Assembly: GCA_900314995.1 (NCBI GenBank)
Contig: OMXK01000001.1
Location: 62,001-126,000, forward strand
Direction of reading: 5' to 3'
DNA length: 64,000 bases
Source: an uncultured Prevotella sp.
Lineage (GTDB): Bacteria; Bacteroidota; Bacteroidia; Bacteroidales; Bacteroidaceae
Of the stretch, positions 1 to 64,000 are shown in pieces. Under the pieces are notes generated by a model. The model had not been told where the DNA came from. It was given only the letters and a program-made list of their open reading frames with translations, and made no database searches. A program made the translations under genes and the position numbers. Position 1 is the stretch's first letter. The number at the start of each line of letters is the position of its first letter.

Positions 1-282
1 TGCTCTGAGTATGGCGAGTACAACATCCAGTGTAACGCTATCGGCCCGGGCTATATCGCTACGCCTCAGACAGCTCCCCTCCGTGAGCGTCAGCCAGACG
101 GCAGCCGTCACCCATTCGATTCATTCATCTGCGCCAAGACACCTGCCGGACGCTGGCTCGAGCCGTCAGAACTGGGAGGCCCCGCCGTGTTCCTCGCTTC
201 TCACGCTTCCGATGCTGTGAACGGTCATGTGCTCTACGTCGACGGCGGTATCCTCGCCTATATCGGCAAGCAGCCCAAATAA
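1..282 (+). CDS. SDR-family oxidoreductase, gluconate 5-dehydrogenase-like (3' end only)
   Basis: The reading frame is open from base 1 to the TAA at 280-282, so the gene starts left of the window and only the last 93 residues are seen. The fragment has the C-terminal signature of classical short-chain dehydrogenases: CNAIGPGYIATPQT after the active-site helix, then TPAGRW, PAVFLAS and the VNGHVLYVDGGILAYIG end that is typical of Bacteroidetes gluconate 5-dehydrogenases (KduD/IdnO group). These enzymes interconvert 5-keto-D-gluconate and gluconate, or the equivalent diketo-uronate, using NAD(P)H in the cytoplasm. The nucleotide-binding glycine motif and catalytic Tyr/Lys lie outside the window, so substrate assignment rests on the tail alone. 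The gene ends 25 bp before a bidirectional terminator. Confidence 0.8.
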   Translation, partial: CSEYGEYNIQCNAIGPGYIATPQTAPLRERQPDGSRHPFDSFICAKTPAGRWLEPSELGGPAVFLASHASDAVNGHVLYVDGGILAYIGKQPK

Positions 283-307
283 TGCCTCTGGCATAGACAG
301 ATATAAA

Positions 308-332
308 AAGGGACCCCGATTCGGAGTCCCTT
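308..332. terminator. Bidirectional intrinsic terminator between SDR and hup
   Basis: AAGGGAC and GTCCCTT form the arms, extended inward by a second CCGA/TCGG pairing with one mismatch on each side. A-rich sequence precedes it and TTAATTTTTATT follows, so it can serve both the plus-strand SDR gene and the minus-strand HU gene that converge here. Confidence 0.7.
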
Positions 333-356
333 AATTTTTATTGACAAATTCTAGAC

Positions 357-626
357 TTAGAGAGCGTCGGCGAGCTCAGCACCTGGCTTGAACTTAGCCA
401 CCTTCTTAGCAGCAATCTTGATCTTCTCCTTTGTTGCGGGGTTGATACCCTCACGAGCGGGGCGCTCGCTTACACTGAATGTGCCGAAGCCTACGAGAGA
501 AATCTTGTCACCTGCTACGAGAGCGTCCTTAATGGCTGCTACTGTTGCGTCGAGAGCCTTCTTGGCGTCTACCTTTGTCAGACCAGCACCTGCTGCAATC
601 TTGTCAATCAATTCTGTTTTGTTCAT
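357..626 (-). CDS. hup: HU family DNA-binding protein
   Basis: 89 residues, the normal size for HU. It binds and bends double-stranded DNA as a dimer and compacts the nucleoid. The family signature is visible: N-terminal MNKTELIDKIA with alternating helices, then VGFGTFSVSERPAREGINPATKEKI, the beta-arm region that contains the RxGxNPxT tip, followed by KFKPGAELADAL. The start codon is the first ATG in frame, 62 bp downstream of a TATATTTG promoter element. It is transcribed alone, divergent from the rhomboid gene and convergent with the SDR gene. This is the plain single-domain form, without the long tail of the capsule-associated Bacteroides HU-like proteins. Confidence 0.95.
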   Translation of the reverse strand: MNKTELIDKIAAGAGLTKVDAKKALDATVAAIKDALVAGDKISLVGFGTFSVSERPAREGINPATKEKIKIAAKKVAKFKPGAELADAL

Positions 627-687
627 AATGTTTAAAATTTAATGAATTATTAATAGTAATAACCTATGGTTTAGCCTAAATCGAGGG

Positions 688-695
688 CAAATATA
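688..695 (-). promoter_or_regulatory. -7 element of hup (TATATTTG)
   Basis: Reads TATATTTG on the minus strand, a full match to the Bacteroidetes -7 consensus TAnnTTTG, 62 bp upstream of the hup ATG. The leader is AT-rich and no -33 TTTG is obvious. Confidence 0.6.
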
Positions 696-800
696 ATGTA
701 AAGTATTTAAAGAAACAACAAAAAATCGGAAAAAATTACTTTTTTATTGAAAATTAAGTGTATTATGCCCTTTTTTGGTGCTAAACCGAGATATTTTTCG

Positions 801-808
801 TAATTTTG
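801..808 (+). promoter_or_regulatory. -7 element of the rhomboid operon (TAATTTTG)
   Basis: TAATTTTG matches TAnnTTTG and lies 59 bp upstream of the rhomboid ATG. It is divergent from the hup promoter about 110 bp away. Confidence 0.6.
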
Positions 809-867
809 CACCCGAATTAGAAATAACAAGAAATTAAAGTTTACTAATAAACAAGACGTTATAGCGC

Positions 868-1806
868 ATGATGTTCCGCATACCACCCGTCACAAAAAAT
901 CTGCTGATCATCAATTTGATCGCATTCATTGCCACATTCGTCCTGCAGATGCGCGGCATCGATCTGGCCGACATCGGCGGCCTGCATTTCTTTATGGCAA
1001 GCAATTTCCATTTCTATCAGCTGGTCACCTATCTGTTCCTCCACGCCAGTTTCATGCACATCCTCAGTAACATGTTCGGACTTTGGATGTTCGGCTGTGT
1101 CATCGAGAATGTCTGGGGGCCGAAGAAATTCCTTTTTTATTACATTACGTGCGGCATAGGAGCAGGATTACTGCAGGAGTTGGCACAATTTGGCTCGTTC
1201 TATATGACCGTTGCCGAGCAGGTGCCTGCCACTACTCTGGGAATGGTGCTGGAGTACGGACAGCATTATGCGCATGCCCTCAACGCCTGGACTACCATCG
1301 GTGCCTCGGGTGCAGTCTATGCCGTCATCCTTGCCTTCGGTATGACCTTCCCCAACGAACGGCTGTTCATCATCCCGTTCCCCTTCCCCATCAAGGCGAA
1401 GTGGTTCGTGCTGGGCTATGTGGCCATCGAGTTCTTCTCGGCCCTCGGCTCTTCGGGCGACGGCGTGGCTCATACCGCCCACCTCGGAGGTATGCTCTTC
1501 GGCTACCTGATGATACGCTACTGGAACCGCCATCCCGACTCTTCCTATGATCGCGGACGCGGACAGCAGTTCTTCGAGAACCTGAAGCGCAACTTCGAGC
1601 AGCGCAGGCACAACACGCCGTATGAAAATCCCAACATGCACGTTGAGCGCGGCGGCGGCAAGGAAGCCGACAGAGAGTACAATGCCCGCAAGCGGCAGAA
1701 CCAGGATGAGATCGACGCCATCCTCGACAAAATACGCAAAAGCGGCTACGACAGCCTGACCAAGGAAGAGAAGAAAAAACTCTTCGACGCAAGCAACGAA
1801 CGATGA
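868..1806 (+). CDS. Rhomboid family intramembrane serine protease
   Basis: 312 residues. Six hydrophobic segments fill roughly residues 10-220. The catalytic serine motif GASG is at 145-148 (Ser147) and the catalytic histidine is in HTAHLGG (His205), so the active-site dyad is intact. Such enzymes cut substrate proteins inside or next to the inner membrane. The C-terminal cytoplasmic tail (about 220-312) is charged and ends in a DAILDKIRKSGYDSLTKEEKK segment seen in Bacteroidetes rhomboids. Bacteroidales often carry two rhomboid genes in tandem here, but only one is present. Its stop overlaps the ATG of the next gene by 4 bases, so the pair is probably translationally coupled. Confidence 0.9.
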   Translation: MMFRIPPVTKNLLIINLIAFIATFVLQMRGIDLADIGGLHFFMASNFHFYQLVTYLFLHASFMHILSNMFGLWMFGCVIENVWGPKKFLFYYITCGIGAGLLQELAQFGSFYMTVAEQVPATTLGMVLEYGQHYAHALNAWTTIGASGAVYAVILAFGMTFPNERLFIIPFPFPIKAKWFVLGYVAIEFFSALGSSGDGVAHTAHLGGMLFGYLMIRYWNRHPDSSYDRGRGQQFFENLKRNFEQRRHNTPYENPNMHVERGGGKEADREYNARKRQNQDEIDAILDKIRKSGYDSLTKEEKKKLFDASNER

Positions 1807-2897
1807 TCAAGCAACTCAAATCCTTCACCATCAACATCGTGGCAGGGGCCAATGTGGCTACCGTGCTGCTGATGGCGCTCGCAGGATACTCCGACTACAT
1901 CAATCCTGTCGAGCATCCGATGCTCTCCAATGTGGGAATGACCTTCCCCTTCTTCCTCATTGCCAACCTGCTATTTATCTTCTTCTGGCTCACGTTCAAG
2001 TGGAAGAAACTGTGGATACCCATCCTCGGCTATGCGATTGTCTACGTGCCGCTGACCATCTATGTGCCGATGCACAGCAGCCAGCAGGAGCCCGAGGGAA
2101 CCATCAAGATCATCTCCTACAACGTCTGCCAGTATGGCGGCAACTACAAATACGAGCAGGCCTTCGACACGATCTTCAGTTACCTGAAGGAGCAGGATGC
2201 CGACATCGTCTGTATGCAGGAGGATGTCGACAGCTGGCGCCGATTCGTCTTCCAGCGCTACAGCAAGGTATATCCTTACAACGACACCACCTTCTTCAGC
2301 AAGCAGAACATCAGCATGAACGGCGTAGGCATCCACTCGAAATACCCCATCATCCGCAAGGAGCGCATCTGGTATCCGTCGGTGGCCAACGGCTCCGTCG
2401 CCTACTACCTGCTGATCGAGGGCGACACGGTGCTCGTCATCAACAACCATCTGGAAACCACCCACTTATCCTCTGCCGACCGCGACCACTACAAAGAGAT
2501 GATCTCAGGGAAGATAAAGCGCAAGGAGGCCAAGGAAGAGTCGATGATGCTGATCGACAAACTGGGGCAGGCATCAGCCAAGCGAGCCGTCGGCGCCGAT
2601 GCCGTCCACAAGTATATCGAGGAGCATCGGCAGTACCCCATGATTGTCTGCGGCGACTTCAACGACAACCCCATCTCCTACTCCCGCCGAACCATCGCCA
2701 AAGGACTGAAAGACTGCTTCGTAGAGACAGGAAAAGGCCTCGGTTTGTCATTTTTTCAGAAAGGATTTTTCTTCCGTATCGACCACATTATGTGCTCCGA
2801 TCACTTCGTGCCCTATAACTGCAAGGTTGACAACAAAATGGACGCCAGCGACCATTACCCCATCGCCTGCAGGCTAAAATTCGTGCATAAACCTTAA
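1803..2897 (+). CDS. Membrane-anchored endonuclease/exonuclease/phosphatase family protein
   Basis: 364 residues. Three N-terminal membrane segments (about 10-30, 40-60 and 68-85) are followed by an EEP-fold domain. Its conserved metal and catalytic motifs are present in order: IISYNVCQYGG, DIVCMQED (metal-binding Glu), VINNHLET (catalytic His), CGDFNDNP (Asp/Asn) and the final SDHYPI. The domain should lie on the periplasmic or cytoplasmic face and hydrolyse a phosphodiester or phosphomonoester; the substrate cannot be told from sequence. It overlaps the rhomboid gene (ATGA) and is followed by 114 bp with a new promoter for secDF. Homologues next to rhomboid genes are common in Bacteroidales, which suggests a shared envelope role, but this is inference. 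Confidence 0.85.
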   Translation: MIKQLKSFTINIVAGANVATVLLMALAGYSDYINPVEHPMLSNVGMTFPFFLIANLLFIFFWLTFKWKKLWIPILGYAIVYVPLTIYVPMHSSQQEPEGTIKIISYNVCQYGGNYKYEQAFDTIFSYLKEQDADIVCMQEDVDSWRRFVFQRYSKVYPYNDTTFFSKQNISMNGVGIHSKYPIIRKERIWYPSVANGSVAYYLLIEGDTVLVINNHLETTHLSSADRDHYKEMISGKIKRKEAKEESMMLIDKLGQASAKRAVGADAVHKYIEEHRQYPMIVCGDFNDNPISYSRRTIAKGLKDCFVETGKGLGLSFFQKGFFFRIDHIMCSDHFVPYNCKVDNKMDASDHYPIACRLKFVHKP

Positions 2898-2946
2898 AAA
2901 ACGAACGAAAATCGTCCATAAATTTTTCGTTGTCTAAAAAAATGTC

Positions 2947-2954
2947 TATATTTG
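2947..2954 (+). promoter_or_regulatory. -7 element of secDF (TATATTTG)
   Basis: TATATTTG, 57 bp upstream of the secDF ATG in a 114-bp AT-rich gap. Confidence 0.6.
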
Positions 2955-3011
2955 CACGCTCAAATATGCGCGAACAGAATTAAATAACAATAAATAACAT
3001 CAAAAATCAAA

Positions 3012-6000
3012 ATGCAAAACAAAGGAATTGTAAAATTTATCGCAGTGCTTCTGATTCTCGTGTGCTGCTTCTACCTTTCCTTCTCATTCGTGACACGCCA
3101 CTACGAGAGTAAGGCTGCCGCTATGGGCGAGAAGGCAGGTGCGGAGTACCTCGACTCAATCAACAACGAGAAGGTGTATATGGGCATCTATTCTCTGAAG
3201 CAGTGCCGTGAGATGGAGATTGGCCTGGGTCTTGACCTGAAGGGCGGTATGAACGTGATTCTTGAGGTATCAGTACCCGACGTGGTTGACGTGCTCGCCG
3301 ACCACAAGTCTGACGCTACCTACAAGAAGGCTATGGAGCTCGCCAAGAAGGAAGAAGAAACCAGCCAGAACGACTTCATCTCTCTGTTCGTGAAGTATTG
3401 GAAACAGGAGGCCAACGGCCGTCCCCTCGCCGCCATCTTTGCTACCCAGCAGATGAAGGGCAAGGTTAGCACACAGTCTACCGACTCTGAAGTAGAGAGC
3501 GCTATCCGCGCTGAGGTGCAGAGCGCCGTCGACAACTCCTTCAACGTAGTCCGCAACCGTATCGATAAGTTCGGCGTTGTCCAGCCAAACATCCAGAAAC
3601 TCGAAGGCCAGAGCGGCCGCATCATGGTCGAGATGCCTGGTATCAAGGAGCCCGAGCGCGTTCGTAAGCTTCTCCAGGGAAGTGCCAACCTTGAGTTCTG
3701 GGAGACCTACAACTCGCAGGAGATCACCCCGCTGCTGGCTCAGCTGAACCAGCGCTATGCCGCTCAGGGCGGTGAGGTGGTTGAGGACAGCGCTGTCGTA
3801 GAGCCCGCTGCCGAGACTGCCGAGGCTGCTGCCGACACCACAAAGGCTGATGCCAGCGACCTCGCTGCCAAGCTCGCCAAGAAGGACACCAAGGCTCAGG
3901 ACAACAGCAAGGCCATCGAGGCTGCCAAGAAGATGAACCCCCTGTTCTCTATCTTCCAGCCCACTCAGGGTAACACGCTCGCCGTCGTAGGTTATGCCAA
4001 CGCCCGTGATACCGCTGAGATCAACAAGATTATCTACTCCGACCTCGCCAGCCGCATCTTCCCTGCCGAGCTGAAGCTCCGCTGGGGTGCACAGCCCGAG
4101 GACTTCGGAGGCCAGAATACCAAGGGCGACATCTTCGAGCTCTATGCCCTGAAGATCACCGAGCCCTCAGGCCGCGCTCCGCTGGAGGGTGATGTCATCA
4201 CCAACGCCAAGGACGACTTCGACCAGATGGGCCACCCCTCAGTATCGATGCAGATGAACTCTGACGGTGCCCGCCGCTGGAGCCAGATCACCAAGCAGAA
4301 CATCGGCAAGGCTGTAGCAATCGTGCTCGACGATGCCGTCTACTCTGCTCCACGTATCCTGAGTCAGATCGACGGTGGTAACTCTCAGATCACAGGTAAC
4401 TTCACCATCGAGGCTACCAAAGACCTTGCCAACACGCTGAACTCTGGTAAGATGCCGGCTCCTACCCGCATCGTACAGGAAGAGGTTGTTGGTCCGTCAC
4501 TCGGTGCACAGTCAATCCAGCAGGGTATCATCTCGTTCGTCGTAGCCTTCGTGCTGCTGATGATCTACATGATCATGCTTTACGGCTTCATCCCAGGTAT
4601 CCTCTCGGATATCGCCCTGCTGTTCAACCTCTTCTTCACTCTCGGTATCCTGACCTCGTTCCAGGCTGCCCTGACGATGCCCGGTATCGCCGGTATCGTG
4701 CTGACGCTCGGTACGGCTGTGGATGCCAACGTGCTGATCTACGAGCGCATCAAGGAAGAGCTGAAGAAGGGCCTCAGCGTCAAGGAGTCACTCAACAAGG
4801 GATACTCCAACGCCTTCAGCGCCATCTTCGACTCTAACTTCACGTCACTCATCACGGGTGTCATCCTGCTCTACTTCGGTACAGGTCCCGTGAAGGGCTT
4901 CGCTACCACCTGGATCATCGGTATCCTCGTCAGCTTCTTCACAGCTGTGTTCATGACGCGCGTTGTCTACGACCACATGCTGAGCAAGGACAAGTGGACT
5001 AACCTCACCTTCGTGACCGGCTACTCGAAGAACCTCATGCAGAATGCCAAGTACAACTTCATGGGAATGTACAAGAAGACCTTCACCATCTGGGGCGTTG
5101 CCGCCATCCTGTTCTGCATCTCGTTCGCCGTTCGCGGACTCAGCCAGAGCATCGACTTCACCGGTGGCCGCAACTACGTGGTAACCCTCGACAAGGAGAC
5201 TCACGTGGAGGATGTACGCCAGGCTCTCGTGGGTGCCTTCATCAACACCATGGGTGAGAACCAGGGCAAGGAGGCCAACACCTCTGTCATCGCCCTCGGT
5301 ACCGACGGCAAGACCGTCCGTATCTCTACCAACTGGGATATCGAGTCAAACAATCCTGAGGTCGACGACCAGGCCGAGACCATCCTCTTCAACACGCTGA
5401 AGAAGGGCGGCTTCGTAAGCCAGGAGAGCGTAGAGTCGTTCAAGAACCCCGATGTTCGCGAGGGTGGCTCTATCATCAGCTCTGCAAAGGTAGGTCCGTC
5501 AGTGGCTAAGGATATCACCTACGGCGCCATCATCTCTGTGATCATCGCCCTGATCGCCATCTTCCTCTACATCCTGTTCCGTTTCCGCAACGTGGCATTC
5601 TCTGTAGGCTCAACGGTGGCTCTGGCACTCGACGCCCTCGTGGTGATCGGCTTCTACTCAGTGCTCTGGGGATGGGTGCCCATGTCGCTCGAGATCGACC
5701 AGACTTTCATCGGTGCTATCCTGACCGTGATCGGTTACTCTATCAACGATAAGGTGGTGGTGTTCGACCGTATCCGTGAGAACATCGGCCTCTATGGCAA
5801 GCGCGACCGTCAGCAGCTGTTCAACGACTCGCTGAACCAGACGCTGGCCCGTACCATCAACACCTCTGTGACGACGCTGATCGTGCTGCTCGCCATCTTC
5901 ATCCTCGGCGGCGACTCAATCCGCTCGTTCTCGTTCGCCATGATTCTCGGTGTCATCTTCGGCACCCTGTCTTCACTCTTCATTGCTGCTCCCGTGGCCT

Positions 6001-6059
6001 ACATCACCCTCGGCCGCACCATCAAGGAAGAAGGCGAACCCGTACCCGCCAAGAAATAA
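3012..6059 (+). CDS. secDF: Fused protein translocase subunit SecDF
   Basis: 1015 residues, a natural SecD-SecF fusion typical of Bacteroidetes. It uses the proton gradient to pull exported proteins off the SecYEG channel on the periplasmic side. The SecD half opens with a membrane segment (about 8-28), then LGLDLKGGMNVILEV, a large periplasmic domain, and five membrane segments around 500-670 with GTAVDANVLIYERIKEEL. The SecF half starts near 690 (SIDFTGGRNYVV) and ends with membrane segments containing IGYSINDKVVVFDRIREN. An alanine- and lysine-rich low-complexity insertion occupies about residues 255-305 (AAETAEAAADTTKADASD). It stands alone with its own promoter and a strong downstream hairpin. 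Confidence 0.97.
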   Translation: MQNKGIVKFIAVLLILVCCFYLSFSFVTRHYESKAAAMGEKAGAEYLDSINNEKVYMGIYSLKQCREMEIGLGLDLKGGMNVILEVSVPDVVDVLADHKSDATYKKAMELAKKEEETSQNDFISLFVKYWKQEANGRPLAAIFATQQMKGKVSTQSTDSEVESAIRAEVQSAVDNSFNVVRNRIDKFGVVQPNIQKLEGQSGRIMVEMPGIKEPERVRKLLQGSANLEFWETYNSQEITPLLAQLNQRYAAQGGEVVEDSAVVEPAAETAEAAADTTKADASDLAAKLAKKDTKAQDNSKAIEAAKKMNPLFSIFQPTQGNTLAVVGYANARDTAEINKIIYSDLASRIFPAELKLRWGAQPEDFGGQNTKGDIFELYALKITEPSGRAPLEGDVITNAKDDFDQMGHPSVSMQMNSDGARRWSQITKQNIGKAVAIVLDDAVYSAPRILSQIDGGNSQITGNFTIEATKDLANTLNSGKMPAPTRIVQEEVVGPSLGAQSIQQGIISFVVAFVLLMIYMIMLYGFIPGILSDIALLFNLFFTLGILTSFQAALTMPGIAGIVLTLGTAVDANVLIYERIKEELKKGLSVKESLNKGYSNAFSAIFDSNFTSLITGVILLYFGTGPVKGFATTWIIGILVSFFTAVFMTRVVYDHMLSKDKWTNLTFVTGYSKNLMQNAKYNFMGMYKKTFTIWGVAAILFCISFAVRGLSQSIDFTGGRNYVVTLDKETHVEDVRQALVGAFINTMGENQGKEANTSVIALGTDGKTVRISTNWDIESNNPEVDDQAETILFNTLKKGGFVSQESVESFKNPDVREGGSIISSAKVGPSVAKDITYGAIISVIIALIAIFLYILFRFRNVAFSVGSTVALALDALVVIGFYSVLWGWVPMSLEIDQTFIGAILTVIGYSINDKVVVFDRIRENIGLYGKRDRQQLFNDSLNQTLARTINTSVTTLIVLLAIFILGGDSIRSFSFAMILGVIFGTLSSLFIAAPVAYITLGRTIKEEGEPVPAKK

Positions 6060-6060
6060 A

Positions 6061-6085
6061 AACTGTGAATTGTGAAACTGTGAAT
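6061..6085. repeat. 25-bp GTGAAT-type repeat, left copy (beside primase locus)
   Basis: AACTGTGAATTGTGAAACTG followed by TGAAT. It matches, at 24 of 25 positions and in inverted orientation, the sequence at 9981-10005; it matches 10120-10144 in direct orientation. It lies between the secDF stop and the end of the minus-strand primase gene, so two copies bracket the locus at 6122-9883. Internally it is built from TGTGAAT units. Confidence 0.8.
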
Positions 6086-6116
6086 GGCTCAAGGAAGATG
6101 ATTCCCTGAGCCATTC
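6083..6116. terminator. Bidirectional terminator between secDF and the primase-like gene
   Basis: AATGGCTCA-AGGAA pairs with TTCC-CTGAGCCATT around a GATGA loop, a long stem with one small mismatch. It lies where the plus-strand secDF and the minus-strand primase-like gene converge. Confidence 0.75.
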
Positions 6117-6121
6117 TCTTG

Positions 6122-8404
6122 TTAGGCCGCTTTCTTGCGCTTCAGGTATGCTGCCGTCTTGTGGTAGATGCCATCTTCATCACGTTCGATATAACCTCGT
6201 TCAATCCACATGCACAACTGCTGGGTGGGATTGCTGTTCGTCTTACGCTCGCGGATACGGATGGACTGGGCATCCTCAAACGTGAAGTCGTCAGAAAGCA
6301 TGTCGAGCATGTTCTTCGGGCCTCGGGTACGAACCACCTCGCCAGCCATCTGCTGATGCATCTGCTCACCGAAGAAGTGCATCTTGCACCACATGTCGTA
6401 TTTTATCGACCACATGGCGAAACTCTCGATATCCTTCGACCACTTGCCCTCGGCGATATAGAGCACCATTGCGCGAAGCCAGGCACTGACTACGGCCCGA
6501 TAAGCCAACTTCTCATACACCTCGTCGTCGCAGAGCCAGGCAGTATCCTTGGCCTCCTTGTCGAGTTTCTGAATCAGTCGCTGAGCCTGAGGGAGGTCGA
6601 TGACGCCCCTGGCTGCATTCAGCCTGTCGATATAAGGCTTGATGGCCTCGGCGTGTTGATCGTCGTAGATGCCGTGAACGGGCATCGCCATACCACGGTA
6701 GGTGATGATGGTGGAGAAGGAGAGTCGGCTCAGGGTACCGTCGGCCATCATGGGTCGGAAGAACTGCTGACCTCGCTGGATCGTGGTCGAGGCATTGTAG
6801 TTCAGTCGCATCTGAGGACGACCCGTCACACTCTGGATGCCTACACGCTCCTGTCCGTAGTAGCCGCAGTCGTAGGCTAGGCGGAAAATCTTGCCGATCT
6901 GTCCTGACTTGCCGTTCACCTTCAGCTGCTCAAACAATTCCACCTCGTCTACCTGAACATAGAGGAAATGCCCCTGGGCATCCTGGAGTTTCTGGACGAG
7001 GGCGGCATTCGTCAGATCGCTCGACATCATCTGAATAATCAGATCGTCAGGGCGCTTGGGCTTCTGCTTGTTGGCACCCATCGAACGGCACTCCTCCTTC
7101 CACTCGTCCTCACGGCGGCGGTTCTCATCGTCACGGGCCTTAATGTCGGCCATGATGGGGTCGCAGACACGATTGACACACGACTTGCCAGACGACATCG
7201 GAGCCATGCAGTTGCTCATGAAAGTGGCCTCATGCAGCGTGTGGTCGGCATAGGGGAACTGCACCTGATAGAGATGGCTTCCCAAGGCAGGGAAGAGTCC
7301 CATGGCCGATGCGGGCTTGTAGATGTCGGGCTCCTTGGAGATCATAACCTTGACCGACTTGGGCAGGCGTCGGGGCATCTTTGGAGGCTCGTCGCCAAGA
7401 ACGTCATCAGTAGTGAGAGGCTTGTCCTTCTGCCCAGTTACGCTTTCGGCATAGATGGCACGCAGGCGCTGACTCATCGGAGCATTCATCTTGGTGTAAT
7501 CCTTGTAGAAGTCAGAAACGAGGCGCTGGCAGTCATGTTCCTTCGAGTAATTTGGCATCTTCACGGCGAGGACGGACTTCAACTCGTCCTGCGACATCAG
7601 ACGGCAGATGCCAACGGAGAGAATGCTGACGAGGGTGTTGTGCCAGTTGTAGACACCCATCTGGTCAATCTCCTCGAGTTTCAGGCCTGCCTCAGCCAGA
7701 CAGAGGTCGAAGATGCGCAGGTTGCGGTCAGAGGCAGGAACGATTTGGGCACCCCTTTCAGGCACCGTCGCGTTTTGCGACTCCCTTTCAACCTCATACC
7801 CGCTTTGCGTAGCTGGTTTCGACTCACGCTCCTTACAGAGTTCCTCTTCATCAATATAGAAGAGGTACGCGCGAGGAACGATGAACGAACTACGGGCATA
7901 ATCCTTCACGGAGCCGTCGTAGCCGGTATCCCCCAACTGCTCCGACATCCATTTCTGGGCCTCGGCAAGACCCATCCCCTCGGGCACCTCGAAGATAAGG
8001 CGGATGCCCTCGGTGGAAGGAGTCATGTAAGCCATCACGATTCCCAGTTCACGACAACGGTCCTTGACGAGACTGTTGAAGTAACCGCGAGGATCGGGAA
8101 TGTGGTCCACGTCGTACATAGACAGCCCTGAAGGCACAGCCGATTCGTTCGAGCGATGGCCGTCGGAGTAAGTGGCATGAGGCGTCAGCACCATCAGTTC
8201 CTTTTTCTTCTCACGCTTGAAGGTCTCAAAGTCCTCACGGCTCATCTCGCCTCGCTTCACCTTCTCGAGACCATCTTCGATGTCGGCGCAAATTTGCGCT
8301 GTCGTCAGACTGTCCATAGCGGCATACAAATTCTCAAGTGTGCAGGTCGTCACGCTGCTGTAGACGCTTTGGGCAAAGCCCATCTGAGTTACATTTTGTT
8401 TCAT
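6122..8404 (-). CDS. BT4734-type N-terminal primase-like domain plus DUF3987-like P-loop protein
   Basis: 760 residues. The first 190 resemble the BT4734/VirE N-terminal domain, which is related to archaeo-eukaryotic primases: the acidic pair in MYDVDHI (Asp98, Asp100), the STEGIR motif (130-135) and YDGSVKDYARSSFIVP around Asp163. The rest resembles DUF3987, with a P-loop-like APMSSGKS at 401-408 and the acidic YVQVDEVELFEQL. Families with this build are found on mobile elements and in host loci of Bacteroidetes; a DNA primase or helicase-like role is expected but unproven. It is the last gene of a three-gene minus-strand group and has its own TAACTTTG promoter in the 227-bp gap upstream. 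There is no neighbouring integrase. Naming the domain family is fairly secure; the function is not. Confidence 0.75.
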   Translation of the reverse strand: MKQNVTQMGFAQSVYSSVTTCTLENLYAAMDSLTTAQICADIEDGLEKVKRGEMSREDFETFKREKKKELMVLTPHATYSDGHRSNESAVPSGLSMYDVDHIPDPRGYFNSLVKDRCRELGIVMAYMTPSTEGIRLIFEVPEGMGLAEAQKWMSEQLGDTGYDGSVKDYARSSFIVPRAYLFYIDEEELCKERESKPATQSGYEVERESQNATVPERGAQIVPASDRNLRIFDLCLAEAGLKLEEIDQMGVYNWHNTLVSILSVGICRLMSQDELKSVLAVKMPNYSKEHDCQRLVSDFYKDYTKMNAPMSQRLRAIYAESVTGQKDKPLTTDDVLGDEPPKMPRRLPKSVKVMISKEPDIYKPASAMGLFPALGSHLYQVQFPYADHTLHEATFMSNCMAPMSSGKSCVNRVCDPIMADIKARDDENRRREDEWKEECRSMGANKQKPKRPDDLIIQMMSSDLTNAALVQKLQDAQGHFLYVQVDEVELFEQLKVNGKSGQIGKIFRLAYDCGYYGQERVGIQSVTGRPQMRLNYNASTTIQRGQQFFRPMMADGTLSRLSFSTIITYRGMAMPVHGIYDDQHAEAIKPYIDRLNAARGVIDLPQAQRLIQKLDKEAKDTAWLCDDEVYEKLAYRAVVSAWLRAMVLYIAEGKWSKDIESFAMWSIKYDMWCKMHFFGEQMHQQMAGEVVRTRGPKNMLDMLSDDFTFEDAQSIRIRERKTNSNPTQQLCMWIERGYIERDEDGIYHKTAAYLKRKKAA

Positions 8405-8631
8405 AAAAACACATTTTTAAAAGTAAAACATTAAGTTCTTGCGGGCATCAACCGAAGGGCCCTCTCGGTCAAATCCGCAATGCAAAGTTACTAATTAAAA
8501 AAGTGCGAAACAAGCGTTTTGCCCCTTCGGAACGTTTTCGGAAAGGGCTTGGAATCCTTCGGAAAAGTGTTGGCTTTCGTCGGGAAATCGTTGGTGGATT
8601 TTTGGGCAAAACCTCACAAAAGGGCCTGTCC
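8405..8631. other. 227-bp intergenic region with CCTTCGGAA repeats and an inverted repeat
   Basis: Holds the promoter of the primase-like gene (8483-8490). Upstream of it, GTTTTGCCC (8516-8524) and GGGCAAAAC (8604-8612) form a perfect 9-bp inverted repeat around several spaced copies of a TTCGGAA word (near 8526, 8537, 8558). No convincing gene is seen; the minus-strand open frame here has no family resemblance. Confidence 0.5.
8483..8490 (-). promoter_or_regulatory. -7 element of the primase-like gene (TAACTTTG)
   Basis: TAACTTTG on the minus strand, 79 bp upstream of the ATG at 8404. It implies the primase-like gene can be expressed separately from the two genes upstream. Confidence 0.55.
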
Positions 8632-9234
8632 CTATTGTGAGATTGAGGCGAAATTCTTGCGGCCCAGGATGGGTGCGAAGAACGCTGCGATCTGACGGCA
8701 CAATTCCTTGTTAGAGGCCTGCGTAGGGTCGATGTGACTGTTTTCCGTCCATGAGTGATAAGAGTATCCCCTGTCTTTCATGATGGTCCTGTAGTCACCG
8801 TTCTTACGCACATTGTCAATCCCCTTGCCGGGAATCATGGAAGTAATGATGTTGTCGAAGCGGTTGGTGGAGACAGTTGCCAGCAGGATGTTCTCGTCGA
8901 CCATCACCCTCATCACGTGAGCCCAGGTCCACAGTTCCTCATTGTTCTGTATCTTCTTGTCAATATCCTGGATCATCTCAATCAGCCTCTCAGCCTTCTC
9001 GCCCCCACGATACGTCTGATAGAACTCCTTTGGCATGTGGTGGGCGTCGATCTTCTGCTGACCTGTTATCCTGCGCGCAGCCGCCAGACCTTCAGGCTCC
9101 ATGCCTTCGTGCTCGGCCCACTGCGTGATGAGTTCCACGTAGGGGCGACGCATAATTTCGGTATTCTTCGTCACCGCATGACCTATCACGAACTCCACCG
9201 GGATAGGCTGCAATTGTGTCAGTGTCTTCTCCAT
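8632..9234 (-). CDS. Unrecognised protein, second gene of the primase-like locus
   Basis: 200 residues, no signal peptide or membrane segment, mixed helix-rich and charged. I do not recognise a family. Visible stretches include EGLAAARRITGQQKI, a lysine-rich helix IEMIQDIDKKIQNNEELW, and a C-terminal ASNKELCRQIAAFFAPILGRK helix. It starts 7 bp after the stop of the 213-residue gene upstream, so the two are probably co-transcribed and coupled. Codon use looks like that of the surrounding genes. The constant position between an unknown protein and a primase-like ATPase suggests a shared task with DNA, but nothing in the sequence proves it. Confidence 0.75.
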   Translation of the reverse strand: MEKTLTQLQPIPVEFVIGHAVTKNTEIMRRPYVELITQWAEHEGMEPEGLAAARRITGQQKIDAHHMPKEFYQTYRGGEKAERLIEMIQDIDKKIQNNEELWTWAHVMRVMVDENILLATVSTNRFDNIITSMIPGKGIDNVRKNGDYRTIMKDRGYSYHSWTENSHIDPTQASNKELCRQIAAFFAPILGRKNFASISQ

Positions 9235-9241
9235 CAGCTGC

Positions 9242-9883
9242 TTAGAAATTATTAGGGTCGTTTAGGCGCTTGATGACATCATCGAGTTCCATATCGTAAG
9301 TACGGAAGGTGATGGAACAGATATCATCGTTAAACCAGTTCATATAGGCACTTTTCTGCTCCGACAGGTCTTGGTAGATTTTCTCTTCAGTGCCCTCGGC
9401 CTCAAAATAGAAGCCCTCGTAGCGGTTGCTCTTCACACGATAGTAGCGTGGCTTATCCCACGGGCCGTTCAGGGGCGTGATAGCCAGTGTGGCTGTATAG
9501 TGGATGCGTTGCAGCTCCTCGCCGTCGGCATTCTTTTCCTTGGGCATCGCAATCTTGCAGTCCAGCAGCCTCATGCGCTCCAGGATATAGCCAGGCCCCG
9601 CAGGGTCCAACTGCTGGAAGTCATACTCGATGATATTTGCTACCCAGATGAGGTTTGTGCCGCCGGCAGGACAGAGCGTGCGGCAATCGTCCAAGTCGGT
9701 CAGCACCATCTTGCCGGCGGGATATTCCTCGCCCATATCGATGACGGGATATGATACGGTGTCAATCATCTCGCCCTCCTCGTCCTCTTTCCAAGTCACC
9801 ATCGTGGCGATGTGGCGACCAACCAAGCCCCCGGCGTAAATCACGTTATAGGGCGCATCCAGTTTCAGCAGCTTTGATTTCAT
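9242..9883 (-). CDS. Unrecognised protein, first gene of the primase-like locus
   Basis: 213 residues, acidic, no signal peptide or membrane segment. No family recognised. The sequence is rich in aromatic and charged residues with probable beta structure (YRVKSNRYEGFYFEAEG, ITFRTYDMELDDVIKRL). It begins 27 bp downstream of a TACCTTTG promoter and is followed after 7 bp by the 200-residue gene. Its ATG is the first in frame. It lies about 100 bp inside the right-hand GTGAAT repeats. The reading frame is long and uninterrupted with normal codon use, so it is a real gene; its role is unknown. Confidence 0.75.
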   Translation of the reverse strand: MKSKLLKLDAPYNVIYAGGLVGRHIATMVTWKEDEEGEMIDTVSYPVIDMGEEYPAGKMVLTDLDDCRTLCPAGGTNLIWVANIIEYDFQQLDPAGPGYILERMRLLDCKIAMPKEKNADGEELQRIHYTATLAITPLNGPWDKPRYYRVKSNRYEGFYFEAEGTEEKIYQDLSEQKSAYMNWFNDDICSITFRTYDMELDDVIKRLNDPNNF

Positions 9884-9909
9884 ACTTCTACGATTCTTGT
9901 TATTGACCG

Positions 9910-9917
9910 CAAAGGTA
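9910..9917 (-). promoter_or_regulatory. -7 element of the three-gene primase-like locus (TACCTTTG)
   Basis: TACCTTTG on the minus strand, 27 bp upstream of the first ATG of the locus, giving a very short leader. Confidence 0.65.
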
Positions 9918-9980
9918 GCGTAAATCGGGCGAAATACAAAACAAATCTCGATTTATTTTTCCTCATCAATTCACTGGCTT

Positions 9981-10144
9981 ATTCACAGATTCACAATTCA
10001 CAGTTTCTTTTCCAAGGGCACCCCCTCCTTTTATACCTATTTCTATATATACTTATATACATATATAAACATAAATTAATATTCTCCACGCAAGTCTGCA
10101 CCCCCTGCCACCAAAAATAAACTGTGAATTGTGAATCTGTGAAT
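9981..10144. repeat. Perfect 25-bp inverted repeat with 114-bp AT-rich loop
   Basis: The arms 9981-10005 and 10120-10144 are exact reverse complements (TGTGAATTGTGAATCTG core). The left arm is also the inverted partner of the copy at 6061-6085. The loop contains two GCACCCCCT words and a long TATATA-rich tract. The arms are far apart for a terminator. Confidence 0.8.
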
Positions 10145-10219
10145 ATCGCTTTCCCTTCTTACGCATAAATATACGTGACGTTGTATAAATATCAGCAGAA
10201 ATCCCCCACCCGAATCCGC

Positions 10220-10246
10220 TTACGACTGAGCAGCCTTTTCTCGTAA
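10220..10246. promoter_or_regulatory. TTACGA-N15-TCGTAA element, copy 1
   Basis: Two 6-bp inverted half sites TTACGA and TCGTAA separated by 15 bp. The element at 48354-48380 has the same half sites, the same 15-bp spacing, 9 of 15 matching spacer bases and a related GAAACACCC/GAAACCC flank. Each lies upstream of a BT4734/VirE-type gene. Its function is unknown: operator, initiator site or mobile-element end. Confidence 0.5.
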
Positions 10247-10412
10247 TGAAACACCCCTTTTCCTTACGATTGACCGCCCTTTTGTTACGCCCTAACTCAA
10301 ACCCGCATAATTATGCAAAACGCCGCATAAAGGCACAATAAAAAAGCTGAGAGATTTCCATGCCCTTGATTTAAAATATGTTAATTATTCACCAGACGAT
10401 GCAGTATTTTCA

Positions 10413-10420
10413 TACTTTTG
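10413..10420 (+). promoter_or_regulatory. -7 element of the first lipoprotein gene (TACTTTTG)
   Basis: TACTTTTG, 41 bp upstream of the ATG at 10462. Confidence 0.55.
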
Positions 10421-10461
10421 CGGTTTAGTATATAGAAACAGTTCAACAAAAAGCGCAAAAT

Positions 10462-11427
10462 ATGAAAAAGAATCTTGCATTGTTTATGATGTTGCTCGCG
10501 GCTGTGGCGATGACGGGCTGCAGCAGCAGCGATGAGAAAGAACCTCAGATTGTTATATGTTTTATCCAACCTGAAATAATCGGTAAATGGCAATTAGTGG
10601 AAGTGAAAGACGGACCTCACGAGTTTCATCAGAATGGATATGAGGATGCCTTTAAGGGTGCTCTCGTTGATTTCAGTCCAACGGGAAAGGTTACAATGAC
10701 TTTTTCCAACTACCATACCGAAAAGATGGATTGGCGTAATGATAAAAATACAATTGACGACCTTCCTGTTGTATACATCGAGAACGTTCCTTTTACCTAT
10801 ACAATCGAAGGACTAGAATTGAAACTGCATTATAAAGGAATATATAAGACTGACCATATACCTGCAACTTTCGTACTACAGCAAATCAGTGATGATGAGT
10901 ATAACGACATTGCTTTTTCCTGGTCTTACCCTGATGCTGTATTCTATCCATTACAAATCAAATCAGATGATAGCGAGGAAGATTGCCAGTTGTTTAACGC
11001 CCACTGCTACAAGCTAAGAGAAAATCTCGTTGGCAATGACGGCACAACCATTCATAGAAAAACGAATCTGGAATTCGGAGCCTTGATAAAGGATTCGTCA
11101 GTCTTTGACATGCTTGGGTTCTACTTTGACGGAGAGAGTCCTGTAAAGGAATTCAGCGACATGCAGATAGGCGATGCTTATGACGCCAGTCAGTTCAATG
11201 CCTGTGCATACTTTAGAAGCACAGATGGTTTGGAGGTCTTACGTGGATCACGATGTGTTTCTGGGCAAATTGAGGTAATCGATAAGAAGGAGCTTGGCGA
11301 GGACAGCGTTATCACGCTCAAGTTCAATGGGCTTGTGTTCCCCTCAAAAGACGGAACCTCAACCTACACCTTCAACTCCACAGTGGACTATAAGATCAAA
11401 GAGCTCCAATACGCCGAGGACTTATAG
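10462..11427 (+). CDS. Lipoprotein with lipocalin-like motif, unknown function
   Basis: 321 residues. The signal peptide MKKNLALFMMLLAAVAMTGC is followed by SSSDE, so the cysteine at residue 20 should be lipidated; the acid-rich SSDEKE after it fits Bacteroidetes surface export. A segment IIGKWQLVEVKDG resembles the start of lipocalin-like domains. The body is noticeably AT-richer than the next gene. The first 70 coding bases and about 35 bp upstream are nearly identical to those of the gene at 11464, while the mature proteins show no clear similarity. The two genes are separated by 36 bp and probably share a transcript. Confidence 0.8.
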   Translation: MKKNLALFMMLLAAVAMTGCSSSDEKEPQIVICFIQPEIIGKWQLVEVKDGPHEFHQNGYEDAFKGALVDFSPTGKVTMTFSNYHTEKMDWRNDKNTIDDLPVVYIENVPFTYTIEGLELKLHYKGIYKTDHIPATFVLQQISDDEYNDIAFSWSYPDAVFYPLQIKSDDSEEDCQLFNAHCYKLRENLVGNDGTTIHRKTNLEFGALIKDSSVFDMLGFYFDGESPVKEFSDMQIGDAYDASQFNACAYFRSTDGLEVLRGSRCVSGQIEVIDKKELGEDSVITLKFNGLVFPSKDGTSTYTFNSTVDYKIKELQYAEDL

Positions 11428-11463
11428 GCGGATAGATAGAAACAGTACAAAAAAGCACAAAAT

Positions 11464-12411
11464 ATGAAGAAGAATCTAACATTATTCATGGTGTTGCTCG
11501 CGGCCGTGGCGATGACGGGCTGCAGCAGCGATGAATTGGGCGAGTTTAATGCCAATGGTGACTTCGTGGTGAAGGGCAACAATCCGCCAAGCAAGACGGA
11601 CTTCCTGAGAATCGTCGACGGCTACGGCTGGCTCGAGGCCGAGACCCACGAGGTGACAAGCGACGGGAAGTGGAAGTCGGAGGATTACTGGAATAACAGG
11701 GTTGGCGGAGCCCCCTCGTCCTACGCTTTCAGCGGCAATACCGCCACGCGGTTCGTCTGGCTCGACGCTGTTCCGGCATCAGTCTATTTCGAGCGCCCGC
11801 TGCGCTACGATGAAGCCTCAGGCAAGGTATATTTCGGCGATAACGAGGCTTTTACCGTGATTTCTGCTTCCGACGAGGTGATCACCATCGTGAAACCTGG
11901 CGGCATCCGGGGCGGCGACGATTCCAAGATCTACCTCTACATCAAGCTCAGGCGCATGACTGCCGAAGAGCTCAAAGCGCATCAGGAGAAATATTGGGTG
12001 AATGGCGATGACATCAACCGCGAGATGACTGAGGAGGACATCTGCCACAAATGGGTTGTGACGCGGATTCCCGGCCTCATAGTGAATCGCGAGGGCGACA
12101 GGCACAACGACCGTCATTATATCCGCTTCATGCCCGACGGAACGGTGGAGGGAAAATACGACAATGCCCGCTTCAAAGGCACTTACACCTGTAAGTATGA
12201 GGCTCCTGACGAAATGCAGATGCCGACATTGGGATGGGAGACCCGATTCAAGGTGGAAATCACTCCCGATGCCGATGGCGGCTCGTGGCCTGGCTGCTTC
12301 AGGAATTTCGATCAAGGCGTATATGCCATTATCTACAATGCATGTCACCTGGCTATCCTCTCACAGGGAGAAAACGATCCATACCAATTCATCCGAGGCT
12401 TCGATGACTAG
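11464..12411 (+). CDS. Lipoprotein with duplicated leader, unknown function
   Basis: 315 residues. The signal peptide MKKNLTLFMVLLAAVAMTGC precedes SSDELGE, giving a lipidated Cys20. The leader and the sequence just before the ATG (GATAGAAACAGTACAAAAAA) repeat those of the gene at 10462, but the mature part differs and has higher GC. The C-terminal half (from about residue 180, ICHKWVVTRIPG) looks like a lipocalin-type small beta domain, with FMPDGTVEGKYDNARFKGTY. No enzyme motif is visible. It most likely sits on the outer membrane. It is followed by a 191-bp gap containing the next gene's promoter. Confidence 0.8.
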   Translation: MKKNLTLFMVLLAAVAMTGCSSDELGEFNANGDFVVKGNNPPSKTDFLRIVDGYGWLEAETHEVTSDGKWKSEDYWNNRVGGAPSSYAFSGNTATRFVWLDAVPASVYFERPLRYDEASGKVYFGDNEAFTVISASDEVITIVKPGGIRGGDDSKIYLYIKLRRMTAEELKAHQEKYWVNGDDINREMTEEDICHKWVVTRIPGLIVNREGDRHNDRHYIRFMPDGTVEGKYDNARFKGTYTCKYEAPDEMQMPTLGWETRFKVEITPDADGGSWPGCFRNFDQGVYAIIYNACHLAILSQGENDPYQFIRGFDD

Positions 12412-12517
12412 CCGACTATGTACCCTCAAATGAGGCCAAACGGAGGAACGCCGCTTGATTTCACTCAACAAAACGCACACTTTTGCGCGCCAAACTGCAC
12501 ATTTTTAGTATAAAAGC

Positions 12518-12548
12518 TTGCACGTTAACAAATTTTATCCTACCTTTG
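12518..12548 (+). promoter_or_regulatory. Complete -33/-7 promoter of the porin gene
   Basis: TTG at 12518-12520, 20 bp spacer, then TACCTTTG at 12541-12548, matching the Bacteroidetes sigma-A promoter layout. The porin ATG follows 54 bp later. Confidence 0.7.
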
Positions 12549-12602
12549 CACCCAGAATAGAACATGTGACTATTAGTAAATTATCAAATTAAGGTATTAG
12601 TT

Positions 12603-13283
12603 ATGAAAAAGTTAATGATGATCGCTGCCATGATGGTAGCTACATTGAGTGCAAGTGCACAGTTTGAACCAGGAACATTCTCTCTGCAGCCCAAGTTGGG
12701 TATGAACCTCTCTAAGGTAAGCAATATGCCCCCTATCGGTTATGGCAAATATACTATCGACCGCTCATTGCTGGTAGGTGGTGCCGTAGGTGTCGAGGCT
12801 GAGTATCAGATTGCCAAGCCTTTCAGCGTGGCAGCAGCTCTGCTGTTCTCTATGCAGGGTTGCCAGTGGGAGGACACAAAGCTTAAGAATGCCGGCCCGA
12901 AGGGTGAGGACATTCAGATCAAGGATGCCAAGATTGAGCTGAATTATGCCAGCATCCCCGTTGTGGCTAACATCTACCTCTTCAAGGGTTTTGCCATCAA
13001 GGGCGGTGTGCAGTTCGGCTTCCTGGCTAGCGCCAATGCCAAGTCATCAGCAAAGATGGGTGACGTTACAAAGACTGCCGACGCAGACGTGAAGAGCTCT
13101 TTCAACAAGTTTGACCTCTCAATCCCCGTAGGTATATCTTATCAGGTTCCCAACATCCCCATCTACATTGATTCTCGCGCCATCTTCGGTGTGACTGACA
13201 TCGAGAAGGATGTAGAAGACGGCGACAAGAACAGCAGGAACCAGGTATTCCAGCTGACCGTCGGTTACAAATTCGCCCTCTAA
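12603..13283 (+). CDS. PorT-type outer membrane beta-barrel protein
   Basis: 226 residues. A cleavable signal peptide, MKKLMMIAAMMVATLSASA, is followed by QFEPGTFSLQPKLGMNLSKV, the start of a PF13568-type outer membrane barrel. Alternating hydrophobic strands and glycine/aromatic turns continue to the C-terminal VFQLTVGYKFAL, which ends in a hydrophobic residue as expected for BAM-assembled barrels. Size and pattern suggest eight strands. It is a single-gene unit with a complete promoter and a strong terminator, consistent with an abundant envelope protein. The role (adhesion, small pore or structural) cannot be told. Confidence 0.85.
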   Translation: MKKLMMIAAMMVATLSASAQFEPGTFSLQPKLGMNLSKVSNMPPIGYGKYTIDRSLLVGGAVGVEAEYQIAKPFSVAAALLFSMQGCQWEDTKLKNAGPKGEDIQIKDAKIELNYASIPVVANIYLFKGFAIKGGVQFGFLASANAKSSAKMGDVTKTADADVKSSFNKFDLSIPVGISYQVPNIPIYIDSRAIFGVTDIEKDVEDGDKNSRNQVFQLTVGYKFAL

Positions 13284-13294
13284 TCATTCATCAT

Positions 13295-13329
13295 AATCCC
13301 TGCCATATCACAAATGGCGGGGATTTTTG
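13295..13329 (+). terminator. Intrinsic terminator of the porin gene
   Basis: AATCCC-T-GCCAT pairs with ATGGC-G-GGGATT around ATCACAA, followed by TTTTGTTT. Confidence 0.85.
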
Positions 13330-13350
13330 TTTCTAAGAGGCAAGAAAATA

Positions 13351-13378
13351 TAATTCGGCAGTTCAAACTGCCGAATTA
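13351..13378. repeat. Perfect 28-bp palindrome upstream of the Schlafen-type gene
   Basis: TAATTCGGCAGTT and AACTGCCGAATTA, 13-bp arms around a 2-bp CA centre. It lies just after the porin terminator and 78 bp upstream of the next promoter. It lacks a T-run, so an operator or repeat-element role is as likely as a second terminator. Confidence 0.7.
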
Positions 13379-13455
13379 CATACTAAGGACGATATTCCCT
13401 GTTGTAGCCCTTCAAAGATTATTGAGAAATCGTTGTGTATTCTGAAACAAATTTG

Positions 13456-13463
13456 TAACTTTG
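13456..13463 (+). promoter_or_regulatory. -7 element of the Schlafen-type gene (TAACTTTG)
   Basis: TAACTTTG, only 10 bp upstream of the ATG at 13474, so the leader would be very short or nearly absent. Confidence 0.6.
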
Positions 13464-13473
13464 CAAACGAAAT

Positions 13474-15039
13474 ATGACAAAAGAAGAGATAAGAGCATTG
13501 CTCAATGATTTGGAGAGTGATAGGGTTGAAAGGACGATTTCAACTACGAACACAGATAAGTTCGGACAGGCGATTTGTGCGTTTGCCAATGATTTGCCAG
13601 ACCATCGAGAGCCTGGTTATCTATTCTTGGGTGTAACAGACGATGGCGAGGTGAAGGGTTTGAACGTGACTGATGAGTTGTTGAAAAATGTGGCAGCAAT
13701 CAGAACTGACGGCAATATACAACCACAGCCATCGATGTCAGTAGAAAAGGTGCCGATGGAGGAAGGGGATATCGTGATGGTAAGGGTGGAGCCTTCTGTC
13801 TTTCCTCCCGTCAAGTATAAAGGACGCATCTGGATAAGAATTGGGCCTCGCAAGGGTGTGGCCTATGAGAACGATGAGCATATCCTGATGGAGAAACGTC
13901 GGGCAAATGTGACTTCTTTTGATTCGTCGCCATGCCTGAATGCAACGATTGATGACTTGGACTTGCAGAAGTTCAATCATTACTATCTGCCTAAGGCAAT
14001 GACGGATGACGAGATAGAAGAAGACCGTAAGGAAGGACGAGGCATAAAGGTGCAATTGGCATCGTTTGGTTTCTTCGATACTCGCTATGATTGTCCTACG
14101 AATGCAGGTATGCTGTTCTTTGCCAAGAATCTGCGCAGGTTTATTCCTGGGGCTTACGTTCAGTATGTGCGTTTTGCTGGGAAAGATCGTGCTGGGGATA
14201 TTATGACAGAGCATGAGTTCAAGGATAATCTCTGCACCATCTTGCCAGAACTCGACACATTTATCAAAACCACGATTGCAAATCGTCGGCCTATACCAGT
14301 GAGTGCTTTGCGAGAAGATTCCTTTGTGGACTATCCAGACTGGGCTACTCGTGAGCTGCTGATGAATGCTATCTGCCATCGAGACTATACGAGCAATGGC
14401 CCGATACAGTTCTATCAATATGATGACCGTATTGAAATCATGAATCATGGTGGATTGTATGGAAGAGCAAATGAGCAGAACTTCCCAACGGTGAACGACT
14501 ATCGCAATATCGTGGTGGCAGAGGCTATGAAGGTTCTTGGCTTTGTGAATCGACATAGTCGCGGTGTGCTGAGAGTACAGAAGGACTTGAAGGCGAATGA
14601 GAATGGCGAGGCTGTCTATGATTTCAGCTACCAGACAGCAGTGATGGTGACGGAGAAGAAATCACCGCGTGGTGAAAAGGCAATGGAAGAAGCTGTAGCC
14701 AATGGATTCGTAATTGAAGGAGAAAAAGGGTCACCAAAAAGGTCAGATTTGACCATTTCTGAAGGAAAACAGTCAGAAAAACCGTCAAATTTGACGGAAA
14801 ATGAAGTAAAGGAGCAACAAAAACCGTCAAATTTGACGGAAAATGTATTTCCTTCAATGATTGTTAAGAATGTTTATGAGGCCATCAAAATGAACCGAAA
14901 AGCCAAATATTCATGGCTTCAGGATAACTTGGGCGTAAGCGAAAGCACTATCCTACGTGCCATTAACGACCTGAAAGAACTCGGCTATATCAATCCTGAA
15001 CATTCAAAGATCAAAGGTGAATGGCAATTATTGCGCTAG
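13474..15039 (+). CDS. Schlafen AlbA_2 domain / ATP-binding putative transcriptional regulator
   Basis: 521 residues of the COG2865 type. The N-terminal AlbA_2 (Schlafen) domain covers about 10-135, with RTISTTNTDKFGQAICAFAND and FLGVTDDGEVKGL. A GHKL-like C-terminal ATP-binding part follows (about 270-385; RELLMNAICHRDY, RIEIMNHGGLYGR). The last 65 residues form a winged helix (KYSWLQDNLGVSESTILRAINDL). Between them is a linker of three 14-residue repeats (SPKRSDLTISEGKQ, SEKPSNLTENEVKE, QQKPSNLTENVFPS). Each repeat is encoded by about 42 bp carrying a palindrome. Proteins of this class are thought to be DNA-binding regulators, and many are linked to defence or stress loci; no partner gene is evident here. 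Confidence 0.85.
   Translation: MTKEEIRALLNDLESDRVERTISTTNTDKFGQAICAFANDLPDHREPGYLFLGVTDDGEVKGLNVTDELLKNVAAIRTDGNIQPQPSMSVEKVPMEEGDIVMVRVEPSVFPPVKYKGRIWIRIGPRKGVAYENDEHILMEKRRANVTSFDSSPCLNATIDDLDLQKFNHYYLPKAMTDDEIEEDRKEGRGIKVQLASFGFFDTRYDCPTNAGMLFFAKNLRRFIPGAYVQYVRFAGKDRAGDIMTEHEFKDNLCTILPELDTFIKTTIANRRPIPVSALREDSFVDYPDWATRELLMNAICHRDYTSNGPIQFYQYDDRIEIMNHGGLYGRANEQNFPTVNDYRNIVVAEAMKVLGFVNRHSRGVLRVQKDLKANENGEAVYDFSYQTAVMVTEKKSPRGEKAMEEAVANGFVIEGEKGSPKRSDLTISEGKQSEKPSNLTENEVKEQQKPSNLTENVFPSMIVKNVYEAIKMNRKAKYSWLQDNLGVSESTILRAINDLKELGYINPEHSKIKGEWQLLR
14741..14839 (+). repeat. Three in-frame 42-bp repeats each with a palindrome
   Basis: GGTCAGATTTGACC at 14741-14754 and two copies of CCGTCAAATTTGACGG at 14782-14797 and 14824-14839. 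The repeat period is 41-42 bp, so the protein repeats stay in frame and the palindromes sit on the same helix face every four turns. Confidence 0.85.
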
Positions 15040-15070
15040 CAGATTGTGCCAATTAGATTGGCATAAATCC

Positions 15071-15145
15071 TGGTACCCCGACCGAGAATCGAACTCGGAA
15101 CTAAGCTTTAGGAGAGCCTTGTTATATCCATTTAACTATCAGGGC
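15071..15145 (-). tRNA. tRNA-Arg (anticodon CCT)
   Basis: On the minus strand the acceptor stem GCCCTGA pairs with TCGGGGT, followed by discriminator A and an encoded CCA. The D arm is GTTA...TAAC. The anticodon stem is AGGCT/AGCTT with loop CTCCTAA, so the anticodon is CCT, reading the arginine codon AGG. The T arm is CCGAG-TTCGATT-CTCGG. All arms pair, with a few G-T wobbles. Confidence 0.93.
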
Positions 15146-15231
15146 GTGTGGTTTTCGCGTGCAAAGGTAGTGATAAAAGGCGAAATGGCAAAATTAAGTG
15201 GCACTTATTTTTCGGATAGGTGCCACTTTTG

Positions 15232-16410
15232 TCATTTCAAGACGCCGGCGATTCTGTTGAGGGCCTCTTCCAGACGGCTGCGCTGGGTGGCGATGTTCAG
15301 GCGGATATAGCCTCGTCCTGACTCCGGGCCATACATCGTGCCTGGATTCACCCACACATGGGCTTCGCTGAGCAAGCGGTCGCAGAGCTGCTGTTCAGAG
15401 ATACCCATCGCGGAGATATCCACCCAGGGGAGATAGGTACCCTCTAAGCGGCAAACCTTCCACTGGGGGATGTTCTTACCGATGAAATCGCGCAAAAAGG
15501 TGTAATTACCCCAGAGATATTGGTTGAGTTCATCAATCCAGTCCTCACTCTCGTTATAGGCTGCAATCAGGCCCACAGGTCCGAAGGGGTTCAGGTCGCA
15601 CACCTCATTGATGTTGATGGCGCGATCGAGGCGACGGCGCCATTCAGGCTGCGCACAGATAATGTTGGCCGCCTGGAGACCAGCGATGTTAAACGACTTG
15701 GAGGGTGAATTGAGGATGACGCTGTTCTGGCGGCAGAGGTCGCTGACAGCAGCAAAGGGCTGGAACTGATGGCCAGGCATGATGAGTTCGCAATGGATCT
15801 CGTCGCTCACCACCTTTACCTGATACTTCAGACAGATATCGTTCATCTGCGAGAGTTCGGCCTTCGTCCAGACGCGGCCTGTAGGGTTATGAGGGTTGCA
15901 GAGCAGAAAGACGGTGGTCTTCTCGTCGGCACACTTCGCCTCGAAATCCTCCCAGTCTACCTCGAAAGAATCGCCCACAGGCTTCAGCGCTGTCTCAAGC
16001 ACCTCGCAACCGTTATTCCGCACGGAGGAAAAGAAGCAGTTGTAGTCGGGCGACAGGATGAGCACTTTCTCGCCGGGCATCGTCAGCGCCTTGACGGCAA
16101 CAGACATCGCGGGCACTACTCCCGTCGTATAGAGGATTTCCTCCCGATGAATCCGCCAGTTATGACGGCGCTGGAACCAATTGATCACCGCCTCGTAATA
16201 TTCCTCCTCAACGACGGTATAGCCGAACACCCCATGCTCAGCGCGCCGTCTGACGGCCTCGAGGATGGCGGGAGCAGCCTTAAAGTCCATATCGGCTACC
16301 CAGAGGGGAATCAGGTCGCTGACATGATCCATACCCTCGCGGGGGCTTTCGTCCCACTTCACACAACCCGTGCCCCGACGGTCGATCAATTCATCGAAAT
16401 CGTATTTCAT
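15232..16410 (-). CDS. MalY/PatB family PLP-dependent aminotransferase / C-S lyase
   Basis: 392 residues, fold type I PLP enzyme. Visible motifs are NPHNPTGRVW, the SDEIHCELIMPG segment whose Asp holds the PLP pyridine ring, and LNSPSKSFNIAGL with the Schiff-base lysine. The C-terminal end has GRGYIRLNIATQRSRLEEAL with the substrate carboxylate arginine. Enzymes of this group cleave cystathionine or cysteine S-conjugates (PatB, MalY) and some act as aminotransferases. The ATG overlaps the stop of the upstream DUF3737 gene by 4 bases, so the two form an operon. The exact substrate is not decided by sequence. Confidence 0.88.
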   Translation of the reverse strand: MKYDFDELIDRRGTGCVKWDESPREGMDHVSDLIPLWVADMDFKAAPAILEAVRRRAEHGVFGYTVVEEEYYEAVINWFQRRHNWRIHREEILYTTGVVPAMSVAVKALTMPGEKVLILSPDYNCFFSSVRNNGCEVLETALKPVGDSFEVDWEDFEAKCADEKTTVFLLCNPHNPTGRVWTKAELSQMNDICLKYQVKVVSDEIHCELIMPGHQFQPFAAVSDLCRQNSVILNSPSKSFNIAGLQAANIICAQPEWRRRLDRAININEVCDLNPFGPVGLIAAYNESEDWIDELNQYLWGNYTFLRDFIGKNIPQWKVCRLEGTYLPWVDISAMGISEQQLCDRLLSEAHVWVNPGTMYGPESGRGYIRLNIATQRSRLEEALNRIAGVLK

Positions 16411-17252
16411 TTTCTTGTCTCAATGATGCAGTTATTCGGCTGGCGCACGTTCTCGTCGATAGTGATACTACCGATGGAATCGGCAATAATGTGTCCGCTC
16501 GTGGGGTTCTTGATGTTCTCGATATGTCCCTTGATGTCGGCCTCGACGTTGGAATATTCAAACATTCGGTCGCACATCGGATCGATGGTGCAGTTCTCGA
16601 GCACGAGGTTGTCGACATAGCAGAGCAGCTGTTCGCCTGCGAGGTGACAGTTCACGAGCCGCACATTCTTCGAGTGCCAGGCCAGATACTCGCCGTCGAG
16701 CACAGAGTCGTAGATGGTGACGTTCTCACACTCCCAGAAAGAGTCCTTCGTGAGGATCTTTGCGTTATGCACCTCGACGTTCTTGCAGTATTGGAACACG
16801 TATTTCGAATCGCTCTCCAGTCCGTCGACATAGATATTGCTGGAGAACATGAAGGGATAAGTGCCGCCATGCAGCTTCACATTCTTGATCTTAATGCCGT
16901 CAACCTTCCAGAACGTCTCGTCGGCATCGGTAATCTCCACATTCTCCAGTTCAAGGTTCTTCATCTCGCGGAAGAACTTCGGACCGTCAATGCGCGAGTT
17001 CTTCATCACCAGATCATTGGTGTACCAGATGGCCGAACGCGAACCCAGCGCGAAATAGCAGTTCTCGATATAGGCACCATCGACGTGCCACCAAGGGTAT
17101 TTGCCATAAAACTTACTGTTGTAGCACTCCATGTTCTGGCACTGCTTAATGCCGGATTCACCGTCGGTAATGGTGATGTTCTCCAAACGGAGGTCGTGCG
17201 TAGCGAACAGGGGTCGCTCGCCTCCAAAAGTCTTGTCTTTGATCAGTTCCAT
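16407..17252 (-). CDS. DUF3737 family right-handed beta-helix protein
   Basis: 281 residues from the ATG at 17252 (MELIKDKTFGGERPLFA), which is the conserved family start; an upstream in-frame extension exists but crosses the promoter. The body is a series of about 20-residue rungs such as LVMKNSRIDGPKFFRE, NLELENVEITDADETF and GIKIKNVKLHGGTYPF, the pattern of pectate-lyase-like beta helices. No signal peptide is seen, so it should be cytoplasmic. The DUF3737 family is widespread in gut anaerobes and has no established function. It is translationally coupled to the PatB-like gene downstream. Confidence 0.85.
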   Translation of the reverse strand: MELIKDKTFGGERPLFATHDLRLENITITDGESGIKQCQNMECYNSKFYGKYPWWHVDGAYIENCYFALGSRSAIWYTNDLVMKNSRIDGPKFFREMKNLELENVEITDADETFWKVDGIKIKNVKLHGGTYPFMFSSNIYVDGLESDSKYVFQYCKNVEVHNAKILTKDSFWECENVTIYDSVLDGEYLAWHSKNVRLVNCHLAGEQLLCYVDNLVLENCTIDPMCDRMFEYSNVEADIKGHIENIKNPTSGHIIADSIGSITIDENVRQPNNCIIETRK

Positions 17253-17275
17253 TGTTTTGCGTATATTATCGTGTG

Positions 17276-17283
17276 CAAAGTTA
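17276..17283 (-). promoter_or_regulatory. -7 element of the DUF3737-patB operon (TAACTTTG)
   Basis: TAACTTTG on the minus strand, 24 bp upstream of the ATG at 17252. It supports that start over the longer frame. Confidence 0.65.
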
Positions 17284-17347
17284 CAAATAAAAATCCGTAA
17301 TCTGGTTACCCAAATCACGGATTATACTACCAATTTAAGTGTTTTTA

Positions 17348-17842
17348 TTATTTGATGGCCATCAGCCTGTCGCTGATCAGCTCGAGAGGTTCCATGCAGA
17401 GCATCTTGTTGGTGAGATACATATCGTTCTTGGCCTCGTTCATTCTGAAAGTCCTGACGGAAGTCACGCTTGGGGCAATCTCGCGGTAGAGTGTCACCTC
17501 AGCGGGAACGTCATAGGCATTGAGGGTTGTATCCCACTTGCTGGTCTCCATGTTGTAGCCATTCTTATAATACTTATAGGTGTGACGGAAATCGTTTACC
17601 CACTGGTGCTTGGTGTTGTCCCAGCGCATCACCTCGCGGGCTGTCAGGCGACCCTGCTTGTCGTAACTGTAGCGATACTCCATCTTGGCGCACATCTGGC
17701 CATCGGCCTTCTGCTCATAGACCTCGATCTTGTGGATCACACCGTCTTCCAGGTCTGAGTTATACAAATACTGAGAGTTAACGTCGTTAGCGGCGTTGAA
17801 ATACATCGTTAAAACGGTTGCGATTGTGATAATTGATTCCAT
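17348..17842 (-). CDS. Small exported protein, DUF3836-like
   Basis: 164 residues. The N-terminus (MESIITIATVLTMYFNAANDVNSQ) is a weak signal peptide. The rest consists of YD-like beta segments, EYRYSYDKQGRLTAREVMRWDN and FRHTYKYYKNGYNMETSKWD, which resemble DUF3836 proteins of Bacteroides and Prevotella. These are small secreted proteins of unknown role, often expressed singly. The gene has its own TACCTTTG promoter 43 bp upstream of the ATG. The family call is moderate; that it is a real exported protein is more certain. Confidence 0.7.
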   Translation of the reverse strand: MESIITIATVLTMYFNAANDVNSQYLYNSDLEDGVIHKIEVYEQKADGQMCAKMEYRYSYDKQGRLTAREVMRWDNTKHQWVNDFRHTYKYYKNGYNMETSKWDTTLNAYDVPAEVTLYREIAPSVTSVRTFRMNEAKNDMYLTNKMLCMEPLELISDRLMAIK

Positions 17843-17884
17843 AACTCTTTGCTTTAAAAATTAAACTTTGCCTGTTAGACGCTG

Positions 17885-17892
17885 CAAAGGTA
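17885..17892 (-). promoter_or_regulatory. -7 element of the DUF3836-like gene (TACCTTTG)
   Basis: TACCTTTG on the minus strand, 43 bp upstream of the ATG at 17842. Confidence 0.65.
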
Positions 17893-18029
17893 TGAAAAAC
17901 TACATGCATTTAAGGTTATTTAAATGTTATCTTTAGGTTAAATCGCCAATTCGGTGTTAATAAATCATAAATCAGGCTCACTTCGTGCAGTATTTTGCTG
18001 TCCTCCGCAGTTATATAAGAAAAGACAGC

Positions 18030-18037
18030 TAAATTTG
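18030..18037 (+). promoter_or_regulatory. -7 element of the lipoprotein-sigma operon (TAAATTTG)
   Basis: TAAATTTG, 25 bp upstream of the ATG at 18062. It is the only clear promoter for the five closely spaced genes to 22290. Confidence 0.6.
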
Positions 18038-18061
18038 CAACAATATAAATAATAGTGGAAT

Positions 18062-18913
18062 ATGAATAAGACGTTTATTTTCGGATTATCTCTGTGGATG
18101 GCAACATTAAGCCTGAACAGCTGCAGCAGTTCTGACTCTGTCGACAATGGTCTTGGCAATACCCGCGTATCAGAAGAACTGCTGAATCAGGAACCTTTGT
18201 GGACGTCTGAGGACTTTGGCTACCTCGACACCAGCGACTACATGACGGAACAGGGAACGACCTGGCTATGGCACGATAACTTTGGACGCCTCACGTCGAT
18301 CATGCTTTATATCCCTGCGACCATGGACATAAGCGTGCTCTATCGGAGTCCCAGTTCCGTTGATCAGCTTAATGGCCTGTATTATCAATTAGGTAATGAC
18401 AATGAACTGAGAATCGATTCGAGCCACTCATACGAATTTACAGGTGATACAGGCATGACTTCTGGCTTCGAACGCTATGACCAGTACTACAAAGACGTTA
18501 AGGTATATGGCGTTGGCTATACGGTCAATTACTACAACACCCCGATGGGCAAGCGTCTGGCCTATACCAATGGGCGGCTGCTGACAGACTTGTCAGTAGA
18601 CACCACCCCTCTCATCACGGCCGACCAAGCCAAGCGTATCTTCGCCTCCCGTTTGGGGGAGGATGTGACCAAAGACTGGGAAGCCGAGCTGATGGTCAGA
18701 GAGTTCGTTCTTAAAAAGAATGGCAAGGATGAGCTTGAGGAGCATCTCGTCTGGCATGTCAAGGGCTCGTTCTATCCTGAGGATGAGGCTAAGATAATTA
18801 CCTACTTGTCAAGTACGCAAATTGAGGAGCCATTGCGGCATGTAGCCCAGATTGACGCCCACACGGGCAGACTGCTTGTAGAGGGCCATTCACTAAATAT
18901 CGGACAATACTAA
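18062..18913 (+). CDS. Lipoprotein with FTP/PepSY-like region, unknown function
   Basis: 283 residues. The signal peptide MNKTFIFGLSLWMATLSLNSC ends at a lipobox cysteine (residue 21) followed by SSSDSVD. The middle contains FERYDQYYKDVKVYGVGYTVNYY and then DTTPLITADQAKRIFASRL, which is the layout of the fungalysin/thermolysin propeptide (FTP) and PepSY inhibitor-like modules found in protease prosegments; no protease domain follows. The end, HVAQIDAHTGRLLVEG, fits a second PepSY repeat. It is the first gene of a tight plus-strand series that ends with a sigma factor. A role in protease inhibition or sensing is inference. Confidence 0.75.
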   Translation: MNKTFIFGLSLWMATLSLNSCSSSDSVDNGLGNTRVSEELLNQEPLWTSEDFGYLDTSDYMTEQGTTWLWHDNFGRLTSIMLYIPATMDISVLYRSPSSVDQLNGLYYQLGNDNELRIDSSHSYEFTGDTGMTSGFERYDQYYKDVKVYGVGYTVNYYNTPMGKRLAYTNGRLLTDLSVDTTPLITADQAKRIFASRLGEDVTKDWEAELMVREFVLKKNGKDELEEHLVWHVKGSFYPEDEAKIITYLSSTQIEEPLRHVAQIDAHTGRLLVEGHSLNIGQY

Positions 18914-18940
18914 TCTGAAAAAGAAATCTTGAATGTCATT

Positions 18941-19678
18941 ATGAAGAGTTGGATAAGAATACCGATAATGATGCTGGTGGTTGCGATGGCAGCTTCCAGT
19001 TGCGATGACAGCAGTGATGACGGGGCAACGACATATTGGACGGTGACCATCGAGCCGGAATATGTGCTGAGCAGTCCTTACTGGGGTGGCTGGGGATTAG
19101 TGACGCCCCACATGGAAGCCATCAACGAGCGCGGCGACCGTACGGACTTGTATGGTCTTGAGGAAATCGAGGGCTTTACTTATGAAGAAGGTTACCGCTA
19201 TCAGTTGCAATTGCGCGTGGTTGATAAGTTCAAGAAGACGGGCCAGTACTTCGCTGATGCCTCGCAATACGAGTTCTATCTCAATAAAATCATTAGCAAA
19301 GAGTATGTGGGTATCCGTCAGGAAGGTCGTCGCGATGTGGAGATGGATGTGGAAGAGGTTCGTGTTCGCTCTACTAACGATTATGAATCCTGGGAGTATA
19401 TCGCGCTGTTAGGAAAGGTTATAGGTACCGATGAAACCTTTCTTTTGCACCCATTTGAGATCTATGGTCTCACCTATGTGGACTTCCAGATGCTGATGGA
19501 CAGAGACGAACGGGGCAGTATCCCTGTCCGTGTACGGATGAAGGTGAGCATCACCCCTTCCGAGAAGCCCATCTATCCGAATATCAATCAGCGAATCCGC
19601 CTGATAGAGGTTCTTGGCAAGCAGCAGCTTGAATGTGACAGCATTATTTATAGAGACAAATATGAAGCGTTTATTTGA
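18941..19678 (+). CDS. DUF4377-like lipoprotein
   Basis: 245 residues from the ATG at 18941; a TTG three codons upstream is also open but less likely. The signal peptide MKSWIRIPIMMLVVAMAASSC has a lipobox cysteine followed by DDSSDD. The region YGLEEIEGFTYEEGYRYQLQLRVV matches the DUF4377 pattern of small lipoproteins often fused to or near META/HslJ proteins. The second half repeats a similar beta design. It follows the previous gene by 27 bp and its stop is 1 bp before the next ATG. Function unknown. Confidence 0.75.
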   Translation: MKSWIRIPIMMLVVAMAASSCDDSSDDGATTYWTVTIEPEYVLSSPYWGGWGLVTPHMEAINERGDRTDLYGLEEIEGFTYEEGYRYQLQLRVVDKFKKTGQYFADASQYEFYLNKIISKEYVGIRQEGRRDVEMDVEEVRVRSTNDYESWEYIALLGKVIGTDETFLLHPFEIYGLTYVDFQMLMDRDERGSIPVRVRMKVSITPSEKPIYPNINQRIRLIEVLGKQQLECDSIIYRDKYEAFI

Positions 19679-19679
19679 T

Positions 19680-20483
19680 ATGAAGACGATACGTAAATTC
19701 CAATTTGGCCTATTGTTTTTAGGCATGATGTTGACAGCGTCGTGCTCTACAGATGTTCATGATGAGATGACCAATGCTTATAATCAAATCGCAGAATTGA
19801 TGGATGATTTGGATGCAAGGGTGAAACTGCTCGAGCAGGGCATGGGCACTTTTGAGGGGCGCTGGAAGTTTTATAATAATGATTACAACTATGTTGATAA
19901 TGACGGTAGCTGGACATCTGGAGGGAGCATTGCGGTACAGAAAGATACAATTTCGTTTGTTTTACCAGAAGAAATGATAACCGATTTGTTTTGGTTGGGT
20001 TGTGCCTCTTATCCCGATGTCACTTGGGCAGACACTTATCCTGACGAACCTTTCTTTTCAGACTATCATTCAATCAACTATGGTTATCAATTGGATTCCT
20101 TGTATGGTCAGTGGGTCTGCTCCAAGACAGTTCAGCAATTGACGTATAATTTGGAAGGATTGACTGTCGAATCCTATTATCTGGTTGGATCGAATGCCTA
20201 CAATTCATTCGCAAATGAAGATTCTTATGGAATACGAGCCAATATACCCTTACCCGAATATGGCGACTATTCATATATGATTTCTAAGGATGACCTAAAA
20301 TATCGTATAGATCTGAGGATTAATAATGAAACGCTTGTTTTTTATAAAGAAACAGCAACATGGTATTTACAAATGCCAATAAAGAAGATAACCTTCACTA
20401 ATCTGCAAACAGGCAATCAAGTGGCTGCTGAGTTCAAGGATGATGTGAGATTATCTATGAATACCTATTCAAAAATAGAGTAA
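19680..20483 (+). CDS. Unrecognised lipoprotein upstream of an ECF sigma factor
   Basis: 267 residues. Start chosen at 19680, 1 bp after the upstream stop, giving the clean signal peptide MKTIRKFQFGLLFLGMMLTASC plus STDVHDE; an alternative ATG six codons earlier (19662) overlaps the previous gene. A short coiled segment (NAYNQIAELMDDLDARVKLLEQ) is followed by aromatic beta strands. No family is recognised. The gene is visibly AT-richer than both neighbours, which may mark separate ancestry. It ends 5 bp before the sigma factor start. Confidence 0.7.
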   Translation: MKTIRKFQFGLLFLGMMLTASCSTDVHDEMTNAYNQIAELMDDLDARVKLLEQGMGTFEGRWKFYNNDYNYVDNDGSWTSGGSIAVQKDTISFVLPEEMITDLFWLGCASYPDVTWADTYPDEPFFSDYHSINYGYQLDSLYGQWVCSKTVQQLTYNLEGLTVESYYLVGSNAYNSFANEDSYGIRANIPLPEYGDYSYMISKDDLKYRIDLRINNETLVFYKETATWYLQMPIKKITFTNLQTGNQVAAEFKDDVRLSMNTYSKIE

Positions 20484-20488
20484 GCGCT

Positions 20489-21034
20489 GTGCAGGAGACA
20501 GAACGACAGTTGCTCGACGCGATACACCATGGAGACAGACAGGCGCTGCGGCGCCTCTATGATCGATATTCCGACTATGCTATGGCCGTCGGTCTGAGGT
20601 ATGTGGTGAATCGAGAGGACGCAAGGGATCTGCTACAGGACTGTTTCATCAAGATTCTGACCTCAGTTGACGAATTCGAATACAGGGGCGAAGGGTCGCT
20701 GAAAGCCTGGGTCTCTACCATCGTCGTCAATCGCGCCATCGACTGGATCAAACTGCACGAGCGCATTCACACGACGGACGAAATACCCGATTTAATCGAT
20801 GAAGGTCCGCCTGATTTGGAGAAAGTGCCGCCCGAGGTGTTGAATCGGCTGATAGGAAAATTGCCTGCAGGATGCCGATTGGTGCTGAACCTCTACGTGT
20901 TTGAGCAACTCTCTCACAAAGACATCGCCCATCGGCTAGGCATCAGGGAAAACTCCTCCGCCTCACAGCTCACAAGAGCAAAGAGGATGCTACAGAAAAT
21001 GATTAATGAATATTTAAACTCACAAAGGATATGA
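20489..21034 (+). CDS. ECF-type RNA polymerase sigma factor
   Basis: 181 residues, GTG start at 20489 directly after the upstream stop. Region 2 is clear (ALRRLYDRYSDYAMAVGLRYV, then DARDLLQDCFIKIL and a tryptophan-containing AWVSTIVVNRAIDWIK). Region 4 is a helix-turn-helix, GCRLVLNLYVFEQLSHKDIAHRLGI...SASQLTRAKRMLQKMI. There is no region 3, as in extracytoplasmic-function sigma factors. Its stop overlaps the start of a membrane-anchored protein by 4 bases, the usual layout of a sigma/anti-sigma pair. Unusually, three lipoprotein genes lie upstream in the same run, so the sigma factor may be produced only when they are read through. Confidence 0.9.
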   Translation: MQETERQLLDAIHHGDRQALRRLYDRYSDYAMAVGLRYVVNREDARDLLQDCFIKILTSVDEFEYRGEGSLKAWVSTIVVNRAIDWIKLHERIHTTDEIPDLIDEGPPDLEKVPPEVLNRLIGKLPAGCRLVLNLYVFEQLSHKDIAHRLGIRENSSASQLTRAKRMLQKMINEYLNSQRI

Positions 21035-22290
21035 AACAGGAAAAGCTTGAAAACGACTGGACTGAACAGCTCCGAAAGAAGCTGGCAGACCATGAGGAGC
21101 CTGCTCCTGCTGACCTGTGGGAACAGATCGAGGCTCGTATGGCGAAGCTCGAAGCCAAGAAGCGCCAGCCTGTCCGCAGACTGCCTTTGTGGGGAAAGTG
21201 GGTTGCTGCAGCTGCCTTTGCAGGTATGCTGGTATGTAATACTTATCTGATGTGGATGATTGGCTGCGAAGGAACGACTGAGAATACGGCGCAACAGGAG
21301 TTTGCCCAAAGCAATGCTCCCGCAGAATCGCAAAAAGCACCCATTTCATCGAAAAAAGAGGAAATGAAGACAAAGGCGCATGAGACGCCACTCCTTATCG
21401 CACAGACGAAGACAAAGCCTTCGATTACTGCACCAGCAGTGCCGCAGATAGAGCCGGAGAACTTTGCAGTAGTGAAAGACTCTATGCCTGAGATGGCTGC
21501 TGCAACTGTTGATAGCATCGAGCACGTTGTGAAGCCTGCCGATGAACGGATGACACCAGTAGAGGAAGCGACAGTTATCCAACAACTCGACGAAGAAATC
21601 GCTGCTATCGACAACCGTCATCGCCACCATCACGATGTGGCCTTCGCATTCTATGCCGGTAATGATTTGGGTACCTACCGGCATGCGAACGGGGTGTTGA
21701 TGAGCCGGGAGAAACTGTCACAGTATTACGCTGCGACGCGTGGCTATACGGATAATATCCCAGAAAACACGCCGCCCGTGTATCTCTACAACTACGAAGA
21801 GCGACAAAAGCACGCTCAACCCATCTCCTTCGGTATGACAGCAAAAATCCCCATTTCATCGGGGTTCTGTCTCTCCTCTGGTCTAGTCTATACGCGCTTG
21901 CGTTCCGATTTTACAAATATCGTCAGCGGCTACCCCCTCGACAAAAAACAGACACTCTATTATCTGGGTATCCCGTTAAGTGCCCAGTATCATCTGTGGG
22001 GTTACAAAGGGCTCAGCTTCTATGCGTTGGCTGGTGGGCAGGTGGACTTCTGCATCGCTACCAAGGTGGTGATGAGCGGCACAGAAGTGCCGATGGATAA
22101 GGATCGGCCACAATGGTCAGTTCAGGGTGCACTGGGCGTGCAGTACAACATCATTCCCCAGCTAGGTATTTATATCGAGCCGGGTGTGAAGCATTACTTC
22201 AACAATCATAGTCGGGTACGTAATTTCTTTAAGGATAAACCCAATAATTTTAACCTTCAGTTTGGTTTGCGATTGAATGTAGGTAATTAG
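21031..22290 (+). CDS. Putative membrane-anchored anti-sigma-like protein with C-terminal beta-barrel domain
   Basis: 419 residues. Residues 1-55 are charged and cytoplasmic (DWTEQLRKKLADHEEPAPADLWEQIEARM), then one membrane segment at about 58-80 (LWGKWVAAAAFAGMLVCNTYLMWM). A low-complexity Ala/Lys/Glu-rich linker follows to about 200, and a C-terminal domain of alternating strands and aromatic turns (GLVYTRLRSDFTN, LGIPLSAQYHLWGY, YIEPGVKHYFNN, FNLQFGLRLNVGN) resembles PF13568 porins. A cytoplasmic domain, an inner-membrane helix and an outer-membrane-like barrel in one chain is a known but little-studied Bacteroidetes design placed right after ECF sigma genes. The anti-sigma role is inferred from position and topology. 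Confidence 0.75.
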   Translation: MKQEKLENDWTEQLRKKLADHEEPAPADLWEQIEARMAKLEAKKRQPVRRLPLWGKWVAAAAFAGMLVCNTYLMWMIGCEGTTENTAQQEFAQSNAPAESQKAPISSKKEEMKTKAHETPLLIAQTKTKPSITAPAVPQIEPENFAVVKDSMPEMAAATVDSIEHVVKPADERMTPVEEATVIQQLDEEIAAIDNRHRHHHDVAFAFYAGNDLGTYRHANGVLMSREKLSQYYAATRGYTDNIPENTPPVYLYNYEERQKHAQPISFGMTAKIPISSGFCLSSGLVYTRLRSDFTNIVSGYPLDKKQTLYYLGIPLSAQYHLWGYKGLSFYALAGGQVDFCIATKVVMSGTEVPMDKDRPQWSVQGALGVQYNIIPQLGIYIEPGVKHYFNNHSRVRNFFKDKPNNFNLQFGLRLNVGN

Positions 22291-22305
22291 TTGTTGTTCG
22301 ACGGG

Positions 22306-23007
22306 TTAGGCTGTGACTAACAGTTGCAGTCCTATCCCGCGAACGGTTTTCAGGGTGATGTGTGGCTCATCGGCCAACAGCTTGCGCAGTTTGTTGACAA
22401 ACACGTCAAGCGAACGCGAAGCGAAATAGTCATCCTCAGTATTCCAGAAACGGCTGAGGATGGCTTCGCGGCGCACCACATTGTTTTTGTTCTCTGCCAA
22501 CAGTTGCAGGATTTGTGCCTCGCGCAGGGTAATGGTCTGAGAATTGCCGGTTTCATCGTTACGCAGGGTGGCATGTTCGGCATCGAGCGTATATTTGCCG
22601 AGTTTATAATGACTGGTCTCTTTCTGTGTCTTTGCCCCTCCGCGCATCTTCATCAGCGCCTGGATGTGGGCATCGAGTTCTTCGGGTACGAAGGGCTTCT
22701 TCACATAGTTGTTGATACCCAGGCGATAGCCCGCTTTCACGTCGTTGGGCGAAGTGAGAGCCGAGGTGAAGATAATGATCACGTCGCCATCGGTCTCACG
22801 GATACGCTCCACCATCTCGAAACCGTTCATCACGGGCATATCGATGTCGGAGATGATGACGTCGGGCTTGGTCTCCTGCCAGGCTTGCAGTCCTTCCTTG
22901 CCGTTCGTGGCGGTAGTCACCTCATAGCCGCCAATGATATCTTCAAGGCCAGTCTTCTCAATATAGGCCAACGACGCATCGTCTTCTACCAACAATAGCT
23001 TTACCAT
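22306..23007 (-). CDS. OmpR/PhoB-type response regulator
   Basis: 233 residues from the ATG at 23007 (MVKLLLVEDD). The receiver domain has the acidic pair ED (8-9), the phosphorylation site in VIISDIDMPVMNGFEM, the Thr/Ser in IIIFTSALTS and the lysine in NYVKKPF. A winged-helix DNA-binding domain follows (ITLREAQILQLLAENKNNVVRREAILSRFW ... SRSLDVFVNKLRKLL). The gene lies 22 bp downstream of the histidine kinase stop and is certainly its partner. The pair resembles Bacteroidetes systems such as RprXY, but the signal is unknown. Confidence 0.92.
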   Translation of the reverse strand: MVKLLLVEDDASLAYIEKTGLEDIIGGYEVTTATNGKEGLQAWQETKPDVIISDIDMPVMNGFEMVERIRETDGDVIIIFTSALTSPNDVKAGYRLGINNYVKKPFVPEELDAHIQALMKMRGGAKTQKETSHYKLGKYTLDAEHATLRNDETGNSQTITLREAQILQLLAENKNNVVRREAILSRFWNTEDDYFASRSLDVFVNKLRKLLADEPHITLKTVRGIGLQLLVTA

Positions 23008-23029
23008 ATCATTTCCTCTTTTTATGTTC

Positions 23030-24322
23030 TTACATTTTCGGGATGTACAGCGTAAATTCCGAATAGCAGTCTTTCTCACTTTGAACGGTCACCTTACCGC
23101 CATGAGCCTGCATCACCTGATCGACATAGTTCAGCCCGAGGCCGAAGCCGCTGACACCTCCCTTGCGGTTCTGCTCGTGAACGGCAGCACGGCCAAACTT
23201 ATCGAAGATGACGCGCTGGTCTTCTTTCGAGATACCGATACCATTGTCGCGCACCTTCAGCAGGACGTATTTCTCGCTGTTCTGCGAGGTGATGCTGATC
23301 TCTATATTGTCTTTCGAGTATTTGATGGCATTGTCGATAAGGTTAGAGATGGCTTCCGTGAGATACTGCTCGTCGGCTAGGACGTGCTTGGTCAGCAAAT
23401 CAACGATGAAATCGATGTTTTTTGTCGTTTTGGCCTTTGCTTTTTCCACGATATCATCGATGATGGGCTCCAGGTTTACCGTCTGTTTGTTCAGGATCAG
23501 TTTCTTGTTTTCCAGCTTCGAGATAGTGAGCAGCTTGTTCACCAAAGCCAGCAGGTGTTCGGCCTCGCTCTCGATGATGGAGTAGTATTTCTCCTTGATT
23601 TGCGGCTTGTCGTCCACCTTCCCGCTATGCAGGAATCGGGCACCCATGATGATGCTTGAGAGGGGCGACTTCATGTCGTGTACCATCGCATAGCTGAAAT
23701 CATTGCGCAGATCGGCCATCATCTTCTGTTCATCGAGGTATCTGAGCAGTCTGATTAGGATGGCGCCGAAGAGTATCAGGATGATGGCACTGGCGAGGAA
23801 CAACGGACTGAGCCGTTTACCCAGCGTCGGATACGGATTATTAAGTGCCAGTTGGAGTCCTCTTGACTGGTCGCGGCGGGTGCTGAATACACGCGTCTTC
23901 AACGAGGTGGGTGTCTGCAGGTCATTGTTGCTTCTGAGCACCTTGCCGTCGCGGTCTACCTCCATCACCGTAAAGTTACGGTCCATGTTCACTACGCTGA
24001 GCAGACTGTCTACGTAGAGAGCAATCGTATCAAGCGACACCTCTGAGTGATACCTGCGACTCAGCACGTCGTTCATACCCTCTACAGACGAGACGAGAGA
24101 AAGGTTGCCTCGCAGTTCTGGCAGGCTGAGCGTATCGCCTTTCGACAGGATTTCCGCACGGTTATAACTCTCATAGAACATGGCCCAAGGCAGTTGGTTG
24201 CCAGCCCGATCTGAAAGGTCGCGTGCCTCCCAGCGGTAGGTCATCCACATATACAGCCCTAACAGCAGCATCACCGCCACCATCGCCGCCACAGACACAT
24301 ATTTATATTTGTTCTTTTGCAT
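23030..24322 (-). CDS. Membrane sensor histidine kinase
   Basis: 430 residues from ATG 24322 (MQKNKYKYVSV); a longer start four codons upstream is possible. Membrane segments at about 8-28 and 175-195 enclose a periplasmic sensor region of about 150 residues. The phosphoacceptor histidine is in FSYAMVHDMKSPLSSIIMGARFL. The ATPase domain shows the N box LTEAISNLIDNAIKYSKDN, G1 VRDNGIGIS, F box and G2 SGFGLGLNYV, all intact. It precedes the response regulator gene in the same operon. No Bacteroidetes -7 element with a full match is seen upstream. Confidence 0.92.
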   Translation of the reverse strand: MQKNKYKYVSVAAMVAVMLLLGLYMWMTYRWEARDLSDRAGNQLPWAMFYESYNRAEILSKGDTLSLPELRGNLSLVSSVEGMNDVLSRRYHSEVSLDTIALYVDSLLSVVNMDRNFTVMEVDRDGKVLRSNNDLQTPTSLKTRVFSTRRDQSRGLQLALNNPYPTLGKRLSPLFLASAIILILFGAILIRLLRYLDEQKMMADLRNDFSYAMVHDMKSPLSSIIMGARFLHSGKVDDKPQIKEKYYSIIESEAEHLLALVNKLLTISKLENKKLILNKQTVNLEPIIDDIVEKAKAKTTKNIDFIVDLLTKHVLADEQYLTEAISNLIDNAIKYSKDNIEISITSQNSEKYVLLKVRDNGIGISKEDQRVIFDKFGRAAVHEQNRKGGVSGFGLGLNYVDQVMQAHGGKVTVQSEKDCYSEFTLYIPKM

Positions 24323-24356
24323 ATCAGTATGCAAAGGTCATAAACATGGAGGGGAG

Positions 24357-25352
24357 TTAGTCTTTACGCTCCTTATAGATGACTTTATTGGCGCCGCTGG
24401 TAATCTTCATAGCCTCCGGATGCTCCTTGATAAACGAGTTGATATGGCGTACTCGCTTTTCCTCGAAGATCTCGTCTATTGCTATCAGGATGCCCGTCTC
24501 CTCGACATCGCCGAAGCCATAATTGATGGCTGTACCAAAGAGTTTCATCGTTGGGGAGAGGTTCATATAGGCATTGACAAGTGGCGGGATATTATAGCCC
24601 AGCTTACGGATTTCGCCATTCAAGATGCGATAGTCTTCCTTGAAATTATGGCCTGTAAAGATCTTCTCCAGCTCAGAGGGATCAGACTCTATTTTCAGCG
24701 GTTTCATCGGCAAAATCAGCTGTTCCTTGTCATCGAAATACTTCTTCAGGAAATACAGGATCATATCGCGGCCCTTCCGGATATACGACGGATACATCGT
24801 CATCTTTCCGAAGAAATACTTCACGTTGGGTTTGATCACCGTCAGTGCTCCCAGACCATCCCACAGGTTATCCAGTGCAAACAGGCTTTTGGCACCCATC
24901 TTCGAACTCTGATAAGGAAGCGACACGAATGAACGACCCAATTCGATGGTATAGGGCATATACTCCTCAATAAACTTATCGGAGAAATGGAACATGTGAC
25001 TCGTGGCCAGTATCGGCTGTCCCTTTTCATCCAAATCCCAAGACGTTCCTTCCAGATAACGATAGCCGCCAATGATCTCCTCTGCCTCTGGATTCCAGAC
25101 AATCAACTGCTTGTAACAGTTCTCACAAGTGTCGAATTCATCGATATCCATATCCTTGCCAGTACCACCACCAGCCTCACGGAAAACAACCTCACGGAGT
25201 CGGCCTATCTCCTTCATCACGTTTGGCGCATTATGGGCTGTTATAACATATATCTCATTATGACTCTTATTAGTCATACGCAACTGGCGGGCTGGTGTCA
25301 GTTCACTCTTGAGAATTTCTTTGGCAATTGGCTGGATAATCTCTTGTTCCAT
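24357..25352 (-). CDS. glsB: GNAT-like N-acyltransferase of glycine lipid synthesis
   Basis: 331 residues of the OlsB/acyltransferase_5 type. Conserved stretches include REVVFREAGGGTGKDMDIDEFD, IVWNPEAEEIIGGYRYL and MFHFSDKFIEEYMPYTIELGRSFV. In Bacteroides thetaiotaomicron the homologous GlsB transfers a 3-hydroxy fatty acid from acyl carrier protein to glycine, giving N-acyl glycine (commendamide), the first step of glycine/serine-glycine lipids of the membrane. It lies 33 bp downstream of the glsA homologue in the same orientation, the arrangement known for these lipids. It could also use ornithine, so the amino acid is inferred from the family context. Confidence 0.85.
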   Translation of the reverse strand: MEQEIIQPIAKEILKSELTPARQLRMTNKSHNEIYVITAHNAPNVMKEIGRLREVVFREAGGGTGKDMDIDEFDTCENCYKQLIVWNPEAEEIIGGYRYLEGTSWDLDEKGQPILATSHMFHFSDKFIEEYMPYTIELGRSFVSLPYQSSKMGAKSLFALDNLWDGLGALTVIKPNVKYFFGKMTMYPSYIRKGRDMILYFLKKYFDDKEQLILPMKPLKIESDPSELEKIFTGHNFKEDYRILNGEIRKLGYNIPPLVNAYMNLSPTMKLFGTAINYGFGDVEETGILIAIDEIFEEKRVRHINSFIKEHPEAMKITSGANKVIYKERKD

Positions 25353-25385
25353 CGTTGTTGGTCGTTTTGGTTGTTGGGTTGGGAA

Positions 25386-26210
25386 TTATAATGAATATAC
25401 TTGTTCTCGTACGAATTGTGCCCATTCCTGTGGGCTCTTGCTCTTGTCGAAAGTCTGCCAGGGAATCGGCTTACCTATCTTTACCTGGAATGACTTATGG
25501 ACATTCTTATACATTTCATCGGCAAGGAAGATCATCGCCAGATTAAAAGGCAGAAACCTGTCACTGAAATTTGCCAGACGGTAGAAGAAGTTAGAGTTCT
25601 GTCCACTGAAATGGATCGGGATGATATCACGCTGGTATTCAACACTTTTCGAAATAAAAGTCTTCGACCAAGGAATATCCCTAATCAAGCCGTTATGGCG
25701 ACGGGAGCAGAGCCCTGCAGGGAACATCAGCATGTGATTGTTGCTCTCGAAGCCTGCCTTGACCATAGCAGGGAAATTTCGACTCTGACTGCCTGTCTTA
25801 TTAATAGGAATACATAATGGTGCAAGTCCCGGCAGGTTCATCAGCAGGTCGTTAACCAGATAACGGAAGCGCCCTTCGAAATGACGCCCGACGATGGCAC
25901 CTAGAGCCACACCGTCCTGCCCGCCCAACGGATGATTGCTGACTAAAGTGTAGAGACGCTTGTCGTCAGCGGCTGGGAGATTCTCCTTACCCTCTATTTC
26001 TAGTTTAATATCCAGATAACTGACACAGGCCTCCAGCCATTCGACACCCGTTTTGTCACGATTTTCCCAGAGGAAAGCATTGATTTCGTCCTGATGGACA
26101 ATGCGTTTCAGCCACCGGACAAGAAAACCTGGCACAAATTTAGCCTTTGCGCCCATCTTATCTTTCAAGACCTTTTCAATGTCAATCGTCTTTTCCGAAA
26201 CATTTGCCAT
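25386..26210 (-). CDS. glsA: O-acyltransferase of glycine lipid synthesis (PlsC-like)
   Basis: 274 residues. A PlsC/LPLAT domain shows the acyl acceptor motif as SNHPLGGQDGVALG (the NHxxxxD equivalent), then PINKTGSQSRNFP and MLMFPAGLCSRR (motif III, in which FPEG is changed to FPAG), with a C-terminal IGKPIPWQTF. The homologous GlsA adds a second acyl chain to the hydroxyl of N-acyl glycine. The gene starts the two-gene unit and has a plausible TATTTTTG promoter 26 bp upstream. The protein has no signal peptide and should sit on the inner face of the cytoplasmic membrane. Confidence 0.85.
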   Translation of the reverse strand: MANVSEKTIDIEKVLKDKMGAKAKFVPGFLVRWLKRIVHQDEINAFLWENRDKTGVEWLEACVSYLDIKLEIEGKENLPAADDKRLYTLVSNHPLGGQDGVALGAIVGRHFEGRFRYLVNDLLMNLPGLAPLCIPINKTGSQSRNFPAMVKAGFESNNHMLMFPAGLCSRRHNGLIRDIPWSKTFISKSVEYQRDIIPIHFSGQNSNFFYRLANFSDRFLPFNLAMIFLADEMYKNVHKSFQVKIGKPIPWQTFDKSKSPQEWAQFVREQVYSL

Positions 26211-26236
26211 TTCTATACACTAATACTAACAATCTG

Positions 26237-26244
26237 CAAAAATA
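26237..26244 (-). promoter_or_regulatory. Possible -7 element of glsAB (TATTTTTG)
   Basis: TATTTTTG on the minus strand, 26 bp upstream of glsA. It matches the consensus but the sequence is very AT-rich, so the match may be by chance. Confidence 0.4.
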
Positions 26245-26421
26245 GCACAAATCTTTCACATTTGAGCAAAAATTAAAGAAAAATGTTCGATTTTAAATGT
26301 ATTTTATACACAAGTGCCCTTTCGTTTGATATTTTTCACTCCAATTTCACTAAAATGTCAGATATATATCAAAAGGCCGAAAGTAGGCCAAATCAATAAA
26401 TAACGTTAAAATTGAAAAAAA

Positions 26422-26447
26422 GTGGGGAATTGTGGTGTGAAGTGGGG
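26422..26447 (+). promoter_or_regulatory. MraZ operator: three GTGGGG-type boxes at 10-bp period
   Basis: GTGGGG at 26422, GTGGTG at 26432 and GTGGGG at 26442 are spaced exactly 10 bp. MraZ is known to bind direct TGGGN-type repeats with this spacing in front of its own gene. The boxes lie 11-36 bp upstream of the -7 element, overlapping the -33 region, so binding should repress the whole dcw cluster. Confidence 0.85.
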
Positions 26448-26457
26448 AATTTTTATC

Positions 26458-26465
26458 TATCTTTG
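26458..26465 (+). promoter_or_regulatory. -7 element of the dcw cluster (TATCTTTG)
   Basis: TATCTTTG, 28 bp upstream of the mraZ ATG at 26494 and directly downstream of the three MraZ boxes. Confidence 0.75.
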
Positions 26466-26493
26466 TAACCGATTTCTATTAAATAAGGTTCGT

Positions 26494-26949
26494 ATGCGTT
26501 TTTTAGGTAACATAGAAGCCAAGACTGACGCGAAGGGAAGAGCTTTCCTGCCAGCCGTTTTCCGCAAGGTGCTGCAAGCATCTGGCGAGGAGAATCTGGT
26601 GCTGCGCAAGGATGTCTTCCAGAAATGCCTGGTGCTCTATCCTGAAAGCGTATGGAACGAAAGACTGGACATGCTGAAGGCTCAACTCCGTCCGTGGAAG
26701 CCAGCCCATCAGCAGATGTTCCGCCAGTTTGTTTCAGAAGCAGAGGTAGTGACCCTCGACGGCAACGGCCGCTTTTTGATATCCAAACGGCTACAGAAAG
26801 TGGCGGAGATCGATCAGGACATCCAGTTTATTGGCATGGACGACACCGTTGAGATCTGGTCACCAAAGAATCTGACACAGACACTAAAGACCGAAGAAGA
26901 GTTCGGAATAGAATTCGAAAACATTATGAACGCCGGCGATGCCCTATGA
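26494..26949 (+). CDS. mraZ: Division/cell wall cluster transcriptional repressor MraZ
   Basis: 151 residues. Start taken at 26494 (MRFLGNIEAKTDAKGRAFLP), the conserved family start downstream of the promoter; a longer frame runs through the operator and is rejected. Two tandem SpoVT/AbrB-like halves are visible, each with a DAKGR/DGNGR turn (near residues 10-20 and 90-100). MraZ forms rings that bind the repeats in front of its own gene. Its stop overlaps the rsmH start (ATGA), so the two are coupled. Confidence 0.95.
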   Translation: MRFLGNIEAKTDAKGRAFLPAVFRKVLQASGEENLVLRKDVFQKCLVLYPESVWNERLDMLKAQLRPWKPAHQQMFRQFVSEAEVVTLDGNGRFLISKRLQKVAEIDQDIQFIGMDDTVEIWSPKNLTQTLKTEEEFGIEFENIMNAGDAL

Positions 26950-27884
26950 TAACGACTGCTGAGACATATCATACTCCAGTACTCCTTCAGGAGAGCATCG
27001 ACGGGCTTGACATCAAGCCCGACGGTGTTTATGTAGACGTAACCTTCGGTGGCGGAGGCCACAGTAAGGAAATCCTGCGGCGTTTGGGCAAGAACGGTCA
27101 TCTGTATGGATTCGACCAGGATGAAGATGCAGAAAAGAACATCCTCGACGACGACAGATTCACGTTTGTAAGAAGCAATTTCAGATATCTCACAAACTGG
27201 ATGCGCTATTACAATGTGGAGCATATCGACGGACTGTTGGCCGATCTCGGTGTTTCCAGTCATCACTTTGACGATGAGACACGCGGTTTCTCTTTCCGCT
27301 TCGAAGCACCGCTCGACATGCGGATGAACAAACGGTCGGGCATGACAGCTGCCGAGATTCTCAACGACTATAGTGAGGAGCAGCTAGCCGACATCTTCTA
27401 TGTCTATGGCGAACTGAAGAATGCCCGGAAGATTGCCTCTGCGGTGGTGAAAGCCCGAGAGGAGAAGCGCATTGAGACAACAGGCGACCTGATGCAGATA
27501 GCCGAAAAATTGTTACAGCGCGAACGCGAGAAGAAAGAAACGGCCAAGTTGTTCCAGGCATTGAGGATTGAAGTCAACCACGAGATGGATGCGCTGAAGG
27601 AGATGCTTAGCGGTGCCTGCGCGACACTCCGGGAAGGCGGAAGGCTCTCCGTGATCACCTATCACTCACTGGAAGACCGTATTGTGAAGAATTTTATGAA
27701 AGCCGGGAATGTCGAGGGTAAGGTAAAGCAGGATTTCTTCGGCCGCACAGAAGCCCCACTCCGTGCCATCAGCAATAAAGTCATCGTGCCCAGCGATGAA
27801 GAGCAGCAGCAGAATCCGCGCAGTCGGAGTGCCAAGCTCAGGGTAGCAGAGAGAATTGACAGCATTAATAGCGAGAACAGATGA
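26946..27884 (+). CDS. rsmH: 16S rRNA (cytosine(1402)-N(4))-methyltransferase
   Basis: 312 residues, normal length. It methylates N4 of C1402 in the ribosomal decoding site using S-adenosylmethionine. Family marks are YHTPVLLQESIDGL, the SAM-binding VDVTFGGGGHSKEIL, DGLLADLGVSSHHFDD, GFSFRFEAPLDMRM and ITYHSLEDRIVKNF. The gene overlaps mraZ at its start and ftsL at its end by 4 bases each. Confidence 0.97.
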   Translation: MITTAETYHTPVLLQESIDGLDIKPDGVYVDVTFGGGGHSKEILRRLGKNGHLYGFDQDEDAEKNILDDDRFTFVRSNFRYLTNWMRYYNVEHIDGLLADLGVSSHHFDDETRGFSFRFEAPLDMRMNKRSGMTAAEILNDYSEEQLADIFYVYGELKNARKIASAVVKAREEKRIETTGDLMQIAEKLLQREREKKETAKLFQALRIEVNHEMDALKEMLSGACATLREGGRLSVITYHSLEDRIVKNFMKAGNVEGKVKQDFFGRTEAPLRAISNKVIVPSDEEQQQNPRSRSAKLRVAERIDSINSENR

Positions 27885-28378
27885 GCAAGAAAGACGATAT
27901 AGAATTTGAGATCCAGGAGACGGTGGCTGAAGAACCTGCTGTTCAGAAGGATGACGAGCAGCGCTTGTTGGAAGAGACTGCCGAGATGAAAGAGCAGGCG
28001 AAGAAGACCATCCAGCTGATCAAGGAGCGGGCCAAGGAAGAAGATCCGAAGCTGACTCCTTCCATGACGCTGCGCACCATCCTCGGTGGCGATTTCCTGA
28101 CTGCCGACATGGTACGTCGCCAGATCTGGCTCTTCGTCCTGATGGTGGTCTTCTGCATCGCCTACGTGGCTATCAGATACCAGTGTCAGCAAGACATGCT
28201 CACTATCGACAAACTGGAGAACGAGTTGCTCGACGCCAAATACAAGGCACTCTCCAGTTCCAGCACACTCACGGAGAAAAGCCGTGAGAGCCATGTGCTC
28301 GAAGCCCTGAAACAGAACAGGGACAGTCTGCTGCATATTTCAGACCAGCCCCCATATATTGTAAATGTACCCGAGTAA
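27881..28378 (+). CDS. ftsL: FtsL-like division protein
   Basis: 165 residues. A charged cytoplasmic N-terminal part of about 80 residues (longer than in Proteobacteria) is followed by one membrane segment at about 87-106 (IWLFVLMVVFCIAYVAIRYQ) and a short periplasmic coiled coil (LTIDKLENELLDAKYKALS). This topology and its position between rsmH and the transpeptidase gene identify the Bacteroidetes FtsL, a partner of FtsQ and FtsB-like proteins at the septum. Sequence similarity to classical FtsL is weak, so the name depends on position. Confidence 0.8.
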   Translation: MSKKDDIEFEIQETVAEEPAVQKDDEQRLLEETAEMKEQAKKTIQLIKERAKEEDPKLTPSMTLRTILGGDFLTADMVRRQIWLFVLMVVFCIAYVAIRYQCQQDMLTIDKLENELLDAKYKALSSSSTLTEKSRESHVLEALKQNRDSLLHISDQPPYIVNVPE

Positions 28379-28387
28379 GAAGACGGA

Positions 28388-30580
28388 ATGAGTAAGTTCA
28401 AGAGTGATAAAGTAATGCCCCGCTACTTCGCCATCGCAGTAGTCCTGACGTTGGTTGGTTTTGCCGTTGTCAGCAAGGCCATGTTCATCATGACTGCCAA
28501 GAAGGACTATTGGACACAGGTGGCCGACCGTCTGAAGCGCGACAGCGTCAGCGTCAAGCCGACACGTGGCAACATCCTCAGCTGCGACGGTCAGCTCATG
28601 GCTAGCAGTCTTCCCGAATACAAGGTCTACATGGACTTCCAGGCAGGTGCCAACGACTCCATAGGCAATCATAAGCGAGACTCCCTCTGGGCAGTGAAGA
28701 TCGACAGTATCTGTTACGAGTTGAACCAGATCTTCCCGTCGAAGTCTGCCGCCGAGTTCAAAGACCATCTGCTGGAAGGCAAGAAGAAAGTACAAAAGAA
28801 CGGTTCCATCGGTGCTCGCCACTGGGCTATCTGGCCGCGGCGCATCGACTACAACACCTTCTGCGAAGTGAAAAAGCTGCCCATCTTCAGAGAACCTGTC
28901 TACAAAGGTGGTTTCCACTACGAGCAGTTCAATTCGCGCCGTCGCCCCTTCGGTTCACTGGCCCAGCGTACCATCGGCGATATGTTCGGAGCCAAGGACA
29001 GCGCCAAATACGGACTCGAGTTATCGTTCGACTCCCTGCTGCGCGGCACCAACGGTCTGATGCATCGCCGAAAGGTGCTCAACAAGTATATGGACATTCC
29101 CGTCTTGAATCCTATTGACGGCTATGACATCGTGACAACCATCGATGTCAGCATGCAGGACCTGGCGGAACGTGCCGTTGTTGAGGAGCTGAAGGAGATT
29201 AACGGTGAAATGGGCGTGGCCATCCTCATGGAGGTGAAGACGGGCGATGTGAAAGCCATCGTCAACATGCAGCGTGGTGCCGACGGTGAATACCGTGAGA
29301 TGGTGAACAATGCCATCAGCTATCGCTGTGAACCTGGTTCGGTATTCAAGGTTGCTTCCTTCCTGGTGGCCCTTGACGATGGTGTGATTCCCCGTGACAC
29401 CAACTTTGTCATCCATACAGGCAGTGGTGTGATGGAGATGCACGGCCGTCCGATGAAAGACCATAACTGGCGTCGCGGTGGTTATCAGGACATCAACGTT
29501 GCACGTGCCTTGGAGGTCAGTTCGAACATCGGTGTCAGTTATGTCATCGACAAATTCTACGGCTCGAATCCCACGAAATATGTACAGGGCCTCTATCGGG
29601 TAGGTATTCATGAGGATCTGAAACTGCCGCTGGTAGGTTATCATCCGCCCTACATCCGTATGCCGGATACGAAGACCACCGATCGTGCCAAATACTGGAG
29701 TAAGACCACCCTGCCCTGGATGAGTATCGGCTACGAGACACAGATTGCCCCCATCAACACGGTGGCTTTCTATAACGCGATTGCCAATAATGGTAAGATG
29801 ATGCAGCCACGCTTTGTGAAACAGCTGCTCAAGGACGGTCAGGTGGTGAAAGAGTTCGAGCCCGTCGTACTGAAAGAGCAGATAGCAAAGCCTCAGACCA
29901 TCAAGATGATGCAAACCATTCTGGAACATGTGGTCAGTCAGGGTCTGGGACGTAAGGCCGGCTCGAAATCATTCAAGGTGGCAGGCAAGACAGGTACTGC
30001 CCAGGTAGCCGACCAGTATGGCAGCTATCACTCCGGCACGACCCGTTACTGGCTGAGCTTTGCCGGTTTCTTCCCTGCCGACGATCCACGCTACACCTGC
30101 ATCGTCTGTCTGAAGAAATCTGGTCTGCCCGCATCCGGTGGCGGCATGAGCGGTGTGGTATTCCATCACATCTCGGAAGGCGTGATGGCCCAGAACCTGA
30201 AACGCAGCGTGGAAGATGCACGCGACACTTCGAAGATCATCATGCCCACTGTCAAAGGCGGTGACATGATTGCAGCCAACTATGTGCTCGACAATCTTGG
30301 CGTGAAGACCAGTCATAACTGGAACGGCTCGTATAGTGAAGGGAATCCCGTATGGGGAAAGGCCACGACACATCCTCACGAAGTGGTACTTGCCCCTGTC
30401 AATACCCAGAAGAGCGTTGTGCCCGATGTCATCGGCATGGGAGCCCGCGATGCTGTCTACCTGCTTGAGAACCGTGGTGTGAAAGCCAAGATCAGAGGCA
30501 GAGGAAAGGTCAAGTCGCAGAGCATCTACTCAGGAACAGCCGTTAAACAGGGTATGGTTTGTGAACTCGTATTAGAATAA
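28388..30580 (+). CDS. ftsI: Septal peptidoglycan transpeptidase (PBP3/FtsI type) with PASTA domain
   Basis: 730 residues. One N-terminal membrane segment (about 12-35), a dimerisation domain, then the penicillin-binding transpeptidase domain with all three motifs: SVFK (nucleophile Ser318), SSN (378-380) and KTG (534-536). A C-terminal PASTA domain (about 665-730; [23 protein letters not shown]) is a normal feature of Bacteroidetes FtsI, unlike E. coli FtsI. It cross-links septal peptidoglycan together with the FtsW glycosyltransferase encoded downstream. Confidence 0.95.
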
Positions 30581-30602
30581 TATAATAAGGTATAATATAT
30601 AT

Positions 30603-32054
30603 ATGAAACTGAATGAACTGCTTAAACATGTAGAAGTGCTGAACGCACTTGGCGACACAGAGATTGAGATTACTGGTGTGAACATCGACTCGCGCCGCAT
30701 TGAGGCTGGTCATCTGTTTGTGGCAATCCCTGGCACACAGACCGATGGTCACAAGTTTATTCCCAAAGCCATCGAGCAAGGAGCCGTGGCCGTTCTTTGT
30801 GAGTATTTCCCCAATAGGCGTGAACCTGGCGTCACCTATATCGCAGTAGATTCAACTGAAGACTGTGTCGGCGAAGTAGCCACACAGTTCTATGGCGACC
30901 CGTCGAGACAACTGAAGCTGGTAGGCGTTACCGGAACGAATGGCAAGACGACTATCGCCACCTTATTATATAATATGTTCAGGAAGTTCGGCCATAAGTG
31001 CGGACTGCTCTCAACCGTATGCAACTATATTGAAGACGAGGCTATCGCTGCCGACCACACCACACCTGATCCCATCGAGCTGAACCGTCTGCTGGCACAG
31101 ATGGTAGAGGCAGGTTGCGAATATGCGTTTATGGAGTGCAGCAGCCATGCCATCGCCCAGAAGCGTATCGGCGGACTGAAGTTTGCAGGCGGTATCTTCA
31201 CCAACCTGACGCGTGACCACCTGGACTATCACGGCACCTTCGAGAACTATCGTGATGCAAAGAAGGCGTTCTTCGACGGTCTCGACAAAGATGCGTTCGC
31301 CATCATCAACGCCGACGATAAGAACGGGGCTGTGATGGTGCAGAACTGCAAAGCCCAGATCAAGACCTACTCCACCCGCTCGATGGCCGACTTCAAGGCG
31401 AAGATTATTGAGTGCCACTTTGAAGGGATGTACCTCGAGATCAACGGCAAGGAAGTTGGCGTACAGTTTATCGGCAAATTCAATGTGAGCAATCTGCTCG
31501 CAGTATACGGTACAGCCGTCATGCTGGGTAAGCAGCCTGAAGACATACTGCTGATCCTCAGCACCCTGAAGAGTGTAAGCGGACGCCTGGAGCCTATTCG
31601 TTCTCCGGAGGGCTATACGGCTATCGTCGACTATGCCCATACGCCCGATGCCTTGCAGAATGTGCTGAATGCCATCCATGAGGTGCTCGACGGCAAGGGT
31701 TTTGTCATTACAGTCTGCGGAGCCGGTGGCGACCGCGATAAGGGTAAGCGTCCGCTGATGGCTCAGGAAGCCGTGAAACAGAGCGACCGTGTGATTATCA
31801 CCAGCGACAATCCGCGATCCGAGGATCCCGAGGATATCATCAACGACATGCTCGAAGGTCTCGATGCCAAGCAGATGAGGAAGGTCGTCAGTATCGTCGA
31901 CCGTCGTGAAGCTATCCGCACGGCCTGCATGATGGCACAGAAAGGCGACGTGGTGCTCATTGCCGGCAAAGGACATGAGGACTATCAGGAGATTCAGGGT
32001 GTGAAGCACCACTTCGACGACAGGGAAGTGGTCCGCGAGATCTTTGGAAGCTAA
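30603..32054 (+). CDS. murE: UDP-MurNAc-L-Ala-D-Glu:meso-diaminopimelate ligase
   Basis: 483 residues. Mur ligase with the ATP loop GTNGKTT at 111-117 and the central-domain RDHLDYHG motif. The C-terminal domain carries DNPR (402-405), the sequence that binds meso-diaminopimelate rather than lysine. It therefore predicts a DAP-type peptidoglycan stem, as expected for Bacteroidales. It lies 22 bp after ftsI. murF, which would act next, is not in the cluster. Confidence 0.97.
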
Positions 32055-32087
32055 AGGGAATTAAAGGGAAGTTAAAGGTACAATATT

Positions 32088-33362
32088 ATGCTATACTATT
32101 TTTTCAGGTTCTTAGAGCAGTATAATATACCGGGATCGCACATGTGGTCCTACATTTCCTTCCGTGCCCTGCTGACGCTGATCTTCTCGCTGCTGCTTTC
32201 GGCATGGTTTGGTGAGAAGTTCATCAAGTGGATGAAGCGCAGGAAGATTTTCGAGACTGAGCGCGATCCGAGTATCGACCCCTTTGGTGTCGAGAAGAAG
32301 GGCGTGCCCACCATGGGGGGCATCATCATCATCGTGAGCATCCTGGTTCCCGTCATCTTGTTTGGCCGCATCCGCAACATCTACCTGATCCTGATGATCA
32401 TCACTACAGTATGGCTGGGATTCCTGGGTTTCCTCGACGACTATATCAAGATTTTCCGTCGCAACAAGGACGGCCTGAAAGGAAAATATAAGATTGTCGG
32501 ACAGGTAAGTATCGGTTTCATCGTAGGCCTTACGCTCTGGCTGAGTCCTGATGTGGTGGTACGTGAGAACATCAATGTTAAGCAGCAACCCAACCAGGAG
32601 GTTGTCGTCAAACATAAGACAGAAGCCGTAAAGTCGTTGCAGACCACCATCCCGTTCATCAAGAATCACAACCTGAACTATTCCAATGTGATGGCCTTCT
32701 GCGGGAAGTACAAAGTTGCAGCAGGATGGATGCTCTTCGTGTTCATTACCATCTTCGTCGTGACAGGCATCTCTAACGGCGCCAACCTCAACGATGGCAT
32801 GGATGGCATGTGTGCCGGCAACTCCGCCATCATCGGTGTTGCACTAGGCATTCTGGCCTATGTGTCATCCCACATTGGCTTTGCCTCCTATTTCGACATC
32901 ATGTATATCCCCCACTCCGAGGAACTGGTAGTCTTCCTCTGCGCTTTCGTGGGAGCCATGATCGGATTCCTCTGGTATAATGCCTTTCCCGCACAGATCT
33001 TCATGGGAGACACAGGTTCGCTGACCATCGGCGGTATCATCGGTGTCTGCGCCATCATCATCCACAAGGAGTTGCTGCTGCCTATCCTTTGCGGCATCTT
33101 CTTCGTAGAGAGCCTCAGCGTGATTATCCAGACACAATGGTTCAAGATACAAAAGCGGAAAGGCAAGCGAGTGAGAGTGTTCCGTGCGGCCCCGATCCAC
33201 GATACGTTCCGCAAGCTCGACTCCCAACTGGATCAGACGAGCACCTATATCCTGAAAGGCTGGCCGCACCGCCCGTTCCATGAGTCGAAGATCACCATCC
33301 GTTTCTGGATTACGTCAATCATATTGGCAGCATTGACCATCATAACACTGAAGATGAGATAA
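32088..33362 (+). CDS. mraY: Phospho-N-acetylmuramoyl-pentapeptide transferase
   Basis: 424 residues, about 60 longer than E. coli MraY. About ten membrane segments. The conserved Asp motifs are present: GVPTMGGIIII, FLDDYIKIFRRNKDGL and NDGMDGMCAGN, then the GDTGSLTIGG loop and the HDTFRK motif near the end. It transfers phospho-MurNAc-pentapeptide to undecaprenyl phosphate, giving lipid I at the inner membrane. An inserted periplasmic loop (about residues 165-205) is characteristic of the Bacteroidetes form. Confidence 0.97.
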   Translation: MLYYFFRFLEQYNIPGSHMWSYISFRALLTLIFSLLLSAWFGEKFIKWMKRRKIFETERDPSIDPFGVEKKGVPTMGGIIIIVSILVPVILFGRIRNIYLILMIITTVWLGFLGFLDDYIKIFRRNKDGLKGKYKIVGQVSIGFIVGLTLWLSPDVVVRENINVKQQPNQEVVVKHKTEAVKSLQTTIPFIKNHNLNYSNVMAFCGKYKVAAGWMLFVFITIFVVTGISNGANLNDGMDGMCAGNSAIIGVALGILAYVSSHIGFASYFDIMYIPHSEELVVFLCAFVGAMIGFLWYNAFPAQIFMGDTGSLTIGGIIGVCAIIIHKELLLPILCGIFFVESLSVIIQTQWFKIQKRKGKRVRVFRAAPIHDTFRKLDSQLDQTSTYILKGWPHRPFHESKITIRFWITSIILAALTIITLKMR

Positions 33363-33366
33363 AAAG

Positions 33367-34701
33367 ATGAATAAGAGAATTGTTATATTAGGAGCAGGAG
33401 AGAGCGGTGCAGGAGCTGCCGTCCTCGCCAAGAAGGAAGGCTTCGACGTGTTTGTATCTGACATGTCGAAGATTGCCGACAAATACAAGAAACAGTTAGA
33501 CGACCGCCATATCGAATGGGAAGAAGGCCACCATACTGAAGAGAAGATTCTGAATGCCGACGAAATCATCAAGAGCCCGGGTATCCCCGAGACGGCACCG
33601 ATAGTCAAGAAGGCTGTCGAGAAAGGTATCCACATCATCAGCGAGATAGAATTCGCTGGCCGCTACACCAACTCTAAAATGATCTGCATCACAGGATCAA
33701 ACGGTAAGACCACGACCACCTCGCTGATCTACCACATCTTCAAGGAAGCAGGCTACGATGCAGGTCTGGCCGGCAATATCGGAAACTCGCTGGCACTCCA
33801 GGTGGCCGAGGATCCGCACGAATACTATATCATAGAACTGAGCTCGTTCCAGTTGGACAACATGTACGACTTCCGTGCCGACATCGCCATCCTGCTGAAC
33901 ATCACGCCAGACCACCTCGACCGTTATGGTTTTGAGATGCAGAACTACGTGGATGCCAAGATGCGCATCATCCAGAACCAGACGCCAAAGGATGCCTTCA
34001 TCTACTGGGCCGACGACCCCATCATCAAACGTGAGTTAGAGAAATACGACATTAAGGCTATCCAATATCCTTTTGCCGAACTGAAAGAGAAAGGCGTCAT
34101 CGGCTATATCGAAGAAGGCCAGTACAAGATTGAGAAACCCGAGCCCTTCAACATGGAGCAGGAAAGCCTTAGCCTGACGGGCAAGCACAACATCTACAAC
34201 TCACTCGCAGCCGGCATCGCTTCCGATGTGGCAGGCATTAAGAAAGAGGAGATCCGCAAGAGCCTCAGCGACTTCCCCGGAGTGGAGCACCGTCTGGAGA
34301 AGGTCTGCGTCGTTCGCGGCGTACAGTATATCAACGACTCGAAGGCAACGAACGTCGATGCCTGCTGGTATGCGCTCGAATCGATGAAGACGAAAGTCAT
34401 CCTCATCATCGGCGGCAAGGATAAAGGCAACGACTATGAGCCCATCAAACAGCTTGTCAGGGAGAAGTGCTCAGGCATCGTCTATCTTGGTGCCGACAAC
34501 CAGAAGTTACACGATAACTTCGACAACATGGGCATCCCGGTACGTGACACCCATTCGATGAAGGAATGTATGGAGGCCTGCTACGAGATGGCCAAGCCCG
34601 GCGAGACCGTATTATTGAGTCCCTGCTGTGCTTCATTCGATCTCTTCAAGAACATGGAGGATCGCGGCGAGCAGTTCAAGAAATTGGCAAGAGCACTCTA
34701 A
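33367..34701 (+). CDS. murD: UDP-N-acetylmuramoyl-L-alanine:D-glutamate ligase
   Basis: 444 residues. An N-terminal Rossmann-like UDP-binding domain (RIVILGAGESGAGAAVLAKK), the ATP loop ITGSNGKTTTTSL, the NITPDHLDRY motif, and a C-terminal domain with YINDSKATNVDACWYAL and LIIGGKDKGNDYEP. It adds D-glutamate to UDP-MurNAc-L-alanine in the cytoplasm. It starts 4 bp after the mraY stop. Confidence 0.97.
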   Translation: MNKRIVILGAGESGAGAAVLAKKEGFDVFVSDMSKIADKYKKQLDDRHIEWEEGHHTEEKILNADEIIKSPGIPETAPIVKKAVEKGIHIISEIEFAGRYTNSKMICITGSNGKTTTTSLIYHIFKEAGYDAGLAGNIGNSLALQVAEDPHEYYIIELSSFQLDNMYDFRADIAILLNITPDHLDRYGFEMQNYVDAKMRIIQNQTPKDAFIYWADDPIIKRELEKYDIKAIQYPFAELKEKGVIGYIEEGQYKIEKPEPFNMEQESLSLTGKHNIYNSLAAGIASDVAGIKKEEIRKSLSDFPGVEHRLEKVCVVRGVQYINDSKATNVDACWYALESMKTKVILIIGGKDKGNDYEPIKQLVREKCSGIVYLGADNQKLHDNFDNMGIPVRDTHSMKECMEACYEMAKPGETVLLSPCCASFDLFKNMEDRGEQFKKLARAL

Positions 34702-34722
34702 CATCATAACAAGACAACATTT

Positions 34723-35985
34723 ATGAACAAGAAAATAGGCAACATATTCAAAGGCGACAAGGTCATCTGGATGATATTCTTCTTCCTGTGTATGATCAGT
34801 CTGGTAGAAGTCTTCTCTGCTTCAAGTAATCTGACATACAAGAACCACAATTACGTGGGACCGATTGCCTTCCATGCCGCTACCATCTTCCTTGGAGCGA
34901 TGGTGGCTGTATTCACGTTGAATGTTCCTTGTCGTTATTTCAAACTGACGACACCTTTCTTGCTCATTATCTCGTTTATCACCTTGTTGTGGGTGCTCGT
35001 CGGCGGCGAATCCATCAACGGTGCCAACCGCGTGATCTCACTTCCCGGCGGCATCACCTTCCAGCCATCAGAGATTGCAAAGGGAACGATGGTACTGATT
35101 ACCGCCCAGATTCTCAGTGCCATGCAACGTGAAGACGGAGCCGACAAAAATGCCTTCAAGTATATCTTGTGGATCCTCATCCCCATGGCTGGACTGATCG
35201 GCATCGAGAATCTGTCAACGGCAGCACTGCTCTTTGCCGTCATATTCCTCATGATGTTCATCGGTCGCGTACCGATGACCCAAATGGGTAAACTCGTGGG
35301 GGGCGTCGTCATCCTCGTGGCGATATTCCTGACGATGGTATTCACGCTGGGAAGCATCGGAGCAGAACAGGAATCCACCAAACAGACCGTCGAGGCTGTC
35401 AATAATAATGGTGAGACAGATACAAAGGTGATCAAGGGCGGCGGTGTGTTCCACCGTTTTGTCACCTGGCGAAACCGTATCGTGAAGCACCTTGACAAGA
35501 AGGATATCGCTCCAGACGAATACGACTTGGATAAAGATGCCCAGGTTGCACATGCCAACATTGCCATCGTATCAAGCAATATCATCGGTAAAGGACCTGG
35601 ACAATCCGTTGAACGCGATTTCCTGTCACAGGCTTTCTCCGACTTCATTTTCGCCATCGTCATTGAGGAACTGGGTATCTTCGGTGCATCGTTTGTTGTG
35701 CTGCTCTATATCGTGCTGCTCTACAGGACAGCCCGTATAGCCAGCCGTTGCGAAAACAACTTCCCAGCCTTCCTGGCTATGGGGCTGGCACTGCTCTTGG
35801 TGGTACAGGCCTCCTTCAACATGCTAGTAGCCGTGGGTATTGCCCCGGTAACGGGTCAGCCACTGCCGCTGATCAGTAAGGGTGGTACGTCAACCATCAT
35901 CAACTGCGCCTACATCGGCGTTATACTCAGCGTGAGCAGATCTGCAAAAAAAAGAGAGCCAAAAATGGCTTTAAAAGAAATATAA
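34723..35985 (+). CDS. ftsW: SEDS peptidoglycan glycosyltransferase FtsW
   Basis: 420 residues with about ten membrane segments and one large periplasmic loop (about 205-280). SEDS-family motifs include NGANRVISLPGGITFQPSEIAKG and, near the end, VAVGIAPVTGQPLPLISKGGTS. With FtsI it polymerises septal peptidoglycan from lipid II. Its location between murD and murG identifies it as FtsW rather than RodA. Confidence 0.94.
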   Translation: MNKKIGNIFKGDKVIWMIFFFLCMISLVEVFSASSNLTYKNHNYVGPIAFHAATIFLGAMVAVFTLNVPCRYFKLTTPFLLIISFITLLWVLVGGESINGANRVISLPGGITFQPSEIAKGTMVLITAQILSAMQREDGADKNAFKYILWILIPMAGLIGIENLSTAALLFAVIFLMMFIGRVPMTQMGKLVGGVVILVAIFLTMVFTLGSIGAEQESTKQTVEAVNNNGETDTKVIKGGGVFHRFVTWRNRIVKHLDKKDIAPDEYDLDKDAQVAHANIAIVSSNIIGKGPGQSVERDFLSQAFSDFIFAIVIEELGIFGASFVVLLYIVLLYRTARIASRCENNFPAFLAMGLALLLVVQASFNMLVAVGIAPVTGQPLPLISKGGTSTIINCAYIGVILSVSRSAKKREPKMALKEI

Positions 35986-35989
35986 TTCG

Positions 35990-35997
35990 TAATTTTG
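35990..35997 (+). promoter_or_regulatory. Internal -7 element before murG (TAATTTTG)
   Basis: TAATTTTG just after the ftsW stop, 21 bp before the murG ATG. It is a full consensus match in a 33-bp gap, so murG and downstream genes may have a promoter independent of MraZ. Confidence 0.55.
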
Positions 35998-36018
35998 CAC
36001 GCAATTTATAAAAAAGGT

Positions 36019-37128
36019 ATGAGTAAGGAGTTAAGAGTCATCATCAGCGGTGGCGGAACAGGCGGCCATATTTTTCCTGCCGTTTCGATAGCCAATGCCA
36101 TCAAGGCATTGCAGCCAAACGCCAAGATCCTGTTTGTAGGAGCCTTGGGACGTATGGAGATGCAGAGGGTACCGGCCGCAGGGTATGAAATCAAAGGTCT
36201 GCCCATCAGAGGTTTCTTCCGTCCGCTATGGAAGCCAGCCAACATCGGTGTAGCCATCGACTACCTGAAGAGTAAGTGGCTCGCCAAGAAAATACTGCAG
36301 GAGTTCAAACCCGATGTGGCTGTCGGTGTAGGCGGATATGCCAGCAGTGCAGCCTTGGGCGCAGCCAACAGCTTAGGTATACCGACACTCATACAGGAAC
36401 AGAACAGCTATGCAGGCTTAGCCAACAAGAACCTGGCCAAGAAGGCTGAGAAGATCTGCGTGGCCTATGAGGGCATGGAACGGTTCTTCCCTGCTGGGAA
36501 GATCCTCATGACGGGCAACCCCGTCCGCCAGAATCTGCTCGACACCACCATCTCTCGCGAGGAGGCCGTCAAGCGTCAGGGATTCGATCCTGCCAAGAAG
36601 ACCATTCTTCTTGTCGGCGGTAGTCTGGGAGCCCGCACCATCAACGAGAGTGTGCTCCAGCACCTGGATCTGGTAACATCATCGTCCGATGTACAGTTTA
36701 TCTGGCAGACAGGCAAGTATTATAGTGCAGAAATCGCCAAGAGACTGGAGGGCAAGGACATCCCGAACCTGAAGGTCACCGACTTCATCACCGATATGGG
36801 GACTGCCTACAAGGCCGCCGATCTCGTGATCAGCCGTGCCGGAGCCAGCAGCATCTCAGAGTTCTGCCTGATTGGCAAGCCCGTCATTCTTGTGCCAAGT
36901 CCAAATGTGGCTGAGGATCACCAGACTAAGAATGCACTGGCACTTTCCACCAAGGATGCCGCCATCTATGTAAAAGATGCAGAAGCACCCGGCATGCTGC
37001 TGAAACTGGCCATCGATACGGTTAAAGACGACGCAAAACTGCAGTCGCTCCATGAGAATGTACTGAAACTGGCGCTCCCCAATTCTGCAGAGATTATCGC
37101 TAAGGAAGTTATCAAACTAGCTGAATAA
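36019..37128 (+). CDS. murG: Undecaprenyldiphospho-muramoylpentapeptide beta-N-acetylglucosaminyltransferase
   Basis: 369 residues from ATG 36019 (MSKELRVIISGGGTGGH); the longer frame starts with TTG inside the promoter region and is rejected. GT-B fold with the glycine-rich GGGTGGHIFP loop near the start, GVGGYASSAALGAA, and the UDP-GlcNAc-binding SRAGASSISEF. It converts lipid I to lipid II at the inner membrane face. Confidence 0.97.
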   Translation: MSKELRVIISGGGTGGHIFPAVSIANAIKALQPNAKILFVGALGRMEMQRVPAAGYEIKGLPIRGFFRPLWKPANIGVAIDYLKSKWLAKKILQEFKPDVAVGVGGYASSAALGAANSLGIPTLIQEQNSYAGLANKNLAKKAEKICVAYEGMERFFPAGKILMTGNPVRQNLLDTTISREEAVKRQGFDPAKKTILLVGGSLGARTINESVLQHLDLVTSSSDVQFIWQTGKYYSAEIAKRLEGKDIPNLKVTDFITDMGTAYKAADLVISRAGASSISEFCLIGKPVILVPSPNVAEDHQTKNALALSTKDAAIYVKDAEAPGMLLKLAIDTVKDDAKLQSLHENVLKLALPNSAEIIAKEVIKLAE

Positions 37129-37132
37129 GAAT

Positions 37133-38512
37133 ATGGAACTGAATAAGATAAAAGCTGTCTATTTTGTTGGAGCCGGCGGCATCGGCATGAGTGCCATTGC
37201 CCGCTACTTCCTGAAAAAAGGACTCGTCGTGGCTGGCTATGACAAGACGCCCAGCGATCTGACACGGCAGTTACAGGAGGAAGGTATGCTCATCCACTAC
37301 GAAGAGAATGTCGATGCGATTCCCGAGGCTTGCAAGCAGAAGGGAGACTGCCTCGTCATCTATACCCCTGCCATTCCCGAAGAGCATCAGGAACTGCAGT
37401 ATTTCCGCAAGAACGCTTTCGAGATCCAGAAGCGTGCACAGGTTCTCGGCACCCTGACTCAGGCACATAAGGGACTCTGTGTGGCAGGAACCCACGGCAA
37501 GACTACCACTTCCACGATGTGTGCCCATATCATGCACCAGAGCCACTTAGACTGTAACGCCTTCCTCGGTGGCATCTCGAAGAACTACGGCACAAACTAT
37601 ATCCTCTCCGATTCGGATTACGTGGTGATCGAGGCCGATGAGTTTGACCGCAGTTTCCATTGGCTGCGCCCTTGGATGAGCGTCATCACCGCCACCGATC
37701 CTGACCATCTGGATATCTATGGTACGAAAGAGGCCTATCTGGAGAGCTTCCGCCATTATTCAGAATTGATACAGCCTGGTGGTGCGCTGATCATCCATCG
37801 CGGTCTTGAGATGAAGGAACATCTGCAAGACGGTGTCCGCCGCTATGACTACAGTCTCACCGAAGGCGATTTCCATGCCGAGCATATCCGCATCGAGAAC
37901 GGCGAGATCACATTCGACTTCATCTCCCCCATCGAATGCATCAAGGATGTGCAATTAGGACAGCCCATCCCCATCAACATCGAGAACGGCATTGCGGCGA
38001 TTGCGATGGCCCAGCTCAATGGCTGTACCGCTGAAGAGTTGAAAAACGGCATGAAGACCTACGGTGGTGTCGACCGTCGCTTTGACTTCAAGATAAAGAC
38101 CAAGAAACTCGTGTTCCTCAGCGATTATGCCCACCACCCGAAAGAGATCTACCAGAGTGCCAAGAGTATCCGTGAGCTCTATAAAGACAAGCACATCACA
38201 GCTATCTTCCAGCCTCACCTCTATACGCGTACCAGAGACTTCTATAAGGACTTCGCAGAGGCATTGAGCCAACTCGACGAGGTGATACTCACCGAGATCT
38301 ATCCCGCCAGGGAATTGCCCATCCCTGGCGTGACGTCACAGCTCATCTACGACAACCTGAAAGAGGGTGTGAAGAAGCAGATGATCCAGAAAGCCGACGT
38401 GCTCGATTTCATCAGAGGACACGAGTTTGAGGTGCTGATCGTCCTCGGTGCCGGCGACCTCGACAATCAGGTGCCAGCCATTACAAAGATACTTAAAGAA
38501 AGATTATCATAA
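37133..38512 (+). CDS. murC: UDP-N-acetylmuramate:L-alanine ligase
   Basis: 459 residues. FVGAGGIGMSAIARYFLKKG at the N-terminus, the ATP loop GTHGKTTTST, EADEFDRSFHWLRP, and the C-terminal AHHPKEIYQSAKSIRE with IFQPHLYTRTRDF. It joins L-alanine to UDP-MurNAc, the first step of stem peptide building. It starts 4 bp after murG. Confidence 0.97.
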   Translation: MELNKIKAVYFVGAGGIGMSAIARYFLKKGLVVAGYDKTPSDLTRQLQEEGMLIHYEENVDAIPEACKQKGDCLVIYTPAIPEEHQELQYFRKNAFEIQKRAQVLGTLTQAHKGLCVAGTHGKTTTSTMCAHIMHQSHLDCNAFLGGISKNYGTNYILSDSDYVVIEADEFDRSFHWLRPWMSVITATDPDHLDIYGTKEAYLESFRHYSELIQPGGALIIHRGLEMKEHLQDGVRRYDYSLTEGDFHAEHIRIENGEITFDFISPIECIKDVQLGQPIPINIENGIAAIAMAQLNGCTAEELKNGMKTYGGVDRRFDFKIKTKKLVFLSDYAHHPKEIYQSAKSIRELYKDKHITAIFQPHLYTRTRDFYKDFAEALSQLDEVILTEIYPARELPIPGVTSQLIYDNLKEGVKKQMIQKADVLDFIRGHEFEVLIVLGAGDLDNQVPAITKILKERLS

Positions 38513-38519
38513 CAGAAAT

Positions 38520-39275
38520 ATGACCGTCAACTGGAAAAAGTCCCTATTCGCAGTCTGCGATATCGTCATCGCCGCCTACCTGCTACTGGCCGTCACAGCG
38601 TTTAACAACCCTGAGGCGGAGCCTGCCAATTGCACAGAGGTGAAGATCGACATCATGCAGAATGCGGTGGAAGGATTCTTGACAGCTGGCGAGATCAAGA
38701 AGCTCCTGTCGCAGGAACAGCTCTACCCGCTTTCGCTCCCGATGTCAGAGATCAGTCCCCGAAGGATTGAGGAAGCCCTTCAGAAAAGCCCCTTTGTGGA
38801 AAAGGCCGAATGCTATAAGACCCATAGCGGGCACGTCTGCATTAACATCAAGCAGCGCATACCTGTCGTCAGGGTGATGGCCGACAATGGCGAGAACTAC
38901 TACCTCGACACCCAAGGCAACATGATGCCAGAAAGCAACTTCGTGACCGATCTGGTCATTGCCACAGGTGCCATCAACCGCAAATACGCCAAGACCATTC
39001 TTACGAGGGTGGCCAACTACATCCAACAGGACAAGTTCTGGAAGAACCAGATAGTGCAGATGAACGTCCTGCCTGATGGCACGATGGAGATTGTGCCTCG
39101 TGTGGGAGACCACATCGTCTATCTGGGTGCTCCAAAGGAAATAGACAAGAAACTGGATCGACTCCGAAAGTTCTATCTCTATGGGCTCAACAAGGCCGGA
39201 TGGGGAAAATACAGTTACATCAACGTGGAGTTCAACAACCAAATTATTTGTAAGAGAAACAAAAGAACAAAATAG
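38520..39275 (+). CDS. ftsQ: Cell division protein FtsQ
   Basis: 251 residues from ATG 38520 (MTVNWKKSLFAVCDIVIAAY), 7 bp after murC; an in-frame extension inside murC is rejected. One membrane segment (about 8-28) followed by a periplasmic domain with a POTRA-like start (FLTAGEIKKLL...SPRRIEEALQKSPFVEKAECYKT) and the FtsQ beta domain (VRVMADNGENYYLDTQGNMMP). It links early and late divisome proteins. Positional and fold evidence agree. Confidence 0.9.
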   Translation: MTVNWKKSLFAVCDIVIAAYLLLAVTAFNNPEAEPANCTEVKIDIMQNAVEGFLTAGEIKKLLSQEQLYPLSLPMSEISPRRIEEALQKSPFVEKAECYKTHSGHVCINIKQRIPVVRVMADNGENYYLDTQGNMMPESNFVTDLVIATGAINRKYAKTILTRVANYIQQDKFWKNQIVQMNVLPDGTMEIVPRVGDHIVYLGAPKEIDKKLDRLRKFYLYGLNKAGWGKYSYINVEFNNQIICKRNKRTK

Positions 39276-39283
39276 AATACAAG

Positions 39284-40735
39284 ATGGCAGCAAAAGAATT
39301 TATCGTAGCAATTGAACTCGGTTCATCCAAAATGACCGGTATTGCGGGACAGAAGAATCTCGACGGCAGTATTCAGGTATTGGCTGTCGTGAAGGAGAAT
39401 TCTTCTTCATTCATCCGCAAAGGAGTGGTCTACAACATCGACAAGACCGCTCAATGCCTCACCAGCATCATCAGGAAGCTGGAAAACCAACTCAAAACGG
39501 AGATTACTCAGGTGTATGTGGGCGTTGGTGGACAATCCATCCGCAGCGTCAGGAATGTGATTACCAAGGACCTGCCCAGTGAGACGATTGTAACTCAGGA
39601 TATGGTTATTGAACTGATGGACTCAAACAGAAGCATGACGTATCAGGATCAGGAGATTCTGGATGCTGCTGTTCAGGAATACAAGGTTGGCAGCCAGTTG
39701 CAGCTCGATCCTGTAGGCATCCAGGCCACCCGACTGGAAGGAAACTTCCTCAATATCCTGGAGCGAAAGGCATTCTACCGCAACCTGAACAAATGCTTCG
39801 AGGCTGCTAACATCAATGTAGCTGAGATGTATCTGGCGCCGCTCGCCCTTGCCGATAGCGTACTCACCGAAGCCGAGAAGCGCTCCGGATGTGCACTGGT
39901 GGACATCGGTGCTGATACTACGACCGTTTCAGTCTACAGCAAGAACATCCTCCGCCATCTGGCCGTCATCCCTCTGGGAAGCAACAATATCACCAAGGAT
40001 ATTGCCACACTCCAGATGGAAGAAAGCGATGCCGAGAAAATGAAACTCAAATACGGTTCTGCCTACACAGACAACAATGACATCGACAGCGACCTGAAAT
40101 ACTCCATTGACCCGGAGCGTCAGATTGAGAGCCGCAAGTTCATTGAGATCGTTGAAGGCCGTCTGGAGGAAATCATCGAGAACGTATGGTACCAGATACC
40201 TTCAGAGTATTACGACAAGCTGTTGGGCGGTATCATTCTTACCGGTGGCGGTTCCAACATGAAGAACATCGAGAAGGCTTTCTCCAATCATACCCATGTG
40301 GAAAAGATCCGCATTGCCAAGTTCGTCACACAGACCATCATCTCCAACAATGAGATGCTGAAAGCCCACGACGGCACGATGAACACCGTTCTGGGTCTGC
40401 TGGCTAAGGGCGACATCAACTGTGCAGGCGGTGCCGTCGACCTGAATGCCGACCTCTTCGGCACGCAGAAGCCTGCCACCCATACAACCACTGACACCAC
40501 GCGTCCTATCCGTCAAGCAACGGAGACCCCCGCCGGTGTTATCCGCACAGAGGCTGAGAAGAAGGCTGCCGAGGAAGAAAAACGCCGTCAGCAGGAAGAG
40601 GAAGACCGTCTGAAGCGCGAGGAGGAACTCCGCAAGAAGGAAGAAGAGGAGCGTATCCGTAAGGAGAACAGCCCCCTGAACAAGTTCTGGAAGAATATCA
40701 AGAAGTTCGGTAAAACAATTGTTGAAGAGGAATAA
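39284..40735 (+). CDS. ftsA: Cell division protein FtsA
   Basis: 483 residues. Actin-like ATPase that tethers FtsZ to the membrane. Visible: phosphate-1 loop AIELGSSKMTGIAG, the 1C insert domain, phosphate-2 ALVDIGADTTTVSVY, and the adenosine loop IILTGGGSNMKNI. A long charged tail (about 400-460, many EEKRRQQEEE) ends in NKFWKNIKKFGKTIVEE, a probable amphipathic membrane-binding helix. The tail is longer than in E. coli but common in Bacteroidetes. Confidence 0.95.
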   Translation: MAAKEFIVAIELGSSKMTGIAGQKNLDGSIQVLAVVKENSSSFIRKGVVYNIDKTAQCLTSIIRKLENQLKTEITQVYVGVGGQSIRSVRNVITKDLPSETIVTQDMVIELMDSNRSMTYQDQEILDAAVQEYKVGSQLQLDPVGIQATRLEGNFLNILERKAFYRNLNKCFEAANINVAEMYLAPLALADSVLTEAEKRSGCALVDIGADTTTVSVYSKNILRHLAVIPLGSNNITKDIATLQMEESDAEKMKLKYGSAYTDNNDIDSDLKYSIDPERQIESRKFIEIVEGRLEEIIENVWYQIPSEYYDKLLGGIILTGGGSNMKNIEKAFSNHTHVEKIRIAKFVTQTIISNNEMLKAHDGTMNTVLGLLAKGDINCAGGAVDLNADLFGTQKPATHTTTDTTRPIRQATETPAGVIRTEAEKKAAEEEKRRQQEEEDRLKREEELRKKEEEERIRKENSPLNKFWKNIKKFGKTIVEEE

Positions 40736-40753
40736 TAATAAAGCAGAAAGATT

Positions 40754-42088
40754 ATGGAAGATAACAACATACAGATTCTCGACTTCGGAGCACCGGAGAA
40801 GGAACACAGCATCATCAAAGTGATCGGTGTAGGCGGCGGTGGCGGAAATGCCGTGAACCACATGTACCGCGAAGGTATCCACGACGTCACGTTCGTACTC
40901 TGCAACACCGATAACCAAGCGCTCAACGATTCACCCGTCCCTGTACACCTCCAGCTTGGAAAAGAGGGACTCGGTGCCGGCAACAAGCCCGAGAAAGCCC
41001 GCCAGGCAGCTGAAGAGAGCATCGATGATATTCGCTCGATGCTCAGCGACGGCACCCGCATGGCCTTCATCACCGCCGGTATGGGTGGTGGCACAGGTAC
41101 CGGTGCTGCCCCTGTCATCGCCCGTGTCTCGAAGGAACTGGGTATCCTGACGGTGGGTATCGTCACCATCCCCTTCCGTTTCGAGGGTGACCGAAAGATC
41201 GATCAGGCACTCGACGGTGTGGAGGAGATGCAGAAACATGTCGATGCCCTTCTAGTAATTAATAATGAACGCCTGCGTGAGATATATCCTGAACTCTCTG
41301 TGCTCGATGCTTTCGGAAAGGCCGACGACACCTTGAGTGTGGCTGCCAAGTCTATTGCAGAGATCATCACCGTTCACGGACTCATCAACCTCGACTTCAA
41401 CGATGTGAAGACCGTGCTGAAGGACGGTGGCGTCGCCATCATGTCTACCGGTTATGGTGAGGGCGAAGGTCGTGTGAAGAAGGCCATCGAGGATGCACTC
41501 CATTCACCGCTTCTCAACGATAACGACATCTTCAACTCCAAGAAGATCCTGCTTTCCATCTCATTTGCCGGCTCAAAAGACGGCCAGCAGTCGCTGATGA
41601 TGGAAGAAATGAACGATGTAAACGACTTCATGGCGAAGTTTGGCAACGACTTCGAAATCAAGTGGGGACTGGCCACAGATATCGAGCTCGGCAAGAAGGT
41701 CAAGGTCACCATCCTTGCTACCGGCTTCGGTATTGAGAGCATCGACGGTATGGGCAACCGCCTGAAGAAACAGAGTCAGGAAGAGCTGAACAAGATTGCC
41801 GAGGAGCAGGAGAAAGCTGCTTTGAAGCAGGACCGCCGTAATCGTTACTATGGTGGAGAAGGGGCTACTAAGCGCTACAAGCGTCGTCCTAACATCTACC
41901 TCTTCCGTCCTGAGGACCTCGACAACGACGATGTGATTTCAGCCGTAGAGTCAACACCGACATACAAGCGCACCAGGGAAATCCTTGACAGCATCAACAG
42001 CCAGGCCAGTGGTGAAATCTCAAATGAGGTAGACGACACACCAGCCGATCCCCGTGATGCCGTCCAGGGCACCATCAGGTTCGCTTAG
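40754..42088 (+). CDS. ftsZ: Cell division GTPase FtsZ
   Basis: 444 residues. Tubulin-like GTPase that forms the Z ring. GVGGGGGNAVNHM at the start, the GTP signature GGGTGTGAAPV, then the T7 loop NLDFNDVKTVL. The core ends near residue 330 and is followed by a variable linker with RYYGGEGATKRYKRRPNIYLF. The C-terminus (PADPRDAVQGTIRFA) does not show the classical DIPxFLR peptide, so FtsA binding must use a different tail sequence. The stop overlaps the convergent recO stop by 4 bases. Confidence 0.97.
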   Translation: MEDNNIQILDFGAPEKEHSIIKVIGVGGGGGNAVNHMYREGIHDVTFVLCNTDNQALNDSPVPVHLQLGKEGLGAGNKPEKARQAAEESIDDIRSMLSDGTRMAFITAGMGGGTGTGAAPVIARVSKELGILTVGIVTIPFRFEGDRKIDQALDGVEEMQKHVDALLVINNERLREIYPELSVLDAFGKADDTLSVAAKSIAEIITVHGLINLDFNDVKTVLKDGGVAIMSTGYGEGEGRVKKAIEDALHSPLLNDNDIFNSKKILLSISFAGSKDGQQSLMMEEMNDVNDFMAKFGNDFEIKWGLATDIELGKKVKVTILATGFGIESIDGMGNRLKKQSQEELNKIAEEQEKAALKQDRRNRYYGGEGATKRYKRRPNIYLFRPEDLDNDDVISAVESTPTYKRTREILDSINSQASGEISNEVDDTPADPRDAVQGTIRFA

Positions 42089-42810
42089 GCATATAGTTCT
42101 TGTAACACCGCTATCGACTTCAGCTCCGGGAAATCCGTGAGATGAAGTCGATAGTATGTTATAGTGACCTCCAGCAGACGGTTGCGCTCCTGGTGTGACA
42201 TCCGGAACAGATGCATGGTGGGATAATCCATGCGCATCATCAGCTGAACCTTCTCTGCCTCTTCCGGATAGAGAAAATCGCGATGCAGAGGGGGCGCCGG
42301 CAGGAACATACTCTCCCGCAGATCGAAATAGTCGCCTGGCTGATAGTGTTCCAGATTAGGATAGAAGCCCAGGAAACGGCTGAGACGCATCAGAAACACC
42401 AGATGGAAGTTCGCATAACGGTCTGCCTGACTGTCGAGCCATAGGATGCTGCTCTCCACATAATCATACAGCAGGGTGTTCTGCTGCTCGGAACGGAGGG
42501 CATAATAAAGGAACTCGGCGATGAAAAGCGAGATTGACAGTTTATGGGGGTTAAAGGGTATCGAGGAGAATGGCGATGCCAGTCTGACATCCGACAGTTT
42601 CTGAAGCTGAACCTTGGGGCGCACGTCGACCTCGATCTCCAGAATCGTCAGCGGCTGGAAGAACTGCTTCTTCGCTTTCGCCTTCGTCGACTTCGGGATA
42701 TTGACGATGAACGACAGCCGTCCATGACTCCTGGTGAACATATCGACGATGATACGAGTCTCACCATACTTAATCGAATGCAGCACTATGGCCTGTGTTT
42801 TCGTCAACAT
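42085..42810 (-). CDS. recO: DNA repair protein RecO
   Basis: 241 residues from ATG 42810 (MLTKTQAIVLHSIKYGETRIIVDMFT); the longer frame runs into the TGACCAT repeats (which would read MVNGQWSMVN) and is rejected. An N-terminal OB fold (GRLSFIVNIPKSTKAKAKKQFFQPLTILEIEVD) is followed by a helical domain. The zinc-binding cysteines of some RecO proteins are absent. It helps RecA load on SSB-coated single-strand DNA. It is convergent with ftsZ. Confidence 0.9.
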   Translation of the reverse strand: MLTKTQAIVLHSIKYGETRIIVDMFTRSHGRLSFIVNIPKSTKAKAKKQFFQPLTILEIEVDVRPKVQLQKLSDVRLASPFSSIPFNPHKLSISLFIAEFLYYALRSEQQNTLLYDYVESSILWLDSQADRYANFHLVFLMRLSRFLGFYPNLEHYQPGDYFDLRESMFLPAPPLHRDFLYPEEAEKVQLMMRMDYPTMHLFRMSHQERNRLLEVTITYYRLHLTDFPELKSIAVLQELYA

Positions 42811-42833
42811 ACGGTGCAAAGGTACGAAATAAT

Positions 42834-42861
42834 TGACCATTGACCATTGACCATTGACCAT
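42834..42861. repeat. Four tandem TGACCAT heptamers upstream of recO
   Basis: TGACCAT occurs four times without gaps (42834, 42841, 42848, 42855). A degenerate inverted set (TGATCAATGGTCAATG) follows at 42911-42925. A related sequence lies inside the coding region at 62321-62350. Confidence 0.9.
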
Positions 42862-42942
42862 TTTTTAAGGGTCTTGTGGTTAAAAATAGTTAATCTCTTT
42901 AAATTTTCAATGATCAATGGTCAATGTTCGATGGAAAAGTAG

Positions 42943-42950
42943 TACCTTTG
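42943..42950 (+). promoter_or_regulatory. -7 element of tRNA-Glu (TACCTTTG)
   Basis: TACCTTTG, 20 bp upstream of the tRNA-Glu acceptor stem. Confidence 0.7.
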
Positions 42951-42970
42951 CACCCGCTAAAAAAGGCAAC

Positions 42971-43042
42971 GGTCCGTTCGTCTATCGGTTAGGACGAGAG
43001 ATTTTCATTCTCTAAAGAGGAGTTCGACTCTCCTACGGACTA
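42971..43042 (+). tRNA. tRNA-Glu (anticodon TTC)
   Basis: Acceptor GGTCCGT/ACGGACT with discriminator A and no encoded CCA. D arm GTC...GAC. Anticodon stem AGAGA/TCTCT with loop TTTTCAT, giving anticodon TTC. T arm GAGGAG-TTCGACT-CTCCT. 72 nt; all four arms pair. Confidence 0.95.
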
Positions 43043-43054
43043 CAAATTTTAAAT

Positions 43055-43152
43055 CTGCCATCTGCACAGCCAGTGCTACTGACGCGTTCGGGAACGGTGG
43101 CAGAGGGTTTCCGAAAGGGAGTCCGCCCAGGGCAGTCTTAGCGACGCAAGAC
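43055..43152 (+). ncRNA. Possible structured leader between tRNA-Glu and rpsT
   Basis: The 151-bp gap holds CTGCCA (43055-43060), which can pair with TGGCAG (43098-43103) or GGGCAG (43130-43135). It also has a tight CGTTC-GG-GAACG hairpin (43085-43096) and GTCTT/AAGAC (43135-43139/43148-43152). GC content is higher than in the AT-rich flanks. These alternatives suit a 5' leader that regulates S20, which often represses its own synthesis, but the structure is only predicted by eye. Confidence 0.4.
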
Positions 43153-43193
43153 CCACAAGCTTTAAGTTACACTTTCAAATTTTTAATTAAACA

Positions 43194-43448
43194 ATGGCAA
43201 ATCACAAATCATCCGTGAAGAGAATCCGCCAGGAGAAGAAAAGGGCGCTTCACAATCACTATTACGCAAAGACGATGCGTAACGCAGTGCGCAAGCTCCG
43301 CGCTATGACCAACAAGGAAGAGGCTGTTGCTCTGTATCCGAAGGTACAGAAGATGCTGGACAAGCTGGCTAAGACCAACATTATCCACAAGAACAAGGCC
43401 GCTAACCTCAAGTCTAGCCTCGCTCTTCACATCAACAAGCTGGGATAA
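43194..43448 (+). CDS. rpsT: 30S ribosomal protein S20
   Basis: 84 residues, highly basic ([31 protein letters not shown]), normal length. It binds 16S rRNA early in 30S assembly. It lies downstream of tRNA-Glu with no separate -7 element in between, so it is probably read from the tRNA promoter. A strong terminator follows 23 bp after the stop. Confidence 0.97.
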
Positions 43449-43471
43449 ACATTTTATCATAGGCATGTTAA

Positions 43472-43497
43472 AACCGCAATTCTTTCGGATTGCGGTT
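43472..43497 (+). terminator. Intrinsic terminator of rpsT
   Basis: AACCGCAAT pairs with ATTGCGGTT around a TCTTTCGG loop, followed by ATTTTTTTGTGG. Confidence 0.9.
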
Positions 43498-43550
43498 ATT
43501 TTTTTGTGGTTTTTTAGCAGATAAACTACGTTTATCTGACAATTTTTTCG

Positions 43551-43558
43551 TACCTTTG
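43551..43558 (+). promoter_or_regulatory. -7 element of gyrB (TACCTTTG)
   Basis: TACCTTTG, 24 bp upstream of the gyrB ATG at 43583. It supports this start over the longer open frame. Confidence 0.7.
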
Positions 43559-43582
43559 CACGCAATTAGTGAAATTAAGAAA

Positions 43583-45559
43583 ATGACAGAAGAACAACTG
43601 AACCAAGAACAGAATTATTCCGCGAGCAATATTCAGGTGCTCGAGGGTCTGGAAGCCGTACGCAAACGCCCCGCTATGTACATCGGTGACATCAGCGAGA
43701 AGGGTCTTCACCATCTGGTCAACGAGACCGTCGACAACTCTATCGACGAGGCGATGGCCGGCTATTGTACGCATATCGAAGTAACGATCAATGAAGATAA
43801 CTCTATTACTGTCCAGGACAACGGACGCGGTATCCCCGTCGATGAGCACGAGAAGATGCACAAGAGTGCCCTTGAGGTCGTGATGACGGTGCTCCATGCC
43901 GGCGGTAAGTTCGACAAGGGTTCCTATAAGGTGTCCGGTGGTCTGCACGGTGTGGGTGTCAGCTGTGTGAACGCCCTCTCTACCCACATGATGTCACAGG
44001 TATTCCGCAATGGTCATATCTACCAGCAGGAGTACGAGAAGGGTAAGCCCCTCTACGACGTGAAGATCGTCGGCGATACGGACAAGACGGGTACCCGCCA
44101 GCAGTTCTGGCCCGACGGCAGTATCTTCACGACGACGGAATTCAAGTACGACACCATCGCCAAGCGAATGCGTGAACTGGCTTATCTGAATGCCGGCATC
44201 ACCATTACCCTCACCGACTTGCGTCCTGATGAGGAAGGCAACCTGAAGCAGCCCGAGGTGTTCCACGCCAAGGACGGTCTGAAGGAGTTTGTGCGCTACG
44301 TCGATCGTCACCGCACCCACCTCTTCGACGACGTCATCTACCTGAAGACCGAGAAGCAGGGCACACCCATCGAGGTGGCCGTGATGTATAACACCGACTA
44401 CACAGAGAACATCCACTCTTACGTGAACAATATCAACACCATCGAGGGCGGTACCCACCTGATGGGCTTCCGTGCGGCTCTTACCCGTACCCTGAAGGCA
44501 TACGCCGATGCCGATCCTCAGATCTCCAAGCAGATCGAGAAGGCGAAGATCGAGATTGCAGGCGAGGACTTCCGCGAGGGTCTGACGGCAGTCATCTCCA
44601 TCAAGGTGGCAGAGCCTCAGTTCGAAGGCCAGACCAAGACCAAGCTGGGCAACTCCGAGGTGGCCGGTGCCGTTCAGCAGGCCGTAGGCGAGGCGCTGAG
44701 CAACTATCTGGAGGAGCATCCGAAGGAGGCCAAGCTCATCTGCGACAAGGTGGTGCTCGCTGCCACAGCCCGTATCGCTGCCCGCAAGGCTCGTGAGAGT
44801 GTGCAGCGCAAGAACCCGATGACGGGTGGCGGACTGCCCGGCAAACTCGCCGACTGCTCAAACAAGGATCCTAAGGAGTGCGAGATCTTCCTCGTCGAGG
44901 GTGACTCCGCAGGTGGTTCTGCCAAGCAGGGACGCGACCGTCACTTCCAGGCCATCCTGCCGCTGCGCGGTAAGATCCTGAACGTTGAGAAGGTACAGTG
45001 GCACCGCGTTTTCGAGGCCGAGTCGGTGATGAACATCATCCAGAGTATCGGCGTGCGCTTCGGTGTCGAGGGCGAAGGCGACCGCGAGGCGAATATCGAC
45101 AAGCTGCGCTACGACAAGATCATCATCATGACCGATGCCGACGTCGATGGTTCTCACATCGACACGCTGATCATGACCCTCTTCTACCGCTTCATGCCGC
45201 AGGTGATCCAGGGCGGCCACCTCTACATCGCTACCCCACCACTCTACAAGTGTACTTATAAGAAGTTCTCCGAGTACTGCTACACCGAGCAGCAGCGCCA
45301 GGCCTTCATCGACAAGTATGTGGCTGGCGACGAGAACGCTTCGGCCCTGCACACACAGCGCTACAAAGGTCTTGGTGAGATGAACCCCGAGCAGCTCTGG
45401 GAGACCACCATGAACCCCGAGAACCGCTTGCTGAAGCAGGTATCCATCGAGAATGCCGCCCAGGCCGACGAGATCTTCTCCATGCTGATGGGCGACGACG
45501 TAGAGCCCCGCCGCGAGTTCATCGAGAAGAACGCCACCTACGCCAACATCGACGCATAA
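43583..45559 (+). CDS. gyrB: DNA gyrase subunit B
   Basis: 658 residues from ATG 43583 (MTEEQLNQEQNYSASNIQVLEGLEAV). GHKL ATPase domain with RKRPAMYIGDI, NETVDNSIDEAM, DNGRGIPV and SGGLHGVGVSCVNAL. The transducer domain follows, then the TOPRIM region (EIFLVEGDSAGGSAKQGRDR, MTDADVDGSHIDTL) and the C-terminal YKGLGEMNPEQLWETTM. Length and motifs fit the short GyrB form without the proteobacterial insertion. It uses ATP to introduce negative supercoils with GyrA, which is encoded elsewhere. Confidence 0.97.
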   Translation: MTEEQLNQEQNYSASNIQVLEGLEAVRKRPAMYIGDISEKGLHHLVNETVDNSIDEAMAGYCTHIEVTINEDNSITVQDNGRGIPVDEHEKMHKSALEVVMTVLHAGGKFDKGSYKVSGGLHGVGVSCVNALSTHMMSQVFRNGHIYQQEYEKGKPLYDVKIVGDTDKTGTRQQFWPDGSIFTTTEFKYDTIAKRMRELAYLNAGITITLTDLRPDEEGNLKQPEVFHAKDGLKEFVRYVDRHRTHLFDDVIYLKTEKQGTPIEVAVMYNTDYTENIHSYVNNINTIEGGTHLMGFRAALTRTLKAYADADPQISKQIEKAKIEIAGEDFREGLTAVISIKVAEPQFEGQTKTKLGNSEVAGAVQQAVGEALSNYLEEHPKEAKLICDKVVLAATARIAARKARESVQRKNPMTGGGLPGKLADCSNKDPKECEIFLVEGDSAGGSAKQGRDRHFQAILPLRGKILNVEKVQWHRVFEAESVMNIIQSIGVRFGVEGEGDREANIDKLRYDKIIIMTDADVDGSHIDTLIMTLFYRFMPQVIQGGHLYIATPPLYKCTYKKFSEYCYTEQQRQAFIDKYVAGDENASALHTQRYKGLGEMNPEQLWETTMNPENRLLKQVSIENAAQADEIFSMLMGDDVEPRREFIEKNATYANIDA

Positions 45560-45581
45560 AACATCATCAAATACTTCTTTC

Positions 45582-45618
45582 AATCCCCGCCTGTCCTACC
45601 TCAGTTCAGACGGGGATT
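45582..45618 (+). terminator. Intrinsic terminator of gyrB
   Basis: AATCCCCG and CGGGGATT, 8-bp arms with a long loop, followed by ATCTTTT. Confidence 0.75.
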
Positions 45619-45625
45619 ATCTTTT

Positions 45626-45658
45626 AGGGCGCAAAAGTTACAATAACTTTTGCGCCCT
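45626..45658. repeat. 33-bp palindrome at the left edge of the accessory island
   Basis: AGGGCGCAAAAGTTA and TAACTTTTGCGCCCT are perfect 15-bp arms around CAA. A similar palindrome, GGGCGCAAAA/TTTTGCGCCC, is at 51251-51275. It could terminate the minus-strand gene at 45661, but its size and its partner suggest more. Confidence 0.75.
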
Positions 45659-45660
45659 TG

Positions 45661-45930
45661 CTATTTATACAAACCCACCAGCAAAATAGCTACGGGCGAT
45701 GTAGGGTGAAGGTTCGTAGTAGGCGCTGGTATTGTAATTGTCGATAACCTCGCATCAGAATGCAGGGTATCCGCAAGCGACAGTTTCTTAGCCAGTTCGT
45801 CGTGCCCCATCATATTTGCCACATATTTGTTGGGCTGCTTCAATTGGCGTGCAACCCTCTCAATCATATAGCAGACGAAATAGAGATCGTCAGTACTGAT
45901 CTGCTCTTCAGGAAAGAAAACGTTTGTCAT
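45661..45930 (-). pseudogene. Small gene with probable internal deletion and frameshift
   Basis: 89 codons. The first 55 (MTNVFFPEEQISTDDLYFVCYMIERVARQLKQ...LADTLHSD) look like a conserved Bacteroidetes family of small cytoplasmic proteins, which I cannot name. The end in this frame (TTNLHPTSPVAILL) does not look like protein. In the next frame, from the same point, the DNA reads EVIDNYNTSAYYEPSPYIARSYFAGGFV and stops at 45665-45667, which looks like a genuine C-terminus. The parent gene seems to have lost a central stretch, leaving the two ends out of frame near 45740. No -7 element is obvious upstream. Confidence 0.5.
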
Positions 45931-46077
45931 AGGCTGAAACTATTCTCAAATGTGATTGAATCTAATCACAACCACATTGCTACCATGATAAATTGATATG
46001 CTATCTGCCATTGCTACAAAATATTTCTGCAAAGATAACACTTTTTTATGTGAAATCCAAAAGAAACGTAACTTTTT

Positions 46078-48156
46078 TCATTTCAGATTAATTTCCCTCT
46101 GCACGAGGTGATACTTCTGGCAGGTGTTGGTCTTGTGGGGATTGTAGCCCAACTGATTGAGGGCACGGCCTACCTCGGAATTGATGCTCTTCGTGAGGTG
46201 GAAGTTGGGGAACAGTTGGTTGAGGATTGCCACAATCTCGTCGACGCTCAGCAGATTACTGTTGTCGTCATCAGGAGCAGGCATGAAGGTCTCCGAGATC
46301 ATCCGCTCTATGCTGCCGATACGTTCGAAATGGCGATTCTCGCTGATGATACGCTGATTATCGGCATCATCAAACCAGTAGCGCCGACCCTCTGAGATCT
46401 CAGCCACGAGCTGGGCATAGAGCTGCGGATAGTCCACAGGCGACAGATAGTCGATGGGACTTTCGACCACGACGCAGACGAACCTTCGGGAGCCCGACTT
46501 GTCGTCAGGCAGAGGACGCAGATTGTTGGTCGTGGCGATGAACGAGGCATAGCGACGTCGCTGCTCGTAAGCCTTGCCGTATGGCGGACGCATCTTCACG
46601 TCGCTCTTCGAGATCAGGTGCTTCAGCAGCGGTTGCTGACTCTTCGAGAGTGCATCGAACTCGTCGATGTTGATAAGTGCAAACGAGGTGAGTCCGAGGT
46701 TGATGGCCGTATCGTTCTTGAAATCGATCTTGTCGTTATAGTAGTCGCGCAGTTCCTCGGGCAGGATGATGCCGCAGAAGGCAGTCTTGCCACAACCCTG
46801 ATCGCCGATGAGCATCGGCACGATGGCATTGCCGTGATTGCGGTCGATGCCCTTCCAATGGGCCACCATCGAGAGCATCCAAGTGTGGAAGTCGCTGATC
46901 CAGTGCTTGTTACGGGTAACGACCCGCTGCGCCAGAGGAGTCACACGATCGACACCATCCCAGCGGGGCAACTGCTCCAGCCACTCATTCACGGGGTCGA
47001 ACTGAGGTATCATCGTCGACTCCACATAGCGCTTGATGTCCTTGTCCCACGAGTCAAGGCCGGCTTTGAGCGCACGGATCGACATGGTGTTCATCACCTC
47101 CTTTGTCAGATCACGGAAACTGTAGTCGTAACTATCCTTCGAGCGATACTGGGCCACACCCGTCATCACGTTCTTCCGAAGTTCATAGCGCGAATTAAGG
47201 AACGACTCGGTCTTATACGTCAGCAACTGCGAGGGCTTCACGTGCTTCAGCGGCCAAGTGGCTTTCAGCGTCTTGCTGTACTGCGAGTCGAACACCGTCT
47301 GCACATACTCCGCATCCTCGTTAAGCCGTCCGTCGAAAAGCGTCATCCTGACGGCAAAAGCCTCCTCGATGCCGCTCTCATGGCAATTGAACGCCAGGAC
47401 CTCCAAGCAATGGGCCACGAAATCCTCCTTCTTGTCGAGCCTGCAGGCCTCGAGGGCATCAGCCTTGCAGGCCTGATACTCATGGCGTCGTGATGCCTCT
47501 GTCGTCAGACCGGGAATCGTCTTTCCGTCGTCCTCACGCCCATCGTCGCCAAGTCTGGCGGTCTTCGTCAGCCGCTCGGCAGTATTCTCGAAAGGCGACA
47601 CGGTGATCGTAGCCGCAAAGTCGTTGAAATACACATCGGGGTCGTGGCTCAGCAGACAGCTGGAACGCAGCGTCGGCGGTATGTTATCCACTCTGACGGC
47701 CAACTGGGTAGAGTATATATAATGGTATTTGGCGTAGGCGTTACGATGGAACTGCTCAACATCCTTCAGCTCATAGCCGTCGGGATTCTGCCACATGTCG
47801 CGCTCTGCAGCCTGACTGACGATTTTCACCGATCGGCCGTCGGCCCCCACAAAGGCAATGACCGTATAGGGGATGAACCGTGCCTCGTCCCTGATCTCCT
47901 CTGCCGTCTGACGGTCAGGCAGACTGTTGATCTCCAGCAGCACGCATCCGTTGTAGACATCGGCCCACTGGTAGGGGCCCTTTGTCATCAGCATCGACGA
48001 GAAGCACACCAACGGGCGCTCCGTGAGTTCGTCGATCAGTTTGCCACTCTTGAGTTTTCCTGTACGGATCATCTCCACCACGTCGCTCATCTCGTGGCGA
48101 GTATAGCGTTCCTTTCCGTCGCGCTTGTTGATTAATGTGACTTTTGCAGTACTCAT
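46078..48156 (-). CDS. VirE-family primase/helicase-like ATPase with DUF3874 end
   Basis: 692 residues from ATG 48156 (MSTAKVTLINKRDGKERYTRHE); the longer frame crosses the promoter. Residues 1-250 form a BT4734-like N-terminal part. A VirE/PF05272-type P-loop domain follows, with GDQGCGKT at 451-458, Walker B ALINIDE near 493-499 and a sensor ATTNN. The C-terminal end (LLSVDEIVAILNQLFPNFHLTKSINSEVG...) is DUF3874-like. The layout resembles phage and plasmid primase-helicases that start replication. It stands alone, without the HU-like and amidase genes that accompany many Bacteroides VirE genes. It is convergent with the decayed gene at 45661 and has an iteron-like array upstream. Confidence 0.8.
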   Translation of the reverse strand: MSTAKVTLINKRDGKERYTRHEMSDVVEMIRTGKLKSGKLIDELTERPLVCFSSMLMTKGPYQWADVYNGCVLLEINSLPDRQTAEEIRDEARFIPYTVIAFVGADGRSVKIVSQAAERDMWQNPDGYELKDVEQFHRNAYAKYHYIYSTQLAVRVDNIPPTLRSSCLLSHDPDVYFNDFAATITVSPFENTAERLTKTARLGDDGREDDGKTIPGLTTEASRRHEYQACKADALEACRLDKKEDFVAHCLEVLAFNCHESGIEEAFAVRMTLFDGRLNEDAEYVQTVFDSQYSKTLKATWPLKHVKPSQLLTYKTESFLNSRYELRKNVMTGVAQYRSKDSYDYSFRDLTKEVMNTMSIRALKAGLDSWDKDIKRYVESTMIPQFDPVNEWLEQLPRWDGVDRVTPLAQRVVTRNKHWISDFHTWMLSMVAHWKGIDRNHGNAIVPMLIGDQGCGKTAFCGIILPEELRDYYNDKIDFKNDTAINLGLTSFALINIDEFDALSKSQQPLLKHLISKSDVKMRPPYGKAYEQRRRYASFIATTNNLRPLPDDKSGSRRFVCVVVESPIDYLSPVDYPQLYAQLVAEISEGRRYWFDDADNQRIISENRHFERIGSIERMISETFMPAPDDDNSNLLSVDEIVAILNQLFPNFHLTKSINSEVGRALNQLGYNPHKTNTCQKYHLVQREINLK

Positions 48157-48183
48157 AATTCCTGTAGTGTTTGATATCTGGTG

Positions 48184-48191
48184 CAAAGATA
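48184..48191 (-). promoter_or_regulatory. -7 element of the VirE-like gene (TATCTTTG)
   Basis: TATCTTTG on the minus strand, 28 bp upstream of the ATG at 48156. The first CTTCCAC repeat is 41 bp further upstream. Confidence 0.65.
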
Positions 48192-48228
48192 CAAAAAATT
48201 CTCCATTTGGCCAAAAATTTTTTTGCAT

Positions 48229-48605
48229 TTTGCTTCCACTTCCACTAAATCTTCTGTATCTATAGTAAATAAAGGCATTTTAAGAGGTGGAAGAGGATTA
48301 ATTTTCTTCCACTTCTCTTCCACCATTCACATTACGACAAACCCCTAATCACATTACGACTGACTGGTAGTTTCTCGTAAGGAAACCCTAAAATTCTCTC
48401 GAGAATTTATAAGTTTGCTCCCTTGCGACTACCCGTTTAGTACCTCCAAAAGAGGGGTTACCCGTAGGCAAACCCTTTCACCGCTCCCCTCAAATACCAA
48501 AACGCAAAAAGTGGAAGCAAAGTGGAAGAGAAACAATCCTCTTCCACTCGCTGAAACCATTATATATAAAGGCATTTTGAGCGTTTTAGTGGAAGTGGAA
48601 GCAAA
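48229..48605. repeat. Iteron-like array: ten CTTCCAC/GTGGAAG copies in a large inverted repeat
   Basis: CTTCCAC at 48233, 48239, 48306, 48317 and 48541; GTGGAAG at 48287, 48511, 48522, 48589 and 48595. The outer arms 48229-48249 and 48585-48605 are a perfect 21-bp inverted repeat, and the inner blocks (48287-48323 and 48511-48547) are imperfect inverted copies. AAAGGCATTTT appears once near each end as a direct repeat. The centre holds the TTACGA element and a CTCTCGAGAA palindrome. Confidence 0.85.
48354..48380. promoter_or_regulatory. TTACGA-N15-TCGTAA element, copy 2
   Basis: Half sites at 48354-48359 and 48375-48380, 15 bp apart, as at 10220-10246. A further TTACGA lies at 48332. It lies in the middle of the iteron array upstream of the VirE-like gene. 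Confidence 0.5.
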
Positions 48606-48662
48606 TTTACCTAAAGATTTTCAGAATGAAATACCGCAAGCAACTGCACACCCCATCATTTG

Positions 48663-48715
48663 TACCCTTTCGGGTATAAAATGTCTAAATAACGATTAAA
48701 TTATACCCTTTCGGG
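48663..48715. repeat. Two TACCC-TTTC-GGG hairpins
   Basis: TACCCTTTCGGGTA at 48663-48676 and TACCCTTTCGGG at 48704-48715, 41 bp apart, between the iteron array and the end of the barrel gene. Either could terminate the minus-strand barrel gene; the exact duplication of the core is notable. Confidence 0.6.
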
Positions 48716-48732
48716 GCTATTTCGTTGCAAAC

Positions 48733-49326
48733 TTAGAACACGACTCCGATGGTGGCGACGATGTTGTGAAGGTACTTATTGGTGGTTTGGGTCTCGAAGC
48801 CATACGACTTTCTCACATCGTGGAGGCCGATCTGGCCGTCGATGCCTATGCGGAAATGCCTGCCAATCTGGTACTTGATGCTGGGCTGCAGGCCGAGATA
48901 GAATTTTTTGATCTTGTCCTTGCCGTTGAGTTTGCTGGTCGGATAATCATAGTGATATTGATCGTTGGAGATGCAGAATGAGAAAACAGGGCCAAGTCCG
49001 AATGCCCATCTGCCAAGATGATACTGCGCAATGACAGGGACATCAAGGAATATGAAATCATCAGAGTCTTCCCCACACACTTCAGAACTGAAAAAGTGCT
49101 CTGTGTCCCTGCGGATATCTATCCCGGGCATCATCGACCAATGCTCAGAGAAGTAATAGTTCAGACCATAGCCCAGTTTCATGGACACACCAGTCTCACT
49201 CTCTCCCCACTCACGGTCAATCAGCAGACCGCCTGCCACATAGATGTTGTGCTCCCATTTCCTATCCTGGGAGTAACCTGTTACTGCTACCAGCAATAGC
49301 AGCGCAGAAATAATAATCTTTTTCAT
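48733..49326 (-). CDS. Outer membrane beta-barrel protein, PorT type
   Basis: 197 residues from ATG 49326 (MKKIIISALLLLVAVTGYSQ), a good signal peptide with cleavage after YSQ; a start four codons earlier is possible. Strand-turn repeats follow (VSMKLGYGLNYYFSEHWSMMPGIDIRR, DVPVIAQYHLGRWAFGLGPVFSF, FYLGLQPSIKYQIGRHFRIGIDGQIG), ending in HNIVATIGVVF. This is the PF13568-like small barrel. It has its own promoter and no gene partner. Function unknown. Confidence 0.8.
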   Translation of the reverse strand: MKKIIISALLLLVAVTGYSQDRKWEHNIYVAGGLLIDREWGESETGVSMKLGYGLNYYFSEHWSMMPGIDIRRDTEHFFSSEVCGEDSDDFIFLDVPVIAQYHLGRWAFGLGPVFSFCISNDQYHYDYPTSKLNGKDKIKKFYLGLQPSIKYQIGRHFRIGIDGQIGLHDVRKSYGFETQTTNKYLHNIVATIGVVF

Positions 49327-49368
49327 ACAAAAGTTCATATTAATAATACCTTAACTAAAAAAGTGGGG

Positions 49369-49376
49369 CAAAGATA
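49369..49376 (-). promoter_or_regulatory. -7 element of the barrel gene (TATCTTTG)
   Basis: TATCTTTG on the minus strand, 43 bp upstream of the ATG at 49326. Confidence 0.65.
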
Positions 49377-49464
49377 CAAATAATATTCCTTCCCCACAAA
49401 TGTATTCACATTCTTTATTGATCGAAAAACACCATATTTGTGCTCCCCATAATTCATTAATGTC

Positions 49465-49569
49465 TCAAATTGATATAAATCTTTCTATGATTCTAATTGG
49501 GAGGCTTTTTGCTGCAACACTCCCACTCCAGGCTGTAAAACATACAAGCATGATTAGCAATTTTCTCAT
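49465..49569 (-). CDS. 34-residue ORF with signal peptide, probably a truncated secreted protein
   Basis: Begins MRKLLIMLVCFTAWSGSVAA, a convincing signal peptide, followed by only 14 residues (KSLPIRIIERFISI) before TGA. It has a consensus TACCTTTG promoter 40 bp upstream, so it may be expressed. The mature part is too short for a known domain, and the downstream DNA is not open in any related way. Either the rest of the gene has been lost or it encodes a tiny secreted peptide. The 415-bp gap from 49327 to 49741 holds nothing else convincing. Confidence 0.4.
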   Translation of the reverse strand: MRKLLIMLVCFTAWSGSVAAKSLPIRIIERFISI

Positions 49570-49609
49570 TTCTTTTCTTCTTTTAATGTTACTATATCAA
49601 AAACGGCTG

Positions 49610-49617
49610 CAAAGGTA
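49610..49617 (-). promoter_or_regulatory. -7 element before the 34-residue ORF (TACCTTTG)
   Basis: TACCTTTG on the minus strand, 40 bp upstream of the ATG at 49569. Confidence 0.5.
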
Positions 49618-49741
49618 CTAGAATTAGCAGTCACAGAAAAGAAATAAAGGCAATTAGAATTAACCAAGAATTAACTCCTCTGTATTATTCTAATTTTCAG
49701 ATGGTTATAAGATAGCCCTATTAGAAATCATATTAAGATTA

Positions 49742-50077
49742 TTATGAATACTGCATCAGTCTTTCGTCCAATTCCTTTGATTTCCCTACCTCACCAAACA
49801 ACTTCACCATCATGTTATTTCGAAGTTTAGTGATATAAGCCGATGACACATCAAGCATATTTGATATTTCCTTTGGGGAAAAATGCAGGCGGATAAGAAT
49901 ACATGTCTTAAACTCATTATCATTTAACTTATGCTTGTTTGAAGATATTAATTTATAGAAATTTGGAAGGACTTTAATAACCATTGAATTGACATCAAGT
50001 GCCTCAACATAAGCCCGCCGCTCAGAGCAAGCTACCATTAACAGTATCAGTAACAACAAATAAGAAACCCTTCTCAT
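49742..50077 (-). pseudogene. Sensor-regulator gene reduced to signal peptide plus helix-turn-helix
   Basis: 111 residues. The N-terminus (MRRVSYLLLLILLMVACSERRAYVEALDV) matches the lipoprotein-like start of Bacteroidales sensor regulators that continue with periplasmic TPR repeats and a membrane helix. Here it jumps directly to a C-terminal LuxR/GerE-like DNA-binding part (LNDNEFKTCILIRLHFSPKEISNMLDVSSAYITKLRNNM). The TPR region and the internal membrane helix are missing, and the frame is kept. As built, the DNA-binding domain would be sent across the membrane, so it is probably not functional. It begins 4 bp after the ATPase stop. Confidence 0.65.
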
Positions 50078-50081
50078 CTAT

Positions 50082-51143
50082 TTATCCTCTTGAAATCCAC
50101 TCTTTGAAAAATGGGTCTTCTATCTCATAGCGGTCAGAATATATCACATAGCCATCTTTCTGTAATCGTTTCAAAGCACTATAGATAGTACTCGTTGGAT
50201 ACTCTCCAGTTTGCAGGGCACTTTCTGAAGCAAGACGCTGAAGTATCCACTTACTTGTTCGGTTTATATTCATCCACAACCGCTCATAGTCAAGTCCGTG
50301 GGTGGTGACTATTTGGTCAATGGCTGTATGGAGGACATCTTCCGTCTCAGGCTGAAGAGTTCCGATATTCCATATACTCGACGCCAATTGCTGAGAGTAA
50401 TAAGGATGGTTATTGGTGTAATCCAGAATATTATCGGCCAACTCTTCGCTATTTGTTGCAAAACATCCTTTCAGTCGTTCTGAGAGGAAATGATGAAAAT
50501 CATCACGCGGCAATTTCCCTAGTCGCATCATCTCTCCAAAATGATAAAATGGCGACTTCTTGCGCTCAAAGATTTCCGTCATCATGCTTTCCTGGCTTCC
50601 TAACAGGATGTAGTTTATGTTTTTCTGTTCCTGCATGATGGCTCGCATCTTTTTGTCTAAACGGGGAGCCAGATCCAGAATTTCCTGGAACTCATCAAGT
50701 ACCACAATGATTCTCTCTTTTTCAGTATGAGCCTTTTCTATCAGTTCCATGACGTCTTCAAGCAATATCGTACCATCTACTCCTGGGCGGAAGCTGACAT
50801 CAACAGAACCTGTAATTTGGTTTGTGGATATAGTAGGAATGATGCGGAAGTGAGATATCAGATGCCGTATGCGCTCCATGGGATGTACTTTTAGGAACCC
50901 ACGAAGTAGTTTGGCAGAAAAGTCAGCAACAGAGGTGACTTGCTGAAGATTAATAGTGATGCTTTTTCGTTCACTCTGTTTGATGGCCTTTGCCACTACA
51001 CTACTCTTCCCAAATCGTCGAGGGCTAATCAGGATAAGATGATTTGCACTATGAACGAATTGACTGATATATTTCACTTCGTTTACTCTGTCTGTGAAGT
51101 AATCTGCATCCACGATTGTACCGTATTTAAAGGGATTCTCCAT
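50082..51143 (-). CDS. AAA ATPase of the ATPase_2 (PF01637) type
   Basis: 353 residues from ATG 51143 (MENPFKYGTIVDADYFTDRV). The longer frame would read EKSRNEKSRN through the upstream direct repeat and is rejected. Walker A SPRRFGKSSV, Walker B IIVVLDEFQEIL, sensor-like LLGSQESMM, and a C-terminal winged-helix part (TIYSALKRLQKDGYVIYSDRYEIEDPFF). These ATPases are abundant in Bacteroidetes and archaea, frequently beside mobile elements; no partner nuclease gene follows here. The role is unknown; the fold is clear. Confidence 0.85.
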   Translation of the reverse strand: MENPFKYGTIVDADYFTDRVNEVKYISQFVHSANHLILISPRRFGKSSVVAKAIKQSERKSITINLQQVTSVADFSAKLLRGFLKVHPMERIRHLISHFRIIPTISTNQITGSVDVSFRPGVDGTILLEDVMELIEKAHTEKERIIVVLDEFQEILDLAPRLDKKMRAIMQEQKNINYILLGSQESMMTEIFERKKSPFYHFGEMMRLGKLPRDDFHHFLSERLKGCFATNSEELADNILDYTNNHPYYSQQLASSIWNIGTLQPETEDVLHTAIDQIVTTHGLDYERLWMNINRTSKWILQRLASESALQTGEYPTSTIYSALKRLQKDGYVIYSDRYEIEDPFFKEWISRG

Positions 51144-51144
51144 A

Positions 51145-51174
51145 TTACGACTTTTTTCGTTACGACTTTTTTCG
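51145..51174 (-). repeat. 15-bp direct repeat TTACGACTTTTTTCG in the ATPase leader
   Basis: Two perfect copies, 51145-51159 and 51160-51174, end 1 bp before the ATPase start codon and follow the promoter directly. The TTACGAC word is also in the elements at 10220 and 48354. The repeats make up almost the whole predicted 5' leader. Confidence 0.8.
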
Positions 51175-51183
51175 TAGTCGGTG

Positions 51184-51191
51184 CAAAGGTA
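51184..51191 (-). promoter_or_regulatory. -7 element of the ATPase gene (TACCTTTG)
   Basis: TACCTTTG on the minus strand, 40 bp upstream of the ATG at 51143. Transcription would begin just before the TTACGAC repeats. Confidence 0.65.
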
Positions 51192-51250
51192 AGGATTTTT
51201 TTTGAAACTAAAAAGAAAATGGCAAGGAATTTTGATATCTTCCAAAGTTG

Positions 51251-51275
51251 GGGCGCAAAAATGACTTTTGCGCCC
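51251..51275. repeat. GGGCGCAAAA palindrome at the right edge of the accessory island
   Basis: GGGCGCAAAA and TTTTGCGCCC, perfect 10-bp arms around ATGAC. The arms match the inner part of the palindrome at 45626-45658. Confidence 0.75.
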
Positions 51276-51313
51276 TCATATTCATTCACCTTGGAAGGAG
51301 CCGATGAAGAAGA

Positions 51314-51406
51314 TTCACCTTCAGCAAACCCTTCGACACGACCTTCAGCTCGACCTTGCGCCAAACCTTTGTTCAGAGCCGTCGTCATGATGCTATGGGC
51401 AATCAT
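51314..51406 (-). pseudogene. C-terminal remnant of an Rpn/PD-(D/E)XK nuclease-transposase
   Basis: The minus strand reads MIAHSIMTTALNKGLAQGRAEGRVEGFAEGE, the glycine-arginine-glutamate repeat tail typical of recombination-promoting nuclease (Rpn) family proteins. An in-frame stop lies three codons before the methionine, and no nuclease domain is found upstream. After the tail, the open frame runs on through the GGGCGCAAAA palindrome and into the ATPase gene without further similarity. It is a gene fragment. Confidence 0.6.
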
Positions 51407-51423
51407 ACATCCTCATAGAACGT

Positions 51424-54213
51424 TTAAAACCTATAGCCAATTGTCATCATCAGGTAGCGGGGGATGCAGTTGTTCCAGATTTCAGTGCGGCCCTGGGCGT
51501 TCACGCTGTACTGCACCTTGGAGAGTTGGTGCAGCAGGTCGAAGGCCTGGAGTTTCAGCGTCAGTTTGTCCTTAAGGAACGAACGGCTCAGTTCGGCATT
51601 CCATACGAGGTCGTCGGTGTTCATCAGTTCGCTGTAGTAGCCCCTCTTGCTGAACATCTTCAAGTCTGTGGATACAAAGACTTTCAGCCACGGTACCCGG
51701 TACTTCACCCAGCCGCCATACTCGTAGTCGAAGGCATCGAGGGCTTCGAAGCCGTCGCGCTGGCTACGGCTATGGCGGCTATTGAATTGTCCGTAGCCAC
51801 CTACGGTCAGTTCACCGTAACTGTATTCCAACTGTGCGTAGGCTCCCGTCGTCAGCGTATTCACCTTGCTCAGGTTGCGCGAGGCGGCATCGTAGGCAAT
51901 GTCGAAATCCACGCTGTGCTCATATTTCAGGTCGCTCTCCACAAAGTAGGTCAGTCGTCTCGCCTTGTCAAGGGTGCCGCTGAGACCGCCCTGCAGGTAG
52001 CCCGTCCAGTTGCCGTTCACGTTGTCGTTCATATAGGTATAGCCGCCAGTCTGTGGATTGTAGGTGGTGCGTGTGCCCCAGGCACGCTGTACGATGTCGA
52101 ACTTACCGTTGAACCACCATCTCAGGTTCACGGAATCACAGCGGTGCTGGTATCTCCATTGCCAGGTATGAGTGATGGTGTTCTTGAGGCCGGGGTTGTT
52201 GATGCGGACGGCCAGCGGATTGATGTTGTTACCGTCGGGCATCAGCGTGGCGAAATCGGGGCGGCTCATGTTCATGTTATACTCTATCTGTATAGACCCC
52301 TTTGAACTGCCTTTGGCATAGAGCACATGTGGCTGAAAAAGCCAGTCGCTGCGGCGGGCAAGGGTGTCGAGCCGTGCATTGTGGTAAGTCATCTGCTCGT
52401 TTTGTCGCATGATGGGCAGCCCTATATGCAGAATACCGTTGTCATAGTTCTTGTCGATGTAGATGACCCCTGTATATCTGCGGCTCAGGTTATGATGCGT
52501 ATTGCTGTTGTCGGCATCCAGTGCCTGTATCAGTACGTCGTGGGTAGAGGGCAGCCAACCGAGATCATGCTGCCGTGCATCGCCAAGCCAGTCCAGGCGG
52601 TAATTACTGTTGTAGGTACTCTTCTGCTCTTGCCTGTAGTTCAGGGAAAATTCGACACTCCAGTTGTTGAGCAGTTGTAGGCGATAGTTACCTCCTGCCA
52701 GATAGCTATAGCCGCTCTGGTGGGTGTCACCGTAGTATTCGCGCTGTTCACTGTCACCACTCTGCCCATAGACAGTCCGTTGACGGCTCCAGTTGTCGCT
52801 GGGCTTTTGCCGTTCGTATTCGCCACGAAGGAAGAAGTGGATATAGTCGCCCCAGTCAAACTTCTTGTATGAATCAAGTTGCCCCGCCAGATGAAGCGTC
52901 TGATACTTATTCAGACTCTCGCGCCGGCTCTGATTGATAAGGAAGTCGCGATAGGTGGAGTCATTCGACATGGAATTGCGGTCACCGTTGATATAGTCGG
53001 CACTGACCAATCCCATCAGGCCTTTAGGCAGCATACTCAGACGATTCTCCATGGTGAAATGGAAGTCTTTCTGGCGGTTGAGCGACTCACTGCCACCCAG
53101 GATGTTACCCCCCGTGGAGAATACTTCCGAAGTGCTGCGGCTGTAGTCGTCGGCATCGCTCCACTCGACGCTCGACGACAGTTCCTCCTCCCAGTTCTTG
53201 TCGGCATCCTCTGCGGAGACATTCAGACCAATCTGCCTCGTGGCGCGCAGGCCCTGCGGCATCTTCGAAGGACTCCAGTCACCACGTTCACCAGGATGGC
53301 GGTTCTCATTGATATTGTTCAGGTTGGCGAAGGTGGCTACGCGGTTGTGGTCGTCGTAGTAGAGTCCGAAGATACGTCCCAGATAGCGGTTCTCCGTGCC
53401 CATGCCGCCCTCGGCATTCAGCAGATAGCCGCGATGATACTCACGTTTCAGACTCACATCCATCACGTAGTCCTTCTTCTCCACGTCGCGCCCCACCATC
53501 TCACTCTGACGGGTACTCTTGTGATACACCTTCACGTCCTGCACGATGTAGTAAGGCAGATTGTCGAGCATTACCTTGTTGTTGCCCTTGAAGAAGTCCT
53601 TGCCGTTGAGTGTCAGGTAATCCACCTTCTGCCCGTTGATGTAGATGTCGCCGTTGCTCTTCAGTTCTGCCCCAGGCATCTGGCGCACCAGTCCGTCGAG
53701 CATCGACCCTTCAGGCAGGTTGAAGGCCGAGGCGTTATACACGATGGTGTCACCACGATAGGCAATCTTCACCTTCGTGCCTGTGATGGTCACACCGTCG
53801 AGATCCACATCCTTATAGACATCCTGCCGTTTCTTCATCAGCAGGCGGGGCAAGGAGAACTCGTTGTTGCGGGCGATGTGGTGCAGGTTGTAAGCCATGT
53901 AGGCATCCTCGTAGCCCTCGCATGTACCTTTTATAATATATTTGGCGTTCCTTGCGGGCACCTTTAGATCGTAGTAGGAATGGCGTTCACCGACGAAACT
54001 CCTCGTTGAATCCACAAGGGTGGAGTCTTCGCGCAACAGCCACACCTTCGCTTCCAGCGGCACTTTCGTGAACGAGTCATATACCGAACCAAAGAGCATG
54101 ATTTTCCGCTCCTTTTTCTGTCTTACTTGCACACTGTCCGTCTGGGCAGAGACATTCTGTATCAGGAATACACCGAGTAGTGTATTCAAAAACAAGGTTG
54201 CTATTCTTTTCAT
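51424..54213 (-). CDS. Large outer membrane beta-barrel protein (OMP_b-brl_3 type)
   Basis: 929 residues. Signal peptide MKRIATLFLNTLLGVFLIQNVSA, then a carboxypeptidase-regulatory-like Ig domain (LFGSVYDSFTKVPLEAKVWLL, about 35-130) and a TonB-receptor plug-like stretch (GSMLDGLVRQMPGAELKSNGDIYINGQKVDYLTLNGKDF, about 165-205). A long barrel of alternating strands follows, ending PRYLMMTIGYRF with terminal phenylalanine. There is no SusD-like partner and no obvious TonB box. It is the last gene of the blaI-M56 operon, which suggests a product regulated by envelope stress or antibiotics. Confidence 0.85.
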   Translation of the reverse strand: MKRIATLFLNTLLGVFLIQNVSAQTDSVQVRQKKERKIMLFGSVYDSFTKVPLEAKVWLLREDSTLVDSTRSFVGERHSYYDLKVPARNAKYIIKGTCEGYEDAYMAYNLHHIARNNEFSLPRLLMKKRQDVYKDVDLDGVTITGTKVKIAYRGDTIVYNASAFNLPEGSMLDGLVRQMPGAELKSNGDIYINGQKVDYLTLNGKDFFKGNNKVMLDNLPYYIVQDVKVYHKSTRQSEMVGRDVEKKDYVMDVSLKREYHRGYLLNAEGGMGTENRYLGRIFGLYYDDHNRVATFANLNNINENRHPGERGDWSPSKMPQGLRATRQIGLNVSAEDADKNWEEELSSSVEWSDADDYSRSTSEVFSTGGNILGGSESLNRQKDFHFTMENRLSMLPKGLMGLVSADYINGDRNSMSNDSTYRDFLINQSRRESLNKYQTLHLAGQLDSYKKFDWGDYIHFFLRGEYERQKPSDNWSRQRTVYGQSGDSEQREYYGDTHQSGYSYLAGGNYRLQLLNNWSVEFSLNYRQEQKSTYNSNYRLDWLGDARQHDLGWLPSTHDVLIQALDADNSNTHHNLSRRYTGVIYIDKNYDNGILHIGLPIMRQNEQMTYHNARLDTLARRSDWLFQPHVLYAKGSSKGSIQIEYNMNMSRPDFATLMPDGNNINPLAVRINNPGLKNTITHTWQWRYQHRCDSVNLRWWFNGKFDIVQRAWGTRTTYNPQTGGYTYMNDNVNGNWTGYLQGGLSGTLDKARRLTYFVESDLKYEHSVDFDIAYDAASRNLSKVNTLTTGAYAQLEYSYGELTVGGYGQFNSRHSRSQRDGFEALDAFDYEYGGWVKYRVPWLKVFVSTDLKMFSKRGYYSELMNTDDLVWNAELSRSFLKDKLTLKLQAFDLLHQLSKVQYSVNAQGRTEIWNNCIPRYLMMTIGYRF

Positions 54214-54217
54214 TTAC

Positions 54218-54823
54218 TTAATATACGATTTTTCTTTCTGCGGGGTCGATGATGTGGTGATTGGCCTCAAGGTCCTTGATACTTAGGTCATTGTATTCAA
54301 ATGCATATTCCTGATTGGCATAAGGCTCGTAATAGTCGATGCGACGGGTGGTCTTTGGTAGTGGCGGGAACTTCAGAAGTATATAGATGTGGTCGCCTGG
54401 TACGCCTTCGATGAAGAATTCCTGATTAAAGGGGAAGTTGACAATCTCGATGATGGGGTATTTTTCCCCTGTGTCACAATCGCGAAGAAAGATTTTGTCG
54501 CTGTAGATATAGAAGGTGCGCACCCAGCCCAGTGCCGACACCAAGGCGAGGTAGGTTGCGTCCTTGGTGCGCCACAAGGCCATGTCGTTACAAGGGTGTA
54601 TGTCGGCATAGTCGCCGTCCTTGTCAGTCTCTTTCACAATGGGCAGGTCGCCATACACGGCATAACTGTCCCACACCCGAGGCTGATAGTCGTGGGCGGG
54701 TTTGATGAGGCGGGCTTTATAGATGGCAGGGCAGTCGTCGTCATAGGGGATAGCGTTTTCCGTACAGGCAGAGACGACGGCACTCGTCAGTATGAGCAGG
54801 ATCTTATGAATCGTCTTCATCAT
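54218..54823 (-). CDS. Unrecognised lipoprotein in the BlaI/M56 operon
   Basis: 201 residues. Signal peptide MMKTIHKILLILTSAVVSAC with a lipobox cysteine at residue 20 followed by TENAIPYDDD. The mature part has several aromatic beta strands (PRVWDSYAVYGDLPIVKETD, FYIYSDKIFLRDCDTGEKYP). No family is recognised. It lies 3 bp downstream of the M56 gene stop and 4 bp before the large barrel gene, so the three are certainly co-transcribed. A second methionine directly after the first is an equally good start. Confidence 0.75.
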   Translation of the reverse strand: MMKTIHKILLILTSAVVSACTENAIPYDDDCPAIYKARLIKPAHDYQPRVWDSYAVYGDLPIVKETDKDGDYADIHPCNDMALWRTKDATYLALVSALGWVRTFYIYSDKIFLRDCDTGEKYPIIEIVNFPFNQEFFIEGVPGDHIYILLKFPPLPKTTRRIDYYEPYANQEYAFEYNDLSIKDLEANHHIIDPAERKIVY

Positions 54824-54826
54824 GGG

Positions 54827-56284
54827 TCAGTTGTCGAAAAAATAGTTGATATTACCTATGTGGGCACCACCGCGCAACTGGCAGTAGGGAACACCATAGA
54901 TGCGGGCATTCCAAAAGCCGCTTGGAAGGTCGGGGAATACGATGGTAAACATGAACTCCTGCCCCTTGCAGCCTTTCACCACAATGTCGCAGTTCAGGTC
55001 TGCGGGTGGCAGGGCTCGACGGGCCTTATAACGGATACCCGTTGTTTCGTTGACGATGTAGGTATCAGGTCCGCCAAGCCAGATGGTTTCTTCGTCACTG
55101 TCAATCCTGCCGAACACCTGCATATAGGTCTCTCCGTTCACATGGCGGAAGTTGAAGCCTCGGCACATGTCGGTGGGATCTGCATACATCTCACGTCGTC
55201 CCCAGACGATACCAAACAGATGATGCATGTCATCCTTAATCGCATCTTTCAGGGAGAATGGCGGGGCAGGCAGGCTGGTCATCACGAGTTTCTCGTCTTC
55301 GGGGATAAAACTGGGAGCCTCAGTCACTATCTGGTAGGCTTCCTGAATCTGTTGTTCCAATTCATGGATGGCTTTCGGCTTGGCAAAGGCTGTCAGGGCG
55401 ATGGTGGTAAGGGGCAGCAGATAGACGGCTTTCAACATTGCCAGCCTGCTCGACTTCTTGGTGTAGAGCATCTTCAGTCGCTTCTTGATGCCACTTTGGT
55501 TGAGAGCATTTACTACGGGTTGTGGCTGCGCGGCTGTTACACGGTCTATCAACAGCAGTTCGTAGTTGTCCTGATTATAGCCCTGACGAATCACATACAG
55601 GTCTGCCTGATATTCATGAATGTCCTTCAAGTCTCTGCGGAGCATCCAGGCGAAGGGCAGGAACCAGAGCATGTTGGCTGTCGTCTCGGCCAACAGCATA
55701 TCCAAGGTATGGAGCAGTCGTACATGGGCTGTCTCATGGGCGAGGATAGCGTCATTGTTCTCATCGGCAGGGTTCACCATCACCCAGCGCAGCCAACTGC
55801 ACGGCACCTTTACCTTTGGATGGCTGAGCAGTTTGATGCCACGTGGCGTGTCGTCTGCCTGGAACTCATTACCACAGATAATCAGTCTTATGACACTCCC
55901 CATGGCTAGCATATAGCGCAGCCAGAAATACAATAATCCAAGGAGATAGATGGCGGCCAAGGCCCAAGTGACGATATAGACAGGCATCATGTCTTCCCGC
56001 TCTATGGGACTCCGATGAATGGAGCCGCTGCTGACTCTCTGAGCGGTATCCACAGACGCAGAGAGAAAGGATTCTGTCGTGCTGACGCTTTCCGTCATCA
56101 CTGTTGGCTGCTCTATCTCGATGGTGCAGAATGGGAGTATCATACTGGCCATGAGGATGCTTAGTAATACGGTGCGGTTCATGGCATGGAAGGTTTCGCG
56201 CCGTAGGAACAGCCCGTAGAGCGAATAGAGCAGGGTGAGTACCACAGCCCACCTTAATATATAGATGAGGAATGTGGCCATCAT
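54827..56284 (-). CDS. M56 family membrane metallopeptidase (BlaR1/MecR1-like)
   Basis: 485 residues. Hydrophobic segments at about 3-25, 37-53, 100-122 and 278-300. The zinc site is HETAH (183-187) in DAILAHETAHVRLLHTLDMLLAE, as in BlaR1. The long C-terminal periplasmic part lacks the penicillin-binding transducer domain of true BlaR1, so the signal is unknown; it carries beta-rich segments with AYQIVTEAPSF. Its ATG overlaps the stop of the blaI-like gene (ATGA). On sensing its signal the protease is expected to cause loss of the BlaI-like repressor. Confidence 0.88.
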   Translation of the reverse strand: MMATFLIYILRWAVVLTLLYSLYGLFLRRETFHAMNRTVLLSILMASMILPFCTIEIEQPTVMTESVSTTESFLSASVDTAQRVSSGSIHRSPIEREDMMPVYIVTWALAAIYLLGLLYFWLRYMLAMGSVIRLIICGNEFQADDTPRGIKLLSHPKVKVPCSWLRWVMVNPADENNDAILAHETAHVRLLHTLDMLLAETTANMLWFLPFAWMLRRDLKDIHEYQADLYVIRQGYNQDNYELLLIDRVTAAQPQPVVNALNQSGIKKRLKMLYTKKSSRLAMLKAVYLLPLTTIALTAFAKPKAIHELEQQIQEAYQIVTEAPSFIPEDEKLVMTSLPAPPFSLKDAIKDDMHHLFGIVWGRREMYADPTDMCRGFNFRHVNGETYMQVFGRIDSDEETIWLGGPDTYIVNETTGIRYKARRALPPADLNCDIVVKGCKGQEFMFTIVFPDLPSGFWNARIYGVPYCQLRGGAHIGNINYFFDN

Positions 56285-56640
56285 AACCGGGATTTAAGTT
56301 CGTCGAGGAATTGCAGGAGTTCTTCGCGGCTCACTTTTTCGTCGCTGACGAGTGTCGATACCACTTTCATATAGTCGTGATCGAAGTAGCGATCGACAAA
56401 TGAACTGAATTTCGACTTGCCATAGTCGCTCTGATCCACAATGGGCGAGTAGATATAGCCGCGCCCCTTGGCCTCATGGGTCAAGTAACCCTTCTTCTCC
56501 AGCATCTGGAACATGGTGGCGATGGTATTGATGTGAGGCTTCGGCTCCTCATAGAGTGCCAGTACATCCTTTGGTGCGCAGTTGCCTATCTGCCAGATCT
56601 TTTCCATCACCTCTTCTTCTTTGGCGGTCAGTTTAATCAT
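56281..56640 (-). CDS. BlaI/MecI/CopY-type repressor
   Basis: 119 residues. Winged-helix DNA-binding part (LTAKEEEVMEKIWQIGNCAPKDVLALYEEPKPHINTIATMFQMLEKKGYL) followed by the cleavage and dimerisation region (HEAKGRGYIYSPIVDQSDYGKSKFSSFVDRYFDHDYM). It is the first gene of the operon. An inverted pair of 22-bp sequences around its promoter is a good candidate operator. In this family the partner M56 protease inactivates the repressor by triggering its cleavage. Confidence 0.92.
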   Translation of the reverse strand: MIKLTAKEEEVMEKIWQIGNCAPKDVLALYEEPKPHINTIATMFQMLEKKGYLTHEAKGRGYIYSPIVDQSDYGKSKFSSFVDRYFDHDYMKVVSTLVSDEKVSREELLQFLDELKSRL

Positions 56641-56643
56641 ACT

Positions 56644-56739
56644 TTCAACGATTTTTTTAGTTTAATGCTGCAAAGATAGAGTATAATCAGTCACACTCCA
56701 AATATTCGCATCGTCTTTTAAACTATTTTAATCGTTGAA
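56644..56739 (-). promoter_or_regulatory. Candidate BlaI operator pair flanking the promoter
   Basis: 56644-56665 (TTCAACGAT-N5-TAGTTTAA) and 56718-56739 (TTAAACTA-N5-ATCGTTGAA) are inverted copies with identical 8- and 9-bp blocks and equal spacing. The -7 element TATCTTTG (minus strand, 56671-56678) lies between them, so one copy sits at the transcription start and the other upstream of -33. Such a layout fits repression by a dimeric BlaI-like protein, possibly with looping. Confidence 0.6.
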
Positions 56740-56802
56740 TCGATTCTCGCCGTAAATAAAAGAAAAAAAAGCTTTTTTCTTTGAATTTCACTCACTTATT
56801 TG

Positions 56803-56810
56803 TATCTTTG
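56803..56810 (+). promoter_or_regulatory. -7 element of buk (TATCTTTG)
   Basis: TATCTTTG, 17 bp upstream of the ATG at 56828, giving a very short leader. Confidence 0.65.
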
Positions 56811-56827
56811 TAGCAAAATTGACTGTT

Positions 56828-57889
56828 ATGAAGATATTAGCTATTAATCCGGGAATGATCTCAACCAAGGTGGGGGTCTTTGAAAACGAGGAGCTGCTGA
56901 TGCACGCCACGCTGAACCACCCGTTCGAAGAACTGTGCCGTTATCCGTTCATCATGGACGAGTTCGACTACCGTAAGGAAAAGATCCTGGAGGAACTGCA
57001 GCGTCAGGGATACACCATGGATTTCGACGTGGTGGTGGGTCGCGGCGGATTGGTGAAACCCATCGAAAGCGGCGTCTACGAACTGAACGACAAGGTGATC
57101 GAGGATACCAAGAACCCCCGTCTGCACCATGCCTGCAACCTAGGGTCGCTGATCGCACTGAGCATAGCCCGAGAGATTAAGGGTTGTCGCGCCTTCACCG
57201 TCGACCCAGGCGTTGTAGACGAGCTCGACGACGTGGCCCGCATCACTGGTCTGCCCGAAATGCCCCATCAGACCATCTGGCACGCCTTGAACCAGCGTGA
57301 GATAGCCAAGCGTTACTGCCGCGAGCACAACCTAAAATACGAGGAGCAAGACCTGATCGTCTGTCACATGGGCAGCGGCATCTCCTTTGCCATGCACCAC
57401 CACGGACGAGCCATCGAGTGCAGCGACGCGCTGAGCGGCGACGGGCCTTTCTCCCCGTCGAGGGCAGGCATGCTGCCCACAGCTGCGCTGGTGAAGTTGT
57501 GCTATAGCGGACAATATACCGAAGCAGAGATGCTGCGCAAGATCAACGGTCACAGCGGACTAACGGCCCATTTGGGCACCAACGACGTGAGAGAGGTGGA
57601 GCGCCGCATCGCCGAGGGCGACGAGAAGGCCAAGCTGGTGCTCGACGCGATGATCTACAGCATCGCACGGTGGTTGGCTTCGCTGGCACCAACCACCAAC
57701 GGACACGTAGATGCTGTCATCCTCACTGGTGCCATCGCCCACAGCCAATACGTCACAGAAGGGCTGCGTCGCCGATTAAGCTTCCTCGCCCCCATATTCG
57801 TCTATCCCGGCGAGGACGAGCTGACGGCTCTGGCCATGAATGTGCTCAGAGCCATGCGCGGTGAACAGGAAATCAAGGTCTATTCTTAA
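56828..57889 (+). CDS. buk: Butyrate kinase
   Basis: 353 residues from ATG 56828 (MKILAINPGMISTKVGVFEN); a TTG three codons upstream is less likely. Acetate/butyrate kinase fold with the N-terminal phosphate loop INPGMISTKV, VVGRGGLVKPIESGVYELND, VCHMGSGISFAMHHHGRAIE and the C-terminal LTGAIAHSQYV. It makes ATP and butyrate from butyryl phosphate, or runs in reverse for branched-chain acids. It ends tail to tail with ptb with a 4-base overlap, rather than forming the usual ptb-buk operon. Confidence 0.95.
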   Translation: MKILAINPGMISTKVGVFENEELLMHATLNHPFEELCRYPFIMDEFDYRKEKILEELQRQGYTMDFDVVVGRGGLVKPIESGVYELNDKVIEDTKNPRLHHACNLGSLIALSIAREIKGCRAFTVDPGVVDELDDVARITGLPEMPHQTIWHALNQREIAKRYCREHNLKYEEQDLIVCHMGSGISFAMHHHGRAIECSDALSGDGPFSPSRAGMLPTAALVKLCYSGQYTEAEMLRKINGHSGLTAHLGTNDVREVERRIAEGDEKAKLVLDAMIYSIARWLASLAPTTNGHVDAVILTGAIAHSQYVTEGLRRRLSFLAPIFVYPGEDELTALAMNVLRAMRGEQEIKVYS

Positions 57890-58722
57890 ATGGCGGCGAG
57901 GGCGAGGGAGTAATATTTCGACTCGGGACTGTCGGCACGTGAGGGTAGCACGCAGCAGCACTGGGTGCCCTGGAGCACGCCCGCCGTCTTGGCATAGCCG
58001 AAGAGAGTAATGGTCTTATAAAAGACATTGCCTGCCACGATATCCGGGAAGATAAGGGCATCAGCCTGTCCGTCGATGACGGAATGGATGCCTTTCTCAC
58101 GGAGACTGACGCTGTCGAGCGAGGTCTTCAGATCCAGCGGACCGTCGATAATACAACGGCCGAAGGCACCCGTCTGGGCCTCGGCGATGATCTCGAGGTA
58201 ATCGACGGTATAGGGGAAGGTCTTGGCACTTACCTTCTCAGCACAGTGGATAAGCGAGATACGCGGCTCCTCGATGCCGAGGGCATGACACACATAGTTC
58301 ACATAGTGGATCTGCTGGCGGCGCTGGGCATCGGTAGGCACAGGGATGACGGCGGCATCGGTGAAGAAGAGCAACTTCTCGTATTTAGGAATTTCGGCCA
58401 TAGCCACATGGGTGAGCACATGACCAGGACGCAGGATACCTGTCTCACGATCGAGGATAGCCCGCAGGATGACATCGGTATTGATCAGCCCCTTCATCAG
58501 GATATCGGCCTCGCCACTCTTACAGAGGGCCACAGCCCGACGGGCGCATTCTTCCTTATCGTCACCATCGACATAGACGGGTTCGATGAATCCCATCTCC
58601 TGTCCTTTTTCCACGGCGTAACGGGTACTGGCATCATTGGCGCAGACAACGGCCACGCGCTTCTTATCACCTCGCTGCTGGAGGAACACGATCATGTCGT
58701 TGAGGTTCTTTATAGGCTGCAT
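57886..58722 (-). CDS. ptb: Phosphate butyryltransferase
   Basis: 278 residues from ATG 58722 (MQPIKNLNDMIVFLQQRG). Phosphotransacetylase-like family: ANDASTRYAVEKGQEMGFIEPVYV, ADILMKGLINTDVILRAIL, and the conserved C-terminal DALIFPDIVAGNVFYKTITLFG. It exchanges CoA for phosphate on butyryl or branched acyl groups, supplying the substrate of butyrate kinase. It has its own promoter and converges with buk, so the pathway genes are transcribed from both sides. Confidence 0.93.
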   Translation of the reverse strand: MQPIKNLNDMIVFLQQRGDKKRVAVVCANDASTRYAVEKGQEMGFIEPVYVDGDDKEECARRAVALCKSGEADILMKGLINTDVILRAILDRETGILRPGHVLTHVAMAEIPKYEKLLFFTDAAVIPVPTDAQRRQQIHYVNYVCHALGIEEPRISLIHCAEKVSAKTFPYTVDYLEIIAEAQTGAFGRCIIDGPLDLKTSLDSVSLREKGIHSVIDGQADALIFPDIVAGNVFYKTITLFGYAKTAGVLQGTQCCCVLPSRADSPESKYYSLALAAI

Positions 58723-58749
58723 AAGTAGTAATTTTAAAGTTTTATGCTG

Positions 58750-58777
58750 CAAATTTACAAAAACTTTTGTATCTTTG
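58750..58777. promoter_or_regulatory. Divergent promoters of ptb and the GH95 gene
   Basis: On the minus strand TAAATTTG (58750-58757) faces ptb, 28 bp before its ATG. On the plus strand TATCTTTG (58770-58777) faces the GH95 gene, 28 bp before its ATG. The two -7 elements are 12 bp apart and should compete for polymerase. Confidence 0.6.
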
Positions 58778-58805
58778 CAAGCGAAATACCAATAAAAAGG
58801 TTATT

Positions 58806-61163
58806 ATGCTAAAAAGAAGATTACTATTATCCTTAGCCATCCTGATGATGGCACTCCTCAAAAGCACATGGCTCGTAGCCCAAACTCAGGCACCGATGGT
58901 GCTACAGTATAACCGCCCGGCAGACTATTTCGAAGAATCGCTGCCCATCGGCAACGGCAAACTTGGTGCGCTCGTCTATGGCGGCACAGACGACAACATC
59001 ATCTATCTGAACGATATCACGATGTGGACAGGAAAACCCGTAGACCGCAACCTCGACAAGGATGCCCACCAATGGATTCCCAAGATCCGTGAGGCACTCT
59101 TCAACGAGGACTATCAGACGGCCGACTCCCTGCAGTTGCATGTGCAAGGCCCCAACAGCCAGTTCTTCCAGCCACTCGGAACCCTGCACCTGAAGGACTT
59201 GAGTCTTGGCAGCATCAGCGACTATCATCGCAGTCTCAGTCTCGACTCAGCTATTATAAAAGATAGGTACGTGCGTGATGGCAAAGCCATCGAACGAGAA
59301 TATTTCGCCTCGCATCCCGACAAACTCATCGCCATCCGACTGAAAGGCGAAGAGCTGAACTACCGCATCGCCCTGACGGCTCAGGTGCCCCATCAGGTGA
59401 AGGCCATCCCCACGCAGTTGACAATGACAGGGCATGCTACGGGTGATTCCCAAGAGAGTATCCACTTCTGTACGATGATTGCCGTGAAGACTGACGGCGA
59501 GACCACTGCCAGCGACTCTTCGCTGACTATCAGCCACGCCAAGGAAGCTATTCTCTATATCATCAACGAGACGAGTTTCAACGGCTTCGACAAGCATCCC
59601 GTCACGGAGGGAGCCCCCTATCTGGAGCAAGCGGCTAATGACATCTGGCATACCCAGAATTATGCATACGACGAGTTCTATAACCGCCATCTCGCTGACT
59701 ATCAGGCTATCTACAACAGAGTAAAAATCAGATTGTCGGATACCACCACTCCCCCCAGCATGAGTACGGATATGCTTCTCAAGTCATATACCGACAACGG
59801 AGGCCAAAGCCGTTATCTGGAGGAGCTTTACTTCCAATATGGACGGTATCTGCTGATTGCAGCATCACGAACTTCTGGAGTGCCTGCCAATCTGCAAGGG
59901 CTTTGGTCACCCCACCTCTGGTCTCCCTGGCGCGGCAACTACACGGTGAACATCAATCTGGAGGAAAACTACTGGCCTGCCTTCGTGGCAAATATGGCCG
60001 AGATGGCTGAACCACTCGACAAGTTCATTGCCGGCCTTGCCGAGAACGGACGCTATACTGCCCGCAACTACTACGGCATCGATGAAGGTTGGTGCTCCAG
60101 TCATAACAGCGACATCTGGGCGATGACCAACCCTGTGGGAGAAAAACGCGAATGGCCGGAGTGGGCTAACTGGAACATGGGCGGTGCATGGCTTGTGAAT
60201 ACCCTCTGGGAACGTTATCAGTTTACACAGGACAAGGACTATCTGCGTACGATTGCCTATCCGCTGATGAAAGGAGCTGCACAGTTCTGCCTCAACTGGC
60301 TCATCGAGAATCCGAAGCAGCCTGGAGAACTAATCACAGCCCCCAGCACCTCACCCGAAAACGAATACAAGACAGACAAAGGCTATCACGGCATGACCTG
60401 CTATGGCGGTACTGCCGACCTAGCCATCATCCGCGAACTGTTCATCAATACCATCGCCGCAGGTAAGGTCCTTGGTGAGAAGAATAAGGCTATCGAGCAG
60501 GCCCTCGCCAGACTGCATCCCTATACCATCGGACACATGGGTGATCTGAACGAATGGTATTATGACTGGGACGATTGGGACTTCCAGCATCGCCATCAGA
60601 GCCATCTCATCGGACTCTATCCAGGCAACCACCTCAATAGCGAAGAGTTGTTGAAGGCAGCTGCCAAATCGCTTGAGATCAAAGGCGACCAGACAACAGG
60701 CTGGAGTACAGGCTGGCGCATCAACCTCTGGGCTCGTCTGCACAATGCACAGCAGGCCTACCATATCTATCAGAAACTCCTGACCTATGTGACACCCGAT
60801 GGCTATAACGGTCCTGACAGACGGCACAGTGGCGGCACCTACCCTAACCTCTTCGATGCACATCCACCCTTCCAGATCGACGGCAACTTCGGCGGTACGG
60901 CAGGTGTCTGCGAGATGCTGATGCAGAGCGGCAACGGACAGATAGAGTTGCTGCCAGCACTGCCCGAACAGTGGAAGGACGGCAGCGTGAGCGGGCTCTG
61001 TGCCCGTGGCGGTTACGAGGTGGCTTTCGAATGGAAAGACGGCAAGGTGCGCGACTGCAGTATCAAAGCCAGGAAGAACAGTTCGGTCACCTTATTATAT
61101 AATGGTCAGCAGAAGACCGTCAAACTCAAAGCAGGAATTACTCAAAACATCAAGACGTGGTAA
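58806..61163 (+). CDS. Glycoside hydrolase family 95 (alpha-L-fucosidase/galactosidase type)
   Basis: 785 residues from ATG 58806. Signal peptide MLKRRLLLSLAILMMALLKSTWLVAQ, then the GH95 N-terminal beta domain (NRPADYFEESLPIGNGKLGALVYGG, about 30-265). The (alpha/alpha)6 catalytic domain follows, with PANLQGLWSPHLWSPWRGNYTVNINLEENYWPA and MTNPVGEKREWPEWANWNMGGAWL, and a C-terminal domain (LPALPEQWKDGSVSGLCARGGY). GH95 enzymes remove alpha-1,2-fucose or alpha-L-galactose from host or plant glycans, in the periplasm or at the surface. No SusCD pair is adjacent; an AraC-type regulator follows with overlapping ends. Confidence 0.93.
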   Translation: MLKRRLLLSLAILMMALLKSTWLVAQTQAPMVLQYNRPADYFEESLPIGNGKLGALVYGGTDDNIIYLNDITMWTGKPVDRNLDKDAHQWIPKIREALFNEDYQTADSLQLHVQGPNSQFFQPLGTLHLKDLSLGSISDYHRSLSLDSAIIKDRYVRDGKAIEREYFASHPDKLIAIRLKGEELNYRIALTAQVPHQVKAIPTQLTMTGHATGDSQESIHFCTMIAVKTDGETTASDSSLTISHAKEAILYIINETSFNGFDKHPVTEGAPYLEQAANDIWHTQNYAYDEFYNRHLADYQAIYNRVKIRLSDTTTPPSMSTDMLLKSYTDNGGQSRYLEELYFQYGRYLLIAASRTSGVPANLQGLWSPHLWSPWRGNYTVNINLEENYWPAFVANMAEMAEPLDKFIAGLAENGRYTARNYYGIDEGWCSSHNSDIWAMTNPVGEKREWPEWANWNMGGAWLVNTLWERYQFTQDKDYLRTIAYPLMKGAAQFCLNWLIENPKQPGELITAPSTSPENEYKTDKGYHGMTCYGGTADLAIIRELFINTIAAGKVLGEKNKAIEQALARLHPYTIGHMGDLNEWYYDWDDWDFQHRHQSHLIGLYPGNHLNSEELLKAAAKSLEIKGDQTTGWSTGWRINLWARLHNAQQAYHIYQKLLTYVTPDGYNGPDRRHSGGTYPNLFDAHPPFQIDGNFGGTAGVCEMLMQSGNGQIELLPALPEQWKDGSVSGLCARGGYEVAFEWKDGKVRDCSIKARKNSSVTLLYNGQQKTVKLKAGITQNIKTW

Positions 61164-62032
61164 AACAAACTATCAAAGAGTCGGACCTTAATAAGGCAAA
61201 GACGTGGAGTGAATCCGTTTTCCTGGATGATGACCTCCTATTGACAGAACGCATCAACGAAGCGCCGATGCCTACAGAACCTCGGCGCATGAACTTCATC
61301 CTCATCGGACTATGCATTAAAGGAGAGGTGATGTACCAGTTGGATACCCAGAAACAGGTTATCAAGCCCGGTGACATCCTGATAGTCAGCGATCGGCATG
61401 TCGTGGACAGTTACCGGCATTCCAACGATATGGAAGGGCTGTGCATCATGATGTCCGTCCATTTCTTCCGCGAGATCATCCAGAACGTCAGCGACGTCAG
61501 CTCACTCTTCCTCTTCTCCCGCCAGCACCCTGTCATGAGTCTGGAGCAGAAAGAGATAGAGACCTTTAAGGAATACTTCCAAGTGATCAAGCAAAAGATC
61601 TGCGACCAGGGAAATCATTTCCGTAAGGATCTGATCAAGACCCTGCTATTGGCAATGTTCTACGACCTGAGCAATATCATCTATCGGGTACAATACAACG
61701 ACAAGCCACAGACCCGTGCGGATGCCATCTTCACCCATTTCATCAAACTTGTGGAGAAGAACTACCGGCAGGAGCGCCGCGTAGGCTGGTATGCCGCGCA
61801 ACTCAACATCACTCCAAAGCATCTGTCGGAAACGGTTAAGAATGCCAGTCGCAGAACACCCAACGAGTGGATTGACGATTATGTAACACTTGAACTGCGG
61901 GTATTACTGAAGAACTCTACGAAGACCATCAAGGAGATTGCGCAGGAGTTAAACTTCCCTAACCAGAGTTTCCTCGGCAAGTTCTTCAAAGAGCATGTCG
62001 GGGTAAGTCCTTCCAAATATCGGAAGTCATAG
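61157..62032 (+). CDS. AraC family transcriptional regulator
   Basis: 291 residues, GTG start at 61157 overlapping the GH95 stop by 7 bases; no ATG start is available nearby. The N-terminal cupin-like sensing part (KGEVMYQLDTQKQVIKPGDILIVSDRHVVDSY) is followed by the two helix-turn-helix units of AraC (WYAAQLNITPKHLSETVKNASRRTPNEWI ... TIKEIAQELNFPNQSFLGKFFKEHVGVSPSKYR). Both are complete. Coupling to the fucosidase gene suggests control of that gene or of a related glycan locus. Confidence 0.93.
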   Translation: MVKQTIKESDLNKAKTWSESVFLDDDLLLTERINEAPMPTEPRRMNFILIGLCIKGEVMYQLDTQKQVIKPGDILIVSDRHVVDSYRHSNDMEGLCIMMSVHFFREIIQNVSDVSSLFLFSRQHPVMSLEQKEIETFKEYFQVIKQKICDQGNHFRKDLIKTLLLAMFYDLSNIIYRVQYNDKPQTRADAIFTHFIKLVEKNYRQERRVGWYAAQLNITPKHLSETVKNASRRTPNEWIDDYVTLELRVLLKNSTKTIKEIAQELNFPNQSFLGKFFKEHVGVSPSKYRKS

Positions 62033-62668
62033 ATAATCCTGACGCTTCAGCTCATCCACGGTATCCAGTAATTCCTGATACCAGGCCGCGCCGAAACGAC
62101 GGATCAACGGCTCACGGAGGAACTGATATAGTCGTGTATTCTCCAAGACACCTTTGGCTACAGCCATCTTACAGACATTCCAACGGTTGTAGTTCAGCCC
62201 AACGAGTCCGCCACCCAATTGCTTTTCACGGATGGGATAGAGCGCACAACTGACAGGCTTGCAGAATCGGGTCTTACCCTCCCTATAGGCCTTTTCCAAT
62301 GCACAGAGGCAACAGTCTTTAATTATTGAACATTGACCATTAACCATTGCACATTCTACATCCCCATAATAGGTAAACACACAGTCCTTACCCCTGACAA
62401 TACTTGTCACCAAATCGCCTTCCTGATCCGTATAAGCCACGCCTTGCTTGTCAATAACGGATTGTGCCGAGGCAGAAAGGTCATGCCACACCTCATCGAG
62501 ACAATCCTCTATCTCTGCGATCTCATCAAGTGTGACGGGAGCCCCGGCATCACCTTCCACACAGCAGGCACCCTTGCAGACACTAAGGTCACAACAGAAT
62601 TTTTCCGTCAGGATTTCTGACGAGAGGAGCACGTCGCCGACTTGGAGGATAGGAGGAATATTTGGCAC
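62027..62668 (-). CDS. DUF3109 family cysteine-rich protein with repeat insertion
   Basis: 213 residues. Family pattern KFCCDLSVCKGACCVEGDAGAPVTLDEIAEIED, then SIVRGKDCVFTYYGDVECA...CALEKAYREGKTRFCKPVSCALYPIR, with many conserved cysteines that probably bind an Fe-S or zinc centre. Function unknown. The start is GTG (62666-62668) inside a CACGGATTACA-type repeat and an in-frame stop lies just upstream, so the original start may have been lost. The segment AMVNGQCSIIKDCC (about residues 108-121) is encoded by a TGGTCAATG-type repeat and interrupts the family's usual spacing. The stop overlaps the araC-type gene end. Confidence 0.75.
   Translation of the reverse strand: MPNIPPILQVGDVLLSSEILTEKFCCDLSVCKGACCVEGDAGAPVTLDEIAEIEDCLDEVWHDLSASAQSVIDKQGVAYTDQEGDLVTSIVRGKDCVFTYYGDVECAMVNGQCSIIKDCCLCALEKAYREGKTRFCKPVSCALYPIREKQLGGGLVGLNYNRWNVCKMAVAKGVLENTRLYQFLREPLIRRFGAAWYQELLDTVDELKRQDYL
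62321..62350. repeat. TGACCAT-family repeat inside the DUF3109 coding region
   Basis: The plus strand reads AATTATTGAACATTGACCAT then TAACCATTGC: one TGACCAT, one TAACCAT and a degenerate TGAACAT, the same heptamer as upstream of recO (42834-42861). Confidence 0.75.
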
Positions 62669-62697
62669 GGATTACAGAGATTTACACAGATTTTATC

Positions 62698-63363
62698 CTA
62701 CCAGTTGATAGGTGTCATACCGTTTTGTTCGAGATACTGATTACAACGAGAGAACTGATGCTGTCCAAACCAGCCACCACGATTAGCACTCAGGGGCGAA
62801 GGGTGGACACTCTCAAGCACCAGATTGCGCGACTTGTCGATCATATAAGCCTTGCTACGGGCATAGCCGCCCCAAAGCATATATACCAAGTGTTCACGAT
62901 TGGCAGCCAGCGCCTGGATGGCAGCATCGGTAAACTTCTGCCAGCCGAGGGAGGAATGACTGTTTGCCTGATGGGCTCTGACGGTGAGTGAGGCATTCAG
63001 AAGCAGCACGCCCTGTTCTGCCCAACGGGTCAGATTACCCGATGTGGGGATAGGTGTACCAAGATCTGCCTGAATCTCCTTGAAGATGTTCTGTAGTGAC
63101 GGTGGAAACTGGATACCATCCTGCACAGAAAAGCTCAGTCCGTGAGCCTGTCCTGGCTCGTGATAGGGATCCTGTCCGATAATCACCACCTTCACCTTAT
63201 CAAACGGGCACAGATTAAAAGCGTTGAAGATCAGCTTACCTGGCGGATAGCAGGTCGTCTGCATATACTCTTGTCGCACTGCCTGTGTCAGCTGTGCGAA
63301 ATAAGGCTTCTCGAACTCACCGTTCAGGTGCGCCTTCCAACTCTCTTCTATCTGTACTGCCAT
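62698..63363 (-). CDS. ung: Uracil-DNA glycosylase (family 1)
   Basis: 221 residues from ATG 63363 (MAVQIEESWKAHLNGEFEKPYF); a longer frame crosses a repeat. The water-activating GQDPYHEPGQAHGLSFSV motif (the Asp of QDPYH) and the DNA-intercalation motif HPSPLSANRGGWFG are intact. It removes uracil from DNA to start base excision repair. It is a single gene, followed by CACGGATTACA-type repeats. Confidence 0.97.
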   Translation of the reverse strand: MAVQIEESWKAHLNGEFEKPYFAQLTQAVRQEYMQTTCYPPGKLIFNAFNLCPFDKVKVVIIGQDPYHEPGQAHGLSFSVQDGIQFPPSLQNIFKEIQADLGTPIPTSGNLTRWAEQGVLLLNASLTVRAHQANSHSSLGWQKFTDAAIQALAANREHLVYMLWGGYARSKAYMIDKSRNLVLESVHPSPLSANRGGWFGQHQFSRCNQYLEQNGMTPINW

Positions 63364-63372
63364 GCTAAAAAT

Positions 63373-63453
63373 GGCACGGATTACACGGGTTAACACGGCT
63401 ATTCATGTAGTATAGCGGCTGTGTCTCTCAAAGAGAACCGTGTAATCCGTGCC
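63373..63453. repeat. Inverted repeat of the CACGGATTACA family between ung and gpmI
   Basis: GGCACGGATTACACGG (63373-63388) and CCGTGTAATCCGTGCC (63438-63453) are perfect 16-bp inverted repeats 49 bp apart. A third, shorter copy (GGCACGGATTACA) is at 62664-62676, at the start of the DUF3109 gene. Confidence 0.85.
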
Positions 63454-63460
63454 TAAATAA

Positions 63461-64000
63461 TTATCGGTTATCAGAAATCAGATTCTCACCTGTCATGTCT
63501 GATGGTTGTTCCAGTCCCATGATGTGGAGGATAGAGGGAGCCACGTCTGCCAGACGTCCGTCCTTAACGGTAGCGGAATTGTTATTCGTGACGTAAATGA
63601 ACGGCACGGGATTCAGTGAGTGAGCAGTGTTGGGAGAACCATCGGGGTTGATGGCGTTATCAGCATTACCATGGTCGGCGATGATGATAGCCTCGTAGTC
63701 GTTGGCTTTGGCAGCCTCGATGACCTCACGCACGCAGTTGTCAACAGCCCAAACAGCCTTGGCGATAGCGTTGTAGACACCTGTATGACCTACCATATCT
63801 CCATTGGCGAAGTTCACCACGATAAAGTCATACTCCTGGGTGTTGATGGCACCAACGAGCTTATCCTTCACCTCGTAGGCACTCATCTCAGGCTTCAGGT
63901 CGTAGGTAGCCACCTTCGGAGAAGGAACCAGAATACGATCCTCACCCTCGTATGGTGCCTCGCGACCACCATTGAAGAAGAAGGTAACGTGAGCGTACTT
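63461..64000 (-). CDS. gpmI: 2,3-bisphosphoglycerate-independent phosphoglycerate mutase (3' part)
   Basis: The frame is open to the window edge; 179 residues, the C-terminal third, are seen. Motifs are [60 protein letters not shown] and [20 protein letters not shown]. The ADHGNAD and HT residues belong to the manganese site of the alkaline-phosphatase-like phosphatase domain. It interconverts 2- and 3-phosphoglycerate in glycolysis. The gene's start lies beyond the right edge. Confidence 0.95.

Follow-up and report, generated by a model that had tools for sequence, protein, structure and literature searches.

A VapE-family gene and its two-armed iteron array in an uncultured Prevotella: a candidate initiator and origin-like site with dispersed gene-less copies of the array

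What does a gene of the VapE/BT4734 family do in Prevotella, and what is the array of short repeated words that stands beside it? Such genes are common in the genus, with a VapE match in 41 of 60 genomes (including the one studied here), and they are usually annotated as “BT4734/BF3469 family” or “VapE domain-containing”, without an assigned job. The locus discussed here lies in a stretch of 64,000 nucleotides from an uncultured Prevotella sp. (contig OMXK01000001.1), which is called the window. A sequence-only reading of this DNA had proposed an initiator gene with its iterons, and had suggested an undescribed autonomous replication or transposition unit.

The arrangement of ten GTGGAAG/CTTCCAC words as a 377-bp inverted repeat with perfect 21-nt outer arms, described in that reading, was confirmed by the exact word positions (48233, 48239, 48287, 48306, 48317, 48511, 48522, 48541, 48589 and 48595) and by the complementarity of the arms. 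The features of the locus are as follows.

46078 to 48156, minus strand: VapE/BT4734-family gene, intact, 692 aa (Pfam, PADLOC PrimPol, PDB relative 7pds, motif alignment)
48183 to 48191, minus strand: likely promoter element TATCTTTGC of the VapE gene, from sequence
48229 to 48605, no strand: two-armed iteron array, 377 bp, upstream of the VapE gene, with the ten words
48229 to 48249, no strand: outer left arm carrying a pair of words at 6-bp spacing, inverted repeat of the outer right arm
48287 to 48323: inner left cluster with one word at 48287 (+) and two, at 11-bp spacing, at 48306 (-) and 48317 (-)
48324 to 48510: array center, flanked by the inner arms and holding 22-bp palindromic units, with unit matches located at 48326-48342 and 48370-48386
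48391 to 48408, no strand: 18-bp palindrome AAATTCTCTCGAGAATTT in the array center
48511 to 48547: inner right cluster with two words at 48511 (+) and 48522 (+) and a third at 48541 (-)
48585 to 48605, no strand: outer right arm carrying a pair of words at 6-bp spacing, inverted repeat of the outer left arm

The outer arms, 21 nt each, are 100% complementary and the inner arms, 37 nt each with words at 11-bp spacing, 86%; the 187 bp between the inner arms contain the 18-bp palindrome and the 22-bp palindromic units. Throughout the window the word occurs 25 times; 100 dinucleotide-preserving shuffles of the same 64 kb average 8.61 occurrences (sd 2.96) and reach 20 at most, and chance clustering is ruled out by these shuffles together with the array score against control windows given below. 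We prefer the gene start at ATG 48156 (692 aa) over ATG 48228 (716 aa) because TATCTTTGC, which we take to be the Bacteroidetes -7 motif, lies between them; the gap from the array end to this likely -7 element is 38 bp. No structured RNA was matched in Rfam at E ≤0.1 across 45500-49500, and a candidate single-strand hairpin in the array center (z -1.89) was equalled by 9/200 shuffles. The seven neighboring genes scanned in the window include no integrase, relaxase, phage, satellite or defense gene. Elsewhere the window holds two perfect tandem repeats, ATTGACC in 4.4 copies at 42832-42862 and a 15-bp unit, TTACGACTTTTTTCG, in 2.1 copies at 51145-51175.

The protein has three recognizable parts.

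Residues 66 to 177: degenerate AEP-like domain
Residues 393 to 608: AAA+ VapE helicase domain
Residues 616 to 683: C-terminal DUF3874-like region

Pfam matches above their cut-offs were BT4734-like_N (1.2e-25), VapE-like (1.1e-27) and DUF5906 (1e-9), and the match to DUF3874 fell under its cut-off. PADLOC, with the VapE protein as sole input, returned PrimPol (1.6e-23) and RT-VirE-PriCT2 (3.3e-4), and the sole sequence match in the PDB was 7pds, “Similar to D. nodosus vapE”. In an alignment of 30 VapE relatives, from which two seemingly frameshifted ones were excluded, the AAA+ motifs QGxxK[ST], N[ILV]DE[FY] and RR[FY] were present in 30/30, the glycine preceding the Walker A lysine being absent in four distant relatives (L028, L029, L051 and L053). 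The motifs of AEP primases are hhhDhD/E and sxH (PMC5862659); among the 30 relatives the former was found in none and the latter in one (L013), and the window VapE reads LLEIN and SVK at these positions. Since the AEP motifs are degenerate, priming by VapE is unlikely, and the N-terminal domain probably no longer serves this purpose. The SF3/AAA-like domain recognized from the sequence stands with its motifs intact, whereas in the primase-like domain the catalytic motifs are degenerate. AlphaFold modeled the full-length protein poorly (mean pLDDT 46.9); in residues 611-690, where block means are 55-81, the model shows helices and then two strands, an order that would fit a winged helix.

The array is not peculiar to the window. 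Its absence beside close homologues, which would have spoken against the earlier reading, was looked for and not found: the array is present, on the same plan, at 9/9 relatives of 70-84% identity in named Prevotella/Prevotellaceae records, and in each of them the word has drifted in concert across the array (e.g. to GTGGAAGAT, ATGGAAGA or GTGGAAGTGAA). By an admittedly crude array score (one 7-mer at least twice per strand, at least six in total), the threshold was reached upstream of 20/32 VapE genes vs 8/463 control windows. This contrast is conservative, because L038, a locus with its own VapE-type element, accounts for three or more of the eight hits among the controls. The upstream score was missed at 12 of the 32 genes: at L048 the array sits farther upstream, L055 ends at a contig edge, L012 and L024 reach the score downstream of the gene instead (8 and 6, respectively), L016, L026 and L053 score 4-5, and L013, L018, L028, L029 and L051 score 0. 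L048 is the own-genome locus C58, whose VapE appears frameshifted near its start (open frame of 624 aa, match from residue 76).

The window's own genome has six further VapE matches (31-42% identity) that cover most of the protein, as well as a match in two pieces at C45. Two-armed arrays accompany 5/6 of these paralogs, each with a distinct word (TGACATA at C51, GTGGAGG at C43, GTGTAGAG at C58, GTAGAAAG at C56 and CTGACAC at C40), and the sixth, C63, has 22-bp repeats only. DNA similarity between the paralogous units is limited to the gene region, plus short matches in the 22-bp repeats. At C39 and C45 iterons lie also, or instead, downstream of the VapE gene (by eye). Neighboring same-strand iterons, sampled as 126 pairs from 27 arrays, are 11 bp apart in 77 pairs, 12 bp in 9 and 6 bp in 13. 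The closer two proteins are in sequence, the more alike are their words (Mantel r 0.80, 0/5000, n = 20) across the array-bearing loci minus L048 and L094, and the correlation is weak when the rest of the window's clade is left out (r 0.32, 94/5000, n = 12). The presence of the array at all nine close relatives, and a word that changes with the protein, favor the proposed pairing of an initiator gene with cognate iterons; the specificity of the pair is read from co-variation in the sequences, and VapE very probably binds the array.

The center of the array obeys another rule. At ≤2 mismatches the 22-bp unit GTTTSTCGTAAKGWAAC matches the own genome 102 times and the reversed control 3 times, and at ≤3 mismatches the unit is found in the arrays of all six VapE families, whose iterons differ. 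In other hosts of the window's clade GTTTSTCGTAAKGWAAC is found in 0/9 arrays and GTGGAAG-type iterons are kept; the central units of these nine arrays match GTTTACAGGCACTAAAGTC in six cases, GTTTTACGCTTCGTAAAAC in two and neither in one. Since the iterons persist across hosts and the 22-bp unit changes, the iterons follow the protein and the center follows the host genome. Paired 18-bp palindromes are 65 bp apart in 12/12 distinct cases with differing intervening sequence, and one additional pair is spaced by 66 bp. We infer that a second, host-wide factor may read the palindromes of the center, the 22-bp units as well as the 18-bp one.

Taken together, we hypothesize that VapE is an initiator helicase with an origin of the type known from staphylococcal pathogenicity islands (SaPI), and that its array spreads in the manner of a MITE, a reading to which we give an even chance. 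SaPI Rep proteins bind the iterons of their cognate origin through the C-terminal domain, and resemble SCCmec Cch2 in pairing a self-loading AAA+ helicase with short iterons beside its gene, some of these proteins also having an AEP-type primase domain (PMC7581432). The VapE unit likewise combines intact AAA+ helicase motifs with iteron sets beside the gene, and symmetrical, helically phased iteron arms next to a self-loading AAA+ helicase are the plan of the SaPI origin. By this analogy VapE, as a self-loading, SF3-like initiator, would bind the iterons in both arms, most likely via its C-terminal region; two hexamers would be loaded in opposite orientation, and the array center between them would be opened and copied as at SaPI Rep/ori. 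That the array functions as an origin is, by analogy, somewhat more probable than that it does not. The likeness has limits: SaPI origins are located downstream of rep (PMC7581432), whereas window-type arrays are mostly upstream, the primase motifs of VapE are degenerate, and gene-less arrays of the family are dispersed. Moreover, and unlike a SaPI, the unit stands alone, with no integrase or satellite gene among its seven window neighbors (the neighbors of the paralogs were judged by eye).

The dispersed copies are evident within the own genome, where the palindrome AAATTCTCNNGAGAATTT occurs at 22 places and the reversed control at none. Five of the 22 belong to arrays of VapE genes (C40, C51, C56, C58 and the window); the C43 array lacks an exact palindrome. 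Among the other 17, which are gene-less, 12 can be assigned to one of the six VapE families by three or more of its iterons: three to the C56 family, two each to C40, C51, C58 and C43 (both of the latter one-armed), and one, C34, to the window's family. The remaining five have iterons of none of the six, two sharing a seventh word and three consisting of the center only (by eye). In three families the alignment extends across the whole array: the window array aligns with gene-less C34 at 75% over 394 nt (window 48213-48601), the C40 array with C31 at 82% over 518 nt, and the C58 array with C51b at 88% over 541 nt; the gene-bearing arrays of C51 and C56 align partly with gene-less ones, and C43 with C49b over 48 nt only. 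In some copies long arms include non-iteron spacer (C81: 117 nt, 94%), and the search with the 22-bp unit gave more two-armed loci, including two that belong to the C43 and C51 families. When the seven VapE proteins were compared with the 17 gene-less loci and 20 further 22-bp-unit loci (171,611 nt), no clear VapE remnant was found, the two weak hits having E values of 0.007 and 0.059. Two further sets of observations concern such loci: at L241, L255, L256 and L258 and at L249 and L250, two-armed arrays with the words GGTTACA and GGGACAA surround the 22-bp unit without a known VapE of that family in this genome, and the gene-less arrays L120, L113 and L126 lie near genes read by eye as Cas9-like, HigBA and MNT nucleotidyltransferase.

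The gene-less copies end in the iterons themselves, which suggests the array as the dispersal unit, as REPs are to RAYT genes, and these loci probably arose through dispersal of arrays. In two cases relatives show the site without it. At C49a, 248 bp separate the flanking matches in G292 and G269 vs 487 in the own genome; the sequence of these two relatives continues the 3' end of a putative dprA (name read from the translation), the frame of which is about 80 codons shorter in the own genome, where it stops at the outermost iteron. At C46 the distance is 200 bp in G119 and 104 bp in G090 vs 766 and 685 in the own genome, and G292 is likewise without the array (by eye). No target-site duplication was evident by eye at either site. 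A clean empty site was not found for the window unit, the right flank of which is not conserved, or for the C51b array, whose flanking genes are non-adjacent in relatives; among 286 gyrB-matching genomes, the window unit was absent within 1.5 kb after gyrB in the loci of 29 relatives (less than 1.5 kb in two loci ending at contig edges). The earlier idea of a transposition unit is supported in part, in that an array is seen dispersed, but the dispersed part comes without the gene.

These sites bear on the strongest alternative, that array and gene are the replication module of small integrated elements, satellites or plasmids, and that gene-less arrays are solo origins left by recombination between flanking arrays, like solo LTRs. 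The SaPI-like plan, the downstream iterons at C39 and C45, the downstream scores at L012 and L024, and the lack of clear VapE remnants at gene-less sites, as expected of clean loss, all agree with it. However, no array-gene-array structure was seen for full-length window-type units, the seven window neighbors include no integrase or other element gene, and in the relatives at C49a and C46 array and gene are both absent; we consider a remnant replicon unlikely.

Our preferred reading, an initiator helicase with a spreading origin-like array, would have the single VapE of each family spread or maintain the gene-less copies of that family at other intergenic sites; dependence of the dispersal on VapE falls slightly short of an even chance. 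Carried to its end, it describes a class of mobile DNA driven by an initiator helicase and not by a transposase, in which a stationary VapE gene copies its origin-like array and disperses it, along with gene-less copies in trans, via a two-layer address code, with family iterons outside and host 22-bp and fixed-geometry 18-bp palindromes inside. We put this forward tentatively, as a possibility that we regard as less likely than not. The nearest parallel is the REP/RAYT “REPtron”, in which a stationary gene has its own dispersed family of palindromic repeats (PMC3733652). RAYTs are HUH tyrosine transposases acting on about one hairpin-sized target, whereas VapE/BT4734 is an AAA+ helicase and the element here a two-armed array of 0.4-0.55 kb.

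Alternatively, the arrays could be MITEs moved by an unrelated transposase, and the VapE genes mere neighbors that adopted an array as control region. The arrays are indeed MITE-like, being short, non-coding and intergenic, with terminal inverted repeats and many gene-less copies, and there are dispersed families with the same center and no known VapE, including GGTTACA and GGGACAA. The BrickBuilt MITE of Porphyromonas gingivalis is similar in its short non-coding intergenic form, inverted ends and tandem-repeat core, the unit of which is 23 nt vs 22 bp in VapE arrays; its ends match those of the IS5 family, whereas the ends of VapE arrays are iterons that co-vary with the helicase (PMC4596501). 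This last point argues against an unrelated transposase, since the iteron family tracks the VapE lineage (Mantel) and the six VapE genes with an array each have a separate iteron family, with 12 gene-less loci within those families. We find such an origin of the arrays rather improbable. PINSR of Prevotella intermedia/nigrescens is also an abundant intergenic Prevotella repeat, but it is 188 bp long, has no terminal inverted repeats and is not reported to have an associated gene (PMC4755523).

Autoregulation, with the array as operator of VapE's own promoter and not an origin, would account for the 38 bp between array end and likely -7 element and for the upstream position in most scored cases; it leaves the gene-less copies between unrelated genes, the array-free relatives and the common center unexplained, and is in our view improbable as the sole role. 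A defense or decoy function, with VapE and its arrays detecting phage or plasmid replication proteins or trapping them, is suggested by the PADLOC matches and by the putative Cas9-like, HigBA and MNT genes near some gene-less arrays (by eye), but those matches rest on the AEP fold, the motifs of which are degenerate in the window VapE, no defense gene was recognized among the seven window neighbors, and we hold it to be highly improbable.

In the same 60 genomes the palindrome was found in 11, all of which (11/11) also have a VapE match. Arrays away from VapE matches, among the matches listed, occur in G018, G007, G025, G031, G032 and G051; with the same limit to the matches listed, G018 has an away-from-VapE array of the window's family (C220) and another with the word of its own VapE (C167). 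Six VapE genes of Bacteroides/Parabacteroides (L238, L239 and L261-L264) have tandem, locus-specific 22-bp palindromic units upstream, the best period between 15 and 35 being 22 in 6/6 regions and above all 100 shuffles. An HU-family gene adjoins four of these six loci, and clear iterons are present at L239 only.

No free circular form or free replicon was found among viral contigs and plasmid records. No VapE relative was confirmed in viral contigs, and the exact AAATTCTCTAGAGAATTT occurs in four stretches of the viral collection, of which three resemble the G038 family described below and one a GCCTACA array (by eye). Of 248 phage records with a VapE match, eight cover 80% of the query; the best 20 of the 248 are distant (25-38% identity), being human fecal scaffolds or half-query VapE helicases, and upstream repeats were looked for on phage scaffold L240 and none was found. 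A phage module is rejected on these grounds. Any match was found in 52 plasmid records, the Bacteroidales ones all at least 28 kb, and a plasmid-borne replicon is likewise rejected, the six Bacteroides/Parabacteroides records examined carrying chromosomal-looking genes.

The domain families of the window VapE are those described as BT4734-like AEP and VirE-ATPase families, and VirE (PF05272) ATPases are predicted helicases in mobile-element replication (PMC5862659); the available parts of that account describe neither iteron arrays nor dispersed copies. In the open-access papers searched, vapE, iteron and Bacteroid do not occur together and neither the palindromes nor the 22-bp unit are printed; BT4734/BF3469 has few open-access mentions, and an open-access Prevotella report with the terms iteron and inverted repeat describes no iteron-like repeats near a Rep_3 gene. 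If each VapE owns dispersed origin-like arrays, this would provide a testable function for these genes and an explanation for a class of intergenic repeats. For studies of specificity, one genome supplies six or more initiator-array pairs, each distinct from the others. Such ownership would also mean that origin-like DNA disperses without an identified transposase, and raise the question of how so many potential additional origins are tolerated in one chromosome.

In G038, 29 palindromes lie in elements with other arms, with one short VapE match in the genome, and the center is therefore not exclusive to VapE arrays. These elements (L128-L146) run from a left end TTGTTG..AAACTGACAAAAAACGG to a right end CTCTCTAGATTG..CTTTTGTC, and their center combines 22-bp palindromes of the GTCAGAAAGGCTTTCTGAC type with the 18-bp palindrome of the window array; boundaries are sharp in an alignment of 19/29 copies. 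In G024 a larger element with another VapE subfamily is present in four copies (L038-L041), which for the most part share 88-95% identity across several kb.
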